Shown here: positions 1 to 64,000 of the stretch, piece after piece
Position numbering within the stretch: position 1 is the first letter of the stretch
How the letters are laid out: every line of letters begins with the position of its first letter
Assembly (NCBI RefSeq): GCF_000219625.1
Contig: NC_018217.1
Location: forward strand, 3,472,001-3,536,000
Reading direction: 5' to 3'
DNA: 64,000 bases
Origin: Zymoseptoria tritici IPO323
Taxonomy: Eukaryota > Ascomycota > Dothideomycetes > Mycosphaerellales > Mycosphaerellaceae
Translations under genes and position numbers: made by a program
The notes under the pieces: model-generated
Databases searched by the model: none
What the model saw: the letters and a program-made list of their open reading frames with translations, nothing else
Told to the model about the DNA's origin: nothing

Positions 1-2806
1 CCACCCCTTCTCCAACATTTTCACCTCCTCAACACCCACCAACCCCATCTGCGCCCTCCAATTATCCGTCCTCCAAACAGTAACGCACCAACCCCCATCC
101 CTCTTCATCCCCTCCACCACATCGCTCCTCAACCAAAACTTCGCCGTCGTCTCCTTCCGATTCCACTCCCACGTCGAAAGGACATGAATCTCCTTCTCCC
201 TCAACATCCTCGCCGTCTTGTTATTCTTAAAACCGACCTCGTCATCGAGGAGATATTGACGCAAATTCGAGGCGATCCGTTCGGAGAGCGTCTTTTTGTG
301 GAAGACGAGGATGAAGCCTGGCCATGTGCGGACGGAGAAATTGGCTTTGGGGAATTTGACGGTGTATTGTTTGATTTTGTCCAGGGGTACGAAGTTGGTG
401 GTGGCGCCGAAGGGGTATTGTTGCCACATGGTAGCGAGGGTGGAGAACTCGGCCATGAAGGGTGCGAGAGTCTGCTTTCGGGTAGGGAAGACAGTGTCGA
501 TCTCTTTCGGCTTGAGTGGCTCGGAGCGTGGAGGGCGAGCGGTCGTCGTGATGGAGCCTGACAATATCGATGAGAGGATGTCGCTCAGCCAATGTGCGGG
601 GTATCCGATTGCCTGAAGATGGGTGAGGATGCGGAAGATGACGGTCAAATTGAGAGGACAGTAGATCAGCGTGTTCGAGACGGTATCTTCTTTGGCGACT
701 GGCAGGACGAGCTTGAGGAAGAGGCGATAGATCCAAGTCTCGAGCTGTGACCGTGGCATGAGGTCTTTGTATTCTGTCGAGACCTCCTGGTGGTGCCATC
801 TGAGATAAGCGCACATCGGCATCATTCCCAACATGGCGTCCATATTGTAGTCTTGAGTGCGTTCCAGTGCCACGTGGAAGATCTTCTCAATGTCGGAAGG
901 TTTGTGCAGGGCGGTGTACTCTGCGTCGAATGCTTCAGCGCTAGAGAAGCGAGGTGGGTTGCGGAGACAGGTCGATGTGATGTACGCTTGCGGACCTGGG
1001 TAGACCGTGGGTAATGCGTACAGGTAAGACGTCAGTGTGCCTCCGATGTAGTCAGGCACGTTGGAGAGGTGAATGCGATCGTAGAGCTGCGGATAGTCGT
1101 TCTGAACGGCGCCCGCCACAGCGTGGGGTTTGACGGCATCCGATTCTGGTGTGATGGCATGTGAGCGATGTCCGACGACGCCATACTTGATCTGCTCCAG
1201 AACAGCCGTGAGGTCTCCAACGCAGGCTTCGATCTGGAAGCGACCCCGTAGCTGTCCGATGGCTTTGGCGATTTGAAACAGCCAGGGTGCGACATAGTCG
1301 TAGAGACACTGAGCTCCTCGCGGTTTGATTCCGAGTTCTTCTATCTTTGCGGCAATGGTGTACGGTGACTCTCCAGTATCAATGTCAGTCCGCTCGCCCT
1401 CATCGTTCGCCCGGCTATACATCCACTCCAGATCGAAGAGAGTGACATTGGTCCGCCAATTTGCTTTGACGGCAGCTCTCGCAGCAGCCGGTACAGTCTG
1501 CGGATTGACCTTACGAGGCTGCAAGTCTTCGAAATGCTTCTGAATCTCAGGATCCACCTCTCGCATACTCACAGGAGACAACAGCACAGCTCCAGTTTGT
1601 GCGTGGAAAGCCGCTTCCTTTCTGCACACCGGAAGAGGTCTTCCAGCTTCAGGATCCTGAGCTCTCCGCGGTGCCCACTGCATGTCTTCCTGCTGGCGCT
1701 TGATGAGCAATTGCTGGTGGACTCTCGCGGTTGGAAACTCCGACTGAACCGAGTTCTTCCAATCCATCAGAAAGCGCAACACGTCCGATGTGTACATCTC
1801 CGGGATACTCAAGTACTCGGGCATGCCACCTCGACCCTCAAGCGCTTCGATTGCACGTGAGATCTGGGTTTGCAGTACGTCGTAGATCTTGGCGGGCATC
1901 AGTGGTGACAAGAGCGTATAGAACAGACAGTGGAGCAGCCGGTTCTTGTGGAGCTGATTCTCGTCTTCCGGAGCCTTAGAAAGCTCCTCCAGCATCATGA
2001 CAACGACCAGGATCCGAGCGATGCATGCAGCCTTGAGGTCAACAATCGTAAAGTGGTACTTCTTGCGCTCGGTATTCTTGTTCTTGGCCTCATGGCGTGC
2101 GATCTCCACAAGAGTCTGGAACAGATTTCGGGCATCGCCAATCCCGCCGAAGAGGAGAGATGTGGTCTCTCTGGGAGATGCTGAGAGTGACGGATCCCAT
2201 AGCGACTCCGGTGTGTCGTGTCCGATCGGATAGAACTCCGCAGTGTTGATGCTGCGACAATGTTAGCGAGAGACCTGATAAACAGGGTGGAAACACTGAC
2301 AGAGTTGGCTTGTACCGAGGAAGATTGAGCACAATGTACTCGGAAACCTTGTGCGGCTTGGAGAAGAGTTTCTCTGCTTGCAGGTAAAGGCCGACACAGC
2401 GCTCCAACGAATCTTTCTCCATCGATGGACTCAACTGACCGACCACTGTTGCGGCAGCATCGTACTTTCTGGTGTGCAAGAAAGCCTTGGCCATCCGTAG
2501 ACTCAGCTTTTCCTTCACTGTCACAAAGTCGGGACTGTCGGCAGAAAGCAAGGACATCGCCGTCTCGCATGCTGAGATGGACGAACGATAGTCTCCCAGC
2601 TCAAAGTGAGCGGCGGCGAGATTCGACCATGGCGTCCTGTCAGCTGGACTGAGTTCTGCAGCTCGCTGATAGAATGGAATGGCTAGACGTGTGTCAGACT
2701 CAGCAATGGGTAACAAACGCATGATCAGTCGAGCGTACACTCTGCAATCTTCCCGGCCTTGTAGAACTCATTGCCCTTCGCTCGGATTTCCTCAGAAGTC
2801 GACATT
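1..2806 (-). CDS. TPR and DUF4470-like protein, 3' end outside the window
   Basis: Three exons on the minus strand: 2739-2806, 2301-2682 and 2251 down to the window edge. The introns are 2683-2738 and 2252-2300; both join in frame. The ATG at 2804-2806 (MSTSEEIRAKGNEFYKAGK) opens a tetratricopeptide stretch (IPFYQRAAELSPADRTPWSN) covering about the first 150 residues. After the second intron comes a block starting INTAEFYPIGHDTPESLW, then LLFGGIGDARNL, which resembles fungal DUF4470 proteins. Further on, HLSNVPDYIGGTLTSYLYAL is typical of the same family. No stop codon is met before base 1, so the C-terminus (beyond about 900 residues) is missing. The family is often described together with MYND fingers; none is visible here. 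Function unknown, probably a cytosolic scaffold. A transposon-like element lies about 165 bp upstream of the start. Confidence 0.8.
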
Positions 2807-2960
2807 GTTTCTGATTTGAATGATGAGAGAAGGGACGTTTTTTCTCCGCCGAGCAGCGTAGCCAATACATATATCCTTCCAATGCCTGCCTGTGTCGTTG
2901 TAGCAACAAATGGTATCACTTTATGACGTCTCACGCAGGGATAGCGCGATCTTTTGGACG

Positions 2961-2969
2961 CGTAAAGTG
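2961..2969 (+). repeat. Left target-site duplication of the MULE-like element
   Basis: Nine bases, CGTAAAGTG, repeated exactly at 3908-3916 directly outside the right terminal inverted repeat. Confidence 0.7.
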
Positions 2970-3907
2970 GGCGCTTTTCAGAATGAGGCAGGTTCGGATC
3001 CTCCATGTCAAAATACATATTCTCGACGCTCGAATTCTCTAAGTCCCCTCGACACTGTCTATTTTAATTTACAACGAACGCTCTATACATTTTGTTAGAG
3101 AGAAAGAGGAACTAACTTTTATCGACATAGGAATAGAATAGGTTCAAATATGTTTTATATGCATCTATATAGCTAGATTTATATAGCGAAGGCGAAGACG
3201 ACAGCAGGAAGCTGTACGAGCGGGACGAGATCTCGAGTAACAGAAGTTATGACGAGGGTGCAAAGTTAGCACCTCGCCAAAATTCGTGATTTTCAAGAAT
3301 TCCGACAATTCCGACAATTTGAACATTTTCGGATTTCGAACATTACGTATAGAAACCGATACTATATATACAATATGCACTTTTTAATGCTATATATCTA
3401 ACATATTTCGTTTATAGATAGGTAAGAACTATATATACGAAGTATTAGAAATATATACTATAGATATTATTTATTCCTATCGAGGTGTTTCTCGTTGTCG
3501 ACATCGAAGGACCGTTAGACGAAGTCGATAGTTTAAGGTTTTTCCCCGCATCTAAAATTTAGAGGGAAGCCCTCTAATATTTAGTTAGAAAACTATAGTA
3601 GCCCGCGCCCGAAGATTGCGCCCGAAGCGCCCGAAGACGGGATACTTCGCAATAACATTCTTTATAACGACAACATTCTTCGTAACAACTATCCGGTAAT
3701 ATATTTAGTGCAATATATACAAAGAGCAATATAAAGCATTAATTCCTAAGGTACGGAAAAATGCTTAAAGTCCGACGCTGTTCGTAGTGTAGTGTAGTGC
3801 AGTGTCGAATTATCGAATTGTCCGAAATCTTAAAAATTACGAATTCTGGCGAAGTGCTAACTTTGCACCTGCGTAGTTATCCCAACCTGCCTCATTGTAA
3901 AAACCGC
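2970..3907. mobile_element. MULE-like non-autonomous transposon (MITE-type)
   Basis: The ends form terminal inverted repeats. Bases 2971-2992 and the reverse complement of 3886-3907 match at 19 of 22 positions (both contain AATGAGGCAGG). The element is bounded by an identical 9-bp direct repeat, CGTAAAGTG, at 2961-2969 and 3908-3916. A second inverted block lies inside: 3257-3320 against 3808-3869 (core GGTGCAAAGTTAGCAC). On the right the two blocks are separated by about 9 bp, on the left by about 250 bp, so the left arm has gained or the right arm lost sequence. The interior (3010-3800) is AT- and TA-rich, consistent with repeat-induced mutation, and holds no transposase-sized reading frame. 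Target duplications of 9 bp are typical of Mutator-like elements; this assignment is an inference. A short GCGCCCGAAG-type repeat sits at about 3603-3640. Confidence 0.72.
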
Positions 3908-3916
3908 CGTAAAGTG
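3908..3916 (+). repeat. Right target-site duplication of the MULE-like element
   Basis: Exact copy of the nine bases at 2961-2969, immediately after the right element end at 3907. Confidence 0.7.
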
Positions 3917-4221
3917 CAACCTAAAAAGTAACACGCTGCAGATGAATCTGACCTGTCAAATGTGATCAAGTATTGCCTGTGAGAAGCAAGCCACGAGAGT
4001 GTGCTTTTGTACAGAGCAAATTGTGACGGGTGAGAAAAGTTTGCTCAGCACGAAGAAGAAAGAAGGAGTAAAATTGGACGAGGAAGGAGGCGGAGGTCGT
4101 TCTTGCCAGCTCAAAGTGTGCCATGAATATCTGATTGAAAATTGAAGCTAAACGGCTGGATTAGCTTCGATATCCATCAATTCCGACAGCCTTAATTTGA
4201 CACTACCATCTTCTTCCTTCA
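3917..4221. other. Intergenic, nothing recognised
   Basis: About 300 bp between the transposon-like element and the 3' end of the glycosidase gene. I see no conserved reading frame or RNA structure in it. Confidence 0.5.
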
Positions 4222-6278
4222 TCAAAAGGCCTTAAACTCCACCAACCTCACCCTCTTATTTGCCGGCTGCCTAAACTGCACCCTCAACTGTCCCGTCGAG
4301 ATCGAATCCCACTTGACATTCACAATCCCATTCGCAATCAAGTTCTCTCCGAAACCGACAATTTTCACCCAACTCCCGTTGACCAACTTCAAAATGTCAT
4401 AGTTCAGCGGCAAAGCGAAGCCCTCGCCGTCATTGACGTAGAACGCCAGCTCGCATCCCACCAGCGTCGTCGCTTGGCCGAAGTCGATGTTATACCATTG
4501 TGTTGACTCGGAGGACGTGGAATCGGAGTCCCATCCATTGGCGAGTTCGGGATAGAACCAGACTCGGCCGTCGATGGCGTCGTCGACTTTCGACTGGGTC
4601 GTGCCGCTGGAAGCTGAGCCACGAGGGTAGTCGCCTAGCTTCACTGACTTGTTGATCTTGGATCTATCGATAGCTGGGGCGGAAGCTTTCGAAATGGTGG
4701 CAGTGACGCGGGAGAGGGTAGTTGAGCTGGCGACTTGGTTCCCATCGACGTACACCCGCAGTCCAGCGCCGCGATTGTAGCGGCTTCCGTTTGCATCCCA
4801 TTCGATGGCGATGGTGCGGCCGTGGTAGACGACATCTTGCAGGCGAAAGTAGGAGATGCCGGCGTCAGATGGGATGAGCGGATTGACTTCGAGGGTGTTG
4901 TCGGCGCGAGGACGGAGACCGACGAGACCGGATATGATGAGGTCGTTGTACCCGGAGTGGAAGTAGTGGGGAGAGCGAGCGAGGCCGACGATGGGACCGG
5001 CCTTGTCGGGTTCGTAGTCTTCTTCGATGTTGAGGATGTTGTTGTAGTTGGGGTTGTAGTGCAGTTTGGTGTAGGTGCGGAGGTTCGAGAGGTAGGTGGA
5101 TTTGGAGATGAGCGTCTGGGTATAGGAGTTGAGGAGGTTGGCAATGCCGTAGCTTATTGATGGTCAGTTTGAGAGCATCCTGGACTCGGAACGGTGCGAA
5201 CTTACAGGACTTGAGTCGTCTGATATGGCCAAACGGGACCGTTCCATTGGCATTCCCGCTTACTACCTTCATACCGATACTGCTTCATGTAGTACTGATA
5301 GCTCGGCTCGCCAGTGCGCAGACCGTTGGAACCCTTCAGTTGATTGGTATCAAGGATGTGCTTCCAAGCGGCGTTGTACTTGGAATTGTTGTCCGGCATG
5401 CCAAACATCCACGGGACAAGGCCAGCGAGCTCACGTCCACGGATGGGCTGGTAGTACGAGACATACTGATTGGACACCTTGTAGCGATCGATGAAGTGCT
5501 CGAGAGTAGTGTTCCAGATATCGGTCTGGAAGCGATTCTTGAGGTTGGCAGCTCTCGAGCGAAAGTCGTTGGCCGTGCTAGAGTCCCCCACAAGATCTGC
5601 GACATTTGCGATGGCGATTGCATTCGCCCACTGGTAGCTGTTGATCGTCGGGCGGAAAGCGTCGCCTCCACTGAAGCCATCCTTCCCTCCCGATGCATCG
5701 ATTGAGGAGATCGTGTATTCGGTTGCGTCCGCGAGAGGTTCACGCCAGTAGAGACCCTTGCTGGTATCGAGTGCATCGTTCCACTGATTGTATATCTTGA
5801 TCATCGACTGGAGGTGTGTGGTTATCGCGGATGTGTCTCCGTCGACAAGGTATCGTTGCCAGACACTGTCGGTGATCCAGTCGGTGAAATGACGGTCGTT
5901 GCCTCCATTGTACATGTGGCGGATATAGTCGTCGGCGTAACGACGGTCTCGCAGCCAGCGTCCTTCACTGATGTGGAAGCCCGAGGCATCGTTCAAAGTG
6001 GCCCATGGAGACAGCTGCCAGCTGACATCGTCGAGGAACTCGGTGGAGACGTAGCCTCGTTGACCGATGTCTCTTTGATGGGCGCGGTACACTCCCCAGC
6101 GGTAGTAGTAGACATCCTGGATAGACTTGTCGGAGATTTCGAAGAATGGAATCTTGGACTGATACCACGGAGCATCATTGCCGAAGTAGGACTTTGCTAG
6201 GGCGGAGGTGTCCAATTGCGCCGAGACGAGGCTGGTGAAAGTCGCTGTTGTAGCGAGAAAGGCTGATGAAAGATGCAT
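4222..6278 (-). CDS. Secreted six-hairpin glycosidase (MGH1/GH63-like) with C-terminal galactose-binding-like domain
   Basis: Two exons, 5206-6278 and 4222-5152, joined across a 53-nt intron (5153-5205, GTAAGT...AAG) that keeps the frame (QTTQVL-YGIANLL). The product is 667 residues. The N-terminus MHLSSAFLATTATFTSLVSA is a signal peptide. The body has motifs of the (alpha/alpha)6 glycosidases: YYYRWGVYRAHQRDIG, FLDDVSWQ, YWREPLADATEYT and QWNGPVWPYQTTQVL. Fungal proteins of this type are usually annotated as six-hairpin or mannosylglycerate-hydrolase-like (GH63-related). The last 150 residues (DGRVWFYPELANGWDS, WYNIDFGQATTLVGCELAFY) look like a discoidin/F5-8-type beta-sandwich that could bind a glycan. 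It probably acts outside the cell on an oligosaccharide or glycoside; the substrate cannot be told from sequence. Confidence 0.8.
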
Positions 6279-7077
6279 CTCGCCGAGGAGTATGGAAGGT
6301 CGATGGGGTAGAGTCTAGCTGTGAGCCTGGAGGGTAGTGCATCCTTGATATGTAGCTCAGGGTTGCTGGCCGATGCTGTGCGTTTAAAGTCAGCATTTAC
6401 CCGGTCGATTTCTCGTCTTGAGTTCTTCCGCTTCTTGCTGTTTGTCTGCGACCTCAAGGCAAGCTACTGTACGATCGTCCTAACCATCTACTGCATTGAG
6501 CATCGGTCTCTTTGTGTACGATTCCCGCCCACCGGAAGCTCCCCAACTCTCTAGTAGCATCGCAACAACGCACCGATCCGGCTCGTTGATTGGCGGCATA
6601 ATTATAGAAGTCCTCGTATCCAGCGGTCGGACGTAAAGAGGTCGTCTTGATGACCTGCGTGCGGGGCATGTGGAGAGATTCTGGGGGAGCAGAAATTCCG
6701 ACAGAGAGAACGGCGCCACATGCACGAGCTTCCACTTCTCGAAGTCAGGAGATCATCCGATGTAAAGTGGAGGACCTATCATCTATGCGTGGGATCCCGG
6801 CCTTTTGCTTGCATTTAAGCATAGTGCCGGACGTATGGTCGGGTTAAACAGGGCCAGGTCACGGGAGATGAAGCCTTCGTCAATCTGATGGTGAGTTATG
6901 TAGATGAGCGGAGAAATTCAAGAGACGACGTTGAACAACCTCCCGCCGCTGACAGCGTGGCTAAATCCCTGCACTCCTGGCTTCGGCTTCGGGTCGTCTT
7001 TCTCCGAAAGCATATGGATATTCAAGAACATAATCCATAAATGCATTCCTCCTTCGAATCCACCACACTACCACCAT
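6279..7077. other. Intergenic, glycosidase promoter side
   Basis: Upstream region of the glycosidase and downstream region of the cutinase, both on the minus strand. Only short unconvincing reading frames; no RNA gene recognised. Confidence 0.5.
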
Positions 7078-7811
7078 CTAATCCACCAGCCCAGCCACAA
7101 ACTCCGCCGCCTGCGTGGCATACTTCCTCGGCTCATTCGAGTGCACATCAGCCAGCAACCCCCTCGCACAAATCGGATCGCCACGATCGCAATAACTCCT
7201 CAAGATGCCAGCATAACGATTCAGTCTCGGCAGACTATCGGTTCGAGCGAAAATACCATCGTTGTCCGCAGTGCCGACATTGTAGGACTGGTCGTCCACA
7301 TAGCGCGGGTCACCGAAGGCGACGATGGCTTTGACTGTTAAGAGTATCAGCATGAACGAGATGGTCGAAGGAGACAGGTCGGGAAATCCTCACTATACTG
7401 AGCGTACTCATCCTCAATCGGCCCCTGCGTCAAAGTTCCCCCCGCCATGGTATCAGTCATAACATGCGCGCCCTGCGAGAATCCCACCAGAGCGATCCTG
7501 CTGGACTCCCCGCACTGGTCGACGTACGAGCGGATTTTCGACTTCGCGTTGTCAATGCCCTCGTTCACGGAACCGAAGTAGTTTTCGAACGTGGCGGGGT
7601 ACACGACGGCGTCGCTGAGAGAGTTCGGGACGCGAGCTTCGATCATGTCGGCGACTGTGGCGACGGAGCCTTCGCCTGCTGCCTGGCCTGAGCCGCGGGC
7701 TACGAGGATGTAGAGGCCGGAGACGCAGGAGACGGTTTGGCGGGGTGTGAGGGGTGCGGCGGCGGAGAGGGCTAGGAGGGCGGAGAGGGAGAGGAGGGTG
7801 GAGTGGAACAT
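7078..7811 (-). CDS. Secreted cutinase-family esterase (CE5)
   Basis: Two exons, 7394-7811 and 7078-7334, with a 59-nt intron (7335-7393, GTGAGG...AACAG) joining AQY-IKAIVAFGDPRY in frame; 224 residues. The start MFHSTLLSLSALLALSAAAP is a signal peptide, followed by a probable short propeptide (LTPRQ). The serine hydrolase elbow GFSQGAHV carries the nucleophile Ser. YCDRGDPIC holds the likely catalytic Asp and LADVHSNEP the likely His, spaced as in cutinases and acetylxylan esterases. Paired cysteines (VSCVSG/DQCGES and YCDRGDPIC) suit the family disulfides. Length and motif order match the family. It should cleave cutin or other plant-surface or acetyl esters outside the cell; cutinase and acetylxylan esterase cannot be separated on these motifs alone. 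Confidence 0.9.
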
Positions 7812-8826
7812 GTTGACGGGAGAGGATGTGGGTGGGCTGAGATGGTGGAAGGTTTGGCTGTCGTCTGGGATGGACGGTCGAAGAGAAGGGGCGACTTACC
7901 AGCACATATATATGATGTGCCTCAAACTCGTGTGTCGTTTGAGGAGAACCTGGCGCACACGCATGCCAACCCGACCCCCTCGAGTCAGAACGGGACAGAA
8001 TTAGCAGCGACAAAACGGCGACCTTTCGCCAAACGTACCTTGTATTCGCTGGCCAATTTGGACGATCCTCGGCGGGTGCAAGCTCGTTTGCAGATGTCGC
8101 CTTTGTCCGCCATACAGATGTGGATGTGAGACCAAGCCTTTGGCGACGCAAGAAGAGGAAGGCGCAAGCTTATACCACCTTCCCTATTCTCCCTAGAGGT
8201 GAGGCGGTCTATACTCTGCCAAGTCGTTCTGCAACGAATAAGCTTCGCCTGAAACGAGGTGGGGGCAGCGGTCAATGTCCAAGATAGGAGACCATTTGAG
8301 TTCTATGCGAGGATCGATCGGCGTGGTCTCGCATAGCTCGAGTTCGCTTCATGCGTGATATAGTGGTTGCGGAGTTGCGAGCAGAGTCATGTGGACGTTG
8401 GCGAGATTTCTTTGCTCGCATGGCGTGCGGCGTCTTGAGGATCGGCATCTTGTGCCTCGGTCACAGCTACCGATGTGGGCGGTGGAGCAACGCGAGAGTT
8501 GTGGTAGCAAAACAGTGGAATATCGAGTACGAGGTAAAGAGTGTAGTGGAAGAGTCCATTGCCCTAGGTGGAGTAGAAAGACTCCAAGCTTTGTGCTCGT
8601 GCAGATATGGTTCTCCTCCTTAATCAAAATTTGAAGCCCTTTCCCTATCAACCTCCTCGCCAAGCCCGCTGAATCCTCCCCGGCCCAAATTCTGCCCCCA
8701 ATCCCGTCCGCACGATAGCAAAACTTCTTAACCACTTCCTATACGCAATTCTTAACCCTTAAGAACAAAAAGTATATCAAAAGATGCGTCTCGTCGAGCT
8801 TACGACGACGAGAGGGCAAAAGAACG
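7812..8826. other. Intergenic, cutinase upstream region
   Basis: About 1 kb between the cutinase start and the tRNA gene. Reading frames here lack ATG starts or conserved motifs. A TATATATA string at about 7907-7914 lies about 100 bp upstream of the cutinase start and could serve as its TATA element. Confidence 0.4.
8818..8821 (-). terminator. Possible Pol III terminator of the tRNA gene
   Basis: On the minus strand a TTTT run follows the tRNA 3' end by about 5 nt, as expected for RNA polymerase III termination. Four T residues is a minimal signal. Confidence 0.45.
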
Positions 8827-9030
8827 GGGCCGAACCGTGGATCTTTTTCAGACGTTAGTAAGAGGTAATGAGGGTGTTGTAGAAGGGCACAACTCACTGA
8901 ACACGGGGCCTCCTGCATGTTGTCGCTGCCGAAGCATCAACCCAAAGCAGGAATCATACCACTAGACCATTCTGTTCTTCATTAGACTTTGATGGGTGCA
9001 AGTCAGGGGTTGGTTGGGAACGTACCGGCC
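8827..9030 (-). tRNA. tP(UGG): tRNA-Pro (anticodon UGG) with three introns, two of them spliceosomal in appearance
   Basis: Minus-strand exons 9026-9030 (GGCCG), 8941-8971, 8898-8917 and 8828-8842, with discriminator C at 8827, spell a perfect 72-nt proline tRNA. The acceptor stem GGCCGAA/TTCGGCC pairs 7 of 7. The D-arm is GTCTAGTGGTATGAT, the anticodon stem CCTGC/GCAGG with loop TTTGGGT, the variable loop AGGCC (as I recall it in yeast tRNA-Pro), and the T-stem CCGTG/CACGG with loop TTCAATC. Intron B (8918-8940, 23 nt) sits at the canonical 37/38 position. Intron A (8972-9025, 54 nt, GTACGT...CTAAT...CAG) splits the acceptor stem after nt 5. Intron C (8843-8897, 55 nt, GTGAGT...TTACTAAC...AAG) splits the T-loop after nt 57. 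A and C have the length, splice sites and branch sites of the protein-gene introns in this window. The A box is intact; the B box is interrupted in the DNA. Confidence 0.85.
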
Positions 9031-9073
9031 CGTTTTGCTGGCTGGCAGCTGGATCTTGGCGCGGTCCTGCGCG

Positions 9074-9082
9074 TATATATAT
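9074..9082 (-). promoter_or_regulatory. TATA-like element upstream of the tRNA-Pro gene
   Basis: TATATATA-type run about 44-52 bp upstream of tRNA nucleotide 1 on the minus strand. Since the internal B box is split by an intron, an upstream element could matter for transcription; this role is an inference. Confidence 0.35.
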
Positions 9083-9719
9083 CTAAACACTTTTGGCAGA
9101 TTGGGCGATGGTTCCTTGCATTGAACGACCTTCTAATAACTATCTATAGTCATGTTGGGAACAGAGGAGAGAGGGAGTTCTAGTAGCGTTGCAAAGTCGC
9201 GGCTCAACGGCAAGGTGAATTAATGTGAGCTTCATTGCCGAATTTCGGTCAGCTATTGTCGATGGACTATCAGTGACAGTGCGACCGAACGACCTCAAGA
9301 TGAACGATTGATCGATGATCAACTCAAGGAATTGTGTATCAATAGTATAGTGTGTATATTGCTGTTGTAGTCTCAGATTCAAAACGATTGCGTTGTTTAA
9401 GAGTTGTACAGTGTTGCCACTGCGAGACTGACGTTCGCAACAACAACAGGAATACAACCGGCCACAAAGACACAACGATACATCAATGGCGAACATCAGT
9501 TGAACTCGATACATTGACCTTTCGTTGCCTGCCTTCTTGAGAAAGCAATACCAAAACCCCGTCTTCCTTTCATATGCCCTCCATGCCCAACGCGCATCAA
9601 ACGGTCTCCTCATCCTCCTCAGCCAACGGCTCATACTCCTCCTTCACATACGGCGGCCTACCTCCCCAACACTCGTCAGCCAAAAACCCTCCCTCACATA
9701 CACACACCAACAATCCAAC
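9083..9719. other. Intergenic, nothing recognised
   Basis: Lies downstream of the membrane-protein gene. One antisense frame (about 9140-9634) has an ATG but no recognisable domain and is probably chance. Confidence 0.4.
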
Positions 9720-10457
9720 CTACCTAACCCAATTCCTCACCCCCACAATCGCCGCCGTACCAACAGCATACACCCCCAACAACTTGCTCCAACTCGAATC
9801 ATAGCTCGCCTGTCCCACACTCAACCCGACCAGACAATACACCAAACACCCTCCCAGAATCCAATCGCTCCCCGCCGCGAGACCCGCGAACCCCAACGCC
9901 GTGCCGATCTTGACGGCTGTGCTGGGGAGTTGGTCTTTGAACCAGCCGACGGAAGTGTTGTGCAGGATGTCCAGCACGCCAATACCGGCGAAAGTTTTCG
10001 CCACGATGTGCGTGAGCACACTCGGCGTGGAACGGGTATTCATCGGTGAGAGTTTGGTGAAGACATAAAACAACTGCGCGGTGGTATTCACCACGACGAA
10101 AGCATTCGCCACTTTCAAGTTCTCCGCATTCCAGAAGAACATCCACGTTCCAATACACACGTTTCCGAGAGCATAAAAGGGTACATATCGGACCATTTCC
10201 TGGAGTTGTTTCTTCTCCTCGGGTTTCTCCGGGTTCAGTTTCCACAGCTTGTAGAGCCAGGCGAGTTGCACGAATTGTTGGGGGAAGAAGAAGCCGGCGA
10301 TGAAGTAGGGTTGCGGGGAGAAGAAGGAGAGGTTGCGGTCGTGGATGTCTTTCATGGAGGGGGTGGAGTTGATGCCGTATTGTTGGGCGGCGAAGTCGTA
10401 GAGGAAGGAGGCGGGGGCGAGGTAGCGGGCGGTGGTGAGGGAGAGGGAGGTGGCCAT
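9720..10457 (-). CDS. Conserved fungal multi-pass membrane protein, function unknown
   Basis: Single uninterrupted frame of 245 residues from the ATG at 10455-10457. Hydrophobic stretches suitable for about six membrane spans are visible: YFIAGFFFPQQFVQLAWLY, FYALGNVCIGTWMFFW, VANAFVVVNTTAQLFYVF, a span around TFAGIGVLDILHN, IGTALGFAGLAAGSDWILGG plus CLVYCLVGLSVG, and LLGVYAVGTAAIVGV. The N-terminus (MATSLSLTTARYLAPASFLYDF) does not look like a cleaved signal. The soluble loop KLWKLNPEKPEEKKQLQEMV separates the first two spans. I do not recognise a named family and do not assign a function. It sits between the tRNA and the IRC22-like gene with no sign of functional linkage. Confidence 0.7.
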   Translation of the reverse strand: MATSLSLTTARYLAPASFLYDFAAQQYGINSTPSMKDIHDRNLSFFSPQPYFIAGFFFPQQFVQLAWLYKLWKLNPEKPEEKKQLQEMVRYVPFYALGNVCIGTWMFFWNAENLKVANAFVVVNTTAQLFYVFTKLSPMNTRSTPSVLTHIVAKTFAGIGVLDILHNTSVGWFKDQLPSTAVKIGTALGFAGLAAGSDWILGGCLVYCLVGLSVGQASYDSSWSKLLGVYAVGTAAIVGVRNWVR

Positions 10458-11302
10458 TTTGGAGGGTGGGTTGAGGGTTGGTTGAAGTTGTTGATGGTAA
10501 GGTATTCCGCTTGTGATCGAGTAGGATTCCAGAAGATTTGTTATATCAAAGTTGCCAGTGATTTGATCGACTCCAGTAGCAAGTAGTACAGCAGTCTTCT
10601 CGTCGTATCCGAGTTGTCAAGATGGTCAAAAATCTGTAGTATCAGTCTTTCCCAGAGCACAAATAAAACCAGGTACCTTTGATCCTCTTATACCGTCGTT
10701 CTCATTTCATTCCAATGATGCGCGTGTACGTGTACGAAGGAAGCCGTCGGGAGACAAAGTCATGATGTCAAGAGCGCTCACCTCACACCCGACCTTGGTC
10801 ACTCCTCCCCACGATTCCGTGAGCAAGGATTTAGAACTACTTCACGGGGAAACGAGACGCCGATTGTCCGCGGTTTGAGAGAGTGCATAGAGAGAGCAGG
10901 TCAGGCCTCAGGCACGAGATGTCGTGTAGTTGACAAGACATTATATGTTTGTTCAAAGGCAGTTGCTGGTCAAGTGGGCAAACATACAAGCTCGGAACGA
11001 ACGAGTCTCAACGACCAAGTCATCGTTCTCTGTCCTCAATACTTTTACGTAGCAGTAGCAACAGTATTACACAATAGAGTATACATTGCTCCCAACCATG
11101 CAGCCTTTCAGCGAACTGTCCGTATGCCACCTGTTTTGTCTATACACGTCGTCTCTCTTTCTCAAACTCTCCTCACCGTGCTCTTCGTTGCGTTCCTCGC
11201 CAACAACGCCGACAACGACGAGCACATCTTCCCCATATGCCTCTGCCCCATTCCAGTCCGCACCATCCCTCAACTTCACCAGAGTATCCTCCCTCCAATA
11301 GC
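10458..11302. other. Intergenic, nothing recognised
   Basis: About 850 bp upstream of the membrane-protein gene and downstream of the IRC22-like gene. No conserved frame or RNA gene seen. Confidence 0.5.
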
Positions 11303-12473
11303 TTACGCAGCCCGACTCTTCGGCCTCCCACTCCCCACCCTCTTAGCCTGCGGTCTCTGCAAATGTCCGGCTGGAATCCAGCTCTCATCATATCCCTTTC
11401 CACCCAGCGCACTCCCCGAAGCGACCGCCGGACCATCCGCGCCCACGACATCGACCGCATCCGCCGAGTCGACAGCCTTGGACCCTCCAGAAGAACGCTG
11501 AGCGCGGGAACCGTCTTTACCGCCAGAGCGACGCTTGGGTTTGGCAGGGAAGAGGGAGGCGACGTAGGTCGTGTAGATGAAGTAGGAGACGCCGCCGAGG
11601 GCTGCGAGGAGGAAGAGGTAGAGGAAGATGCTGTGATCAGTCGTAGTCAGTAACCGAGCAGCACAGTCTCCAAACGAACACCTCCGGGTCAAGCAGCAGC
11701 AACTCACATCTGCGGATCAAAAATGCTGACCGGCGCCTCAACAACACTAACCCCCTCCTCAAACGCCTTCACCGTGAAAACCCTCCCACCCCTCTGCACC
11801 AACACCTTCATCTCCAACGTGACATCCCTCGGCTGCATGATCGTCGAAAAAGCATACGTCAACACCTCCTTCCCCTTCGGCGGGACTTCATTCCCGAACC
11901 TCGCGGCCGTCAAATTCCTCACCACCACACCCTCACCCTCCCCAGCTGCCGTCTTCAAAGCACCCGTCACAATCAACGGCTTCACCGCCACATCCTCATT
12001 ATTAACCACACTCAGCAACGCCCTCGTCGGCCTTCCATTGACGAGTTTCACCCCGAAGATCTCCGCGTCGGGGAACGACACCGAGATGGAGACGTCCAGC
12101 GCGGCGGAGTCGGCGGCCGATGCGGAGGGATTGTCGACTTTCCATTGCGCTTCGGAACCTTTCGATTGCGCCCATTTGATGGCCTCGTCGAGGTTGGCGT
12201 CGGCGATGTCGGTGATTTTGGGGACGCCTCCGGAGGCGGCGCGGGAGGAGGCGGAGGAGGCGGCGGCCTGAGGGGATGACTGTTGTTAGCTGTGATGGTC
12301 TTGTGTGTTGTGGGATGTGGGATGTGGGATGTTCAGTGTTTCAGGCATACCTTGACGGAGTCGCGGATTCCTTCTAGGGATTGTTTGAGGTCGCTAATTT
12401 TTGCGTTTTGGGCAGAGACGGTGAGGGTGCTGAAGGCGGCGAGCGCGAGGGTGGGGAGTTTGAAGGAGACCAT
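11303..12473 (-). CDS. IRC22: IRC22/TRAP-alpha-like ER membrane protein
   Basis: Three exons, 12351-12473, 11708-12267 and 11303-11630, with introns 12268-12350 (83 nt) and 11631-11707 (77 nt); total 336 residues. The N-terminus MVSFKLPTLALAAFSTLTVS is a signal peptide. A lumenal beta-sandwich region follows (VSFPDAEIFGVKLVNGRPTR, LLSVVNNEDVAVKPLIVTG, EVLTYAFSTIMQPRDVTLEM) as in the alpha subunit of the translocon-associated protein complex. One membrane span (IIFLYLFLLAALGGVSYFIY) and a basic, Ser/Gly-rich cytosolic tail complete the family layout. Fungal members are called Irc22. The likely site is the ER membrane near the Sec61 translocon; the precise role in fungi is poorly defined. Confidence 0.85.
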
Positions 12474-12950
12474 GATTTCTGGTCGAAAGAGGTGGAGGTG
12501 GTGGTGGGTGAAGAGGAAGAAATTGGGTGAGTTGGAAAGAAAGCGATGGAGCTTTGAATATTGTGGAGGGCGGAGAGCTCGTCAGCGAACGACCAGCTGG
12601 CAGGACCCTGCAAAACACTGACGCCAATGGCTCGATGGGTGAATTCTAGACTTGGCGGGTCTCGAACATCACATGTCGCCACGAATGTTGCTAGAGTATT
12701 TGTTTGCATTGTGCGGTTAGCATGTGACATTGTAAGGAGACTGTCAATCTTATTGCCGAGCAAACGACAGGAGGAGAGCTCGTGAGGATCAACACAATGC
12801 AAACATGTCATCTGTCTTCCGATCCTGTCTATGCATATGTTCAAGATATCTTCATCCTTCACTTCACCCGGCCTGTGCATTCTTTGACAAAGGTTGTGGA
12901 CCACTTCAATCATCTCCAAACACTCTCCAACCCAATCCTGACTCCCCTCA

Positions 12951-14969
12951 TTAAATCCTCCTAATCTCCACCCTCGCCCGATCATAAACCTCATGCCCGA
13001 CCGTCTCCTCCTTCTCCGTCTCACTCTCCCTGACCTCCCTCCTCCCCACCGTAACAACAGCATACGTCCCCGCTCCTCGTTTCTTACTGACCGTCCCCGG
13101 ATTCACCACAACCGTGCTTTCCACCACCTTCGCAAACGGACTCAGTCCGCTCGGCAAGACCAACAAATCCGGCCGAGCCATCCAGAACTCGCCGAGTTTG
13201 AGGTATCCCAAGTCCAAGTTCGCGCCCATAGCGAGCTGCTCTTCACCGCCGACTTCGGGTACCTCGCCAGCAAGTCGGGTGGGTTTGGGGAGATCTTCGC
13301 GTGCGGCTGGAGGGAAAACGGGGAAGAAATGGGATTGCTCGAGGATGTGGCCGGAGAGGCGGGCGAGAATGTCGTCTGTTATTCCGAGGCCATTGGTCCT
13401 GCCGTTTTGTGCTGCGTTGTGGTAGACGTTTTCTCTGCGGAGTTCGGAGAGGACGTCGGTGCTTGTTGTGCCCAGTAAGATCTCGTTCAGGGAGAGGCAG
13501 ATTGGATTTGAGACGATGTTGATGTTACGCCCTCCTAGACCCAAGTCTTTCTTGACGCCTCTATCTTGTGGCCAGGAGACGGTCTTCATGACGGCGTCAC
13601 GGAGGGAGGGGACTAGGACGATTGTCATGCTGGGGTTTGCTGCCGCTAGGGCATTGAGTGGTTGGGAGATTGTCAGACGGAAGAGGTCGGTGAGGGTTGC
13701 GCGGTCAGGGGAGATATTTGAGGAATCTGGGATGAGAGATGCTACGTCGCCGGCGGAGATCTGTGGATGTTCGAGGTCGAGAAAGGGTCCGGAGATGAGA
13801 AGGAGATCTGGTTTTTGTGTTGAGGCGACGTTGAGCAGTGCGTACAAGGGGGCATACGAAAGGTCTGTGTCTGTCGTGTAGGGTCCGCTGGCGACGAGAA
13901 GGTTGAGAGGTGGCGTATTACCCGTAGCATCTTCAAGGCGGGCGTTGTGATTGATGAGGTCGGAAGGTAATGAGGCAGCCGGTGGGAGGAGAGGTATGGG
14001 TAGTACCTCTGTTGGCCGAAAGAATTCACCTCCCACATTCGTCCCTCTCAATGCTACAATCTTGCCCGGGAAGAAGTCGTAGGTCAGAGATGGGTCCATC
14101 TGTAGAGGTACGCGCATGCCTGCACCCATTCGTCTGGAGGTCTCAAGCACGAGACTTGATGCATTCAGTTTGCCATTCGGCACATCACATGCTATGCGGC
14201 CGACTGCGACAATCTCTGCTGTAGATTGAGCTGCGGGATTGCCGAAAGCGCTGTCCTCTAGCTCGTAATGCTTTTGGACCTGCTCCGTGAAGCTATCAAT
14301 CCGATCATCGAGTGTTTCTGAGGCTTCAGAGAGTTTCATAGCCATTGGCTTGTACGAGAATTTGGGAAGATCGCTGGCTGCTTTGAGTTTGATCCGTGGT
14401 TCCGTTGGTGGTATCTCTGGTATGGCGGCCGCGGGAAGGTGAGAGTTGAGACATTCAATCACATCTCCGGCGTTCTTCCTCTCATCAAAATTGACAGAGG
14501 GCATATTCCTCGACGTGGAAATCGGAGTCTTGCTGTCGGCGGGCGAGCTGTTCAATCCATTCCTCGCCGACTTAGAAGCGGGCGAGTCAAAGTTCGCCTT
14601 TCTTTTGGACAAAGATGCTCGCGCGGACGGTGTATTCGAAACCATGCCATCCAGCATCCCAAACACATCTCCTCCAGCTCCCGCTCGAGGCGTCGCTGTC
14701 GTCCTCTTCGTGGCAGTATGTGTGACCTGACCCTTTCTCGACTCCCTCTCCATTGCATCTTGCAGCGTCTTTTTGAAGTCCCGCACGGTTTTGTAGTCCA
14801 GCTTTGTGGTGTCGGCACCCATGGTGATCACGTAGCTGTCCCATTTGTAGTAGAGGTCCTCGGGTGTGAGGCCGAGCAGTTGGACGATGTGTTGTAGTTC
14901 GGTGGTGACATCTTCGGGGAGGGGGGCGTCCGGTTGGGCGAAGTATTTGTTGATCTCGGCCGTCGACAT
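12951..14969 (-). CDS. POL12: DNA polymerase alpha subunit B (primosome, B12)
   Basis: Intronless frame of 672 residues starting at the ATG at 14967-14969 (MSTAEINKYFAQPDAPLPED). The frame stays open upstream to a GTG at 15065, but the ATG gives the expected N-terminus. The first 80 residues form the small helical N-terminal domain (VQLLGLTPEDLYYKWDSYVI). A Ser/Thr-rich linker follows, then an OB-fold stretch (EIVAVGRIACDVPNGKLNA) and the inactive phosphoesterase domain (LNLLVASGPYTTDTDLSYAP, PDLLLISGPFLDLEHP, MTIVLVPSLRDA, SNPICLSLNE). The protein tethers the primase-polymerase alpha complex at replication origins. The gene before it (IRC22-like, same strand) starts 478 bp beyond its 3' end, and that gap holds no other feature I can support. 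Confidence 0.93.
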   Translation of the reverse strand: MSTAEINKYFAQPDAPLPEDVTTELQHIVQLLGLTPEDLYYKWDSYVITMGADTTKLDYKTVRDFKKTLQDAMERESRKGQVTHTATKRTTATPRAGAGGDVFGMLDGMVSNTPSARASLSKRKANFDSPASKSARNGLNSSPADSKTPISTSRNMPSVNFDERKNAGDVIECLNSHLPAAAIPEIPPTEPRIKLKAASDLPKFSYKPMAMKLSEASETLDDRIDSFTEQVQKHYELEDSAFGNPAAQSTAEIVAVGRIACDVPNGKLNASSLVLETSRRMGAGMRVPLQMDPSLTYDFFPGKIVALRGTNVGGEFFRPTEVLPIPLLPPAASLPSDLINHNARLEDATGNTPPLNLLVASGPYTTDTDLSYAPLYALLNVASTQKPDLLLISGPFLDLEHPQISAGDVASLIPDSSNISPDRATLTDLFRLTISQPLNALAAANPSMTIVLVPSLRDAVMKTVSWPQDRGVKKDLGLGGRNINIVSNPICLSLNEILLGTTSTDVLSELRRENVYHNAAQNGRTNGLGITDDILARLSGHILEQSHFFPVFPPAAREDLPKPTRLAGEVPEVGGEEQLAMGANLDLGYLKLGEFWMARPDLLVLPSGLSPFAKVVESTVVVNPGTVSKKRGAGTYAVVTVGRREVRESETEKEETVGHEVYDRARVEIRRI

Positions 14970-16132
14970 GGTGGTTGCTGTGGTCGGCGGTGGTGGATGT
15001 GTTGTCGTCGGAATTGTTCTTCGCATGGAATCGCGGAAGACGTGTTTCCGAGACACGAAATGCACGCGATGATGGACACGCGTTCAAAGTGTGTCGAACG
15101 TGACAGAAACAACGCCGGGAGCGAGAGGGCACTTGGGCGAAGAACGTTGATGGAACTTCTTTCTCTACAATCACAGAATACAGGCATCGTCTCGATGACC
15201 TGGTGCTTTTGCCGCCTCGCAGCTTCATGATCGCACTTCTTCGACAGCTCTAGCACACACCGGAAGCCTCACTTGATCACTCCTTCTCGTCCGATGAGTA
15301 TCTTCGTTCGAAATGGCCACTTCCACTCGCTGCCTCATCACGAAGTCCGGCCTCACGGGCAAAGTTCAGGAGAGCAACCACAAGCAACTCGCGAAACCAA
15401 TGGAGATAGCCATCGCATTCGCTCGATTCGAGTTGCTCAACACATTTTCGGCAGACAAGAATTGAGACTTTTCCGCACCCTTCGGAGCGGCCGACTCGCG
15501 CAGCCACGCAAAGTATATACGCGATAGCAGTGTGCAGGTCCAAGCTCCGCCCTATCACCGCCAGTCTGCTGAGCTGAGGGCTGTTTCTTCGTCCATTGCC
15601 CTATCGAGGAATGGCTCACTGCGCTAGTGAGTCTGGACCCTCGCGCGATGCCACGAGACCGTATATTCCACCTCCTGGACAATCGTGCTCACGCCGGCGA
15701 CTGTGCTGCGACTTTCGTGGATGAGATGCTGAGCGTCCCAGCAGAGGTCGGCAGCCATTTCGTAACACTCGACGGCTGACCTGGGCCGACGGGGATGCGT
15801 CTGAGCTATCACCGCTTCCTCGATTTCTCATTAAACTTTAGAAATTGCTCTAATGCAAGCCACATGGAAATTTCACGTGTCCACGTTCTAGACGCCAGGA
15901 CGGAAGCCCCGAGTCGTATCGCGAACCTTGAACGCCAAAGAGACGACTCTCGGGGGTCCCGACACCCTGAGGCAGTCGTCCGCTGGCGTGGGCTGATCAT
16001 TTGAACATTCTGTGATGATTGCGGCAAGGAGGATTGGCGGGCTTGTGTGTGCAAGCCAGATCATAAGGTCTCTTTCTCGCGCCCCTCTCTGGGCCACCTT
16101 CTCCGTTTCTCATCTCGCTTTCTTCCGCCAAC
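14970..16132. other. Divergent intergenic region between POL12 and the hydrophobin mosaic gene
   Basis: About 1.16 kb serving as upstream region for both divergent genes. A stretch of CT-rich sequence precedes the ATG at 16133. No gene or RNA recognised inside. Confidence 0.5.
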
Positions 16133-18052
16133 ATGCATCTCCTCAAAGTCCTCTCCGCCGCACCCTTGCTGCTTCAAGCAGCCTTTGCGTCTCCTACTCA
16201 ACACGACGAGCGCTCTGCCTCCATTTGCGGCTCCGTCGGATACGATCAAGGAAAATTCCTGCTCAACAAGCCCGAATGCACTATTGCACAGTGCTCGGAT
16301 TTGTGCAAGAAGAACATAAACTGCAAGAGCTATGGCTATGGCAAGAGGACATGTCGACTCTACTCGAAATGTTTGAAAGATACCGTCAAGCCTAGCAAGG
16401 GATCGCCGTACAGCTTTTACGACAGAGCTTGTCCTTGCCCGTCGGCGGTGACCACGCAGCGTGTTGTCACAACGACCAGGTCAACGACTAGGTCCACGAC
16501 CAAGTGTACTACTACACCTTCAAGCACGCGTTCTACCACGCGGTCTACCACGGCGTCGTCGACCACGACATTTACCACGGCATCGTCGACCACGGCATCT
16601 ACTACGCCGTCGACCACGCCTTCTACTACGCCCCCGATCACTACGACTCCATCCACGACTCCCTCCACGACTGCGCCTACAACCAGCACGATCGCACCCG
16701 CAGCTTCCCCGTTTCAATGTACGGGACTTTACAACCAGCCGCGGTGCTGCAAGGCCGACTCTGGAACCTATTACGAGTGTCAAGCACGTGCGTCAGACCC
16801 CATGCTTCAGCAGTCGCCTTCTCCATGCCCAGCCACAGTGCCTCATCCGAACTCTTATGCTGACGTTCCTCTGATCTAGCCACGACCAGCTCTCCTAAAA
16901 ACGCCTTCGTCCAAGGATGCGCTGATCAAAATCTGTCCGCCGCTTGTTGTGTCGTTCCTATCGTAAGTCTAATCGAATGCCACAATTTCGAGCCTGTTCT
17001 AAAGAGATGGTCTGTCGTTATCTTCTCGTAGGCTGGACAAGCTGCTCTTTGTCAGGGTGTCATGCCGGACACTCCTACAGCGACCTCGACTTCTACTACG
17101 GCTTCGACAACTGCTAGCACAACTACAGCAAGCACAACAGCTTCCATTGCGGCACCCACAGCCACAAGCACCACTGCCAGTACCACAAAATCCACTGCAG
17201 CTGCTGTACCTACCAGTGTACGACTTCGTCTGACCGCACTTGACGGGTCGGATCTCGGCTATGTTACGAACACATTTTCCCTCTATGGCCATCGGCAAGC
17301 TACCAACGATGTGTCACAAGCGCTTATCGTCAGCTACGATTCCGCAGCGGATCCTCTCTCGCAATTGGACCTCACCAATATGAACTCTGCTACTTACACG
17401 GATCTGCCATATCTGTCTGGAAATGTGGGCAGCGCATCAAGTAACTTTGACAACCTTGGCCCAGGGAACAATAAGTGAGTTGACGAGCGGCTCTCGATCT
17501 ATGCTCCCTCGCCGTGGACGTCCTGCTGATCTATGATCTCCCTTAGCGGTGTATTGATCGGTGCCTCTCTCTCGAGTAAGTCCACGAACCTGACCCTGAA
17601 AGAATGGTAAACCAGGCTTGATACTGACTTTCTGCCCAGCTCCGCCCGGCGAGCGCGCGAAACAAGTCGACAACTCGTATGGACGAAGGCTGGGAGGTCC
17701 GAGGAACTGCGAGTCAGCAATCGTATGTCAATGGTCTATTCGGCTAGGAAGTTATACTCCTGTCAGGAAAGCTAACATATTGGCGCAGTGGGAGATCGAC
17801 CCGACGAACAACGCTCTTCGACCCGTATGGATCAATACCGACGGCTGTGAGTGGACCCTCTCCCATACAGTCCTATCAGTGGCGCCCATAAGACAGCCTA
17901 CAGGCACTAACGTTTGCCTTGCAGCGAAACCTACCGTCTTCGTCCTCCTGTTTGGTGGCGTACTGCTATTCACAGGCGACGTGTCCAACTATTTCGCAAG
18001 CAATCCTACAGGTACCACAGCGCTCACCATTGCGATCGAGCCAATCACTTAA
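16133..18052 (+). CDS. Secreted mosaic protein: PAN/apple-like domain, Thr-rich stalk, class II hydrophobin-like domain, C-terminal DUF7908-like domain
   Basis: Seven exons: 16133-16787, 16880-16962, 17032-17474, 17547-17575, 17640-17722, 17789-17846 and 17925-18052. All six introns are GT-AG and keep frame; the product is 492 residues. The signal peptide is MHLLKVLSAAPLLLQAAFAS. Residues about 30-100 hold eight Cys in a PAN-like pattern (CGSVGYDQGKFLL, CTIAQCSDLCKKNINCKSYG). A Thr/Ser stalk follows (about 105-195). Next is a hydrophobin-like eight-Cys segment, CTGLYNQPRCCKAD ... QGCADQNLSAACCVVPIAG ... ALCQGV, closely matching the class II pattern. A second Thr-rich stretch leads to a C-terminal domain (VRLRLTALDGSDLGYVTNTF, AIWEIDPTNNALRPVWINTD, LLFGGVLLFTGDVSNYF) like fungal DUF7908. 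It probably sits at the cell wall or surface. The domain combination is unusual to me. Confidence 0.82.
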
Positions 18053-18439
18053 TCCGCCAGTCAGATGCTGGACTTGCTTGGGCCAAGGCCGCACCGTCGC
18101 CGCAATGAATTCTTTGCTCTTGCAGAATGCAACAATTTGAATGCTCCGATTTCTCTGCTTGAGATGACTATCCTAGCTATTCATCACGTAGCGTTAGACC
18201 AAGACTTACCCTTCTCCATGCCTACTTGTCCTTCTCGGATCGCGGCCTCCGCCACTCTGTCCTTCGGATTAGCGTCTCTTACGGATGAGGGCAATGCACA
18301 AGACATGGCACATGAGCTGTCGCAGTCTCCAGCCTGCACACTCGCTCTGACATACTTACTTACGCTTCGTCAATGCTCTCGCGATACTTCTTCGGGGTAC
18401 TGATTCTACGCCATGCCAAACGAGTCGCCTGAGGAAGTA

Positions 18440-18901
18440 CCCTCTCTCCGAATGCTTTGAAGCAGTTGCTAAAGAGCGGGTTGGGCCAAGACTTTTGCAG
18501 TCAGTCCAATTGCCTCCCGCGCTGACGAGCTTCTCAGACCCCAAAAGAGAAGCTCAACTCTTGCTCCGCCCTCTTCCCCACGAAGACAGCCCTAGCTACT
18601 GTCAAGTGAGTGGAGTGTGAGCCGCGACCAACGCTGGCACATGCACTGACTGTTTGAAAGGACCGTGTACACTACCACCACATCTACCGTCCATCTCACC
18701 GACACACCTGTACTGGTGGCCCCGACGACATCGACAACCACTGCTTCTGTCACGCAGATAGCTACTGCGACAAGCACGGCCACCGCTCTGGTCACCCAGA
18801 CGATACCGACCACTACGACGGTGACCATTGCTTCGACGGAAATTGCTACCATCACCGATTTTGAAACTATCACAGTGCCCGTGATGGTCCGTAATATCTG
18901 A
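18440..18901 (+). pseudogene. Thr-rich secreted-protein gene relic
   Basis: Downstream of the mosaic gene. A possible exon from about 18541 (TPKEKLNSCSALFPTKTALA) joins across a GTGAGT...AAAG intron (about 18606-18660) to a Thr/Val-rich exon (VYTTTTSTVHLTDTPVLVAP, then TTTTVTIASTEIATITDFET) that stops at 18901. Upstream, a segment reading LLKSGLGQDFCSQS around 18465-18510 resembles the Cys-Ser motif preceding Thr-rich linkers in fungal surface proteins. No start codon, signal peptide or C-terminal domain could be tied to it in one frame. I read it as a decayed or unresolved gene; a real multi-exon gene with unusual splicing is possible. Confidence 0.3.
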
Positions 18902-19747
18902 GCCTCGTATCTTGCGAGGGTCCCTGCAGCGAGCGTCGCCGTTCCCGTCGTATACGGTGCAGAGTACAACGACTTCAGAGTCGTAGGTGACATTGCTCTG
19001 TTAATGAGAGATATCCGAGCGACGGGGATGTGGCCGTCACCCTTTATTACGAATACGTTGATGGGAATTGAGGCGCGACATGAAGCCTGCTTCTGGTCCA
19101 CAAGCTCGACGTGTGGTGAAGACTGCCACAAGCTCTACCATTGCCCTGCAAGAGAGCACCTGGCCCTTCAAGGAGAATGCAGGGCTTCCAGAACGATAGT
19201 AGCGAACCTCGAGTCCTACTGGTCGCAGAGTACTCATCCCATCAATCCGCAAGATTACTGAGATCCGCTTCATGTCGGCGCCATGTTCAGCGACAACGTA
19301 TCGAGCGTTGCTACTAATCTGGCGCTCAATATACCGATGAGTGCATCTCCGGCCGTGCCGTTCGAGTTGCTTGTTGTGACGGCATGTGGACAAGGATATG
19401 GACATCGGAACGGAGACATGGCTGTCCCGGCGGCTGTACAATTCGATCCGGGGCACGAGCAGCATAAATTCAGCGCATCGAAGGATATCAATAATCTTCA
19501 TTTGCCGAGCCGTCTTGTAGCATTCTCTCCCTTTTCGAATTCAACGTACATGAGCCTTTGATCCTCCTGCTTTCCGTTGACGAAGGAATAGTGGTGAACC
19601 TATCGGAATTCAATATATCGCCGCGCCAGCTTTTGCAGGGTCCAAAGTATAGTAAATCGGACAAGAAACACTTCACTCTAAGATAAAGACTCCTTGCTAG
19701 ACCACAATCCTCCTCTCCTTCTCATACATACACAATCTCCGCCCGAC
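18902..19747. other. Intergenic, possible remains of the same relic
   Basis: Contains open stretches (for example about 19283-19561) without recognisable motifs or convincing splice structure. Serves as upstream region of the Sec14-type gene. Confidence 0.35.
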
Positions 19748-20959
19748 ATGGCCACCACCGACACCATGCCCGCCGCCACTCCCGCAACCGTCGACAACAC
19801 CGCCGCCCTCGGCGAGAAACCCAACATCTCCCGCCCCGTCTCCCCTGCCTCCGTCGCCGACTCCTTCAAATCCACCACCTCGCAGAAACCTCCCGGCGAA
19901 ACACCCGCCAGCAGCGCAAAGACCACCACCGACAGCCTGCCAACCTGGACTCCACCCACCGACGGTCCTCAAAAGACCCCCATCCCACACCCCTCCCCCA
20001 CCTCCAAACCCTCCCCACAACCCACCCTCACCTCCGAACAACAACAAAAATACACCGCCGTCCTCTCCGCCGTCTCAGAATGGACCAACGTCCCCGCCAC
20101 CACCGCCAAAAACGCCCCTTCCTCCCCCATCACCGACCACGAACGCATGTTCCTCACCCGCGAATGCCTCCTCCGATACCTCCGCGCCACAAAATGGAAC
20201 GTGCCTTCAGCCATCAAACGTCTGCAAAGCACCATTTCCTGGCGTCGCGAGTACGGCGCGGACACGTTCACTCACGACTACATTTCTCCGGAAAACGAGA
20301 CGGGAAAACAGGTACAATTGGGTTTCGACAAAGATCAGCGGCCGTGTCTGTACCTCAACCCGGGGAATCAGAATACGAAAATGTCGGACCGCCAGATTCA
20401 TCATTTGTGTTATATGCTCGACTCGACGATTGCCATGATGCCGCCGGGGGTGGAGAGCACGGCGTTGATCATCTCTTTTGGTGGGGCGAAGGCGGGTACC
20501 ATTCCGACTGTGGGACAGGCAAGAGCTGTATTGAATATTCTACAAGGACATAATCCTGAGCGATTGGGCAAAGCGTTGATCTTGGAGACGCCGTGGTATG
20601 TCAACACGTTCTTCAAGTTGATTTCGGGATTCATCGATCCCGTGACGAGGGAGAAGATGAAGTTTAATGAGGATTGTAAGATTTATGTGCCGGAGGAGCA
20701 GTTGATCAAGAGGGAGGGAGGGAAGTGTGACTTTGTGTATGAGCATGAGGTGTATTGGCCGGCGTTTGGGAAAGTTGTGGCGGAGAGGAGGGAGGCGTAT
20801 AGGAAGAGGTGGGAGGAGGGTGGAAAGAGGATTGGAGAGTTCGAGGCGTATTTGAGGGGCGGGAAGGTGAAGTCTTTGAGGGAGACGGAGGAGGCGGAGA
20901 AAAAGGTTGATGGGCAGGCGGCGGCAGTGGCGGAGGGTGTGGAGGCGTTGAAGGTTTGA
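19748..20959 (+). CDS. Sec14-like CRAL-TRIO phosphatidylinositol transfer protein
   Basis: Intronless, 403 residues from ATG 19748 (MATTDTMPAATP); the frame is open a little further upstream but without ATG. The first 100 residues are a Pro/Thr/Ser-rich disordered region. The CRAL-TRIO N-terminal helices follow (ERMFLTRECLLRYLRATKWN, AIKRLQSTISWRREYG). The lipid-binding domain comes next (KQVQLGFDKDQRPCLYLNPG, LIISFGGAKAGTIPTVGQAR, LNILQGHNPERLGKALIL, ETPWYVNTFFKLISGFID, EKMKFNEDCKIYVPEEQLI). A charged C-terminal helix ends the protein. This layout matches the Pdr16/Sfh group of Sec14 homologues, which move phosphatidylinositol between membranes and affect sterol and drug tolerance. The exact paralogue is not assigned. 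Confidence 0.88.
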   Translation: MATTDTMPAATPATVDNTAALGEKPNISRPVSPASVADSFKSTTSQKPPGETPASSAKTTTDSLPTWTPPTDGPQKTPIPHPSPTSKPSPQPTLTSEQQQKYTAVLSAVSEWTNVPATTAKNAPSSPITDHERMFLTRECLLRYLRATKWNVPSAIKRLQSTISWRREYGADTFTHDYISPENETGKQVQLGFDKDQRPCLYLNPGNQNTKMSDRQIHHLCYMLDSTIAMMPPGVESTALIISFGGAKAGTIPTVGQARAVLNILQGHNPERLGKALILETPWYVNTFFKLISGFIDPVTREKMKFNEDCKIYVPEEQLIKREGGKCDFVYEHEVYWPAFGKVVAERREAYRKRWEEGGKRIGEFEAYLRGGKVKSLRETEEAEKKVDGQAAAVAEGVEALKV

Positions 20960-21366
20960 GAGGATGTTGACTGGACGGAAGACTTGAGAGTACGAGGTAT
21001 ACGTGCTTGAGCGGACATCTCAGGGACAGGGACAAGTATGGAAGTGCAGAGGACACTGGCGTCCATCGCCGGGCACGGGACGGGGAAAAGAATGCTCTCT
21101 GGCTGGCTTGGACAGCGGACGGACAGACTGATGCTCCGCTAGATTACTGGGCTACTGGCAGGACAGGAAGCGCAAGCGATACATTGCTCGGTACGGCATG
21201 GTGGGACGGCGTTCTGAATCTTTGGCGTTTGATATCTGCTCTTTCTTCTTCTACTGTATAGAATTCGTGGCCTTCGCTGCTTTGCGTTAGGGCTCTACGA
21301 TGAGACGCTTCCAGTCCTTCGACCACAGCCTTGATCTCGCTTGCGCTATGTTCGCTTGTGCAATGT
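20960..21366. other. Convergent intergenic spacer
   Basis: About 400 bp between the 3' ends of the Sec14-like gene (+) and the zinc-cluster gene (-). Nothing else recognised. Confidence 0.5.
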
Positions 21367-24300
21367 TCATGTAGATGAGAGCGGAGACGCAATGATGGCT
21401 CTTTCAACCTTGTCAAGGGATGTCAAGCGCTCCCTGAGCCGATCCTTTCTCGAGCGTTTCAGCAGCAGCCGATTCATGTAATGCAACGCAATCCCATTCG
21501 GACTTATGATGAGGCGGGGGATTCCCAGCGGATCCGATTGTTGAACGCGTGCTCTGAGTTGCACAGCCTGGTTGAGTCGGCGTTGACCGATGGGATATAT
21601 CTGGCCGTCCTCAAGCTTCCAGGGCATCACCAGACTGCTCTGGTCGTGAGACCGATCGACATGACGATGAACTTCGGTCTCCATCAGGGCGATCTCACCA
21701 TGCCAGGGAGAGTGTGTGTTGCGGCACCCATGGCCTTGGATCTGCAAGCAGGCCGTGGTGAGATAGGCAAATGTAGCGCAGTCACTGGTATCCTGCAAAA
21801 CCTTGGTCCAAAAATTGGTTCTGTTCACTGGGATCTTGATGCACTGTGGTGGCACGAAAGGTTGAGACGGCATCCAGGCCACGACAAAATGCTTTTCAGA
21901 CGGGTCGATGCCGGTGTCGCGAAGCATCATTGTGATGGAACGAATCAGCACGCATGCGAAATCGTAACAAGCGGAGTGGTTGACGCTTGCATCCGACAAC
22001 CACGCCGCTAGATCGCCCTGCTTGAGGGTCTCAATGAAGGCATGAGAGTCTCGCAGCTCTTTCCAGAGACTGGGTTGCGGTACCTTGCGCTCCATGAGCG
22101 CAGGTAAGACGTCTGCCAGAAGCTCTCTCATCTTAACCCTACCTGCAAGACCGGAGCAAAAGCTGACCTGGAGACCCCATGTGGACTCTAGAAAGGGCAG
22201 GATTTCGTCCGTGGGCTGGAGCATCTGCAGCTCTTTCAAGGTCATTCCTATGCGTTTAACCCAAGTCTGGTTATACACCAATGTTGCGTACTGGCCGGCT
22301 TGAACGCCAGCTTGTTGCTCCGCCAGGGCCCAATATGGTTCGAATGTCCCAAGTGGATCGCGGTATCCATCACTGACCTTCAGACAATCTTCTTCATCCA
22401 TACTGCACTTCGTGTTCAAAGTGACAGAAGTTGCGATGATGATTTTCTCAGTCAGCTGCATGGTTGGCCTTCGAAGCGTACTTCTTGGAAGTCTGTTCCA
22501 CGCCAGATCTGTTTCGGAGACCCGCCGTACTTGCCGTACCAATCCGGCTTGTTCGCGCTGTGCATCATCCCACCCGAGCAACGCAGCAATGAGCTGTAAG
22601 ACTTCCAATTTCTTCGGATCACTGCGTTCCAGCTGTAGGTAGTGTAGAAAATGACTCGTCACCAAATGGCGATCCACATTGTCCTCTGCCTTGCCACGTT
22701 CGGACAATTGCTGAGTAGTGGTGAAAGGATCGTCCTCCTGGTTGAATGCTTTCCTCAAATCCCGACTCCAGTGATAAGTTCCTTGCTGCTCGACTCCAGG
22801 GGCGATACATCCACCTCCGATCATAATACTCACAATTCCCTGCTCACCGGACTCATTCGCTCCTACTACGAAGTTACCAGGTCCCCACGTGTCGATGATA
22901 TCTTGTGGCGAAGCGAGGAGGTCATACTTGGTAAGCAAGTCGTCATCCAGAGTGAGCTCGCGAGCAAAGCCAAACACGAGCACGGGGCCACGCAGCATTG
23001 AGCCAAAGCATGTTAGATCTTGGAGCCGAGCACGAAGTCTCGGACCAGTGCTGGCGATAGGTCGCGAACCAAAAGGCTGTATTTCGGTGAGCTTGTGTTG
23101 TAGGAAGAACAGTTCCACAGCTCCCGTATGAGCCTGGCAGTAGGAGACAAGACCGAGACACAAGACTTGTACAGCTAATGCACAGAGGTGCACGCACCGC
23201 TCAACGGATGCCGTAGATATCGATTTGCCTTTAGATAGGCGAAGGCCCGACAATGTATCCGGCAGGATAGTTGAAGCATGGTGTGCGCAGCAGCGTACTG
23301 CGAAATCGTCTGAGAGGTCCGGCGTGGTCTCAACAAGATCCAAGAATTCGAGAATTGTTCTCGATTGGATAGAGTAGAGCTCAACGAAAAGCCGACGACC
23401 GTCGACGAGGATTTGACTTTTCGGGGTCTGCCGAATGAGCGTAAAAGAATCACAGCAAAGACCAGCTTGCTGCAGCTCTGCAAAGGCTGCCGAGATGCCT
23501 TTGAGTGCATATTGAGTGCGAGTCCATATTGTCTGCAGTGATGCACTATCCGAGAGATAGGATACCAAAGCTATGCTGTCGCACTGAAACCGGATGTCTC
23601 CATCCCAACTGAATCGCCTCTTTGGAGGCGGCACTATGCCCGCCAAGCCGCACAGAGTGGCAATAGTCCCGTGTGTGTCTGGTCGAGATGCTCTGGACTC
23701 GGATGAGGTGATATTCTTGGGCTTTAGAAGGAAGTCATACAAGCTGGGATGTTCTTGTCCTGTCATCGGAGAGACACCATTGTGAACACATCCTTCAATG
23801 TGAGAGTGCATCTGCGGTCTCTTTCCGTGGCCTTGGGGACGATCAAAATATATCCATGGACGATCCTTCTCTTGCTCATAGAGCAGTTCTGCAATTTCTG
23901 CAACTTCGATTCCTTCGTCTCGTAGCTCATGCAGCCAGGACCATGATCCCACAGCGACGAGATCGAACTCGCTCTCAAGAAGTTCGGAGATGTGGCCCAG
24001 ATCCATCGTGAGGAGCGCATCATCTAGAGCGTGGTTCCGATTGGTCGTCTCTTTCCTGATCGCTGTCTCGTGCGAGGCAAGTGACGAGCTACCCAGGATG
24101 AAACGTTTGGCTTGCTCCACGCCGGCATAAGTCTGCTCGGTAAACTCTTTTACGGTCTGCTCGTTCTTGTGCGATGGACGGGCCTTCGATGCCAACTTCG
24201 GGTACACACATAGCTCCGGATGCTGGCACCAAACACACTGAGCGCAAGGCTGATCGCCATCACAACGTATCTTGCGTCGTCGACACTGTAGCGATCCCAC

Positions 24301-25207
24301 GTTGCATTAGTCCGAATAACAGAGAGCCATTTGAGATTCGTACCTCGACGCATGCATCCTTAGTAGCATTCTTGGTAGAAATTCGGCCTTGCCAAGAGAC
24401 ATCAGGAGGTCTGAGCCTTTTGCTACCGCCTTCGCTAGCCGCTGGACTTGGTGATTTGGCTCGCCTTAAATCCCGATGCTTGCGGGTGTTCAATCCACGC
24501 TGCGATCGAGGGTCCGTTGCATGAATCAAGCTTTTGCTTGAGTCCAGCTCTGCAGTGCCAGACAACTTCGCCGGAAGCATAGCGTGGTGGAATATATCCA
24601 GATTATCACAGACGTCCGAGAGCACCTGACGACGCCGCTTCAAATTTCCGAAGAACGATTTGATTTGGAACCTGACTGGCACTGGAGCTTCGACTTCCAG
24701 ATCCTGGAAGAGAGACTCGAGCCGTTCTGCGAGAACACGACGGAAATATACAGCATCGAACTGCTTGTGGAGCGCAATCAGGTCGGGGGACGAAACGAGG
24801 ATGTCTGCCATCATCGAGAACGCTTTCCGGTCATAATCGGTGAAAGACATGATGTCTTGATCCACAGCACGGCTGATCCAGTGCGCGGGATGTAGATGGA
24901 TTGTGGTCGAAGCATAAAGAGCGATCGCACGACAGAGTACAACGAGCTGCGCATCGCCTGACTGTTCGCTCTCGGCGGGGTTGAATACGGTGGGGTCGGT
25001 CTCAAATTGCAGCACTGCCAGCGAAGACTAGTGCACGGCTTGTCAGACTGGAAGCGAGCAAGTCCAAGCCTGTTTCCAAGCGATGAATGCGACTGTGCCC
25101 TCCCATCATGTACGCCACTGATGACTGCAGGACCGCCACTGTACCTCCATGAGCTTTTTGGTGTCTGCGGCTCGAAGGTCAGATTTGGAGAAAGAGAATA
25201 CAAACAT
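21367..25207 (-). CDS. Very long Zn2Cys6 regulator with an internal zinc cluster
   Basis: Proposed exons 25145-25207, 24344-25027 and 21367-24285, giving about 1,221 residues. The intron 24286-24343 (58 nt, GTACGA...CTACAG) is well supported because it joins the zinc cluster: C247-X2-C250-X6-C257-X5-C263-X2-C266-X8-C275, with the first Cys pair split by the exon junction (ACVE-CRRRKIRCDGDQPC). The first intron (25028-25144, 117 nt) and the ATG at 25207 are less certain. About 245 residues precede the cluster, with a basic Ser/Pro-rich part just before it (RGLNTRKHRDLRRAKSPSP). The roughly 945 residues after it lack a recognised fungal transcription-factor domain; one conspicuous motif is DTWGPGNFVVGANESGEQG. 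Zinc clusters bind DNA at CGG half-sites; the target genes are unknown. Confidence 0.7.
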
Positions 25208-25424
25208 GTAGCGCAATGCGAGTGCCGGCGAAGGTGCGCTTATTGGCAGGAGATTGATAGAGTGAGGTGAGCTCCTGAAGGCGGGAAGGTTCACCTCGGC
25301 CCACCCGAGGACCCGAAATACCGCCGAGGTGAATGGTTCTAAACTCACCTCCAAACCTTCAAGCTTCTTCCAACCTCACCTCAACCTTGTGAGCACAACA
25401 GACACACCACACCACTTAACAATC

Positions 25425-26285
25425 ATGCCACCATCGAGTCTCTCCCGCCTTCTCCACCTGTCTCCACTCTCTCCCTCCCACCTCGACCACCTCCACCGCC
25501 TCCTCTCCACCGCCTCCGGCCTCTCCTCCACCCTCCTCACCCTGCAATACACCCTCGCCCTGCTCCACGTGCAACTCACCCGCCTGCTCACCGCACGCTA
25601 CCAATCCCTCGCCGAATCCATCGCCACCAAAGCCTCCGCCACCCTCGCTCCGGGTGAAGTCGTCTCACTCACCATTGAACCTCCCCACCTTGCACTCACC
25701 GATGCGTGCTTGAGTGTACGCTCGGCAGGGGAAGTGGTCGATGATTGGAGGACTGCGAGTCGGGTTCTCACGGGAGGATTGGGGAGATGGGCGGCTGGAA
25801 GGGAGCTGTGGAGGGAGGGGAAGAGGGATCCGACATTGAAGGGACTGGCGTGGGTGAAGGTGGTTTGTGGGACGGGATATTGGGTGCTGGAGAGTGCTGC
25901 GTTTGGGGTTAAGAAAGGGGTGATTAGAGGGGAAGGGTGGAAGAAGAGGGAGGCGGGACTGTGGAAGTGGAGTTGTAGGTTTTGGTTGGGGGAGGTGGTG
26001 GTGGAGTTTTTGAGGTTGGCGAGGGTGAGGAGTTTGAGGTGGGAGGAGGAGTTTGGGGCGGAGAGGGTGGAGGGGGAGAAGGAGGTGGAGGTGAAGAGCG
26101 TGGAGTTGGAGAAGAAGTGGTGGAGAGAGTTGCATGCGTATTTGGGATGGTTGCCGGGTGCGTTGCATTGGAGTTTTGACGTGGGTGAGGATGGAGAAGG
26201 GCTGTTTGGAGAGGGAATGCTGGCGGTCAGTGGACTCGTGCCGGGAGTTATTGCGTTGCAGGACAATTGGAGGAAGACGGCATGA
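25425..26285 (+). CDS. PEX11-like peroxisomal membrane protein
   Basis: Intronless, 286 residues from ATG 25425 (MPPSSLSRLLHLSPLSPSHL). The N-terminal amphipathic region LHRLLSTASGLSSTLLTLQY and the later pattern ASRVLTGGLGRWAAGRELW ... CGTGYWVLESAAFGVKKGVI resemble PEX11C-type fungal proteins, which bind and elongate the peroxisome membrane before division. The C-terminal part is charged and ends near a hydrophobic segment (LAVSGLVPGVIALQDNW). The assignment rests on overall layout rather than an invariant motif. The sequence just upstream (about 25265-25385) carries several AGGTGA/TCACCT copies that could be regulatory sites shared with the divergent zinc-cluster gene. Confidence 0.6.
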   Translation: MPPSSLSRLLHLSPLSPSHLDHLHRLLSTASGLSSTLLTLQYTLALLHVQLTRLLTARYQSLAESIATKASATLAPGEVVSLTIEPPHLALTDACLSVRSAGEVVDDWRTASRVLTGGLGRWAAGRELWREGKRDPTLKGLAWVKVVCGTGYWVLESAAFGVKKGVIRGEGWKKREAGLWKWSCRFWLGEVVVEFLRLARVRSLRWEEEFGAERVEGEKEVEVKSVELEKKWWRELHAYLGWLPGALHWSFDVGEDGEGLFGEGMLAVSGLVPGVIALQDNWRKTA

Positions 26286-28118
26286 GAAGGACGACAACGT
26301 CACAAGACACGCTCCCTTAGCGTAGACTCAGCGCAAAACAAACGTCGGCCCAACGGACCCATGGCAAAACTTTGGAGTCAAACGCCGCCAAACGCACTTC
26401 GGCATCAAACGAGGGCTCGAACTCGTGCATCATAACAAAACAACAACACGAAACGAACGACGATAAACATTGATCGATTGATCCATCCATCCATCCATTG
26501 CCAGACCAAAAAGAATCCCTTCTCAATGCCCAACGAAACAGCAAAAGAAACTCTTACCATCACAACACGAGTCCAGAAAACCCTCTGTCCATCTCGTTAT
26601 ATTATTACAAGCCCAATTTCTTGCGAAGCGGCCAAATGGGTGGTTTTACTTGATTGGACGGAGGGGAAACTCTGTGGAATATATACCTGACCTGGATGGC
26701 TCCCGCTGCACAGGGTCCCACCGAGCTTATTCCGTTCCGCTTTGCGGCGGCGGCAGGGACGGGGTATTGTGAGGTGGAGACATGAGTGAGGACTTCGATT
26801 ACGACGAGTTGGCGCCGCGTTCTGGAACACAACTGAGAGAGACCTTACACATCTTTGGACGGACTCGGATGAAACATTCGTATGCTCGAAGGTGGGACAT
26901 TCGAAGTTCTGCTACCGATTGATCATCATCTGTGCATTTGGAACAAAAGGATACCAGCCGATCGAGACTGGAGCATTGTATCGATATCGCTGAAGGTCAT
27001 ATACTGCTCTTCGTGTCGACCAGCAAGTCACAACTACCGGGGAGCGCAAGCTCGCGGCTGACATTCCAGACCTCCCAGAACATCGTTCGCTTCATGAGCA
27101 TGCATTTCCAACGGTAGGTAGCTTGGTGGTGTCTCAGAACCCCCGTTCTCCGAGGGCTCAAAGTCACTGTCCGTACTAGTGCTTCGAGATCCGAGTCCCG
27201 TCACCATGCTTGCTGAAGCAAGACCGCCTGACAGCGCCATCAATCCTGTTCGGAATTGTGCATGACTGGTGACTCTCCTATATGCCACCCTTCCTCAACC
27301 TCATCGCTCTCAAAATGACACAATTTCTTTCGGTCCTTCGTCAATGGTGGAAGCGACTGCCAACCAAGATCCTAGTACATGACATACATGTATGTCGCCC
27401 TGAATACTGAGCGGAAATTCCTCCTTGCCAACGGCCAGATAATTGTACCACGATCGACATCGCCTTCCCGACAAGATCTGGACGCGCGGATGACGACGTG
27501 GAGAGCCTTTGTACGCCTCTGGTATATATCGAATCTATATCCGTGATGCGGAATCTCAACACATGGCATCCCGGACGGACATCGAATGAATACTCCAGCA
27601 TTACCGGACCACCACGTTGGATACGCCTAAAAGACCGCGCGCTTCCTCTTGTTGTCGTCTCGGCGGCGAGGCAAGTCTTCACGTAGCGGACATACTCCGG
27701 AACCTGTCCAGACTTCCAGGTTGTCACATCAATTCACATGGGAACCATCCCGTCTCGATGCTGTGGACTTCGAAGTGAAGATCCTTACTCAATCACAACT
27801 GATCATCTCTAGGCTACTGGATACCTATGAGCGTTCTGAGAAATATACTGGATGGAACGGAACCCTAGTGCTTGTGAACAATGGGCTCGCAGCTGCCGAC
27901 AAGCTCCTCAAGCAGATCAAGCATTCAGTATGCATGCATGTGGTACTGCATGAGGTCAGCCGTCTTTGGGGCGGCACGCATGACAACCTGCGCATTCAGC
28001 CGCGGATGCCTACTTCGCACATCTGCCTTATCGCCGCATGCCAATTCGACTACCTCCCTTCCACTCGTCCATCTTTCTCGAAGTTTCGGCGCTCGCTTCC
28101 GCTCATCACACATCGAAC
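26286..28118. other. Long intergenic region with weak reading frames
   Basis: About 1.8 kb. A short ATCC microsatellite lies at about 26480-26496. Minus-strand frames at 27034-27288 and 27341-27727 have no ATG at their ends and no recognised motif. Nothing else supported. Confidence 0.4.
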
Positions 28119-28400
28119 ATGGAGCTTTTCGGAGATCCGCGAGTCGTACCTTACACTTATACGCCACTCGACACTTCCAAGCAGCAGTACCGACTCATGC
28201 GATTCGTCGGCCACGACAACGATCTGGCTTGGGAGCTGGCCACCTTTTCTCTTCTCCATGAACAATCTTGGACGGCGCTGTCGTACTGCTGAGGTACACG
28301 TCTCACTGAGAATTACATCAAACTCAACTGGTGTCCGCGAGGTATTACAGTTTGTAAATTATCCTGCTGATGTGAAATCGTTTCTCGATACAAGGTAGCA
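28119..28400 (+). pseudogene. HET-domain (heterokaryon incompatibility) fragment with nonsense codon
   Basis: From the ATG at 28119 the frame reads YTYTPLDTSKQQYRLMRFVG then LLHEQSWTALSYC, which is the typical start of fungal HET domains (Y-x-PLD ... I/L-R-L ... Y-x-ALSY-x-WG). At the conserved Trp of the SYCWG motif the codon is TGA (28290-28292) instead of TGG. In the same frame beyond the stop, GTRLTENYIKLNW and GITV resemble the next HET segment, then a further stop appears and the rest of the domain is absent. HET proteins trigger cell death on fusion with incompatible strains; this copy cannot encode a full domain. Confidence 0.6.
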
Positions 28401-28410
28401 ATCTGAACAA

Positions 28411-29259
28411 TCAGTGCACGCGGCCATCGACTTGTCCCACTAGATACTCCTCATCTCGGCTATTTGAAATACGACTCTGCTCCAGGACAATATCCTCCCG
28501 CACAGCCTCAGCCGACTCATAAGCACCTTTCCAGCATCCCAAAACGATCCTACCAAGAAGCACATCTTGAGTCGGTGGGAAAACTCCTTGCTCAAAACAT
28601 TGAATTACATCCTGATCCTCATACCTCTCATACGGCATCTCACCCGTCACAATCTCATACAGCACCGATCCGAGCGCAAACAGATCCGTCCGTACAGTCG
28701 ACGGAGCATCGTATGAGCGCGGAAGCCGGTATCGATATCCCTCGAATCCCGAGCCGGGCGAGCCGTCGATGGTTGAGCCGGAGAAGTCGATGATGCAGAG
28801 TCGGAAGTCGTCGTCGACGAGGAGGTTCCACGAGTTGAGGTCCGAGTGGATGATGTTCACGCTGTGAAGGATGCTGAGTCCTTCGGCGGCATCGGCGGCG
28901 AATTGCAGTCGTTGTGATGGAGGTATCGTCCAGCCTGGCGCGGGAGGTGAGCCAAGCGACGCAGCACTGCCGCTCGATGTGAAGCGTGAAGGTCGCAGAA
29001 GATTGTGCAGACTCCCGTTGCCAAGGTACGGTAGCACTAGCCTCTCCGGCGTGCTATCCGCGTGAAGCCGTAGCAGACGTGGGTGTGGGGGTAGCCTTCG
29101 ATATGCCGCATACTCTCGTCGCAGGTCTTGCAGGCTTTCTTGCAACCAGTCGGGGTTGGCATGCGGTGCTTTTTCGACGAAGACGCCGTCTGTCCGCAGC
29201 TTGATCAAGCCGGTGCAGCCTCCGGAGATTATTTCGAGTTCGGTCTCTGTCGTTGACAT
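28411..29259 (-). CDS. Small protein kinase-like protein
   Basis: Intronless, 282 residues from the ATG at 29257-29259. It consists almost only of a kinase domain. The ATP-binding Lys is probably in VFVEKAPH; there is no clear glycine-rich loop (SGGCTGLIKL is the nearest). The hinge region is LVLPYLGNGSLHNLL and the catalytic loop IIHSDLNSWNLLVD keeps Asp and Asn. The metal-binding DFG is DFS (LCIIDFSGS), and helix F is RTDLFALGSVLYEIVTGEMPYER. It ends without an extra domain. It resembles the small Ser/Thr kinase-like proteins common in Pezizomycotina. Asp-Leu-Asn in the loop suggests possible activity; HSD and DFS leave that open. Substrate unknown. Confidence 0.8.
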   Translation of the reverse strand: MSTTETELEIISGGCTGLIKLRTDGVFVEKAPHANPDWLQESLQDLRREYAAYRRLPPHPRLLRLHADSTPERLVLPYLGNGSLHNLLRPSRFTSSGSAASLGSPPAPGWTIPPSQRLQFAADAAEGLSILHSVNIIHSDLNSWNLLVDDDFRLCIIDFSGSTIDGSPGSGFEGYRYRLPRSYDAPSTVRTDLFALGSVLYEIVTGEMPYERYEDQDVIQCFEQGVFPPTQDVLLGRIVLGCWKGAYESAEAVREDIVLEQSRISNSRDEEYLVGQVDGRVH

Positions 29260-29731
29260 TGTTCACGGTCAGGGTAGGGATATATGGAGTCGAAGCGGCG
29301 GCTGCAATTCATGATTAGGTTGTCTGGTAGATGCTGAACACATTCAGGTCATCGGCTGATCCTGATCATGCTGTCATGTCGCAGGATCATGTTAACGAGG
29401 TGATGCTTTCGAAAAGTGTTTGCTGGAATGTTGACTGCCCGCTTCCAGCTTCATCGCCTCTTTGATCTCTGGAACATGCATCCGGCCATCGTAGTATGCT
29501 GGCACTGCTAGGCGACACGATGAGTTTGCTCTGTTACCCATCATGAGCGACCTTATTGATGGTATACGGTGAGAAACGGACATACTTGTGTATGTCGCAA
29601 TGTTCATCAGGTGGCCACCGTGATTGGGTCAGTATAGCAAGGGGGTTTCGAGACTCCCGGAGTTGACCCGAGACTCCATCAGCTGCATTCCTCTTTACCC
29701 GTGCCACGCTCCTCAGCTCTTGCTGAGCCGC
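29260..29731. other. Divergent intergenic region
   Basis: About 470 bp between the kinase-like gene (-) and the small membrane-protein gene (+). No further gene recognised. Confidence 0.45.
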
Positions 29732-30270
29732 ATGCGTATGTCTCGCCTTGCCGTCTTCTCACTCGCAACATGTCAGCGTCCAAGACATTATTCATCGATG
29801 GTCGAACCTCACTTGGGGACGCAAACGGTATACTCATCGCCTCAATAGGCGTACAGTCCTCGCTGATAGGTACAGCAGACCACGAATGCCGTCCCGATCG
29901 CAGCTATGTCGACGACATGCCACCCAACTGGGCCACCAGCAAGACCCACCTATGCGGCGTAAGCTGGCCACAGTCGACACCACTCCAGAACATATCTGCC
30001 TGCTGCAGCGACAGCAAGCCTGTCGAAGTCTCGCATGCGTGCTTCCACTACTGCGAAACGGAACTGGACCTGTTCGGATTCTCTCATTGTGTGAGAGACA
30101 AGTTCATGCCGGAACATTACATGGTCTCTTGCAATTTTGCTGAAGGCCATGAGATCAGTAACGCGTGGACACTCATGGGCGGTCTGGCGCTGGCGATAGC
30201 GATTGGCAGTGTTTTTCTGGCCTTGGTGATTGCGGTCAGACGCAAGCGGACGGCATCGGTGATGATATAG
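29732..30270 (+). CDS. Small Cys-rich type I membrane protein, unknown
   Basis: Proposed two exons, 29732-29771 and 29849-30270, joined across a 77-nt intron (29772-29848, GTCAGC...AATAG); 153 residues. The first exon gives MRMSRLAVFSLATC, so the joined N-terminus looks like a signal peptide. The body has ten Cys (HECRPDRS, THLCGVSW, ISACCSDSK, HACFHYCETEL, SHCVRDK, VSCNFAEG). A single membrane span near the end (LMGGLALAIAIGSVFLALVI) is followed by the basic tail RRKRTASVMI. It would be an anchored surface or secretory-pathway protein. Without the intron, a longer uninterrupted frame from a non-ATG start would lack the signal peptide. No family recognised. Confidence 0.5.
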
Positions 30271-30553
30271 ATGGCCGGGGTGTGAGATTGCATGCGTTTG
30301 AGTCAAATGATAGGTCTAGGTCGGTGATCGCGGTCTTTGTCTGAGCAAAGGACGGACTGTCGGATGAACTCACTTGTTAATTTGTATTCAATCGATTGTC
30401 TGTATTGAAAAGGGAAGAAGGAGGAAAGCACGTCTAAGAGGAAGCCGTGACCGTGACTAAGCATGTCTGCCTCAGGCATTAACAGAGACATCTTTCCCTT
30501 GAAACCTGCATGTTTTCTATCAACACCACTCACGACAACTTTCAGGCTACAGC

Positions 30554-31420
30554 ATGGTAAAATGCCATCCGCAAAGAGAAGATGTGGCTGCGCGACTGGA
30601 TTATATCGACCTCCTTCGAGCAATGTACCCAGCGGACGATGAATTACTCATGGATCAGGAGACCGAAGTAATGCTGTCGAATGCGAGGACTTGGTGCGAA
30701 GATGACGCTATCGAGAGGCCCAACATGACGGCAACAATATCGCTGTCTCTTGTCTTGACATTTTCCACAGCCGCCAAGCAGGACAGCCGGAAGCTGGTCC
30801 TGACCATCGAGCTGCCACTGGCTGCTCTCGAACCTGTCAGTGCAGAGGTACCTTTGGAAGGAAGGCTTCGAGTCGGGGCGGATTGGCTCACCAAGGCTGA
30901 AGCTCTCCGATTGCAATTCGACTTACCCGAACACGACATTCTGTCGGCTATTGACATCGTCCGATATCGAGCCACTGAACACCTCGCCACATTACAGCAG
31001 ACAGCAGTCGTAGCCGGAGATATCAGCGGTCCCGAAGTCCGAGCATGGTTCTACTTCCCCTCCATCAGCACACGGGCAAAGCGAGACGATCTCGTCAACC
31101 ACGCCCCATCATTCGGCCTAACGGGGTTTCTTCTCGCCGGCAAGCCGGGAGTTCTGTGCTTGGAAGGTGGAGCGCAACGTATTGACGACTTTATGAAGTT
31201 CATCAAGACGGAATCATGGGGCGACATTCCTCCCGGCCACAAAAAAGTGTCCGAGGTGCTCCGAGAAAGTTGTACCGAGAGATCGTTCTCACGAATGGAG
31301 GAAATCACTGATCAGCTCGAGAAGCGAGGTCAGAGATCGAATCGGTCAGATATGAAAGGACTGGAACAATGGCTTGCGGCGAGAGGCTTGGGTGAATCAT
31401 TCGCCAAGGTGTTGATGTGA
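30554..31420 (+). CDS. RWD and DUF1115 protein (RWDD2-like)
   Basis: Intronless, 288 residues from ATG 30554. The N-terminal half is an RWD domain (DYIDLLRAMYPADDELLMDQ, ISLSLVLTFSTAA, LVLTIELPLAALEPVSAEVP). The C-terminal half fits DUF1115 (VRAWFYFPSISTRAKRDDLV, GLTGFLLAGKPGVLCLEGG, IDDFMKFIKTESWGDIPPGH). This is the arrangement of RWDD2 proteins, conserved across eukaryotes without a firm biochemical role. RWD folds usually mediate protein-protein contacts. The gene is convergent with the DUF6924-like gene 175 bp downstream. Confidence 0.85.
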   Translation: MVKCHPQREDVAARLDYIDLLRAMYPADDELLMDQETEVMLSNARTWCEDDAIERPNMTATISLSLVLTFSTAAKQDSRKLVLTIELPLAALEPVSAEVPLEGRLRVGADWLTKAEALRLQFDLPEHDILSAIDIVRYRATEHLATLQQTAVVAGDISGPEVRAWFYFPSISTRAKRDDLVNHAPSFGLTGFLLAGKPGVLCLEGGAQRIDDFMKFIKTESWGDIPPGHKKVSEVLRESCTERSFSRMEEITDQLEKRGQRSNRSDMKGLEQWLAARGLGESFAKVLM

Positions 31421-31595
31421 TGCCACAAAACGCCTCTTCGACCATTCGCTCGGTCACGAAGACCGCCAATTCATATTTTCGCACATGGCCCAAGCTCGCC
31501 TAGATACGTGTGCCCGACCCTTCCAACGCAACCAGAGACATCGTCAAGCGCAATTACTGCTCTTCAAAGCACACAAAACAAGACCCAAGATATGG

Positions 31596-32139
31596 TCAGC
31601 CCTCTCTGCAAACTCCATCATCCGTCCGCTCGGCTTCTGCCTGAAGATCGGGCATATCGTCCCCCTTTACCGCCCACGTGGGGAGTATATCCGATACCAA
31701 CTTCAAATCCACCCGCACCGTTTCGATCTTCGGATCCGATTTACCGTCGTCCTGGAGAACAAGTACGATGAGGGCGCTGTCGTCTTGGCTCGACCTCTCG
31801 TCCAAGATTACGAACAGTTCGGTATCGAGGTCCGACTTGGTGCGGCTCGTCATGGCGGACAGGGTCTGCCAGCACTCCTTAGCCGTTTGGCCGGCGAACG
31901 GAGGATCAAAGTCCGAGACAGGTGGCGAGCTGATCTCGGTGTATGTTTCATCGAGGTCGCGGATCACAACGATGAATTGGAACCGAGTGTCTTGCGCTTG
32001 AAGGATTTTGGTCGCGGCCTGTCCGACCGTAAGATGGTTTTGTCAACGATGGTAGTGATTTGGGGGCGGCGGTACTCACGTCGGCCGTATTTTTGCTCGT
32101 ACAGCAGACTGCGAAGTATCTGCCTTTGTGAACTTCCAT
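31596..32139 (-). CDS. Small DUF6924-like protein
   Basis: Two exons, 32080-32139 and 31596-32018, with a 61-nt intron (32019-32079, GTGAGT...GGACAG); 160 residues. The start is MEVHKGRYFAVCCTSKNTAD. The second exon reads FQFIVVIRDLDETYTEISSP, FAGQTAKECW, TELFVILDERSSQDDSALIV, KIETVRVDLKLVSDIL and TDDGVCREG. The order of a 'FV(I/V)xDE' strand, an 'xVRV' strand and a final 'xDGVxRG'-like end resembles DUF6924 proteins; I base this on memory of the pattern only. No signal peptide or membrane segment. An upstream in-frame ATG at 32196 would add 19 residues. Confidence 0.5.
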
Positions 32140-32811
32140 CGTAAAGGCGCAGCTCAATCCGGGAACGATGGGAGAAGTCGGTGGGAGTAGTTGCAAGGAG
32201 TAACGTGCAAGGATATATCAAGGTAGTGCAATGGAAGGACTGACGACACCATGGTGGAACCCATGACGATGGAGGAACCTACGGCAGGTTGTACAGTGAG
32301 AGTACCTGAGACCTTGGTCCGCTAGCAAGAGATGGTTGTACTGCTTACGTCCCGCTAGCAGACTTTCGCGGCCTCCGCGTGGTGGAACCGTATTTTAGCG
32401 TTTCATTGCCCCGGAGCTACCATGACCGGCAGACCATTGTTCTTGCTTGTCGAGCATCCATGGATACTACTTCTTACACTCTCATCTCCTCGGATACCTA
32501 TACCTCGAGGAGTAACAGGCTACGTCATGTTGGCATCTCGTTTCGGCGGGGGACAGTATCACCTCATAGAACGCCCACGCGACATCCAGCGCACATGAAA
32601 ATCGGCAATGACAGCGACTCCCGCGACGTGGTGTCGTGACAACGCTCTGTGGTAATGCAGAGTTTTGCCTGAAACACCCTGGTCGCATCACCCGAAGCCT
32701 TTGCGCACCAATGACCAAGTTCACCGTGCGATCACAGCGCCAACACACACGGTCACCGAACAATGGTGTTCCTTCGACCGGAAGATAAAGACCTCGCTCG
32801 AGTATCTCAAG
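32140..32811. other. Divergent intergenic region
   Basis: About 670 bp between the DUF6924-like gene (-) and the nuclease-like gene (+). Nothing else recognised. Confidence 0.45.
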
Positions 32812-33786
32812 ATGCTATCTACAACAATGATCCATTCGCGCAACGCACAATGCGCTTCCTTCAAACTGCCTCTTCCGGCCCTCTTCGCACACTGCGTTGG
32901 CCTTTCACAAGCCCTTTATTTCGTGCTGGACTGTACCGACGCCGTTGGCGCTTGTAGCAACGACTGCTATGGTGCCAACGTAGCCGGCTGTCCAACGGAT
33001 CTCACATGGGACAAATCCCACCATCGTTCGCGCAGGCGTGCGTCTGGCTGCAAGATGCGTGGCAACGATCGAAGCCCATGTGGGATAAACAAAAAAGATC
33101 CTGTCGATCCATACTTCAAAAATGGCGACATGTGTGACGAGAGTCCTTACGCAGCAGTTACTCAAGGCGGTGCTGGGGCAGTCTTGGCCTGCGTCTCCAA
33201 GGCCGACAACAGCAATGAAGGGAAACAGCTAAGCAGCTTCACTAAGGCCAAGGAAGGATGCAACAATGAAGCACCGTGTGACTTCACCCTCATGCTCAAA
33301 GAGGGCACCTACGACAATATGTGAGAACATCTGTAATCAGACCGGCACTGCAAATGCTTACGTGTAATGCTTAGTGGTTACTGCAACTCGGAAAGGACCA
33401 ACCGAGGTGACGAATTCAAGCTTTCCAATGGGAAATACGTGAATGCGAAACGATCGGAATCAGGCAAGTGAGCCGGCAGTCCTTGCTGCGCAATGTCTAC
33501 TTGAAAGGAGCGAGGAGAAGCTAACGCGTATGTAGTGGTGGCCGGAGACGTGGACGACGACCAGGTGTTTGAGCTACACGTGCCGGACCCGGCCCTGTTC
33601 ATTGCGCCGCATGAGCGGCGCCAATGCTTGCTTGCGGACGGTCATCGGACCCTGCTAATGGGGCGGCATACCGACAAGAACTTCGTCGGAACCGTCATTG
33701 TACACGGCGATGGGACTTCCTCGACAGTGGTCAAGGAGCTTTTTGGGGATGAGAAAAGTCCGCAGTTCAGGCCTACAATTTGGTGA
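32812..33786 (+). CDS. Secreted NucA/NucB-type deoxyribonuclease-like protein
   Basis: Three exons, 32812-33320, 33375-33463 and 33536-33786, with introns 33321-33374 (GTGAGA...TTAG) and 33464-33535; 282 residues. The second intron starts with GC (GCAAGT...GCTAAC...TAG), the usual form of a rare GC-AG intron, and no GT donor nearby restores the frame. The N-terminal segment LPLPALFAHCVGLSQA is a probable signal peptide. The core CDESPYAAVTQGGAGAVLAC followed by ADNSNEGKQLSSF matches the NucA/NucB motif (CDE-(Y/S)-P ... NSxQGxQLS-x-F). Cys residues are abundant, as in secreted proteins. It probably degrades extracellular DNA. The C-terminal exon (DDDQVFELHVPDPALF) is not recognised. A second ATG at 32827 is an alternative start. 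Confidence 0.68.
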
Positions 33787-34784
33787 TGGCGCGAGACCGC
33801 TGACGAGACTGACGAGAGCGGGACTGGGTGGTTCACATGGTGATTTATTAGTGGAGAGGCTGTTATCTATTGTTCCATTTGCAACGAGGTCCGTTCACGT
33901 GTCGTGAGTCAAACCTCGTCATGTTTTGTCAAAGGATACCGGAATCATATATGATATCGAGCATTCACCAATGACGTCCGCATAAATCGGTTTACTTTGA
34001 CTACTCTTGAGCGCAGCAGCTATTCAAGACGAACAGCGATATATGTGAGTTCGCCGCGAGTGCGACTCGACTGGGTTCAATGCAACTATCGCATGAATTC
34101 GTGTATCGACGACTTGTGAATCGATCGCTTCGATTAATCCAGTTCATCGAAAAGCATCGGATATGTCCTGGAAACAAGTGAATTCAATCGCTTCAACTCC
34201 AAGCCATCCTGCACCAAGCGACCGCGCCCTCTCGTACAGACGGACATCTGATCTACGAGATCTCATACGTGGACCATGGCGAGCGACCGAAAGACTTCTA
34301 AACGGAAATCTTTTGCTTCGCAGTTGGAGTAGAGCTGTTGACAAGAGCAGCTGTGAAACCATTCCTCGACCAGCGGCGTGGAACGTATTACATATTAAGC
34401 AAATTCCAGAGACTAAAAACGTGCTAGACATACACGTGCACCGGTACACGTGCCCTCCAAGAGGGCTGCTCCACAGCGCCCTCGACTTGCAGAGTGTAAG
34501 AGAGAGCATTGGTAAGCCAGAGACAAAATCATCCATACCCTTCCCCGTCCCGCCCTCCTCGCGACACGACACGGCTCGAGAACAGAGCCTGCACGACCTC
34601 GCAGCATCATCATACGTCGGTTCTCTTGCCGCGGTTCGGCACGTTCCCTGCGGCGGTAGAATCGTGTAAAGGACCATTTGAAAAGTCGCCGGGACTGCGT
34701 CACTTAATTCACCCTCAGGCCGTTCGCTCCGTAGTCTCCAATGCGATCTCGTTCGACACTCGCTCCCCTCCCTCCACCTCTCTC
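33787..34784. other. Intergenic, nothing recognised
   Basis: About 1 kb at the 3' ends of the nuclease-like gene (+) and the amylase gene (-). Reading frames are short or lack motifs. Confidence 0.45.
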
Positions 34785-36828
34785 TCATTCCCTCCCCATT
34801 CCCTCCACCCCGCCCACAAACCTCCCAACTCCCTCCGCCCCCTCTCTAACCCAAACCCCCACCCCTCGTCCCTTTACTTCAAAAACCCTCCACCCGTCCC
34901 CCCCAACGCTCACCCTCCTTCCACTCAACAAATCAACCCACCTTTCTCCCCTTCCCCTGTCAACCCACATTCTCTTCCCCGTCCACCTCCCTCCTAGACT
35001 CAGCACCACACAACAACCCTCCCGATCCCACGTCCCCGCTCTCGTCCAGGCAATACATCCGCTCTCGTCGAAGTAGTCTCTCTGCTCGCCGTAGGCGAAT
35101 AAGTTCCTCGCGAGACAGAGGGTGGGGAGGAGGGATCTCGTGCTTCTTCCTCCGTCTCCGGTAGGGACTTGGCAAGCTGGTCCGACGCCATGCGGTCCTT
35201 GTGTACCGTAGAGATCGCCCCAGAAGACGCAGGGTGTGCCCTCTTTGCGGAGGAGGATGAATGCGTAGAATAAGACTTTCAGGTCGGGGGAGATCGGTGT
35301 CTCCATCGATTGTCCGGCTTGGGTATCGTGGTTCGCGACGAAGGTGACCGCTTGCGTCGGGCGGAGGGAGACGAGTGAGGCGTGGGCAGGGTCGGAGGGG
35401 TTGAGTAGGATGGTTCGGAGGTCTGCGTTGGGGGAGGAGGAGACTACGTCTGCGGATATGCGGGCAAAGTTGTTGAGCAGTGGGGTATCGAATACGCGGA
35501 CGAGGACGTCTGGACTGGGAGTGACGCCGTCGAGGAATGTGTTTTGGTTGGCGACTTCAGGCGTCCAGACTTCGGCGACGATGAAGGGATCTTTTCCGGC
35601 GTGGTGATCTCGGTGAGTGGAGACGGACGTGGCGATGAAGTCCCGTAGGAAGGAGCGGGATATGTGCTGTGCTGCGTCGAGCCGGAACCCGGAGATGCCG
35701 GTTGTGGTGATCATCCAGCGGGACCAGGATAGGGTGTCGGAGCGGACAGTGGGGTGGGTGTAGTCAATGGAAGAGAACATGAGATAGTTGTTGTTGCCAT
35801 TGGATTGATCGACGTCTTCTGCCCAGCCTCGGCCGGGGCGGCGGGCCTGTTTGCCACGAGGTAGAACTTTTTCGGCGAAGCGGACAAAACGATTGAGGCC
35901 GCCGTCGGCACGGCCAGGGATGGGAAAGGGGAGTTGAGAAGGATTTGGTCGGGGATGAGTGGCGGGATCGGAGATGAGTTTGAAGATTGCGTTGCGCTTC
36001 TCGCGGTCGCACCAGTCTACGCCGGAGAAGTGGGTGGCGTTCCATTGGAAGGTGGAAGCAGGGTTGGAATTGGAGGGATTGAGGCGGCCGGGGAAGTTGA
36101 ATTTTAGCCAGGGGTGGATTTTCTTGGGTGGGCAGAGTTCGTGGTGGCGGTCTGTGAGGAGGACATCAGATTAGCTGGTGCTGGCAGTAGTAAGCTTGAC
36201 CATATCACTCGATCAAGTTCGACTCCATAGAGAGAGGGAGTGAAAAGGAACAACTCACCACTCCCCTCAACCTCAACAGCCCAAACCCCACTCCCATCCT
36301 CTCCCAAATCAATCTCATCCCCCGCGGTCTTGTGCCCCAGAACCGCATCCCAAATCACCTCAACCCGCAGCTCTCTCGCCTTCTCCAGCAGCACCATCAA
36401 CTCCTCCTTACCTACCACAAGTCAGCTAATTGCAACCCAATTCCCTCGCAAATTGACTTACTCCCCCACTTAGTCTCCCTCCTCCACTTCTGATCAAACT
36501 CCCCCAAATCCCATAAATCATAACAATCGTATCCATTCCCACGTCCGCTGGGGTCGTTGGCTTTACAGCCTGGTGGGAGCCATAAATGTGTAATTCCGAG
36601 GTTTTCGACCAATGACGGGAGGAGATTGGTGAGGTGGACGTAGTGTGATTGGCCCGTGGTTGGGTGAGGAGAGGGAGTGTGCCATTCGAAGGATTGGAGG
36701 AGGAGGGTGTTGGCTGGAGTAGGCGGTGGATGGGGAGGACGGTCTGAGCCCTGGTAGGGAGAAGGATGTTGCGATTGAGGTGGACGGGAGGAAGGCGGAG
36801 GTGGAGGGGGAGGACGATTGTATGCCAT
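34785..36828 (-). CDS. Intracellular alpha-amylase, GH13 (subfamily 5-like)
   Basis: Three exons, 36462-36828, 36259-36411 and 34785-36151, with introns 36412-36461 (50 nt) and 36152-36258 (107 nt); 628 residues. There is no signal peptide; the start is Pro-rich (MAYNRPPPPPPPSSRPPQ). GH13_5 features: LLLQSFEWHTP, LGITHLWLPPGCKAND, YDCYDLWDLGEFDQK, then region II GISGFRLDAAQHI with the nucleophile Asp, region III FIVAEVWTP with the acid/base Glu, and region IV FVANHDTQAG with the stabilising Asp. Calcium-site and barrel order are normal. Usual members have VDNHDTQ, so Asp to Ala precedes NHD here. The protein would hydrolyse alpha-1,4-glucans in the cytosol, consistent with fungal GH13_5 enzymes of glycogen or cell-wall alpha-glucan metabolism. 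Confidence 0.88.
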
Positions 36829-38004
36829 ATTCGTTCGACGACCAGAGTCGATGGGCCGTGTGTCAGGCGAGATCCAAGTCCAGTCCTGATGAACCTAGCT
36901 TCCTCAAGGCACGGCAAGTAAAATTTGATGCTACGAGGACAGACCAGCTGAGTTAGCGCGATAGGTGCTTGAGGTCCGTCCTCTCCAACTGCATATGCCT
37001 CAAATCAGCGTCGTCGGCAGTGGCGACCAGTCTGTACTTTCGTTCCGTCCGATCGTTCCAGTGTGACTCTTCACTCCCGTAGGTCTCAAGTCGCCAGGTC
37101 TTGGATTGAATGACGAGGTGCCGGATCGCCTGAGTGGCTCGATCGATGCTTTTTGTTATCCGTCCTTTTCAAGTGCATATGTATCAATCGATCTTGTCAG
37201 CGACGCATCGTCGTCCAGAGCAGTCAGGCGTCCAGAGTGGTCATCTTATACTCCTCATGCAAGCTCCGCCGCGCAGTACGTATATACGCCCGACACGAGC
37301 GGTGGAGCAGGGATATGCATGAGATGGGTTTAGCCATGAATCCGCCGAAGACATCGAGATCCAAATTTAGGTCCTGATCCATCGTGCTTTTTACGAGAAC
37401 TGAGAGTCTGAGGGCTGCGAGATGAGAGCATGAGTATGCAACGCCTGGACTGTCGAGCTGAGTCCGCGAGATCCCTGTCAGACTTGCTGCTAACATGTAG
37501 TACGGCTGAGGATGAGGTGAGGTTGGAGAGTCAAATGCAGTGAGACTCTTACGTCAGCTTCCGCTGTAGTTTCAGCCTCAGGCAGCACTTAAAGTCTCGG
37601 AAGCGGACGCCGTTGGAGGACTGGCTGACAAGGGTGGGTTGGCGAGGACATGAATGGGCTTCGGCGAATTTGTCGGCTCGCGCGCGATTCAAAGTCAAGA
37701 AAGCGTCGAGGATCGAGCGATAAGCGATGCGAAGAATGCTCATACAGCGTACAAAGCAGGAAATACTGTACAAACCCGCACAGAGAGAGCAAAGAGAAGT
37801 GTCCCTCGTCTCTCTACGCGAATTTCTATGCCCAACGTCCTCCCTCCTTCCTCACAGGATCACAGGTCTTGTAGCAGACCTGTTTCCCGAATTCTCCATC
37901 CGCCCGAACCTCTATCTCACTTGTGTATCGTTGCTCTTGTCTTATCACACTTTTCATCCTCCAATCTTCATCCTCCCCTGCACCCGACCGTGAATTCATC
38001 CCGT
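36829..38004. other. Intergenic, amylase upstream region
   Basis: About 1.2 kb upstream of the amylase start and downstream of the phosphate carrier. Several short frames on both strands but no motif; nothing else supported. Confidence 0.45.
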
Positions 38005-39237
38005 TTACTTCGCGATCTCGACACCACCGGTGGCACCTGCATCACACACAAATTAGCATTCGCAATCCCACTCCTCCCATCCTCATTTTGAACTCACCAA
38101 TAGCCTTCTTGATATCACCGTAAATCGCAAACTGTCCAGCGGTCAAAGTACCAACCATGAACAGACGCGCGCCAATTCCGCTGTACGATCCACGGAGACC
38201 CAACTCCTTGGCGATCTTGATCAGACGGCTGGTGGTGCCCTCACCGGGGAGACCCTTGGACTTGTTGATCTTGGAGAGCATGGTGTCGGCGGGCTGGGAG
38301 ACGATGGCGGCGGCGAAACCGGCGATCAGACCGGAGCCGAGGTTGACGACGGTCTGCATGCCGGCGGAGGTGTTGGCCTTGTCGAAGTACTTTTGGTAGG
38401 CGAGCTCGGAGACCTTTTCGTAGACGACGAACTTGGCCATGGTGTAGGGGACTCTTGAGACATGTGTTAGTTGGGAGGCTCGTCTGTCTGCTCCTCAATG
38501 TACGTACTGCTTGAAGAGAATTGGTCCGAATCCAGAGTAGAAAGCACCGACACCCTCATTCTTCAAGATCTTTCCGAATCCGGAGACGAGACCGGTCGCG
38601 AAACCAGCCTCGGACACGAGACGAATACGGGTGGCCTCGAGCGGGCAGAGGGCAATGTCGGCGATGAACTCGGCGCAGGCGGAGGAAGCGAGGTAGACGG
38701 CGGTACGGTTGTTGGAGGCAGTCTCGTAGCCGAGGAGGTTGATCGACTGCTGCTTGAAGAACTCGTATCCTCCGAACTTGAGCGCGCCCTGGAGGAAGTA
38801 TCCGGCAAAGGTGGGACCGGCACCCGTGAGGAGTGCGCCGGCGCCCTCTTTAGCGATGACTTGACGGAAGCCGCCGATCAGACCGCGGTTGTAGGTCGCT
38901 GGGTCGAGCTGGATGCGGGTCTTCACGCTGTGGTGAGGGAGGAGGTGTCAGTGGGAGTTTATTGAGGGTGTATGCGATGCTCAATGGCATATGTTGATGT
39001 CCAATGCTCGGATGTGTCCATGTCTTGTTTCTGCCATCTCTTTCTGGGTGTTGCGATCGCGACTTACACATCAACGGGAGTGAGACCACCGTGGGTGACG
39101 GAACAGCAGACGGCACCGGCGAAAGCGAAGCGGGAGTAGAGGGCGAGGCCGGAGAGCTTCTCGGGGGTGTTGGCTGCGACATTCTGCTTGATCGAGTCGA
39201 GCTTTGCGCTGCCGGTCGACGTGGGAGGAGCGCTCAT
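38005..39237 (-). CDS. MIR1: Mitochondrial phosphate carrier
   Basis: Four exons, 39068-39237, 38508-38927, 38098-38453 and 38005-38036, with introns of 140, 54 and 61 nt; 325 residues. All three mitochondrial carrier repeats are present with their signature variants: [29 protein letters not shown] and [15 protein letters not shown]. Phosphate-carrier hallmarks are [40 protein letters not shown] and [20 protein letters not shown]. The last exon encodes only ten codons (ending GVEIAK). It imports phosphate with protons across the inner mitochondrial membrane for ATP synthesis. The start ATG is at 39235-39237 ([19 protein letters not shown]). The second intron uses an AAG acceptor. Confidence 0.95.
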
Positions 39238-40145
39238 CGTGGCGGTGTGTTGTTGTGTGTGATTAGGTGGTATGGAGGTGATTTGCCGTGATATCCCTAG
39301 GGGGATTGTCGATGGGGTGGAGTGGAGTGGTGGTGGTGTCGGTGTTGATGGAGGAACAGTAACAAGATCCAAGGTCAACTTTTTCCCTCTGAGCTTCCCT
39401 TCGGTTGCACTCTCGGAAAGTTCAGGAGCGCGACGTTGACCTCAACCAATCGGTACCACCTCCCGCTCCACGCTTTCCCGAATAGCCGCTTTCCGTCAGC
39501 CAAGCTTGAGATACGACTTCACTTCACTTTCACTTCACTTCATCTCTTGCAATCATCCCAGCTGTCACGTGCATCAAAGCTAGTGGCTCAAATGGCTAGG
39601 TCCATCTCCCTGCGCTTCATATGACCAAGGGCGCTGGACAGAGAAGGATCATCGTAAGCCGCGCCTTCTCTGCCTGCACAATGCCAAGAATGGGCAAACC
39701 CAACGGGCGACGATGAGGTGGTCTGCGATGAGCATGGGACAAGTGTTGCCAGATATCGTGATGAGAGACTGAGTCCAGCGCTCGCTGCGAGTGGTACATC
39801 GGTTCGATTCGAGACAGGAAATAACGGTTTGTTCAGCAATTTTCTGCGTCAGATCGGTGGCAGCGCAAGAGTACCTTGCGCATTTCGAGAAACCACGGGA
39901 CCAAAATTGGGAAGGTATCTCACGGAAATCCTCGAATGAGTATTCCTGGGGAAGTACAAAGCGATCGTTCACTCACAAGTGATGGAATTCCACCCGGGTT
40001 TTCAACAATTCCTCCGCACGCTTGGCAGCACCCCTACCCTCGCATGCCTCCATTCAAACCTCCGGCTACTCGCAAGCGCCCGCTCCATCTGCTCCAAATA
40101 TCCAACCTCTTTTTCCAACCATAATCTCAAAAGAACAACATCAAC
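39238..40145. other. Divergent intergenic region
   Basis: About 900 bp between the phosphate carrier (-) and an uncharacterised gene (+). A CACTT simple repeat lies at about 39512-39542. No gene recognised inside. Confidence 0.45.
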
Positions 40146-41243
40146 ATGCCATCTCGATACGCCCTCCCGTTCGACGCCAAGCTGCTCGAGCAAGTTCTAG
40201 TAAGCTCTCCTCTTCCTCCTTACCATCTCGCGCGCATGCTTACACACTCCGCGCAGGACCGCAAACCTGAAGCCTCTCCGAACGATGACATGACCATGTC
40301 CGACACCCTGGCCTGGCTGCGCTCCGAATCCATCCTCAAATGGCTCAAATTCTTCAAAAGCCACATGTTCGACGACCGGGACATGCGCTGGTGGCTTGAG
40401 GGAGGCGCTTCTACCGAGCTTCAGCAGTGCGCAGACACCATTGATTCACTCGTCTGCCTGTGTCTCAATCCCACTTGCGCTCAGCCGGAGGATAACATCC
40501 CGAAAGACGACGGCTTCGAGACCACAGCTTGGATTGCGCTGCACTTGGTCCTCGAAGATTCAAAGTGCGCAGACTCTCCTTTTCACGGACTTCCTGAACT
40601 TGGAGAATTGCGCTGGAGCGTCAATGTTACGGTACGTCTGCTCATTACGGTCTTTTGTGATCTCCTCGACAAGCCGAACGGATACTTTGCGAAACTGCTT
40701 GGTGGACCGAAGCCGAAAGCTTTCAAGGATAACAAGTACTGCAAGAAAGTCATGACCGTCAAGAACGAGCCTGTGGCGGACGAGAAGGGGATGTATGGTG
40801 CGCATGCCAAGTACCTGATGACACGCCGTCGAGGGTCTGATGATGTGGATCTGGATGATGGATTGGAGGATGGTCTGGAGGACGGAGATGATGATGTGGG
40901 TCACGGTGAGGGTAGTTTGACCTCGCGAGATGATGGCATGGACCTCAGCAAAGAACATGTGGAAAGCAATGACGACATGGAGGTTGCGCTTGACATGGAC
41001 ATCGATGAGGACGATGCGCAGGATACGCAGGATGTGCAGGGAACCGCAAGATTTGAGCATAGAGGTTGGCCAGGCGGCGGTCAAATTGGCGGACATCACC
41101 GGAAGACTGTAGATCGTCACGATGCGGTGAGGCGCACTCTTCAGCCGCGTGGCGAGACTGCTGTGGGATCAGCGTCCACTGCTCCACATGAGCGAGCTGA
41201 GCGAGCCATCGGTCAATTGTGGCGCTACGGATCGCTTCGCTGA
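40146..41243 (+). CDS. Uncharacterised acidic protein
   Basis: Open frame of 365 residues from ATG 40146 (MPSRYALPFDAKLLEQVL). Bases 40200-40256 look like an intron that is in phase and stop-free (GTAAGC...CGCAG, 57 nt). If it is removed, the protein is 346 residues and reads EQVL-DRKPEASP. The middle has Trp/Leu/Cys-rich helices (LAWLRSESILKWLKFFKSHM, TELQQCADTIDSLVCLCLNP, LRWSVNVTVRLLITVFCDLL). The C-terminal third is strongly acidic (repeated Asp/Glu/Gly, for example DDGLEDGLEDGDDDVGHGEG) and ends in a basic tail. The end may differ if further introns exist after 41040. No family recognised; the composition suggests a nuclear protein. Confidence 0.5.
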   Translation: MPSRYALPFDAKLLEQVLVSSPLPPYHLARMLTHSAQDRKPEASPNDDMTMSDTLAWLRSESILKWLKFFKSHMFDDRDMRWWLEGGASTELQQCADTIDSLVCLCLNPTCAQPEDNIPKDDGFETTAWIALHLVLEDSKCADSPFHGLPELGELRWSVNVTVRLLITVFCDLLDKPNGYFAKLLGGPKPKAFKDNKYCKKVMTVKNEPVADEKGMYGAHAKYLMTRRRGSDDVDLDDGLEDGLEDGDDDVGHGEGSLTSRDDGMDLSKEHVESNDDMEVALDMDIDEDDAQDTQDVQGTARFEHRGWPGGGQIGGHHRKTVDRHDAVRRTLQPRGETAVGSASTAPHERAERAIGQLWRYGSLR

Positions 41244-41740
41244 GAGTTCAGCTGAAAGGAGATGGTCGAGGAGATTTGACCTGAATTCGGGAGGTTCTGT
41301 TTGGCTCACGCGAGGTGAGTTAGGAAGCTCCCCAGCGCCAGAGTCCGCCATCTTCAAGCAAACAGAGGAATGCAATGTCGACACGGTTAAAATACATTCA
41401 GTAATTCAAATTGAGCCAGTTCAACGTAAGTCCTCCTCCTTCGTCCCTCGTAAGCTCTCTCGAAAATGTCGTGCGTGAGGATCATTCACGACCACACTAA
41501 ACTCCGCTAGCGTCTCGGACCGTTTCCTCGCACGTGCATTGAGATCGGCATTGAAGCCAGGCCAACTTTTCTCACCAGACCTTCTCCTCCTTTAAGAAGC
41601 CAGCCCTAGTCGTACTCTCTTCATCAAACACCAGCTACCTTACATACTCGGCCGCGCCACCCAAACACCGGCGCAACGCCGCCTCACATCGCCATCGATA
41701 TCCACGCACCACATCAGCGGCGCACGCCTAAGACTTGAAG
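41244..41740. other. Intergenic, promoter side of the next gene
   Basis: About 500 bp; a CT/AC-rich leader precedes the ATG at 41741. No other gene recognised. Confidence 0.45.
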
Positions 41741-44443
41741 ATGTCTGGCTACACATCACCACACCGCTCGCGGAGAGCGAACAGCATCATCGTCCTGGAC
41801 AGCAGTCCCGAGCCTGAGAAACACGACGCTCCATCTGAGCCAGTCGACGTCAAGCCCGTCATGTCAACTGCGCAAACGCCGCAGCCTGACTCCTCATCTT
41901 CGCCCATCATTGGGCTTCCTCAGGTCAGGAGGCGCCGTACCACCCAAGTTGCCCGCAAGACTGCGCCGAAACCACCAGTCTCCGAGTCGGAACTCGAATT
42001 TGACTTGGAGCGCAGTCCTAGTCCTGAGCAAGAGATTCGATACGGACCGGTGCGCCGTAAGAGGCACATCACAGTGGCTCGCAAGACTGCGCGGAAGTTA
42101 CCAGCGCTCGAGTCAGACAAAGAGTCCCTGCAGGAGAAGCGTGATCTCAGCCCAGAGCCAGAGTTCCGTCCGTCCCAGGCCCGCCTTCATCTTTTTTCAC
42201 AAGGGGCAAAAAAGTCTGCATCAAAGCTTCCACAGCTAGATTCTGAGGAGGCATCTGACTCCGAGCGCATTCGAACGACTTCTTATGACGACTACATCAT
42301 GGCTGAAGCGAACCAAGATGATGCGTCACCTAAGCTCATCACTGGCAAGACTGAGATTGGTGACTCCGAAGCTGAGACCTCTTTCAATGCTGAAGTGTCT
42401 CCACATGCTGCGCAGCTCGTTCCGAATGCAGACACCATGATTGAAGCATCCTGGGGATTCTCACACCTGGACGGCATGGAAGACGTTCAGCAGACAGTCA
42501 CACTGGAAGGCCTGATCCCTTCGAAGCGCAAGGTCATGAGCATCGGAGCACTGCTTGCTCCTCAGCCGGAAGCAAACGTTGCACAAAGCACGATGTCGAA
42601 TGTGTCAGCTACGAGCAGTGGGAGCCCACCGAGCAAGCGACTTCGAACCTACACCTCACCCTCAGACAACTCCGACAAGGCGCAGTCTGTAGAGCTCGCT
42701 GATAGCACTGCAACTTCACTTCTGGACGCCAGCCGCTCTTTGGATCACTCCGGTACCACTCCCGACGATGAAGATCAAGACAACCATCTTCCCGATGCAT
42801 CAGATCTCAACACTACGATCTCCGCACGCAGCTCCCTCAATCGGAAGGCTACGCCGGAGCCTTCAGCCGACCCTCCCGAACCAGCCTCCTCCTCCCCTCT
42901 CTCCGAAGTCGATCCGTCATTCTTCCCAAAGGCACCTCCCAGCGTCCAAGGTCCAAATCTACGCCCAAAGCGCCGCGTTCAGCCAACTACCATCCCTAAA
43001 CCCCGCCCTCAACCCATTCGCATTCAACCATCCCGCACCAAAGCTCCCTCAACAGCACCGCCCAACACCCTCGTCCGCCCTCCCCCTCCGCACCCAAAGC
43101 GCACACAAGCCCCCCGCACGAACCTCGCCTCCTCACAGACACACAACACCCTCAGCCAACAGACCCTTCCCTCAGCCTCCACTTCATATGCCCCCGACTC
43201 GGACATCGACGCCGGTGACAATGACGTCCCCGCCCACAGCAGCGCATTGACTGCTTCACGTTCAACCCTCCTCAAAACCCGCAGGGAACTGGTGATGGTG
43301 AAGCAACACTTCCAAGAAGCTTGCCGAGACTGGGAGCGGCGCAGCGACCGCTTTCGTGCGGAAGCCGAAGCGGCGAACACAGAGGCCAAGAAGTTCAAGA
43401 ACAAGTATTTCAACGAACTGAATGTGCTCGTGGAGAATAAGGTGGAGAAAGCGAGGAAGCAGCTCACTCAAGAATTCCAGGCGCAGCTGGAAGAGAAGCA
43501 GCACTCCAAGTCAGAGAAGAGGAGGAATGGCAGGGGCAAGAAGAGCAGAACTGAAGTCGAAGAGGTGTATCGGGACGCCAACATTGCGATGGGTAGGCTC
43601 TTGCAAGTGGATCCTAGCTTCGCGGATAGGATCGCGGGTTTTGATCCGGACGTGGAGGCTGCGCTGAGAGAAGCGGTGGCAAGAAGGAATGAACGGCCTG
43701 CTACTGCGGTGTCGAGGGGGATGGAGTTGGCGAAGATGGGTCGAGCGGCTTCTAGCGGAGACGGGACAGTGGCGACGCAGAACTTCCATAATGTTGCGGT
43801 CAGCGTGATGAAGGGCCTTGCGGATGATGTGAGGAGTACGATCGATAACCTCCGCACGAATAGAGGAGACGGGGGGGTCGCGGACATCCAGAACGCAGCC
43901 CGCAAGAAAATCCAGGCAAACCTCGAAGCTGCCGAGACCGCTCTCGCAGAGGGCTTCGCAACCGCTTCTTCCTCAGCACAAGGCGCACCACTCACTACCC
44001 GCTCCGGCATGACCTCGCCTTCCATCCCGCCACCAGCCTCTCGCACGCAGTCCATGCAGCCCAGCACCCCCGCAGCCACCTCCGGCGGCGATCCTCCATT
44101 CAGCAGCCCCACGACCAACGCCATCGCCACCGTCGCGGAGTTTTGGCAGAGCGAAGCAAGCGGCAAATTCACCAAAGCGCTGCAAGCTACCGTTCGAGGT
44201 CAGAGGGAGACGAATAAAGACTTGATGAAGAAGTTGGAAGAGCAGGTGAAGGAGAGGAGAGGTGTAGAGAGCAAGCTGAAGGAGGAGGGGAAGGCGAGGG
44301 AGGAGTTGGAGGGAAAGATGGCGGAGATGCAGGATAAGTTTGGGGAGATGCAGGCGAAGCTGGCGGAGATGGAGATGGGAGCTAAAGAGGGACAGGGTGG
44401 TGACCGTGGTGCTGAGGGCGAGGCGTGGGGTTGGGGGCTGTGA
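41741..44443 (+). CDS. Large disordered protein with SIM-like motif, short repeats and C-terminal coiled coils
   Basis: Intronless, 900 residues from ATG 41741 (MSGYTSPHRSRR). Residues about 15-25, NSIIVLDSSPEPE, fit a SUMO-interacting motif: a hydrophobic core followed by acidic and Ser-Pro residues. Three diverged repeats of about 40 residues follow (RRRRTTQVARKTAPKPP, RRKRHITVARKTARKLP, and HLFSQGAKKSASKLP), each trailed by an acidic SPSPE/SPEPE tract. A Pro/Ser-rich middle leads to a coiled coil (LLKTRRELVMVKQHFQEACR, AEAANTEAKKFKNKYFNELN) and a last coiled coil (LMKKLEEQVKERRGVESKLK). Composition suggests a nuclear or chromatin-linked scaffold. No named domain recognised. Confidence 0.6.
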   Translation: MSGYTSPHRSRRANSIIVLDSSPEPEKHDAPSEPVDVKPVMSTAQTPQPDSSSSPIIGLPQVRRRRTTQVARKTAPKPPVSESELEFDLERSPSPEQEIRYGPVRRKRHITVARKTARKLPALESDKESLQEKRDLSPEPEFRPSQARLHLFSQGAKKSASKLPQLDSEEASDSERIRTTSYDDYIMAEANQDDASPKLITGKTEIGDSEAETSFNAEVSPHAAQLVPNADTMIEASWGFSHLDGMEDVQQTVTLEGLIPSKRKVMSIGALLAPQPEANVAQSTMSNVSATSSGSPPSKRLRTYTSPSDNSDKAQSVELADSTATSLLDASRSLDHSGTTPDDEDQDNHLPDASDLNTTISARSSLNRKATPEPSADPPEPASSSPLSEVDPSFFPKAPPSVQGPNLRPKRRVQPTTIPKPRPQPIRIQPSRTKAPSTAPPNTLVRPPPPHPKRTQAPRTNLASSQTHNTLSQQTLPSASTSYAPDSDIDAGDNDVPAHSSALTASRSTLLKTRRELVMVKQHFQEACRDWERRSDRFRAEAEAANTEAKKFKNKYFNELNVLVENKVEKARKQLTQEFQAQLEEKQHSKSEKRRNGRGKKSRTEVEEVYRDANIAMGRLLQVDPSFADRIAGFDPDVEAALREAVARRNERPATAVSRGMELAKMGRAASSGDGTVATQNFHNVAVSVMKGLADDVRSTIDNLRTNRGDGGVADIQNAARKKIQANLEAAETALAEGFATASSSAQGAPLTTRSGMTSPSIPPPASRTQSMQPSTPAATSGGDPPFSSPTTNAIATVAEFWQSEASGKFTKALQATVRGQRETNKDLMKKLEEQVKERRGVESKLKEEGKAREELEGKMAEMQDKFGEMQAKLAEMEMGAKEGQGGDRGAEGEAWGWGL

Positions 44444-44929
44444 GAGTTGGATGCGTGAAGAGGGATCCGGATTTGGTGGTGTTTATGTTGCTTTTCCTAG
44501 ATTGTGGTGCGACTAGATGTGGTTGGTGCTGTTGTACGAAAAGTTCTTGTTCTTGTCACCATAACTGGATGGTCTTACCAGACGCTGTGAATACTTTCTT
44601 CACGAGGCAATGCTCCAAGTACCGTACATCGCATTGCCCTGATCTGGCTATGATGCCGCTGACAGATCATCATAGTTCGGTGAACGAATGTTGTGACTGT
44701 CCCTGCTCCGAGACAGGATATTCGCTACCCATTCCGTTATGAATCTTCGTGGAACATCAGTGCTGCCCTCAGCGTTGTTACTAGTCGCTTGTCCATGTTC
44801 GGTAAGGATGCTCAGGAGGACTATCCTGGTTTGCATTGGCCACCGCTTCACCGAGAACATTTCGTCTTGCCTTCTGCGAGACCGACATCACTTCCACATG
44901 ATGCTTCAGAATGCACATGATGTTTCAGA

Positions 44930-45151
44930 ATGTCCCAGCCTCAAGCATGGAAGCTTGACAAACTCACCGTCGAAGTGTTCTTGGATGCAGCGCAGCCGAA
45001 CAGTGGATGCTCGCTCATTCTCAACAGCTTTGGAGCAAACAGCAACGAGGGCTTTGTCCCAGCAAACCATTGGTTTGACTGCATGTTGTTTAAGATGAAC
45101 CGTTTGCGGGGTTTGGAAGAAACACTTCTCAAGGCTATCCCATCCTCATGA
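44930..45151 (+). CDS. Possible 73-residue ORF overlapping the AAA gene by ATGA
   Basis: ATG 44930 to TGA 45151 (MSQPQAWKLDKLTVEVFLDA). Its stop overlaps the start of the ankyrin-AAA gene (ATGAG at 45148). It could be an upstream ORF, a small gene or chance. No motif. The rest of 44444-44929 shows nothing recognisable. Confidence 0.2.
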   Translation: MSQPQAWKLDKLTVEVFLDAAQPNSGCSLILNSFGANSNEGFVPANHWFDCMLFKMNRLRGLEETLLKAIPSS

Positions 45152-46950
45152 GCAACACTGCAACTCGTCGATCAAATCGTCGAAAACCCGCCGGGACCAT
45201 GCCAGGCTCAAACGTCACCGGCGAAGTCGCCAAAGTGAAGACCGCCAAAGGACAGCCCGACAAGCCGACAGAGCTGCCCATTGCTACTGTTCACTTCATT
45301 CGCAGCCTCACAGTATCCTCCCCTGAAACGGCAGACCAGACGCTCTCGCGGCAACACCTATCATCCTTCACGGTGTCCACCCTCGCTGCCGCACTGGATC
45401 AGAGCTGCAGCTTCAGCGCAGTCAAGTCGTCCCTCAAGCAGTGCGAAGATGCAGCAATCAGACAGACCATCGGCGACAGAACCAGCAGTAATCACCTTGT
45501 CATTTGCCATGCCATACAGCGAAACGATGCGGGCATTCTCCGCCTTCTGCTCGAGTACGACCAGATCGATCCAAATGCTCTTGACTGGGGAAATGTCCCC
45601 GTTCTCGCCTACGCCATCATGCGATCGAAGTGGACCAGTGACAACACCACAGAGATTGTCAAGACTTTGCTCATCTATGGTGCTGAACCTAACGTCATTC
45701 CGCAAGACATGTGGACAGATTACGTCTCCACCCCAGCTCTTCAGACACCCACAACAAGATTCGAGAACACCTACAAGACCTTGTGGTGCGACCACAAGAA
45801 GAGGACAATTTTGGCTGAGACACTCAATCTCACAATGCGCTACAGTTTGTGGAGAGCTGCTCGAATGGACCCGATGATTGCTCGTGTCAAGCAAATATCC
45901 AAAGGCAATCGCATTCTACCGCTTCACCAAATCCCTTACCTGATCATCGGGCAAGAGATTGCGACAAAACTTGTCATCGATAACATCTTTGCACACATTG
46001 TGATGCAAGGTGACACAAAGCCACTAGTCCTCGCATTTGCAGGGCTCTCAGGACATGGCAAGACAGAATTGGCGAGTCAGCTCGGATCATTGCTGTCTTC
46101 AGACTTCATCGACATTGATTGCGCACAGACGAGTACGCTTTGGACACTGCTCGGTCCAACAGGCGGGTACCAAGATCACCAACTTGGCTCTCCTCTGAAC
46201 AATTTTCCTGCCCGATGCGGTGGTAAGAGAGCGGTAGTTTTCCTAGACGAATACGATAAGACCGAGAAAGACGTACGAGATGCTCTGCTCACAGTCATGG
46301 CCAGTGGAACGTACTGTGAAAGGAGAGGCAATACCAACGTCGACTGTCGGAAAGTGATCTGGATCCTCGCAACCAACAAAGGGGACACAGCGATTGCCAC
46401 TTTCCACAAAAAATACATTGCGAGTCGCAAAGAGGAGGACATCAGCAAAGTCTCGGTTGTGTCGTTAAGTCGGCAGCTGCACAAGCTCTTCACCACTCTC
46501 TACTCTCCGGCGGTCGCCGGCCGTATCAACGCCATCATCCCCTTCTTCCCCTTCAGCCCAGGCGAGCAAGCCGTCGTTGCGCACAAATTCATTCTCCATC
46601 TTCACGACACAGTACGGAAAGACATCGACATGAAAGAGCCCAACCCTCGACTCATTGGGCACTGCCTCCTCTCACTCAACGATGACGGCAAGATCTGTCA
46701 ACACCTGGCAAGAGACGGATACGTGGAGGAGCTTGGGGCAAGATCGTTAGACACAAAGGTTGGCGAGGTCTGTCAGGCCTTTGTCAGTATTTACGCGAGA
46801 AGAGACGAGCTTGTGAATGAGGAGACGAACAGAGGGCCGCTGAAAAAGTATGTCATTCAGCTCAATCGTGTGGAAGAAGGAGTGGAGGAGCTTTCGGTGT
46901 TCGAGGATGTGGTGAAAGAGAGGGAAAGTCAGGCGGATGGTGAAGAGTAA
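45148..46950 (+). CDS. Ankyrin-repeat AAA+ ATPase (CLPB/Skd3-like)
   Basis: Intronless, 600 residues from ATG 45148. The N-terminal 110 residues are basic and Ser/Thr-rich. Residues about 115-190 form ankyrin-like helices (HLVICHAIQRNDAGILRLLL, VLAYAIMRSK, EIVKTLLIYGAEPNVIP). The AAA+ domain has Walker A GLSGHGKTE (about 298-306), a pore-loop-like LLGPTGGYQDHQLGSPLNNF, Walker B VVFLDEYDKTE (about 362), sensor-1 WILATNKGD (about 405) and an arginine-finger region AVAGRINAIIPF (about 455). A ClpB-type C-terminal small domain follows (HLARDGYVEELGARSLDTKV). One AAA module behind ankyrin repeats is the layout of animal CLPB/Skd3, a disaggregase. No obvious mitochondrial presequence is visible. 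Likely an ATP-driven protein remodeller. Confidence 0.82.
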   Translation: MSNTATRRSNRRKPAGTMPGSNVTGEVAKVKTAKGQPDKPTELPIATVHFIRSLTVSSPETADQTLSRQHLSSFTVSTLAAALDQSCSFSAVKSSLKQCEDAAIRQTIGDRTSSNHLVICHAIQRNDAGILRLLLEYDQIDPNALDWGNVPVLAYAIMRSKWTSDNTTEIVKTLLIYGAEPNVIPQDMWTDYVSTPALQTPTTRFENTYKTLWCDHKKRTILAETLNLTMRYSLWRAARMDPMIARVKQISKGNRILPLHQIPYLIIGQEIATKLVIDNIFAHIVMQGDTKPLVLAFAGLSGHGKTELASQLGSLLSSDFIDIDCAQTSTLWTLLGPTGGYQDHQLGSPLNNFPARCGGKRAVVFLDEYDKTEKDVRDALLTVMASGTYCERRGNTNVDCRKVIWILATNKGDTAIATFHKKYIASRKEEDISKVSVVSLSRQLHKLFTTLYSPAVAGRINAIIPFFPFSPGEQAVVAHKFILHLHDTVRKDIDMKEPNPRLIGHCLLSLNDDGKICQHLARDGYVEELGARSLDTKVGEVCQAFVSIYARRDELVNEETNRGPLKKYVIQLNRVEEGVEELSVFEDVVKERESQADGEE

Positions 46951-47932
46951 TGAGTGGAGTTTTGAAGTGGTAGAGAACAGCCTTGATTGAACTTGGCAAG
47001 CTGGAGTCTCTGTATCTATCTTATCCACGATACTTGATAATTCCCTAGCATCCATGGCCGCATGCATCCCAACCATGACGTCTCCAACTCCGCCGCCACT
47101 CTCGAGCCTCTCTGCAACTTCATCTGGCTAAAGATGCCGCATGCACTTCATCACCCGTCAGCCACACCCGAACCCTCATCGTGTACAATACAAACATCGT
47201 ACGTTGAGCTGCACTTGTTTGAGCGGACGAGAGCCAAGCACCGACATGTCCCGCTAAAGGTGCGTCATCCCGCCCATTCGCTAAGGTTCGCAGCGTGAAA
47301 TCCCGGATTGCAGTTGGAGACTGGCTTCGAGATGAACATCGCAATACCCAACGATCGATCAATGGCGCAGTATCCATTTTTCTCAAGAACCATTCATCGT
47401 GTCTTCAATTAGCGCCATGATCAAGTCATTCACTTCAGCCAAGAAAGCTCCTTCCCGATCGGGACACGCTAGTCCAGGATCAAGCTGTTCGCCCAATTCT
47501 GACACCGACTGCGCTCCAATCAGCTCGTGTTTTCATCTCTGCAGTCGTGAGATACCCCGCCATCATGACAATCGCAAGAAAGCGCATAATTTGGGTGCCG
47601 CTTTTCCCGACAATAAGAAACATTTTGAGCATGATCGAAGTTATACTCAGCACGCCAAGGCCCACGAGTGGGCCGCCATTTAAATAGTCGACCTTCCCCT
47701 CCCAGACCTGAGTTTTTCTTCTTCTTTCTTCTTCTCAACAACTTCCCTTCACTATTTGTGATCCAACAAGTTTGCTGCCTCTTGGCCCACACGCATCCTC
47801 CTCTACGCCCAGTCGTCCACCTTTACCACCTCTCACCTCCGCTACCACGCACTCTGTCATGGCCCATTTTGAACATTCCGTCTTGCGCCTTCGCCACCTC
47901 CTCCGCCTGCTCTTTCTACCTACCGGAATTCA
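46951..47932. other. Intergenic, no supported gene
   Basis: About 1 kb. A CT-rich stretch at 47695-47750 (TTTTTCTTCTTCTTTCTTC) and an ATG at 47859 with a frame running into the tandem-repeat array could be a promoter and first exon of whatever the array belongs to. Confidence 0.35.
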
Positions 47933-48800
47933 GGCTTGGAGAGGCCATCGAGCAATCTCGCCGCTAGGTCTATCACCGGAGACTTGTGAGTACTTCTTCA
48001 TCACCTTACGCCTTGAACTACAGCTAACAAATCTTGCGCGCAGGACTCGACAGTCTATCGACCGCACGACCGTCCATCAGCGCCATGAACGTTAATTTGC
48101 GGGTGACTTGCAGCCATAGGAGGCGTCCGCGGCCTGTTTGACCATACCTGGAAGGATTTTCAGCTTGGAGAGGCTGCGCAGAACAATCTCACCGCTAGGT
48201 CTTTCACCGGAGACTTGTAAGTGCGCTTCCATCAGCCTGACCTGTCCCATCACTGACTGACCTGCGCATGCAGGACTCGCCAGTCTACCGACCGCTACCC
48301 CTCTCGCTCAGCACCAGCGATGACACACAGGTGTTTGCAACTCGAAAGAGCGTATGCAGCCTGCCGGGAAATCTCTTTTGGATCTGGACATTCAGCTTTG
48401 AGGGGCTACGAAGAATAATCTCAATGCTAGGTCTTCCGCCGGCGACTTGTACGTGCGCTTTCATCTGCACACTTCGCCACCTTGCTGACCGATCGGCGCA
48501 TACAGGACTCGCCAGTCTACCGACCGTCACCCACTCTCGCTCAGCACCAGCGATGACATACAGGTGTTTGCAACCTCTCGAGGCGTATGCAGCCTGCCGG
48601 AAAAACCTCTTGAATATGGACGCAGCTTTGAGAGGCTGCTAAAGAATAATCTCGTCGCTAGGTCTATCACCGGAGACTTGTGAGTACTTCTTCAGCTCGT
48701 CTGACCCGACGTTGATACTGACTTGCCATCTCAAACAGGATTCGCCAGTCTACCGACCGCTACGCCTATCGATTAGCGCCATCGGTATCTCTCACGACCA
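47933..48800 (+). repeat. Tandem ~231-bp repeat, each unit an exon-like block plus intron-like block
   Basis: Four units in register. The conserved block ending CACCGGAGACTT (GCCGGCGACTT in the third unit) ends at 47985, 48216, 48448 and 48679, spaced 231, 232 and 231 bp. Each is followed at once by a donor-like GTGAGT/GTAAGT/GTACGT and a 57-59 nt segment ending in CAG (47986-48043, 48217-48273, 48449-48505, 48680-48738). The next conserved block begins GACTCGCCAGTCTACCGACC or a near copy. Exon-like parts are more alike than intron-like parts. Lengths between introns are 173, 175 and 174 nt, so no single frame runs through all units and stops appear. Two weaker copies lie at about 48955-49070 and 49229-49342. 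A decayed repeat gene or a spliced non-coding RNA are both possible. Confidence 0.65.
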
Positions 48801-49736
48801 GCACCCCCGAACAATGGAAGTAGAGACTTTGAGCTCTTCGGCGGAACATGAATGGACAGGACCGCCACTTCAGGACCATGGCCTCAGGACCATCACCCAA
48901 GGACCGTCGCACGGATACGAACACACTGGACCACCACTTGGTTGGATTTGAAACGGCTTTGAGCGGCCAGCGTCACAGCAATCTCGAAATCTGAACGTCC
49001 GTTGGCAAGGGTCAGTCTTCATTTCACTTCTTTCGTCTTGTACTCCGCCTTCAACTGACCATGACTGCAGGCGGCCTCAACCCACCACGACTTCAGCATA
49101 CAGCTTCTCCACCATTGAACAAAGAAAAAGCAAAAGAACAAGAAAAAAACACGAAAGACAAAGAACGTGGAAAAACAGGAACAGAAAGAACAAAGAACGA
49201 GCAAAAACAGAACCCAGAAGGATAATGCCTGGAGAGCTTGGAGGGGCTACGAGCAATCTCACGGCGAGGAAAAGCGGCGCAAAAGGCAAGTCTTGTCCCA
49301 TCAGCCTCGCCTCTGTCGCTCGTTACTGACTTTATTCGCAGACTTGGTGGTGCTCAACATTTGTGGTCCATAGTCTCTGTAGTTTTCCTGAATTCAATAA
49401 TTGCATTCTCACACTTTCATCGTCGTGCTGTTCCTCGTTCGTCTGCCGGATGGCACAGCACTGCGATTGACGCCGCATCCTCAGGTAATGCTCGTATTCT
49501 CTTGGACAGCATGCTTGCGTCTTAACTCGTCAACGTCGCAGCATAGGCCACCAGAACCTGGCAGCGAGAGGATAGCGTCCAAGTGGTGGTCGTGGCAGGG
49601 CTGCGATTAAAAATCGAATCAATATTCACATGAAGTCGTCGCTGTTCCCATCCTTCCAAAAGTGTGTACAGATCTCCCTTTCATTCAGCCTCATCGTACT
49701 CCTCAAGCCTTCACCTCCTCGAAAGTACTTCACCAA
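48801..49736. other. Weaker repeat copies and purine-rich tract
   Basis: Contains two diverged copies of the upstream unit (about 48955 and 49229), the second with a GC-type donor (GCAAGT), and an A/G-rich low-complexity tract at about 49110-49215. No coding frame supported. Confidence 0.4.
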
Positions 49737-51446
49737 TCACTCCACAGTCTTCGTCCTCACCCTCTCCACCGGAACCTCCCCATTCTCGCTCTCACTGCCA
49801 GCATCAAGTCCACTCCGCGGCTTGCTCCCATCCCACTTCGCACTCGTAATCGGGTTGACGCCCAACACATACATCGTATCAATCTCCTCCAGCGAACGGT
49901 CTTTGCTCTCGATGACGAAGAAGAAGACGATGACCACAAGCGCTGCGCAGCATCCCGCGAAGACCAGGCCGTAGAGGTAAGAGATTTCTCCGACGATGAA
50001 GCGGGTGAAGAAGGACATTCTGGAGGAGTGTTGGTCAGCGGACGATACAAGATGGTGTTGGAGAAGATACTCACAAGAAGTTCCACAACCAATTACTCGC
50101 CGTCGCCAACGCCATACAAGGCGCACGGTAGCGAGTCGGGTACAACTCTCCAACGACAGCCCACACGAGAGGACCCCACGTCGTCGCGAAAGCCACGATG
50201 AAGAAGCAAGAGAACACAATCAGCACGTTGCCCGCAGTCTTGGTGCTCGCTTCGCTCGTAGCCGGTTCAAGCACATATTTGCCAACAAAGGAGTAGACCA
50301 GGAAGCACATCGTCATCCAAGCGGCGCCGACCATGAGCGCAGGACGACGGCCGCATTTTTGAACCACATAGAGGCCGCCGAAAGTGCAGATGACGTTGAC
50401 GGTTCCGAGGATGATTTGCGAGACGTAAGGGTTTGCGAGGCCGACGCCGGAGAAGATTGTTGTTCCGTAGTAGAAGAAGAAGTTGGCACCGGTCAATTGC
50501 TGGCCAGCTTGGAGGGTGATGCCCAACAGCGTGCGGTACAGCATTCGCGGACCGGTGAAGATCTCATGCCACTTCGTCTCGGCGCCGGCTTTCTCCTCTT
50601 CTAGCTTGACTCGGATTTCGTTGATCTGGTCGTTGACATCTCGGCTGTCGATTTCCAGACCGGCAAGGCGGGCGATTGTGGCTCGAGCTTCCTCGACTCG
50701 GCCTTTGCGGTATGCGTAGCGGGGAGACTCGGGAAGGAAGAGGATTCCACCTCCGAGAATGAGCGCCCAGAGGAAGGAGAGGCCGTTGGGAATGCGCCAC
50801 GATGCGCTGGTCGGTGTGGATTCGGTTCCGTAGTTTACCATTTCGGCGGTCCAGATTCCGAGGGTGATGAAGAGTTGGTAGGAGGCGACGAGAACACCGC
50901 GGATGATGGCGGGAGAGCTTTCGGATTGGTACCTGCGGTATGTTAGAAACGGCACAAAATTGCGGCAACGACCAGTATTTACATTGGTACCAAGACCGAG
51001 AGAGATCCAATTCCCAATCCATTGACGATGCGACCAATGGCAAACTGTGCCCAAACAGTCTGTGAAGAAATCTCAATCACTGTTCCAATACAGCAGAAGA
51101 ACGCCGACAGTGAGATCGAAAGTCTCCTTCCGAATGAGTCGGCAATCTTTCCAGCGATCAAAGATCCAAACAAGCATCCAATGCAAAGGAATCCGGTGAT
51201 GGAACCCTGCCTTACGGCCGAGAAGGTGTAAAATCCGTCATCCTGGAGAGCTCCAAATCTCCTCGCATAGTCCTCCATGGCGAAGAAGCCAGAGATCTGA
51301 CCGCTGACATAGCCAAACATGAAACCTCCAATGGAGGCCACGAGACCGAGCCATACGGCGATGAAGGTGACTTTTTGATTGGCAATAGGAGTGGGACCGG
51401 CGGTCTCCAGCTGGTTGGCGTTCTCGGAGCGTTTGAGGAGTCCCAT
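49737..51446 (-). CDS. MFS sugar (hexose) transporter
   Basis: Three exons, 50983-51446, 50075-50932 and 49737-50019, with introns 50933-50982 (50 nt) and 50020-50074 (55 nt); 534 residues. The ATG at 51444-51446 gives MGLLKRSENANQLETAGPTP. Twelve membrane spans can be drawn. Sugar-porter motifs: GGFMFGYVSGQISG in span 1, GKIADSFGRRLSISLSAFF between spans 2 and 3, LFLPESPRYAYRKGR at the central loop, QQLTGANFFFYYGTTIF in span 7, WGPLVWAVVGELYPTRYRA in span 10. The final motif is IESKDRSLEEID instead of the usual PETKG-x-S/T-LEE. This matches plasma-membrane hexose/proton symporters; sugar specificity is not predictable. Confidence 0.9.
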
Positions 51447-53105
51447 GTTGGCGATATAGGTGGGAGGGAACGGCTGGGGAAGGATTGTGAGGAAAAAGAA
51501 GAAGGAGAAAGGTTTGCGTTGTCTTTTAATGGCGGATGTAACGCCAGCGGGCTTAGACGGCTTACCTACCATGGTGACTTGCCGATGGAACTGTGGGTGC
51601 TAGACTAGGGTGACTGTGGGTGAGAATTGGGTTGACAGGCGTGACGGCGATGAACTTTCACGAAAGGACCCACTCGACCCACAGTTGCATTCTGCTTTTG
51701 CGGACGTATGGTTCGCGGCCCCACGACTCCAGTGCGAGGCTTTGGAGACTCCAAGAATCACCCTCCCTTCGTGGGAGAATAAGTCCGTCCCTTCAACGTT
51801 CCATGGTGGGGACGCAGAGTCCGAACCTGGAGCTTTCTTGCAATTTGTGATGGGGCTCATCGGCGCCTCGTTCTTTTCGATCTTTTCATGGTGGCGGAGA
51901 TGGGCTATCTGCTATCACATGGCACTGTAGAGCACGGAGTCGCTGTAGATCCCCATGATCAGCTTCCTGTAGACAGATCTGTTCTTCGAGGCCTTTGTTT
52001 CCATCTGGCCGTCGGTGAGGGAACATCACTGTCAAAGATACGTCCATCAAAGCCTCGCCAGTACTCTCCATCTCGCAGCGCCGTGCATCCGCATTTCCGC
52101 CACCAGCGCTCCAGTGGAGCCTCCACATGGCGCATGAGATGGAAACAACGCACGTAAAGAAGTTTCTGCTCCGATGTTGATGGATCGAGTTCATCAAATG
52201 CAGGCGACGTTGACGGACAAGGAGCAAAAGCCTCGCACAAAGATCGACACCTAGGTCAGGGGTGGCGTCGGTCCGAGCCCTGTTTCCACAACCTTGTCGT
52301 CGATCATTGTCGAGACCTTCTTCAGCTCTTCGATGCGCAACAACTCGATGCGGACGATAAGATGACATGACCAGAGCTCATACTGCAGTGAGTAGGCTGG
52401 CTATCACGAGATAAACGGCTTCCCAAAGTAACCACAAGACCTCCCAAGCGAAGAGTGGATCCCGCTTCTCTCCTCCGAAAAATTCTACCGTACATACCGC
52501 CGCGAAGCCACCGATCTGGCGTCATATATGGATCTCCATCTTCACGACGACACGCAGACTAATCTAATCGCGGACCTTTTCCTCGTTCTCCTGCTCGTGA
52601 AACAGGTGATCCGGATGTAACGGAAGCGGCCCTGCGAAATCACTCTCCATTGAGTCTTGGGCTGTTTCACGAGGTCGGCGTCGGCGTACGCACGTATGCA
52701 CGGAAGGCGATCTAGAATGGTAGTTCATGCAGAGAAGAGGCGAAGAAGCAAGTGGAGCCCGAGTCAAAGTTTGGCCCGTGGGACTTCATCTTTAGCGGAA
52801 TTTTGGTCCGTTGGTATTACCCACCATGACCGTGTACACGCTACTCTTTTGTCGATAGTTCTCCTATGCCTTATCGATGCACACTCAGTGGTTGCTTGCA
52901 GCACGGGTTTTCGTGCATTTCAACACTCAAGACAGTATCAGCTAGTACAATCACTCCTCGCGGCCATCTTCTTCCCGATCGCATCGTGGTACGAGTCACT
53001 CCCACTCGGCTTCGCCAGAACTGATTCCCCTACCATGTGGAAACGACTTCAAAGGCGGTTTCACAGTCCCGCTCTGCCGGTCCGGCTACAACATCGACGC
53101 AAGAC
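51447..53105. other. Long intergenic region with possible decayed minus-strand gene
   Basis: On the minus strand, open segments with protein-like composition occur in different frames: FAAVCTVEFFGGEKRDPLFA and WEVLWLLWEAVYLVIASLLT (about 52510-52385, ending at a GTATGAG donor-like site), RIELLRIEELKKVSTMIDD (about 52350-52290) and SEQKLLYVRCFHLMRHVEAP (about 52180-52115, continuing to 51959). I could not join them into one convincing transcript, so this may be a decayed or poorly resolved gene. Nothing else recognised. Confidence 0.25.
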
Positions 53106-54518
53106 TCATGTTTTTCGATCCAAAGGCGTTCTATTCCGCTCGACACAAGCCACCAAAGCTTCGTAATGGTAACTCATCCAAGGCGTAGAACCATCACTAG
53201 CATTCATCGTAGACCAATGGTCCTGCCACATCTCCCCAAGCTTCGGATCGATGTTGACAAATGACCACAACCGACAGCTAGGATCGTCTCTGAGTCGTTT
53301 TCGAAGCTCTCTGACTCCCGAAGACTCGTCTTCGGGTACGTAAGGGCCAAGTTCCTTCGGGTGCAATTCTTCCTCATCTGTGAGAGTATAATTGTCGTTT
53401 ACGATCGAGAGCTCTTCGAGAACTGGACGACAATAATGGAATTTTTGCAACATAGAATTCCATTCGAAGATTTCGTGCTCGTCTATTGGTCCATCGACTA
53501 CTTTCTGTTAGCAAAGCCAATATGCTTCTTTTCGACGGGATCGTAACAAACGTGTATGACAATTTGTCAAGCCCAGTGATCTTAATTTCTGGCTGTGCGC
53601 ATTGATGTATCTTCCCAGAGCAGGATCGAGGACGCAATTCTCCAATTCAAAATGCGTCAACTTTGGTAGATCCTCAGGCTTCAAAGGAATCGCAACGTGA
53701 GGTTTCTCGCCAGCCATGCCGATCGGAGTATTGACATCCGCCGCGAGCCTCAGCCGAGTCGCAGACTTGCAATGTGCGAAGAAGAAGTCGTTCGTTCGCT
53801 CCACGAAGTCGAGATATCCATCCGTGGTGGTCGATCGGAGGACACCGAGGCCTCCTTTATATCCAAAATCAGAGGCATGATACCCACCATGACCGCCCCA
53901 GAGTTCGATGTCCAGGTCATCCAGTCCTTCGATCAGAGTCCGCCATTCCGATGTGTAGAAAGTCGAACAGGCTTTGGGAAGTATGCTGCGTATCTCGAGT
54001 GTCTTCAGCCCGTGGCGAGCGGCGAGGGCGTGAAATGTCTCGTTGAGCAAGCCACGCCACATCCACTCTTCTTCTTTGACTGCGACATCGTCCTCGGTCT
54101 CCGGCGTGTCGGTAATGTGGACTCCCTCCGCGCCGAACACCATGTGCTCAAAGTTGCCGACGAAGAAAGACACTCTCACCTGGGATATATGTGAGAAGAC
54201 ATTTCCGCGCAGTATCTGACGTACAAGACCCGGAAGCCCCAGGCACGTATTCAGAATATCCCTATATTTGCTAAACTTCGAGACGAAGTGAATCTCAAAC
54301 GCCAGCTTGTCTACTCGGTCTTCGTATCTGTGTAGAACGTCCCAGTTGTCGTCGCTCTCTTCTTCTCGATTCGTCACCTTAATACATTTGAAGAGTAAGG
54401 GAACGAGCATTTGATGTATCTGCCGGCTTGTCAAGCTCATGGACTTGACGGAGTTGAATGGCAGATGCTCGGCAATGCAGAGCACCAGCTCGGTCGGAAG
54501 AACTGTGAGTGTCGCCAT
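53106..54518 (-). CDS. F-box protein (paralogue 1)
   Basis: Two exons, 53552-54518 and 53106-53497, with a 54-nt intron (53498-53551, GTTTGT...GCTAAC...AGTAG); 452 residues. The start MATLTVLPTELVLCIAEHLP is a typical F-box beginning (LPxELxxxIxxxL), followed by VKSMSLTSRQIHQMLVPLLF. The rest is a leucine-rich-like region without clear repeats (LRLAADVNTPIG, LTHFELENCVLDPALGRYIN, RSLGLTNCHT). It shares layout, exon-1 length (967 nt), intron position and phase, and many residues (FHYCRPVLEELSI against FLIRRPVLEELTV) with the gene at 57611-59021. F-box proteins recruit substrates to SCF ubiquitin ligases; the target is unknown. The frame is open upstream to 55067, but paralogy supports the ATG at 54518. 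Confidence 0.82.
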
Positions 54519-55390
54519 TGTGCGTGAAGGGTTGACATCCATCGATCGAGAAGACGATGGGACCGGATGAAAAGAAAGGAAGGAGGGAACGCAAGCACGA
54601 ATTCTGGAAAAGGAGATGACTGGGACCTGATGCCTCAGGCACATGAATCCGGTTCTCCAGTTGATGGTAGGATTGACGCCATGCATCAAATTTTCATGGC
54701 CGCTTTGTCTGCTTACCTCACTCCGGTGCCGTCCACGGGTCTTCGCCGCTTTCGTCAGCGGCCACGTTGCCTTTTGCAAATACTCCACGACCAACGGACT
54801 CTGCCAGATAATGTCAGCATGGTCCTTGTCGCGCGCGAAGAATCGTTGGAGTTGGACCTTCGCGGAAGCCGCAGACTGGCCATCGCGATGCGAGCTGCGT
54901 AACAATGATGCAGGAGAATCGGCAGAGTGTCTCGATGGCAGGAAAAGCGTCTTGACGGCAAGAGGCGATTCTACAACAGCCGCATCGCATCTGGGAGAAC
55001 TTTGGTCCTCGACGGAAGCATTACCCGACATACCTTGCACATTGAGATGTCGTCTGACAGATGACATATTGCACCATGATAGCTGCTTACCTCATACACC
55101 AGATGAGGCTGTGAACGCATGTGAAAGACCAGCTAACCTTGCCTCAGATTATTGCTGATTGCTAGGGGTCCTGGACTGTCTGGACCAATCCGCCTTGTGT
55201 AGACCCTGCTGGCCCCAACTGTAAACTGGGAAAGCGTTGTTCTCTTCGAAATGCCAACCAGCTATACCCTGTAGGGATCCTGCTTATAATTAGGGGCCAA
55301 GTCTGCTGTCGAAAACCTCGATGACACGTTCGAATCTTCGCAGTGCGGCTGCTCATCGTTTCGTCCGATCGAGCTCACAAGCAGGAGTCA
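54519..55390. other. Divergent intergenic region
   Basis: Upstream region of the F-box gene (-) and the Cys-rich gene (+). An open minus-strand extension of the F-box frame to 55067 has no conserved content. Nothing else recognised. Confidence 0.4.
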
Positions 55391-56950
55391 ATGCTAGCCT
55401 TCGTGCAGCTACGTCTCGCGACCGATCTCACTGCCAGAAATATCGCCGACCCGCCGATTCAGTCCGGAAGCCCTTGGCTTGCGACCGCAGAGATGCTCGC
55501 AAGCTTCTCACCGCATGTGGCATACAACATCCCGAATCGAAACCAAGTATCCGTGGGGCCTGGTAATCTTCCATCCTTATTCCGCGAAGCGATCAACCAC
55601 GCCGCTGAGCATCACCCTACACTCTTCGAAGCGAAACGAAGGCCATCTACCCTATTCAACGCACCACCGCCATCGCCTGGTATGGATTACAACAACAGAA
55701 TGTTCCTGCCTGACGCAACTCGAACGATTAGCACCCCTCCCCCCACCGCGGTCTCCCAGGGCCTCCAGACTGCGACCAACAACCTAAGACAAAGTAATAC
55801 GGACTATCAGCTATTACTCGCCGAAACCCGCAAAGAGCTTGCCGAAGCCAAGCACCAGCTCGATAGAGTCAGTGCTGCAGGTGAGGCCCTGAACGAGAAA
55901 CTCAAGCAAACAAAGGCCGAAGTCCGCAAGCTTACGAAATGGAAATTCGTGTTGCCGCGATTCGAGATGCCAGTTAAAGAGGCCACGCCTCCGCCACCGA
56001 TCGATCGGACCTGGAAATTTCTCAAACCTGGTGATGAGGGCTATGTCGATATGTCGGACGAATCCCACTCTGGCGACGCTGTGAGATTAGAAGACGATCT
56101 TGAGGTCCTGCGACGGGCGTCAGACTACGGGGAGATGGAGAGGATCGGGACGCAGCGGGAGTGGCAGCTTTGTGAAATTAGTGATGTTTGGCCGAATCCT
56201 GGTTTCCCGTGGCTTCGTGGCGAGACGCCGCCAGTGGAGGTTGATGTGGAGGAGGATGAAGCAACGCAAGACCAAAGCTGGGAGGATCCAGAGAGCAGTG
56301 AGCATGCTTTGGAAAGTACGGTCAAGATGGAAAGCACGATCACGGTCGAGATGAAAAGTACGGTCGAAATCGTGAATGACCGAGATGACGGGAAGGACGT
56401 TGAAGTCGGGAAGGACGTTGAAGTCGGGAAGGACGTTGAAGTCGAGGACAGGAACCTCCGCAGATCCAACCACGGCAAGAGGCCACAGCGATCCCTATCA
56501 CCGCAAACAGACCCGGACTCAGCCTACCACCGCGCCAGCCACTCTTCTTGGTACGATCACTATTCCTCCTACTCCTCCTCTCCTCGCCCCTTCAAACGAA
56601 TCAGATCCCACGAGCCGATGATGCGCGACGCATACATAGCCGCCGACCACGAAGTCGACACCTACCTCCCCGACTACGCTCGGTCTTCGAAGCGTGTAAA
56701 CCAGAGTATCTGCATCCACTGCTGGACCACGGATCGAGGCTGCGATTCTCTTGCTCCGTGCCTGGCATGCGCGGAGGATAATGTGAAATGCGTTCGTATT
56801 CAGTGTAAAGATGGTGCGAAGTGTCGGCATGCCAGGTGTGCGTTATTGCATGAGGGTGATTGGGAGGATGAGGATTTACTGGAGTTGAATATTGTTGATG
56901 GGGCGATGGGGAGGGATTCTTCTGGGCCTTGGTTTAAGATGGTGGAGTAG
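55391..56950 (+). CDS. Uncharacterised protein with coiled coil and C-terminal Cys-rich (zinc-finger-like) domain
   Basis: Intronless, 519 residues from ATG 55391 (MLAFVQLRLATDLTARNIAD). A coiled coil lies at about 140-190 (LLLAETRKELAEAKHQLDRV). The middle is acidic and includes a perfect threefold 18-bp repeat at 56390-56443 giving GKDVEV three times. An Arg/Ser/Tyr-rich part follows. The end carries a Cys/His cluster: CIHCWTTDRGCDSLAPCLAC, then AEDNVKCVRIQCKDGAKC and RHARCALLHE. The first part is reminiscent of a zinc cluster (C-x2-C-x6-C-x5-C-x2-C-x6-C); the second resembles a CCCH finger. This suggests nucleic-acid binding, as an inference. It sits between the two F-box paralogues on the opposite strand. 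Confidence 0.6.
   Translation: MLAFVQLRLATDLTARNIADPPIQSGSPWLATAEMLASFSPHVAYNIPNRNQVSVGPGNLPSLFREAINHAAEHHPTLFEAKRRPSTLFNAPPPSPGMDYNNRMFLPDATRTISTPPPTAVSQGLQTATNNLRQSNTDYQLLLAETRKELAEAKHQLDRVSAAGEALNEKLKQTKAEVRKLTKWKFVLPRFEMPVKEATPPPPIDRTWKFLKPGDEGYVDMSDESHSGDAVRLEDDLEVLRRASDYGEMERIGTQREWQLCEISDVWPNPGFPWLRGETPPVEVDVEEDEATQDQSWEDPESSEHALESTVKMESTITVEMKSTVEIVNDRDDGKDVEVGKDVEVGKDVEVEDRNLRRSNHGKRPQRSLSPQTDPDSAYHRASHSSWYDHYSSYSSSPRPFKRIRSHEPMMRDAYIAADHEVDTYLPDYARSSKRVNQSICIHCWTTDRGCDSLAPCLACAEDNVKCVRIQCKDGAKCRHARCALLHEGDWEDEDLLELNIVDGAMGRDSSGPWFKMVE
56390..56443 (+). repeat. Three perfect 18-bp coding repeats
   Basis: Unit GGGAAGGACGTTGAAGTC repeated three times without mismatch inside the Cys-rich protein gene, encoding GKDVEV each time; a fresh, length-variable minisatellite. 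Confidence 0.85.
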
Positions 56951-57610
56951 AAGTGGCGTGGAGGGCTGACCGCCATTGGTATGGAACTCTGCTCGCTCAA
57001 TGCAACGTCAGAGCACTGGATTGGGACTGAGAAGATTCTGTACAGAGATGAAGTTTCGAAACAAATGCCGTCGACGATTTTGCTCTGCGCTGCCTGTTCC
57101 GACGACTGACTCAAAACTCCTCGTGGCTATGACGGAGGTCCAAATATATGTGCTGGGCCATGCTGACCACAACCTCAGTCGGTATGCTCGAAAGCGATCT
57201 GCTTGGCTGCTGAGAGTGAACGGAGAGGAGAAAGAAGCACGAATGGAAAAATCTTAAGCAGCACTTTCTGGCTGTTGTGAGGGCCATCACGGGACAGGGT
57301 GCGAGCAGACAGCGGAACTGCTCGCCGAGTGAATGATATTTCCTGGTAGCATTTCCGTCTGTCGGGCTTCTTCATCGTGAACGATAGCGCGCCGGCGAAT
57401 GAGAGTCCTAGTAGCTGTGCCTGGTACTGAGGTCCTGAATTCCAGACCTGCAAAGCAATCCCCCACTCCCACTCTTTCTCGCCCTGTCTCTCCCACAATG
57501 CACCATTGTCCGAGCCATTCCCTGAGTCGAGCGAGGGAACCAGCAAGAGAGACGCAACTAAATGCAGGTGAAGTGTATGAGAGTGCACAGGTCCCGGTAG
57601 TCGGTCCGAA
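56951..57610. other. Convergent intergenic region
   Basis: About 660 bp between the 3' ends of the Cys-rich gene (+) and the second F-box gene (-). Nothing recognised. Confidence 0.45.
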
Positions 57611-59021
57611 TCATGCTCCGTTGCCAGAGCCCTCTCTGTTCTGTCTCACGAGCACCATCAACTCATCGTACTTATCCTGATCCTGGCCCATCTTGTTGTT
57701 CGTCACAATTTCTGCAAGGTCATGTACAATCACGCCGCTGTCGGGGTCCAGCTTTGCGTACACCCATAGCCGACGGTTCGGATCGTCTAGAAGTTGTCTG
57801 CGAATGTCTTTGACGTCCTCCGATTCTTGGCCACTCACTAGGATGGCGGGTCCTTGATCGTCTGAGTGAGCTTCCTCGGACTCTGTGACTGTGGCGTTGT
57901 CGGTCGTCACTGTCAACTCTTCAAGGACTGGACGGCGGATGAGGAAGTGGTAGAAGAACAACTCCCATGTGTAGTATGGAAGGTGAAGTAAGGGGCGGCC
58001 TGTAGTCTGTCAGCGATTGTGATTCGTTCTGGAGAGGGCATGTCGCAGCCACACCTGCGAAGCAGCTCTTCAGCCTGAGTACTTTCAGCTGTTGACTGTG
58101 ATCGCCAAGGAAGCGGCACAGGGCCTTGTCGATGAGGCAATTTTCTAACTCGAGATGTAGTAGTTTTGGCATGCTGACGTACTGAAATGGGTTCAGCCTC
58201 CGAACTCGACCGGACCCAGCGATGGGTCCGCTGATGTCTGCTACCAGCTTGACTCGCGTCATAGAGTCTCCGTCCACGAAGAAATTGAGTCCCACAATGT
58301 CGAGGAAGTCGCTATATCCCCCTCTGACGCTCGACTGCCGGCCAATATCAATGTTGTGGCCTGTCCAGAGATGGATCTCGACCTCTTCGAGGTGAGAAAC
58401 GAGTTTCCACCACTTGAGAGTGTGGAAAGTTGAGCAATCTCGTGGGATCAAATCATGTAGCTCTAGTGTCCTCAAACCCTTTCGAGTGGCCAACGCTCCA
58501 AAAGCTTGGTTCAGAGTGGCTCGCCACGGCCACAGCTGCTCTTCCGCACGTGTCTCACTTGAAGGCTCCAGTCTCTTGTACACGGGGTTGGCTTTGCCAC
58601 CGAACACTTCATGTCCGAAGTCACCAATGAAGAAAGCAACTCTCAATCGGGACACATGAGGAAGTATACTTCCATCCAACAGCTGCTGCGCCTGGGCCGT
58701 GATGGAACGTGCCGGTGGGTAGCGTTCAGATGTACGTCCTGGTGGCCACAAGTCGTCATGATCGTCGTCTTCTTGTCCGGGTATGGAATGTAGCTCAAAA
58801 GCCAGCTTCTCCACCTTGCGTCCATACTTCTCGACGACCGTGCTGATGATGTCGCAATCTTCTCTGCGGTTGGTGAAGCGGACACAACGGAAAAGATCTG
58901 GTGATAGAGTCCTGTGCAGTTGCCAATTCACAATGCTCAGTGACTTGATAGCCTCGAACGGCAGACGCTCTGTGATGCCGAGGAGGAGCTCCGTCGGCAG
59001 CTCGAGCAGGAGTGTTGTCAT
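57611..59021 (-). CDS. F-box protein (paralogue 2)
   Basis: Two exons, 58055-59021 and 57611-57999, with a 55-nt intron (58000-58054, GTGTGG...CTACAG); 451 residues. The start MTTLLLELPTELLLGITERL is an F-box, continuing AIKSLSIVNWQLHRTLSPDL. The body parallels the gene at 53106-54518: KVEKLAFELH against DKLAFEIHFV, VSRLRVAFFIGDFGHEVFGG against ISQVRVSFFVGNFEHMVFGA, and LLHLELENCLIDKALCRFLG against LTHFELENCVLDPALGRYIN. Exon 1 is 967 nt in both and the intron has the same phase, so the two arose by duplication. Probable SCF ubiquitin-ligase substrate receptor. The end (VLVRQNREGSGNGA) is basic. Confidence 0.82.
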
Positions 59022-59773
59022 CGTCCGGAGAGCTCAGCGCGCTGGCTGGTGGACGAAAAGAGTTGACGGGTCCGGTGGAACGTTGTTGAAATCGTCCGCT
59101 TTGGTAGACTGGGTTGCCTAATTGAAGGACGGCTCAGGACAAGAAGTGGAGGACGACTTAGGAGATGAAGTGAATGACGACTCAGGAGAAGGAAGGAGGT
59201 CCCATTGAAAACGGCGACTGAATGGGTGTGTGATGACTCAGCATGTCTTGCCTCAGGCAACAATAAAAAAGACCAGAAGTAGAGGCGGATATCGCTGGTC
59301 GCTGGAATACACTCGGTCGTCCAGCATACTTTGATCTTGAGCGTTGCTTTCCAAGCATGATGGACAATGAGAAAGGGGGATGGAGCGGAGTCGCAGGCGA
59401 TGAGCGTGTGGAGAAACGACTCCTGAACGCACACGCCTGTGCAGAGATGATGCCTTTCGAGCCCGGAGTCTAGAACCGTGCGGGTCTGTCCCGATCGCTT
59501 ACCTTCCAGGTCTGGAAGACCACTGCTATGCTGCAAGATCATGGTCAACAGGCGCGAATGAAGTTCGATGAAGAACACTCACATTAGCCGATGCTGCTCG
59601 CTTCTCCGTCTGGCTCGTCGATCCGCAGACATGAAGCCTAGCGAAGCCATCGAATGAAGCTTTTGTTCGTATCTGCCGAATCTACAAGGCCCCGGCCACG
59701 ACCACCAAACATCGAGTCCGGACACCTTGTCCGCATCCTCGACTTCCCCATCATCCAGCTATTTTCCTTTCCC
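59022..59773. other. Intergenic, nothing recognised
   Basis: Upstream region of the second F-box gene and 3' flank of RSE1, both on the minus strand. No gene or RNA recognised. Confidence 0.45.
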
Positions 59774-62700
59774 TTAAAAAGCCACCCTCCCCCTCATCTC
59801 CTGCACCTTCTTCTCGACCTCCTTCACACTGCGATCCACCTCCGCAGCAATCTTCCCCTTGACATCCTCCCTCAACCCAAGGTATCTCTCGCAAAGGTCC
59901 CCATCAATCACACCTTTCACCGGCACGTAATAGCTTCGATACATCAAATGGTCCCTGCCCGCAAGCGGCGGATCCTCTTGCCTCATCTGCGACTCCAATG
60001 CCGTGAAGAACTCCACGTCCTCCCTTGAGACAAAGGGTACGAGCATACCCAGCGTTCCTTGTAGTCCACTCCAGAAGATGACCTCAGCTCCACCCGCGAC
60101 GAGGGAGGTGCGTTGCAGGGAGGTGGGGATGTCGTTGGCGAAGAAATGAGACCTCAGTTCGAGGCGGTACGGCGCACCACCGAGGTAGGAGCGTTCATTC
60201 ATGATGTACCCGCCTGCGCCATCTTCGTCGGCCTCAGTGGACGTCGCTTCGGGACAGCGCACGACCCACAGATTGCCGAACTTGTCCGCGCCCGCAACGG
60301 TTTCGTAGTCAACAAGGGCGGTGGCGGTAGTCCAGCGTTGGATCGTGTCGTCGACGAAAGGGATGAGACGGTTGAAGGCAGGTTTGTACACGACGTATGT
60401 TACGCTTTCGGAGACGTCGGCGCAGATGAGGCGGTTGCCGACGGAGGTGATGTGGGTGATGAGGTTGGGAACAGCGGTGCCGCGGGCTTTGCGGAGGAGA
60501 TGTTTCATGCCCATGTCGTAGATGAAGAGTTCGTTGCCAACGCCGAGGGCGAGGCGGCCGTTGAATTTGCAAAGGGCGTAGATGGGGCTATCGAATTGGG
60601 TGCGGTGGACGAATTCGAGTTTGGTGCCTTCTTCGAGGAGGCGGTAGATGTGGACGAAGCCGGTGGAGGGTTGGGAGGTGCCGGGAGACATGTGTTGGCC
60701 TGTACCGACGGCGAGGAATACTTCGTCTTGACGGGAAGTGAAGGGGACGCAGGCGATGCAGAGTGCGGCCTCGTTTTCGCCAAGCTCGATGGTGTGGGTG
60801 ACTGCTTTTTGTGTGATAGGGTCGATTGCTTGTATGCAAGACGCCCAGTGGCCGGTGCCCCGGGACACACCGAGGTGTTTCTCCAATGCGGTGGCCTCTT
60901 CGTCATCGTCTATTGACTTGCCTCGTAGCTGGTCTCGCATGGCTTTTGATAATGTGTTGCCATCCGCTTGTGCTGTATACCAGATGGGGTAGAGAGGGTT
61001 GCGATCCATGGCGCGAGGTGTGTAGTTGAGGTCGATTGTGGAGGATGAGAGCCGTCCTTCGATGGAGGGTACTTGCATGATCAGGAGGGAAGAGCCTTGA
61101 ATAGCACAGAGGCCGACCAGATCAGGGCTGATGAATGATCTTGCCGCTTCGATTGGCTCAGCAATGAGAGGCGTGACTGTGTACTGCTGGCTCTGCGGGT
61201 GATTGTAACCAAGCCATGGTCGGCTTGAGCATGCGAGGACGCACTCTTGGTCATTGATCTCGACGGGACATAACCGGGGAGGCCGAGTGCCCAAGAATTT
61301 CGTCCGTACATCACCGAGCTCGCCAGTTGTCTCGTCGATGACTGCTCGGAGGTACAGACCGGACTGGAGACCGATGTGCACCACATTGACGTATGAATTC
61401 GATGAAGGATCATGCATCTCGACCACCTCAAGCGATGTTGGAACGGCCGAAAGAGCTTGCACACTGCGTGGCTCTAACGGCGAATCCAGCTCGATGCTGA
61501 GGACGCGAATTGTGCAGTCATCACACCCCACGACTGCATACTTTGCTTGCTGTCGACCCTTCGGTGTCCGGCCGACAGACAGCGCAGTCACCTTGCCACT
61601 CATTTCTGGCATCTCCTCAAGCTGCACAAGGATGCCATCGTCTTGCATAAAGAAGAAGGCAAGCTCGGCAGAGCTCAATGCCAGGAGTAGTTGGCGCTCG
61701 TTTGCTGATGCGACGACCACAGTGCGATGTGCGGGTGTTGGCCACTCGTTGAGTGCGCCAGATTCCAGGATGCTTCGAATACCGCGAGCGTGTACTTGAA
61801 CGAGTGTCGCGTCGCCCATTTGTTGCGCATGGACTGTTGCGCGGTTTTCCAGAAAGCTGGAGTTCTCGATCTGCTCGACCGAATCGCCGATGGAACATGC
61901 GATTGTGAGATCGCCATAGCTACTGCTGAGGAGGAGGTATCGATGGAATTCATCCGTGGATCGATGTTTGAATGTCCAGATGTTGTCATAAGGCACATTG
62001 CCCATGCTGTTGTTGATGATCTCCTCCACGTTCAGACCGTGACGGATCGTCTTGAACTGACTCTTATTGCCTGTGCCTTGGATTGCGTAGATTTGCGGAG
62101 CATCTTCACTGGTGAGGTTGTCCACTTTCGTCTTGATCAGTGGGTGTAACCCTGGAACGTCGCAGGCGACGTGGGTCATCGTCAGTTCTCTCGGCTGGAA
62201 GTATGTCGGATCTGTGGGATCTTGTGGATCGGATGGAACACCGTCGGAGGTAAAGGTGTTGTGGGGTTCAAAGTCTGGATCATCGGCCAAATCGTCGACG
62301 TGAAGGAGATGGCTGTTGCCGTTCTCAGTGGCAATGTAGAGGTAGCCCTTCTTCAAGAGAAGCATTTGGCGGGCGATCGGAAATGTGTCGTAGTATTTCA
62401 TGACGATTGCTGAAGGTCTCGCGGTCTGGCGGCCTTGGTCGTCCAGCTCCATTTGCATGTTCAGCTTAAAGACATCGCCGTCTTCTGTCTGCAAGAAAAA
62501 GAAGAATTCGTGTCTCGTCTTGGCCAGGTGCAAGCAGTATGCGACAATCGTCCTCTTCCGCGCCGAGTCCTCGGTTGGGCCGTTCCTTCGAGGTATCGTA
62601 ATCGAGAGAGCAGGATGTTTGTCGTGGCGATAGTAGATGCGATCCTCCGCGCAGACCAGCACTCCTGATGGTCCGTCTTGTCCTCCAGGTACACCAATAA

Positions 62701-63593
62701 TCATATTCGCTGTGTAGTCCACTGTGTCGGTCCAGCTCTTGACCACATGATTCAGCCCCATGTCCACCGTATAGTACACCAATTGCTTTTCCCTCCTCTT
62801 GAACGCATCTCCGCTCGGATCAGCCTCCGCTTCTGTGTACTCGACTTCCAATGCCGCAAAGATCGGAGCGTCCCAGCCAGTGTCCAGCGCGCATATTCCG
62901 AAACATAGACTGCCCATCTGGTTGGCCTCGTGAGGACTCGATATGATAATGTTGCCGTCGGCATGGCGATTCAACATGTAGACCACCTTGTTCTTCTCCA
63001 CGCTTGCCAACATGATACATCTCCCTCGACTGTCGCTCGCCAGGTAGTGTCCAGGAATCGTTCGACGGATTCCAGATTTGCCATATGTCTCGAGGTGGAC
63101 TCGCTTGAAATTTTGCTTGTCGGCATCGTACGTGAGCATTGTTACACGGCCAGAGTCGGATGAAACGACCAATTGATCTGCGGGAGGTTGTCAATGTGGC
63201 TGTCATGGCATTGAGGAGAAGACGATTGCGAGCGCATAATCGCTGTCTCGCGGCGATCAAGCTGCTGCATCTTTGCAATCACTATGCGATCTCGCGCAGT
63301 GGTAGGAAGAAAGTTATGAACTCACCAGTAGCAGTTCCAGGAATACGGAAAGCGGCCACACCGCGCACGATCCCAAACACATTCTGATCGCATACTGTGA
63401 CAATGCTACGCTCGGTTCTGTCGGCGCTTTCCACGATCCGGTGGAGAAGAATGTGCTCGCCGCGTGCCTCGAAGATTTGCTGATCGGTCGCTTTGAGTCC
63501 GGGGATCGCATTGCAGGTGACAGCGTGGGTTGGAGCGGAGGGAGCTTCTACAGTGAGGGCATAGAATGCCTGGGTCATCTGAGTGTTGGCCAT
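59774..63593 (-). CDS. RSE1: Pre-mRNA splicing factor RSE1 (SF3B3)
   Basis: Two exons, 63326-63593 and 59774-63177, with a 148-nt intron (63178-63325, GTGAGT...CGCAG) that restores IPGTATD-QLVVSSDSGRVTM; 1,223 residues, the usual length. The N-terminus MANTQMTQAFYALTVEAPSA and blocks such as FGICALDTGWDAPIFAALEV, HEFFFFLQTEDGDVFKLNM, LRKARGTAVPNLITHITSVG and RWTTATALVDYETVAGADKF identify the CPSF-A/DDB1-type three-propeller scaffold of SF3b. It acts in the nucleus within the U2 snRNP, stabilising branch-site recognition. The intron lies after codon 89. No sign of damage. Confidence 0.95.
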
Positions 63594-63835
63594 GGCGGCC
63601 GGAAATGCGTGAGCTGGACCAGAGCAGCGTGTTGTTGAAGTTCAGCTCAGCTTTTCGTCGTCGATCTGCTTCATCAATAATTTGAAGGTTGGAGGGGGAG
63701 AGGTCTCGAATTATTGCTGCATGACTCGCGTGCTCTAGCGGGGCGACATCCCCATCGAGTCAAGACATCGAGTTCCATTGCTTGACGTCGTGCATTTCGA
63801 GAACTTCGTCGACCGAATGTACAAACACATTCACC

Positions 63836-64000
63836 ATGGCCTCCAAATCAATATGTACACGCTGCCTGCGTGCTGCATCGACGACATCACAAACACAACT
63901 AGGCAGATCGACAATTCGAAGGGCGTTCATCTCAACTGCGACTCCTTCTCAGCAACAACCCAAGACACGCAAACTCCATCAATCGACAAGAAACAAGGCC
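63836..64000 (+). CDS. Start of a probable mitochondrial protein, cut by the window edge
   Basis: ATG 63836 opens a frame that stays open to the last base: MASKSICTRCLRAASTTSQT, then LGRSTIRRAFISTATPSQQQ. The Arg/Ser/Thr-rich, acid-free start with FISTAT is typical of a mitochondrial presequence, and the early CxxC is common in fungal mitoribosomal proteins. The gene is divergent from RSE1 with a 242-bp shared upstream region. Identity cannot be told from 55 residues; an intron could begin anywhere. Confidence 0.5.
   Translation, partial: MASKSICTRCLRAASTTSQTQLGRSTIRRAFISTATPSQQQPKTRKLHQSTRNKA

Follow-up and report, generated by a model that had tools for sequence, protein, structure and literature searches.

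Putative mRNA-type introns in a tRNA-Pro(UGG) gene and other nuclear tRNA genes of Zymoseptoria tritici

Canonical introns of nuclear tRNA genes are located at position 37/38 and are removed by the tRNA endonuclease and a ligase, not by the spliceosome. In archaea and in the red alga Cyanidioschyzon merolae, a tRNA gene can contain several introns in non-canonical places, with bulge-helix-bulge motifs, and these ectopic introns are removed by an enzyme of the tRNA endonuclease type. Among fungi, the U3 snoRNA contains spliceosomal introns with GTRWGT donors, RCTRAC branch sites, YAG acceptors and, rarely, GC-AG ends, and, according to the same 2017 paper, no small structured RNA other than U3 and U6 is known to contain introns frequently (PMC5832005). 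Spliceosomal introns are also present in the rDNA of lichen fungi, and yeast removed a 57-bp one from an rRNA transcribed by RNA polymerase I (Pol I) (PMC8527467). In Z. tritici itself, introner-like elements have been described as a mobile-like route of spliceosomal intron gain (PMC4457414).

Here we analyze a tRNA-Pro(UGG) gene of Z. tritici located on the minus strand (9030-8827) of the window, that is, the whole 64,000-nucleotide stretch of DNA under study, and consisting of four exons (5, 31, 20 and 16 nt) and three introns (Table 1). The species assignment is supported by a protein encoded in the window, the DNA polymerase alpha subunit B, which is 100% identical to a Z. tritici (Dothideomycetes) sequence across 95% of the query ORF. 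Removal of 8972-9025, 8918-8940 and 8843-8897 leaves a 72-nt RNA that ARAGORN identifies as tRNA-Pro(tgg), and the boundaries, exon pieces and branch motifs of the original prediction are exact to the base. When evaluated with our own score of pairs and conserved bases, the spliced form is fully paired in the acceptor stem (7/7), the anticodon stem (5/5) and the T stem (5/5), as had been predicted, and obtains 15/15 points for conserved bases; the predicted RNA forms a cloverleaf and carries the anticodon UGG. The D stem, with two Watson-Crick pairs and a single G-U pair, is weaker (score 2.6 of 4), as is that of tRNA-Pro(AGG). No tRNA was detected in the unspliced window by ARAGORN, or by Rfam at gathering scores.

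Table 1. Features of the tRNA-Pro(UGG) gene in the window, followed by the reconstructed tRNA genes of the genome with the tRNA positions of their mRNA-type introns
Feature or gene	Window position	Strand	Details
Whole tRNA-Pro(UGG) gene	8827..9030	-	sequence; ARAGORN on spliced form
Exon 1	9026..9030	-	tRNA positions 1-5 (GGCCG)
mRNA-type intron 1	8972..9025	-	at 5/6; 54 nt; GTACGT...CAG
Intron 1 branch motif	8981..8985	-	CTAAT; A 10 nt from intron end
Exon 2	8941..8971	-	positions 6-37; anticodon TGG and A box region
Canonical tRNA intron	8918..8940	-	at 37/38; 23 nt
Exon 3	8898..8917	-	positions 38-57
mRNA-type intron 3	8843..8897	-	at 57/58; 55 nt; GTGAGT...AAG; B box split by intron
Intron 3 branch motif	8854..8860	-	TACTAAC; A 12 nt from intron end
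Exon 4	8827..8842	-	positions 58-73
T-run, Pol III terminator-like	8818..8821	-	TTTT; 5 nt past 3' end
TATA-like element	9074..9082	-	~45-52 nt upstream
Pro-UGG, two genes			5/6, 57/58
Pro-AGG			5/6
Ala-CGC			26/27, 45/46; acceptor with G3-U70
Val-UAC, Val-AAC (two genes)			9/10; 14/15
Asp-GUC, three genes			30/31; second at 59/60 in two genes
Ile-AAU			11/12
Gln-CUG			19/20
Gln-UUG (L086)			19/20 (GC-AG), 27/28; 9-nt exon between
Tyr-GUA, two genes			15/16; second at 59/60 in one gene
Glu-CUC, three genes			D-loop intron; one at 48/49, 50/51 or 51/52
Phe-GAA, two genes			53/54

The 23-nt intron is a canonical tRNA intron, whereas the other two carry spliceosomal signals: the GT-AG ends, the lengths of 54 and 55 nt and the CTAAT and TACTAAC motifs had all been read correctly. 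With these ends, a branch motif near the 3' end and a functional-RNA sequence restored on removal, both appear to be introns of the U2 type. As in the lichen rDNA, GT-AG introns would thus occur outside genes transcribed by RNA polymerase II (Pol II), the host there being a Pol I rRNA and here a tRNA. An assignment of the extra introns to the canonical endonuclease type was rejected because of their positions, which are not 37/38. At 51-58 nt, the Pro-UGG introns are too short to contain the ribozyme core of a group I or group II intron, and the window has no Rfam match at gathering scores.

A chance origin of this structure was addressed by scanning the two strands of the window in 600-nt tiles, each of which was allowed a maximum of two GT-AG deletions, 45-69 nt long and containing a branch motif. 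Among the resulting 2605 assemblies, only the Pro-UGG gene was recovered (two calls, from overlapping tiles), and no tRNA was called when the same rule was applied to 10 dinucleotide-shuffled versions of the window. The boundaries were evaluated with 814 deletions placed anywhere in the Pro-UGG precursor, with lengths within 8 nt of those claimed and GT-AG ends not assumed. For intron 1, the top score was reached by 2 of the 814 deletions (a single product, with a one-base slip), and for intron 3, by 2 of the 814 as well (two products), the GT-AG deletion being included in each case; boundaries other than GT-AG, which the original prediction counted against itself, are not favoured for this gene.

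A search of the whole genome with the DNA of the gene, introns included, yielded one further match, on contig C8 (L002). The two copies are identical in 72/72 exon bases; degenerate exon pieces, another outcome that had been counted against the prediction, were looked for in this second copy in the same genome, and its pieces are intact. The splice signals of the C8 copy are GTTAGT...ACTAAC...TAG and GTGAGT...GCTAAC...AAG. Intron 1 is identical at 32/56 positions (0.50 in shuffled sequence), the canonical intron at 19/23, and intron 3 at 45/58 (0.78); the 5' flanks match at the shuffled level and the 3' flanks at 0.88. Therefore, the part that runs from exon 2 into the 3' flank is younger or has undergone conversion, and intron 1 and the 5' flank are old. 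The third Pro-UGG intron is the exception among mRNA-type introns of paralogues, whose identities are otherwise 0.49-0.66, compared with 0.47-0.51 for shuffled ones. The mature RNAs of the three Asp genes are identical in every pair (72/72), with first introns at 0.56-0.65 against 0.48-0.49 shuffled, and those of two Glu genes (a and b) are identical as well (72/72), with both introns at 0.58; for the third Glu gene, the match is 66/72. Introner-like elements are near-identical copies in many genes, whereas the Pro-UGG gene with its introns has two matches in the genome, itself and the C8 paralogue, with the diverged intron 1 described above, and identification of the introns as such elements was rejected. 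Just 3' of the T-run of the Pro-UGG gene, a hairpin is predicted (8785-8818, minus strand), followed by a second T-run; its stem is kept and its loop altered between the two copies, which have modest z-scores for folding (-1.94 and -0.44).

The single oddity of the original prediction is one of many in the Z. tritici genome. Reconstruction across 39,686,251 bases in 21 contigs yielded at least 20 tRNA genes for nine amino acids, with at least 30 mRNA-type introns in the acceptor, D, anticodon, variable and T regions (Table 1); Pro-CGG contains the canonical intron only. Candidate places were collected with D-arm and B-box patterns and with gap-free exon patterns, and the genes were then reconstructed. 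The census is a lower bound because flanks were read for 30 of the 47 places matched in the Pro D-arm search, and 100 of 116 and 100 of 594 places were listed in two further pattern searches. The loci that did not yield a reconstruction (L047-L049, L060, L066-L068, L072-L074, L077-L079, L081, L083-L085, L091, L092, L094, L098, L099, L101, L102, L104 and L108) surely include some that are not tRNA genes; 12 others (L037, L057, L063, L064, L071, L075, L076, L080, L082, L087, L088 and L100), some of them doubtful, were called by ARAGORN with no mRNA-type intron. Neither group enters the counts given here. Exact patterns had 0 matches in the IMG/VR and GTDB genomes, collections that contain almost no fungi and hence are silent on relatives.

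Several observations were made along with the census. In the Glu-CUC genes L090, L093 and L097, the second intron is at 50/51, 51/52 and 48/49, respectively, which suggests either sliding or separate insertions. The Rfam tRNA model had 58 matches in the whole genome, none at the Pro-UGG gene, and, of the best 30, which were read, 28 (L003-L005, L007-L012 and L014-L032) represent one tRNA-derived, SINE-like repeat (GGCTAGTTGGTCTAGTGG... or its C-to-T variants) that has a loop giving no proper anticodon; the variants resemble the products of repeat-induced mutation. A cluster of tRNA-like sequences (GGGGATGTGGTCTAATGGTAAGATTC...) with inserts occupies contig C11 at ~1525300-1549500 (L047-L049), and in L101, a His-like tRNA gene, the 3' part is duplicated in tandem, terminator included.

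The 30 introns are uniform. Twenty-nine have GT-AG ends and one has GC-AG ends; 28 are 50-58 nt long, the other two being 83 and 120 nt; all 30 contain a YTRAY branch motif with its A 10-13 nt from the end; and the acceptors are CAG (18), TAG (10) and AAG (2). The uniformity of the ends is partly by construction because GT or GC and AG were required by the builder, and a branch motif was required by the enumerator for some genes; exon restoration, tight length and the branch distance of 10-13 nt were not demanded in that form. The signals agree with those of the spliceosomal introns of fungal U3 snoRNA (PMC5832005). Fungal U6 snRNA, a Pol III transcript, and U3 snoRNA are similar hosts in being small structured RNAs with GT-AG introns and CTRAY branch motifs, but the Z. 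tritici hosts are tRNAs of many kinds, with up to two such introns per gene in addition to the canonical one, and at many positions. The original prediction also likened the Pro-UGG introns to those of protein genes in the same window, and this likeness was not confirmed: candidate sets of protein-gene introns exceeded the reversed-sequence control (26 vs 25, 9 vs 5 and 17 vs 8) by too little to make a clean set.

The same features bear on whether the extra introns might be cut by the tRNA splicing endonuclease, or by another protein enzyme, of relaxed specificity. That enzyme handles the canonical introns of the same genes, and ectopic tRNA introns of such a kind exist elsewhere, the archaeal and C. 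merolae ones being multiple and ectopic as those described here are. However, the 4-bp centre of a bulge-helix-bulge was found at the junction in 0/22 Z. tritici introns tested (1/14 for canonical introns), and cleavage by such an enzyme leaves the GT/GC-AG ends, the branch motifs and the near-constant length unexplained, so that we regard this mechanism as highly improbable.

Individual reconstructions differ in quality. When introns were moved by 5-20 nt, 6-13 locus strands still exceeded the unspliced ARAGORN score, compared with 16 for unshifted introns, and a score of 108 was reached by 0-7 shifted versus 13 unshifted. This control showed weak discrimination, and ARAGORN scoring was therefore dropped as the sole criterion in favour of the stricter score of pairs and conserved bases. 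With deletion tests on 20 introns, a non-GT-AG deletion scored higher, by 0.4-1.0, in 7/20, mostly D-loop introns; thus, even under the stricter score, several D-loop introns keep ambiguous ends. A freer deletion test was applied to eight single-intron loci, of which the Ile locus did not receive a proper score: GT-AG tied for best in three (Pro-AGG, Asp and Tyr), whereas the number of deletions that beat it was 1 for Val-AAC(a), 2 for Gln-CUG, 19 for Val-UAC and 15 for Val-AAC(b), which makes the last two the weakest reconstructions.

For Asp and Tyr, paralogues provide a natural view of the site before or without an intron. The Asp gene on C1 reads GGGGTTCGATTCCCCG, where the genes on C5 and C12 read GGGGTTCGAT-intron-TCCCCG (site 59/60), with identical flanking bases; the Tyr gene on C11 reads GGTTCGATCCCGCG, where the gene on C6 reads GGTTCGAT-intron-CCCGCG (59/60). 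In both families, the natural empty site is equal to the predicted spliced product.

All reconstructed Asp (three), Tyr (two) and Phe (two) genes contain at least one mRNA-type intron, and each of these amino acids is served by a single nuclear isoacceptor class. We searched the whole genome with gap-free exon patterns, allowing up to 3 mismatches, and detected no intron-free Asp, Tyr or Phe gene. The Asp D arm occurs in four places, three of which are the genes, each with an intron at 30/31, and L108, the fourth, has no 3' half; the Asp T arm occurs in two places, once in the C1 gene and once as part of an unrelated arm. The Tyr anticodon arm matches four places, namely, the two Tyr genes, both interrupted, and the two Phe genes, and a further T arm that resembles Tyr (L077, at C6:231382) is not accompanied by a 5' half recognisable as that of Tyr. 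The Phe anticodon arm is found in two places, with the T arm interrupted in both, and an uninterrupted Phe T arm had 0 matches genome-wide at up to 3 mismatches. Because all these genes are interrupted, translation should depend on intron removal: judging from the assembled sequence, Asp, Tyr and Phe codons should be undecodable otherwise, unless further copies are absent from the assembly or more divergent than the patterns allow.

These results also weigh on the suspicion that the interrupted genes are relics or chance look-alikes, with the working tRNAs made from other genes. The less clear reconstructions of Val-AAC(b) and Val-UAC would agree with it, as would the existence of other tRNA-like fragments (L108, L104 and L077), but the copies share identical exons despite their diverged introns, the scan of the window singled out the Pro-UGG gene with nothing in the shuffles, and the Asp, Tyr and Phe searches returned no gene free of these introns. 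We find this explanation hardly credible.

A T-run of at least four is present within 30 nt downstream in 20/20 interrupted genes (background 5.6%), and TTTT occurs inside 1/30 mRNA-type introns. A TATA-like element is located up to 80 nt upstream in 13/20 (background 3.4%), versus 2/7 ordinary tRNA genes, and CCAATCA is located 10-33 nt 5' of the gene in 10/20 (0.7% expected per 80-nt stretch), versus 0/7, the seven ordinary genes being a small, hand-picked comparison set. As a promoter element upstream of the gene, CCAATCA may compensate for the displaced or split internal boxes; the B box is split in 7/20 interrupted genes, including Pro-UGG. The split B boxes and the excess of TATA-like and CCAATCA elements could be taken to mean that Pol II makes the precursors, which are capped and later trimmed, with the introns still being spliceosomal; in that case, there would be no need to explain how a Pol III transcript is spliced. 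Such an origin seems unlikely to us, given that the universal downstream T-run and the near absence of TTTT from the introns are as expected of Pol III, that the comparison involves so few ordinary genes, and that upstream TATA boxes serve Pol III tRNA genes, too, in some fungi.

We consider it very probable, on the evidence of sequence, that the Pro-UGG locus is a working nuclear tRNA gene, one of a large set with short U2-type introns beside the canonical one, and that its Pol III precursor is processed by the spliceosome first and by the endonuclease at 37/38 last. Under this scheme, Pol III would produce a precursor ending at the T-run, and the nuclear spliceosome would recognise the GT(GC)-AG and CTRAY signals and remove the mRNA-type introns. 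With the acceptor stem interrupted at 5/6 and the T loop at 57/58, the acceptor stem and T arm would fold, and become usable by RNase P, only after splicing, and RNase P cleavage and 3' trimming would follow; the tRNA endonuclease and ligase would remove the 37/38 intron last. The general view that transcripts of Pol III make poor substrates for splicing counts against spliceosomal removal. The original claim that this tRNA would need the spliceosome, or another unknown activity, to mature gains support from the second Pro-UGG copy with both introns, and is strengthened by the Pro-AGG intron, also at 5/6, by 17 further tRNA genes with such introns, by paralogues lacking one of them, and by the interruption of all reconstructed Asp, Tyr and Phe genes.

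As introns, these resemble ordinary spliceosomal ones; what appears to be new, among mRNA-type introns of structured non-coding RNA genes, is their tRNA hosts. We found no report of a nuclear tRNA with spliceosomal introns in the open-access PMC literature, outside of which lie preprints and most subscription papers. Introner-like elements (PMC4457414) are a possible source of the tRNA introns. Where one paralogue has an intron and another lacks it at the same site, the two represent a before-and-after pair for the entry of introns into non-coding genes. Given that tRNA finders miss interrupted genes, catalogues of fungal tRNAs may have gaps.

In the textbook division, mRNA splicing and tRNA splicing are separated by genes, polymerases and enzymes; in Z. 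tritici, both would meet on one precursor. This opens to test the access of Pol III transcripts to the spliceosome, the order of splicing before RNase P, and the function of a split B box in Pol III transcription. It is likely that tRNA processing in this lineage cannot proceed without the spliceosome: introns would have invaded tRNA genes genome-wide, the Asp, Tyr, Phe and most Pro tRNAs would require two unrelated splicing systems acting in turn on one small transcript, and Pol III would transcribe genes with split B boxes. If so, the basic decoding capacity of the fungus would hang on the spliceosome.
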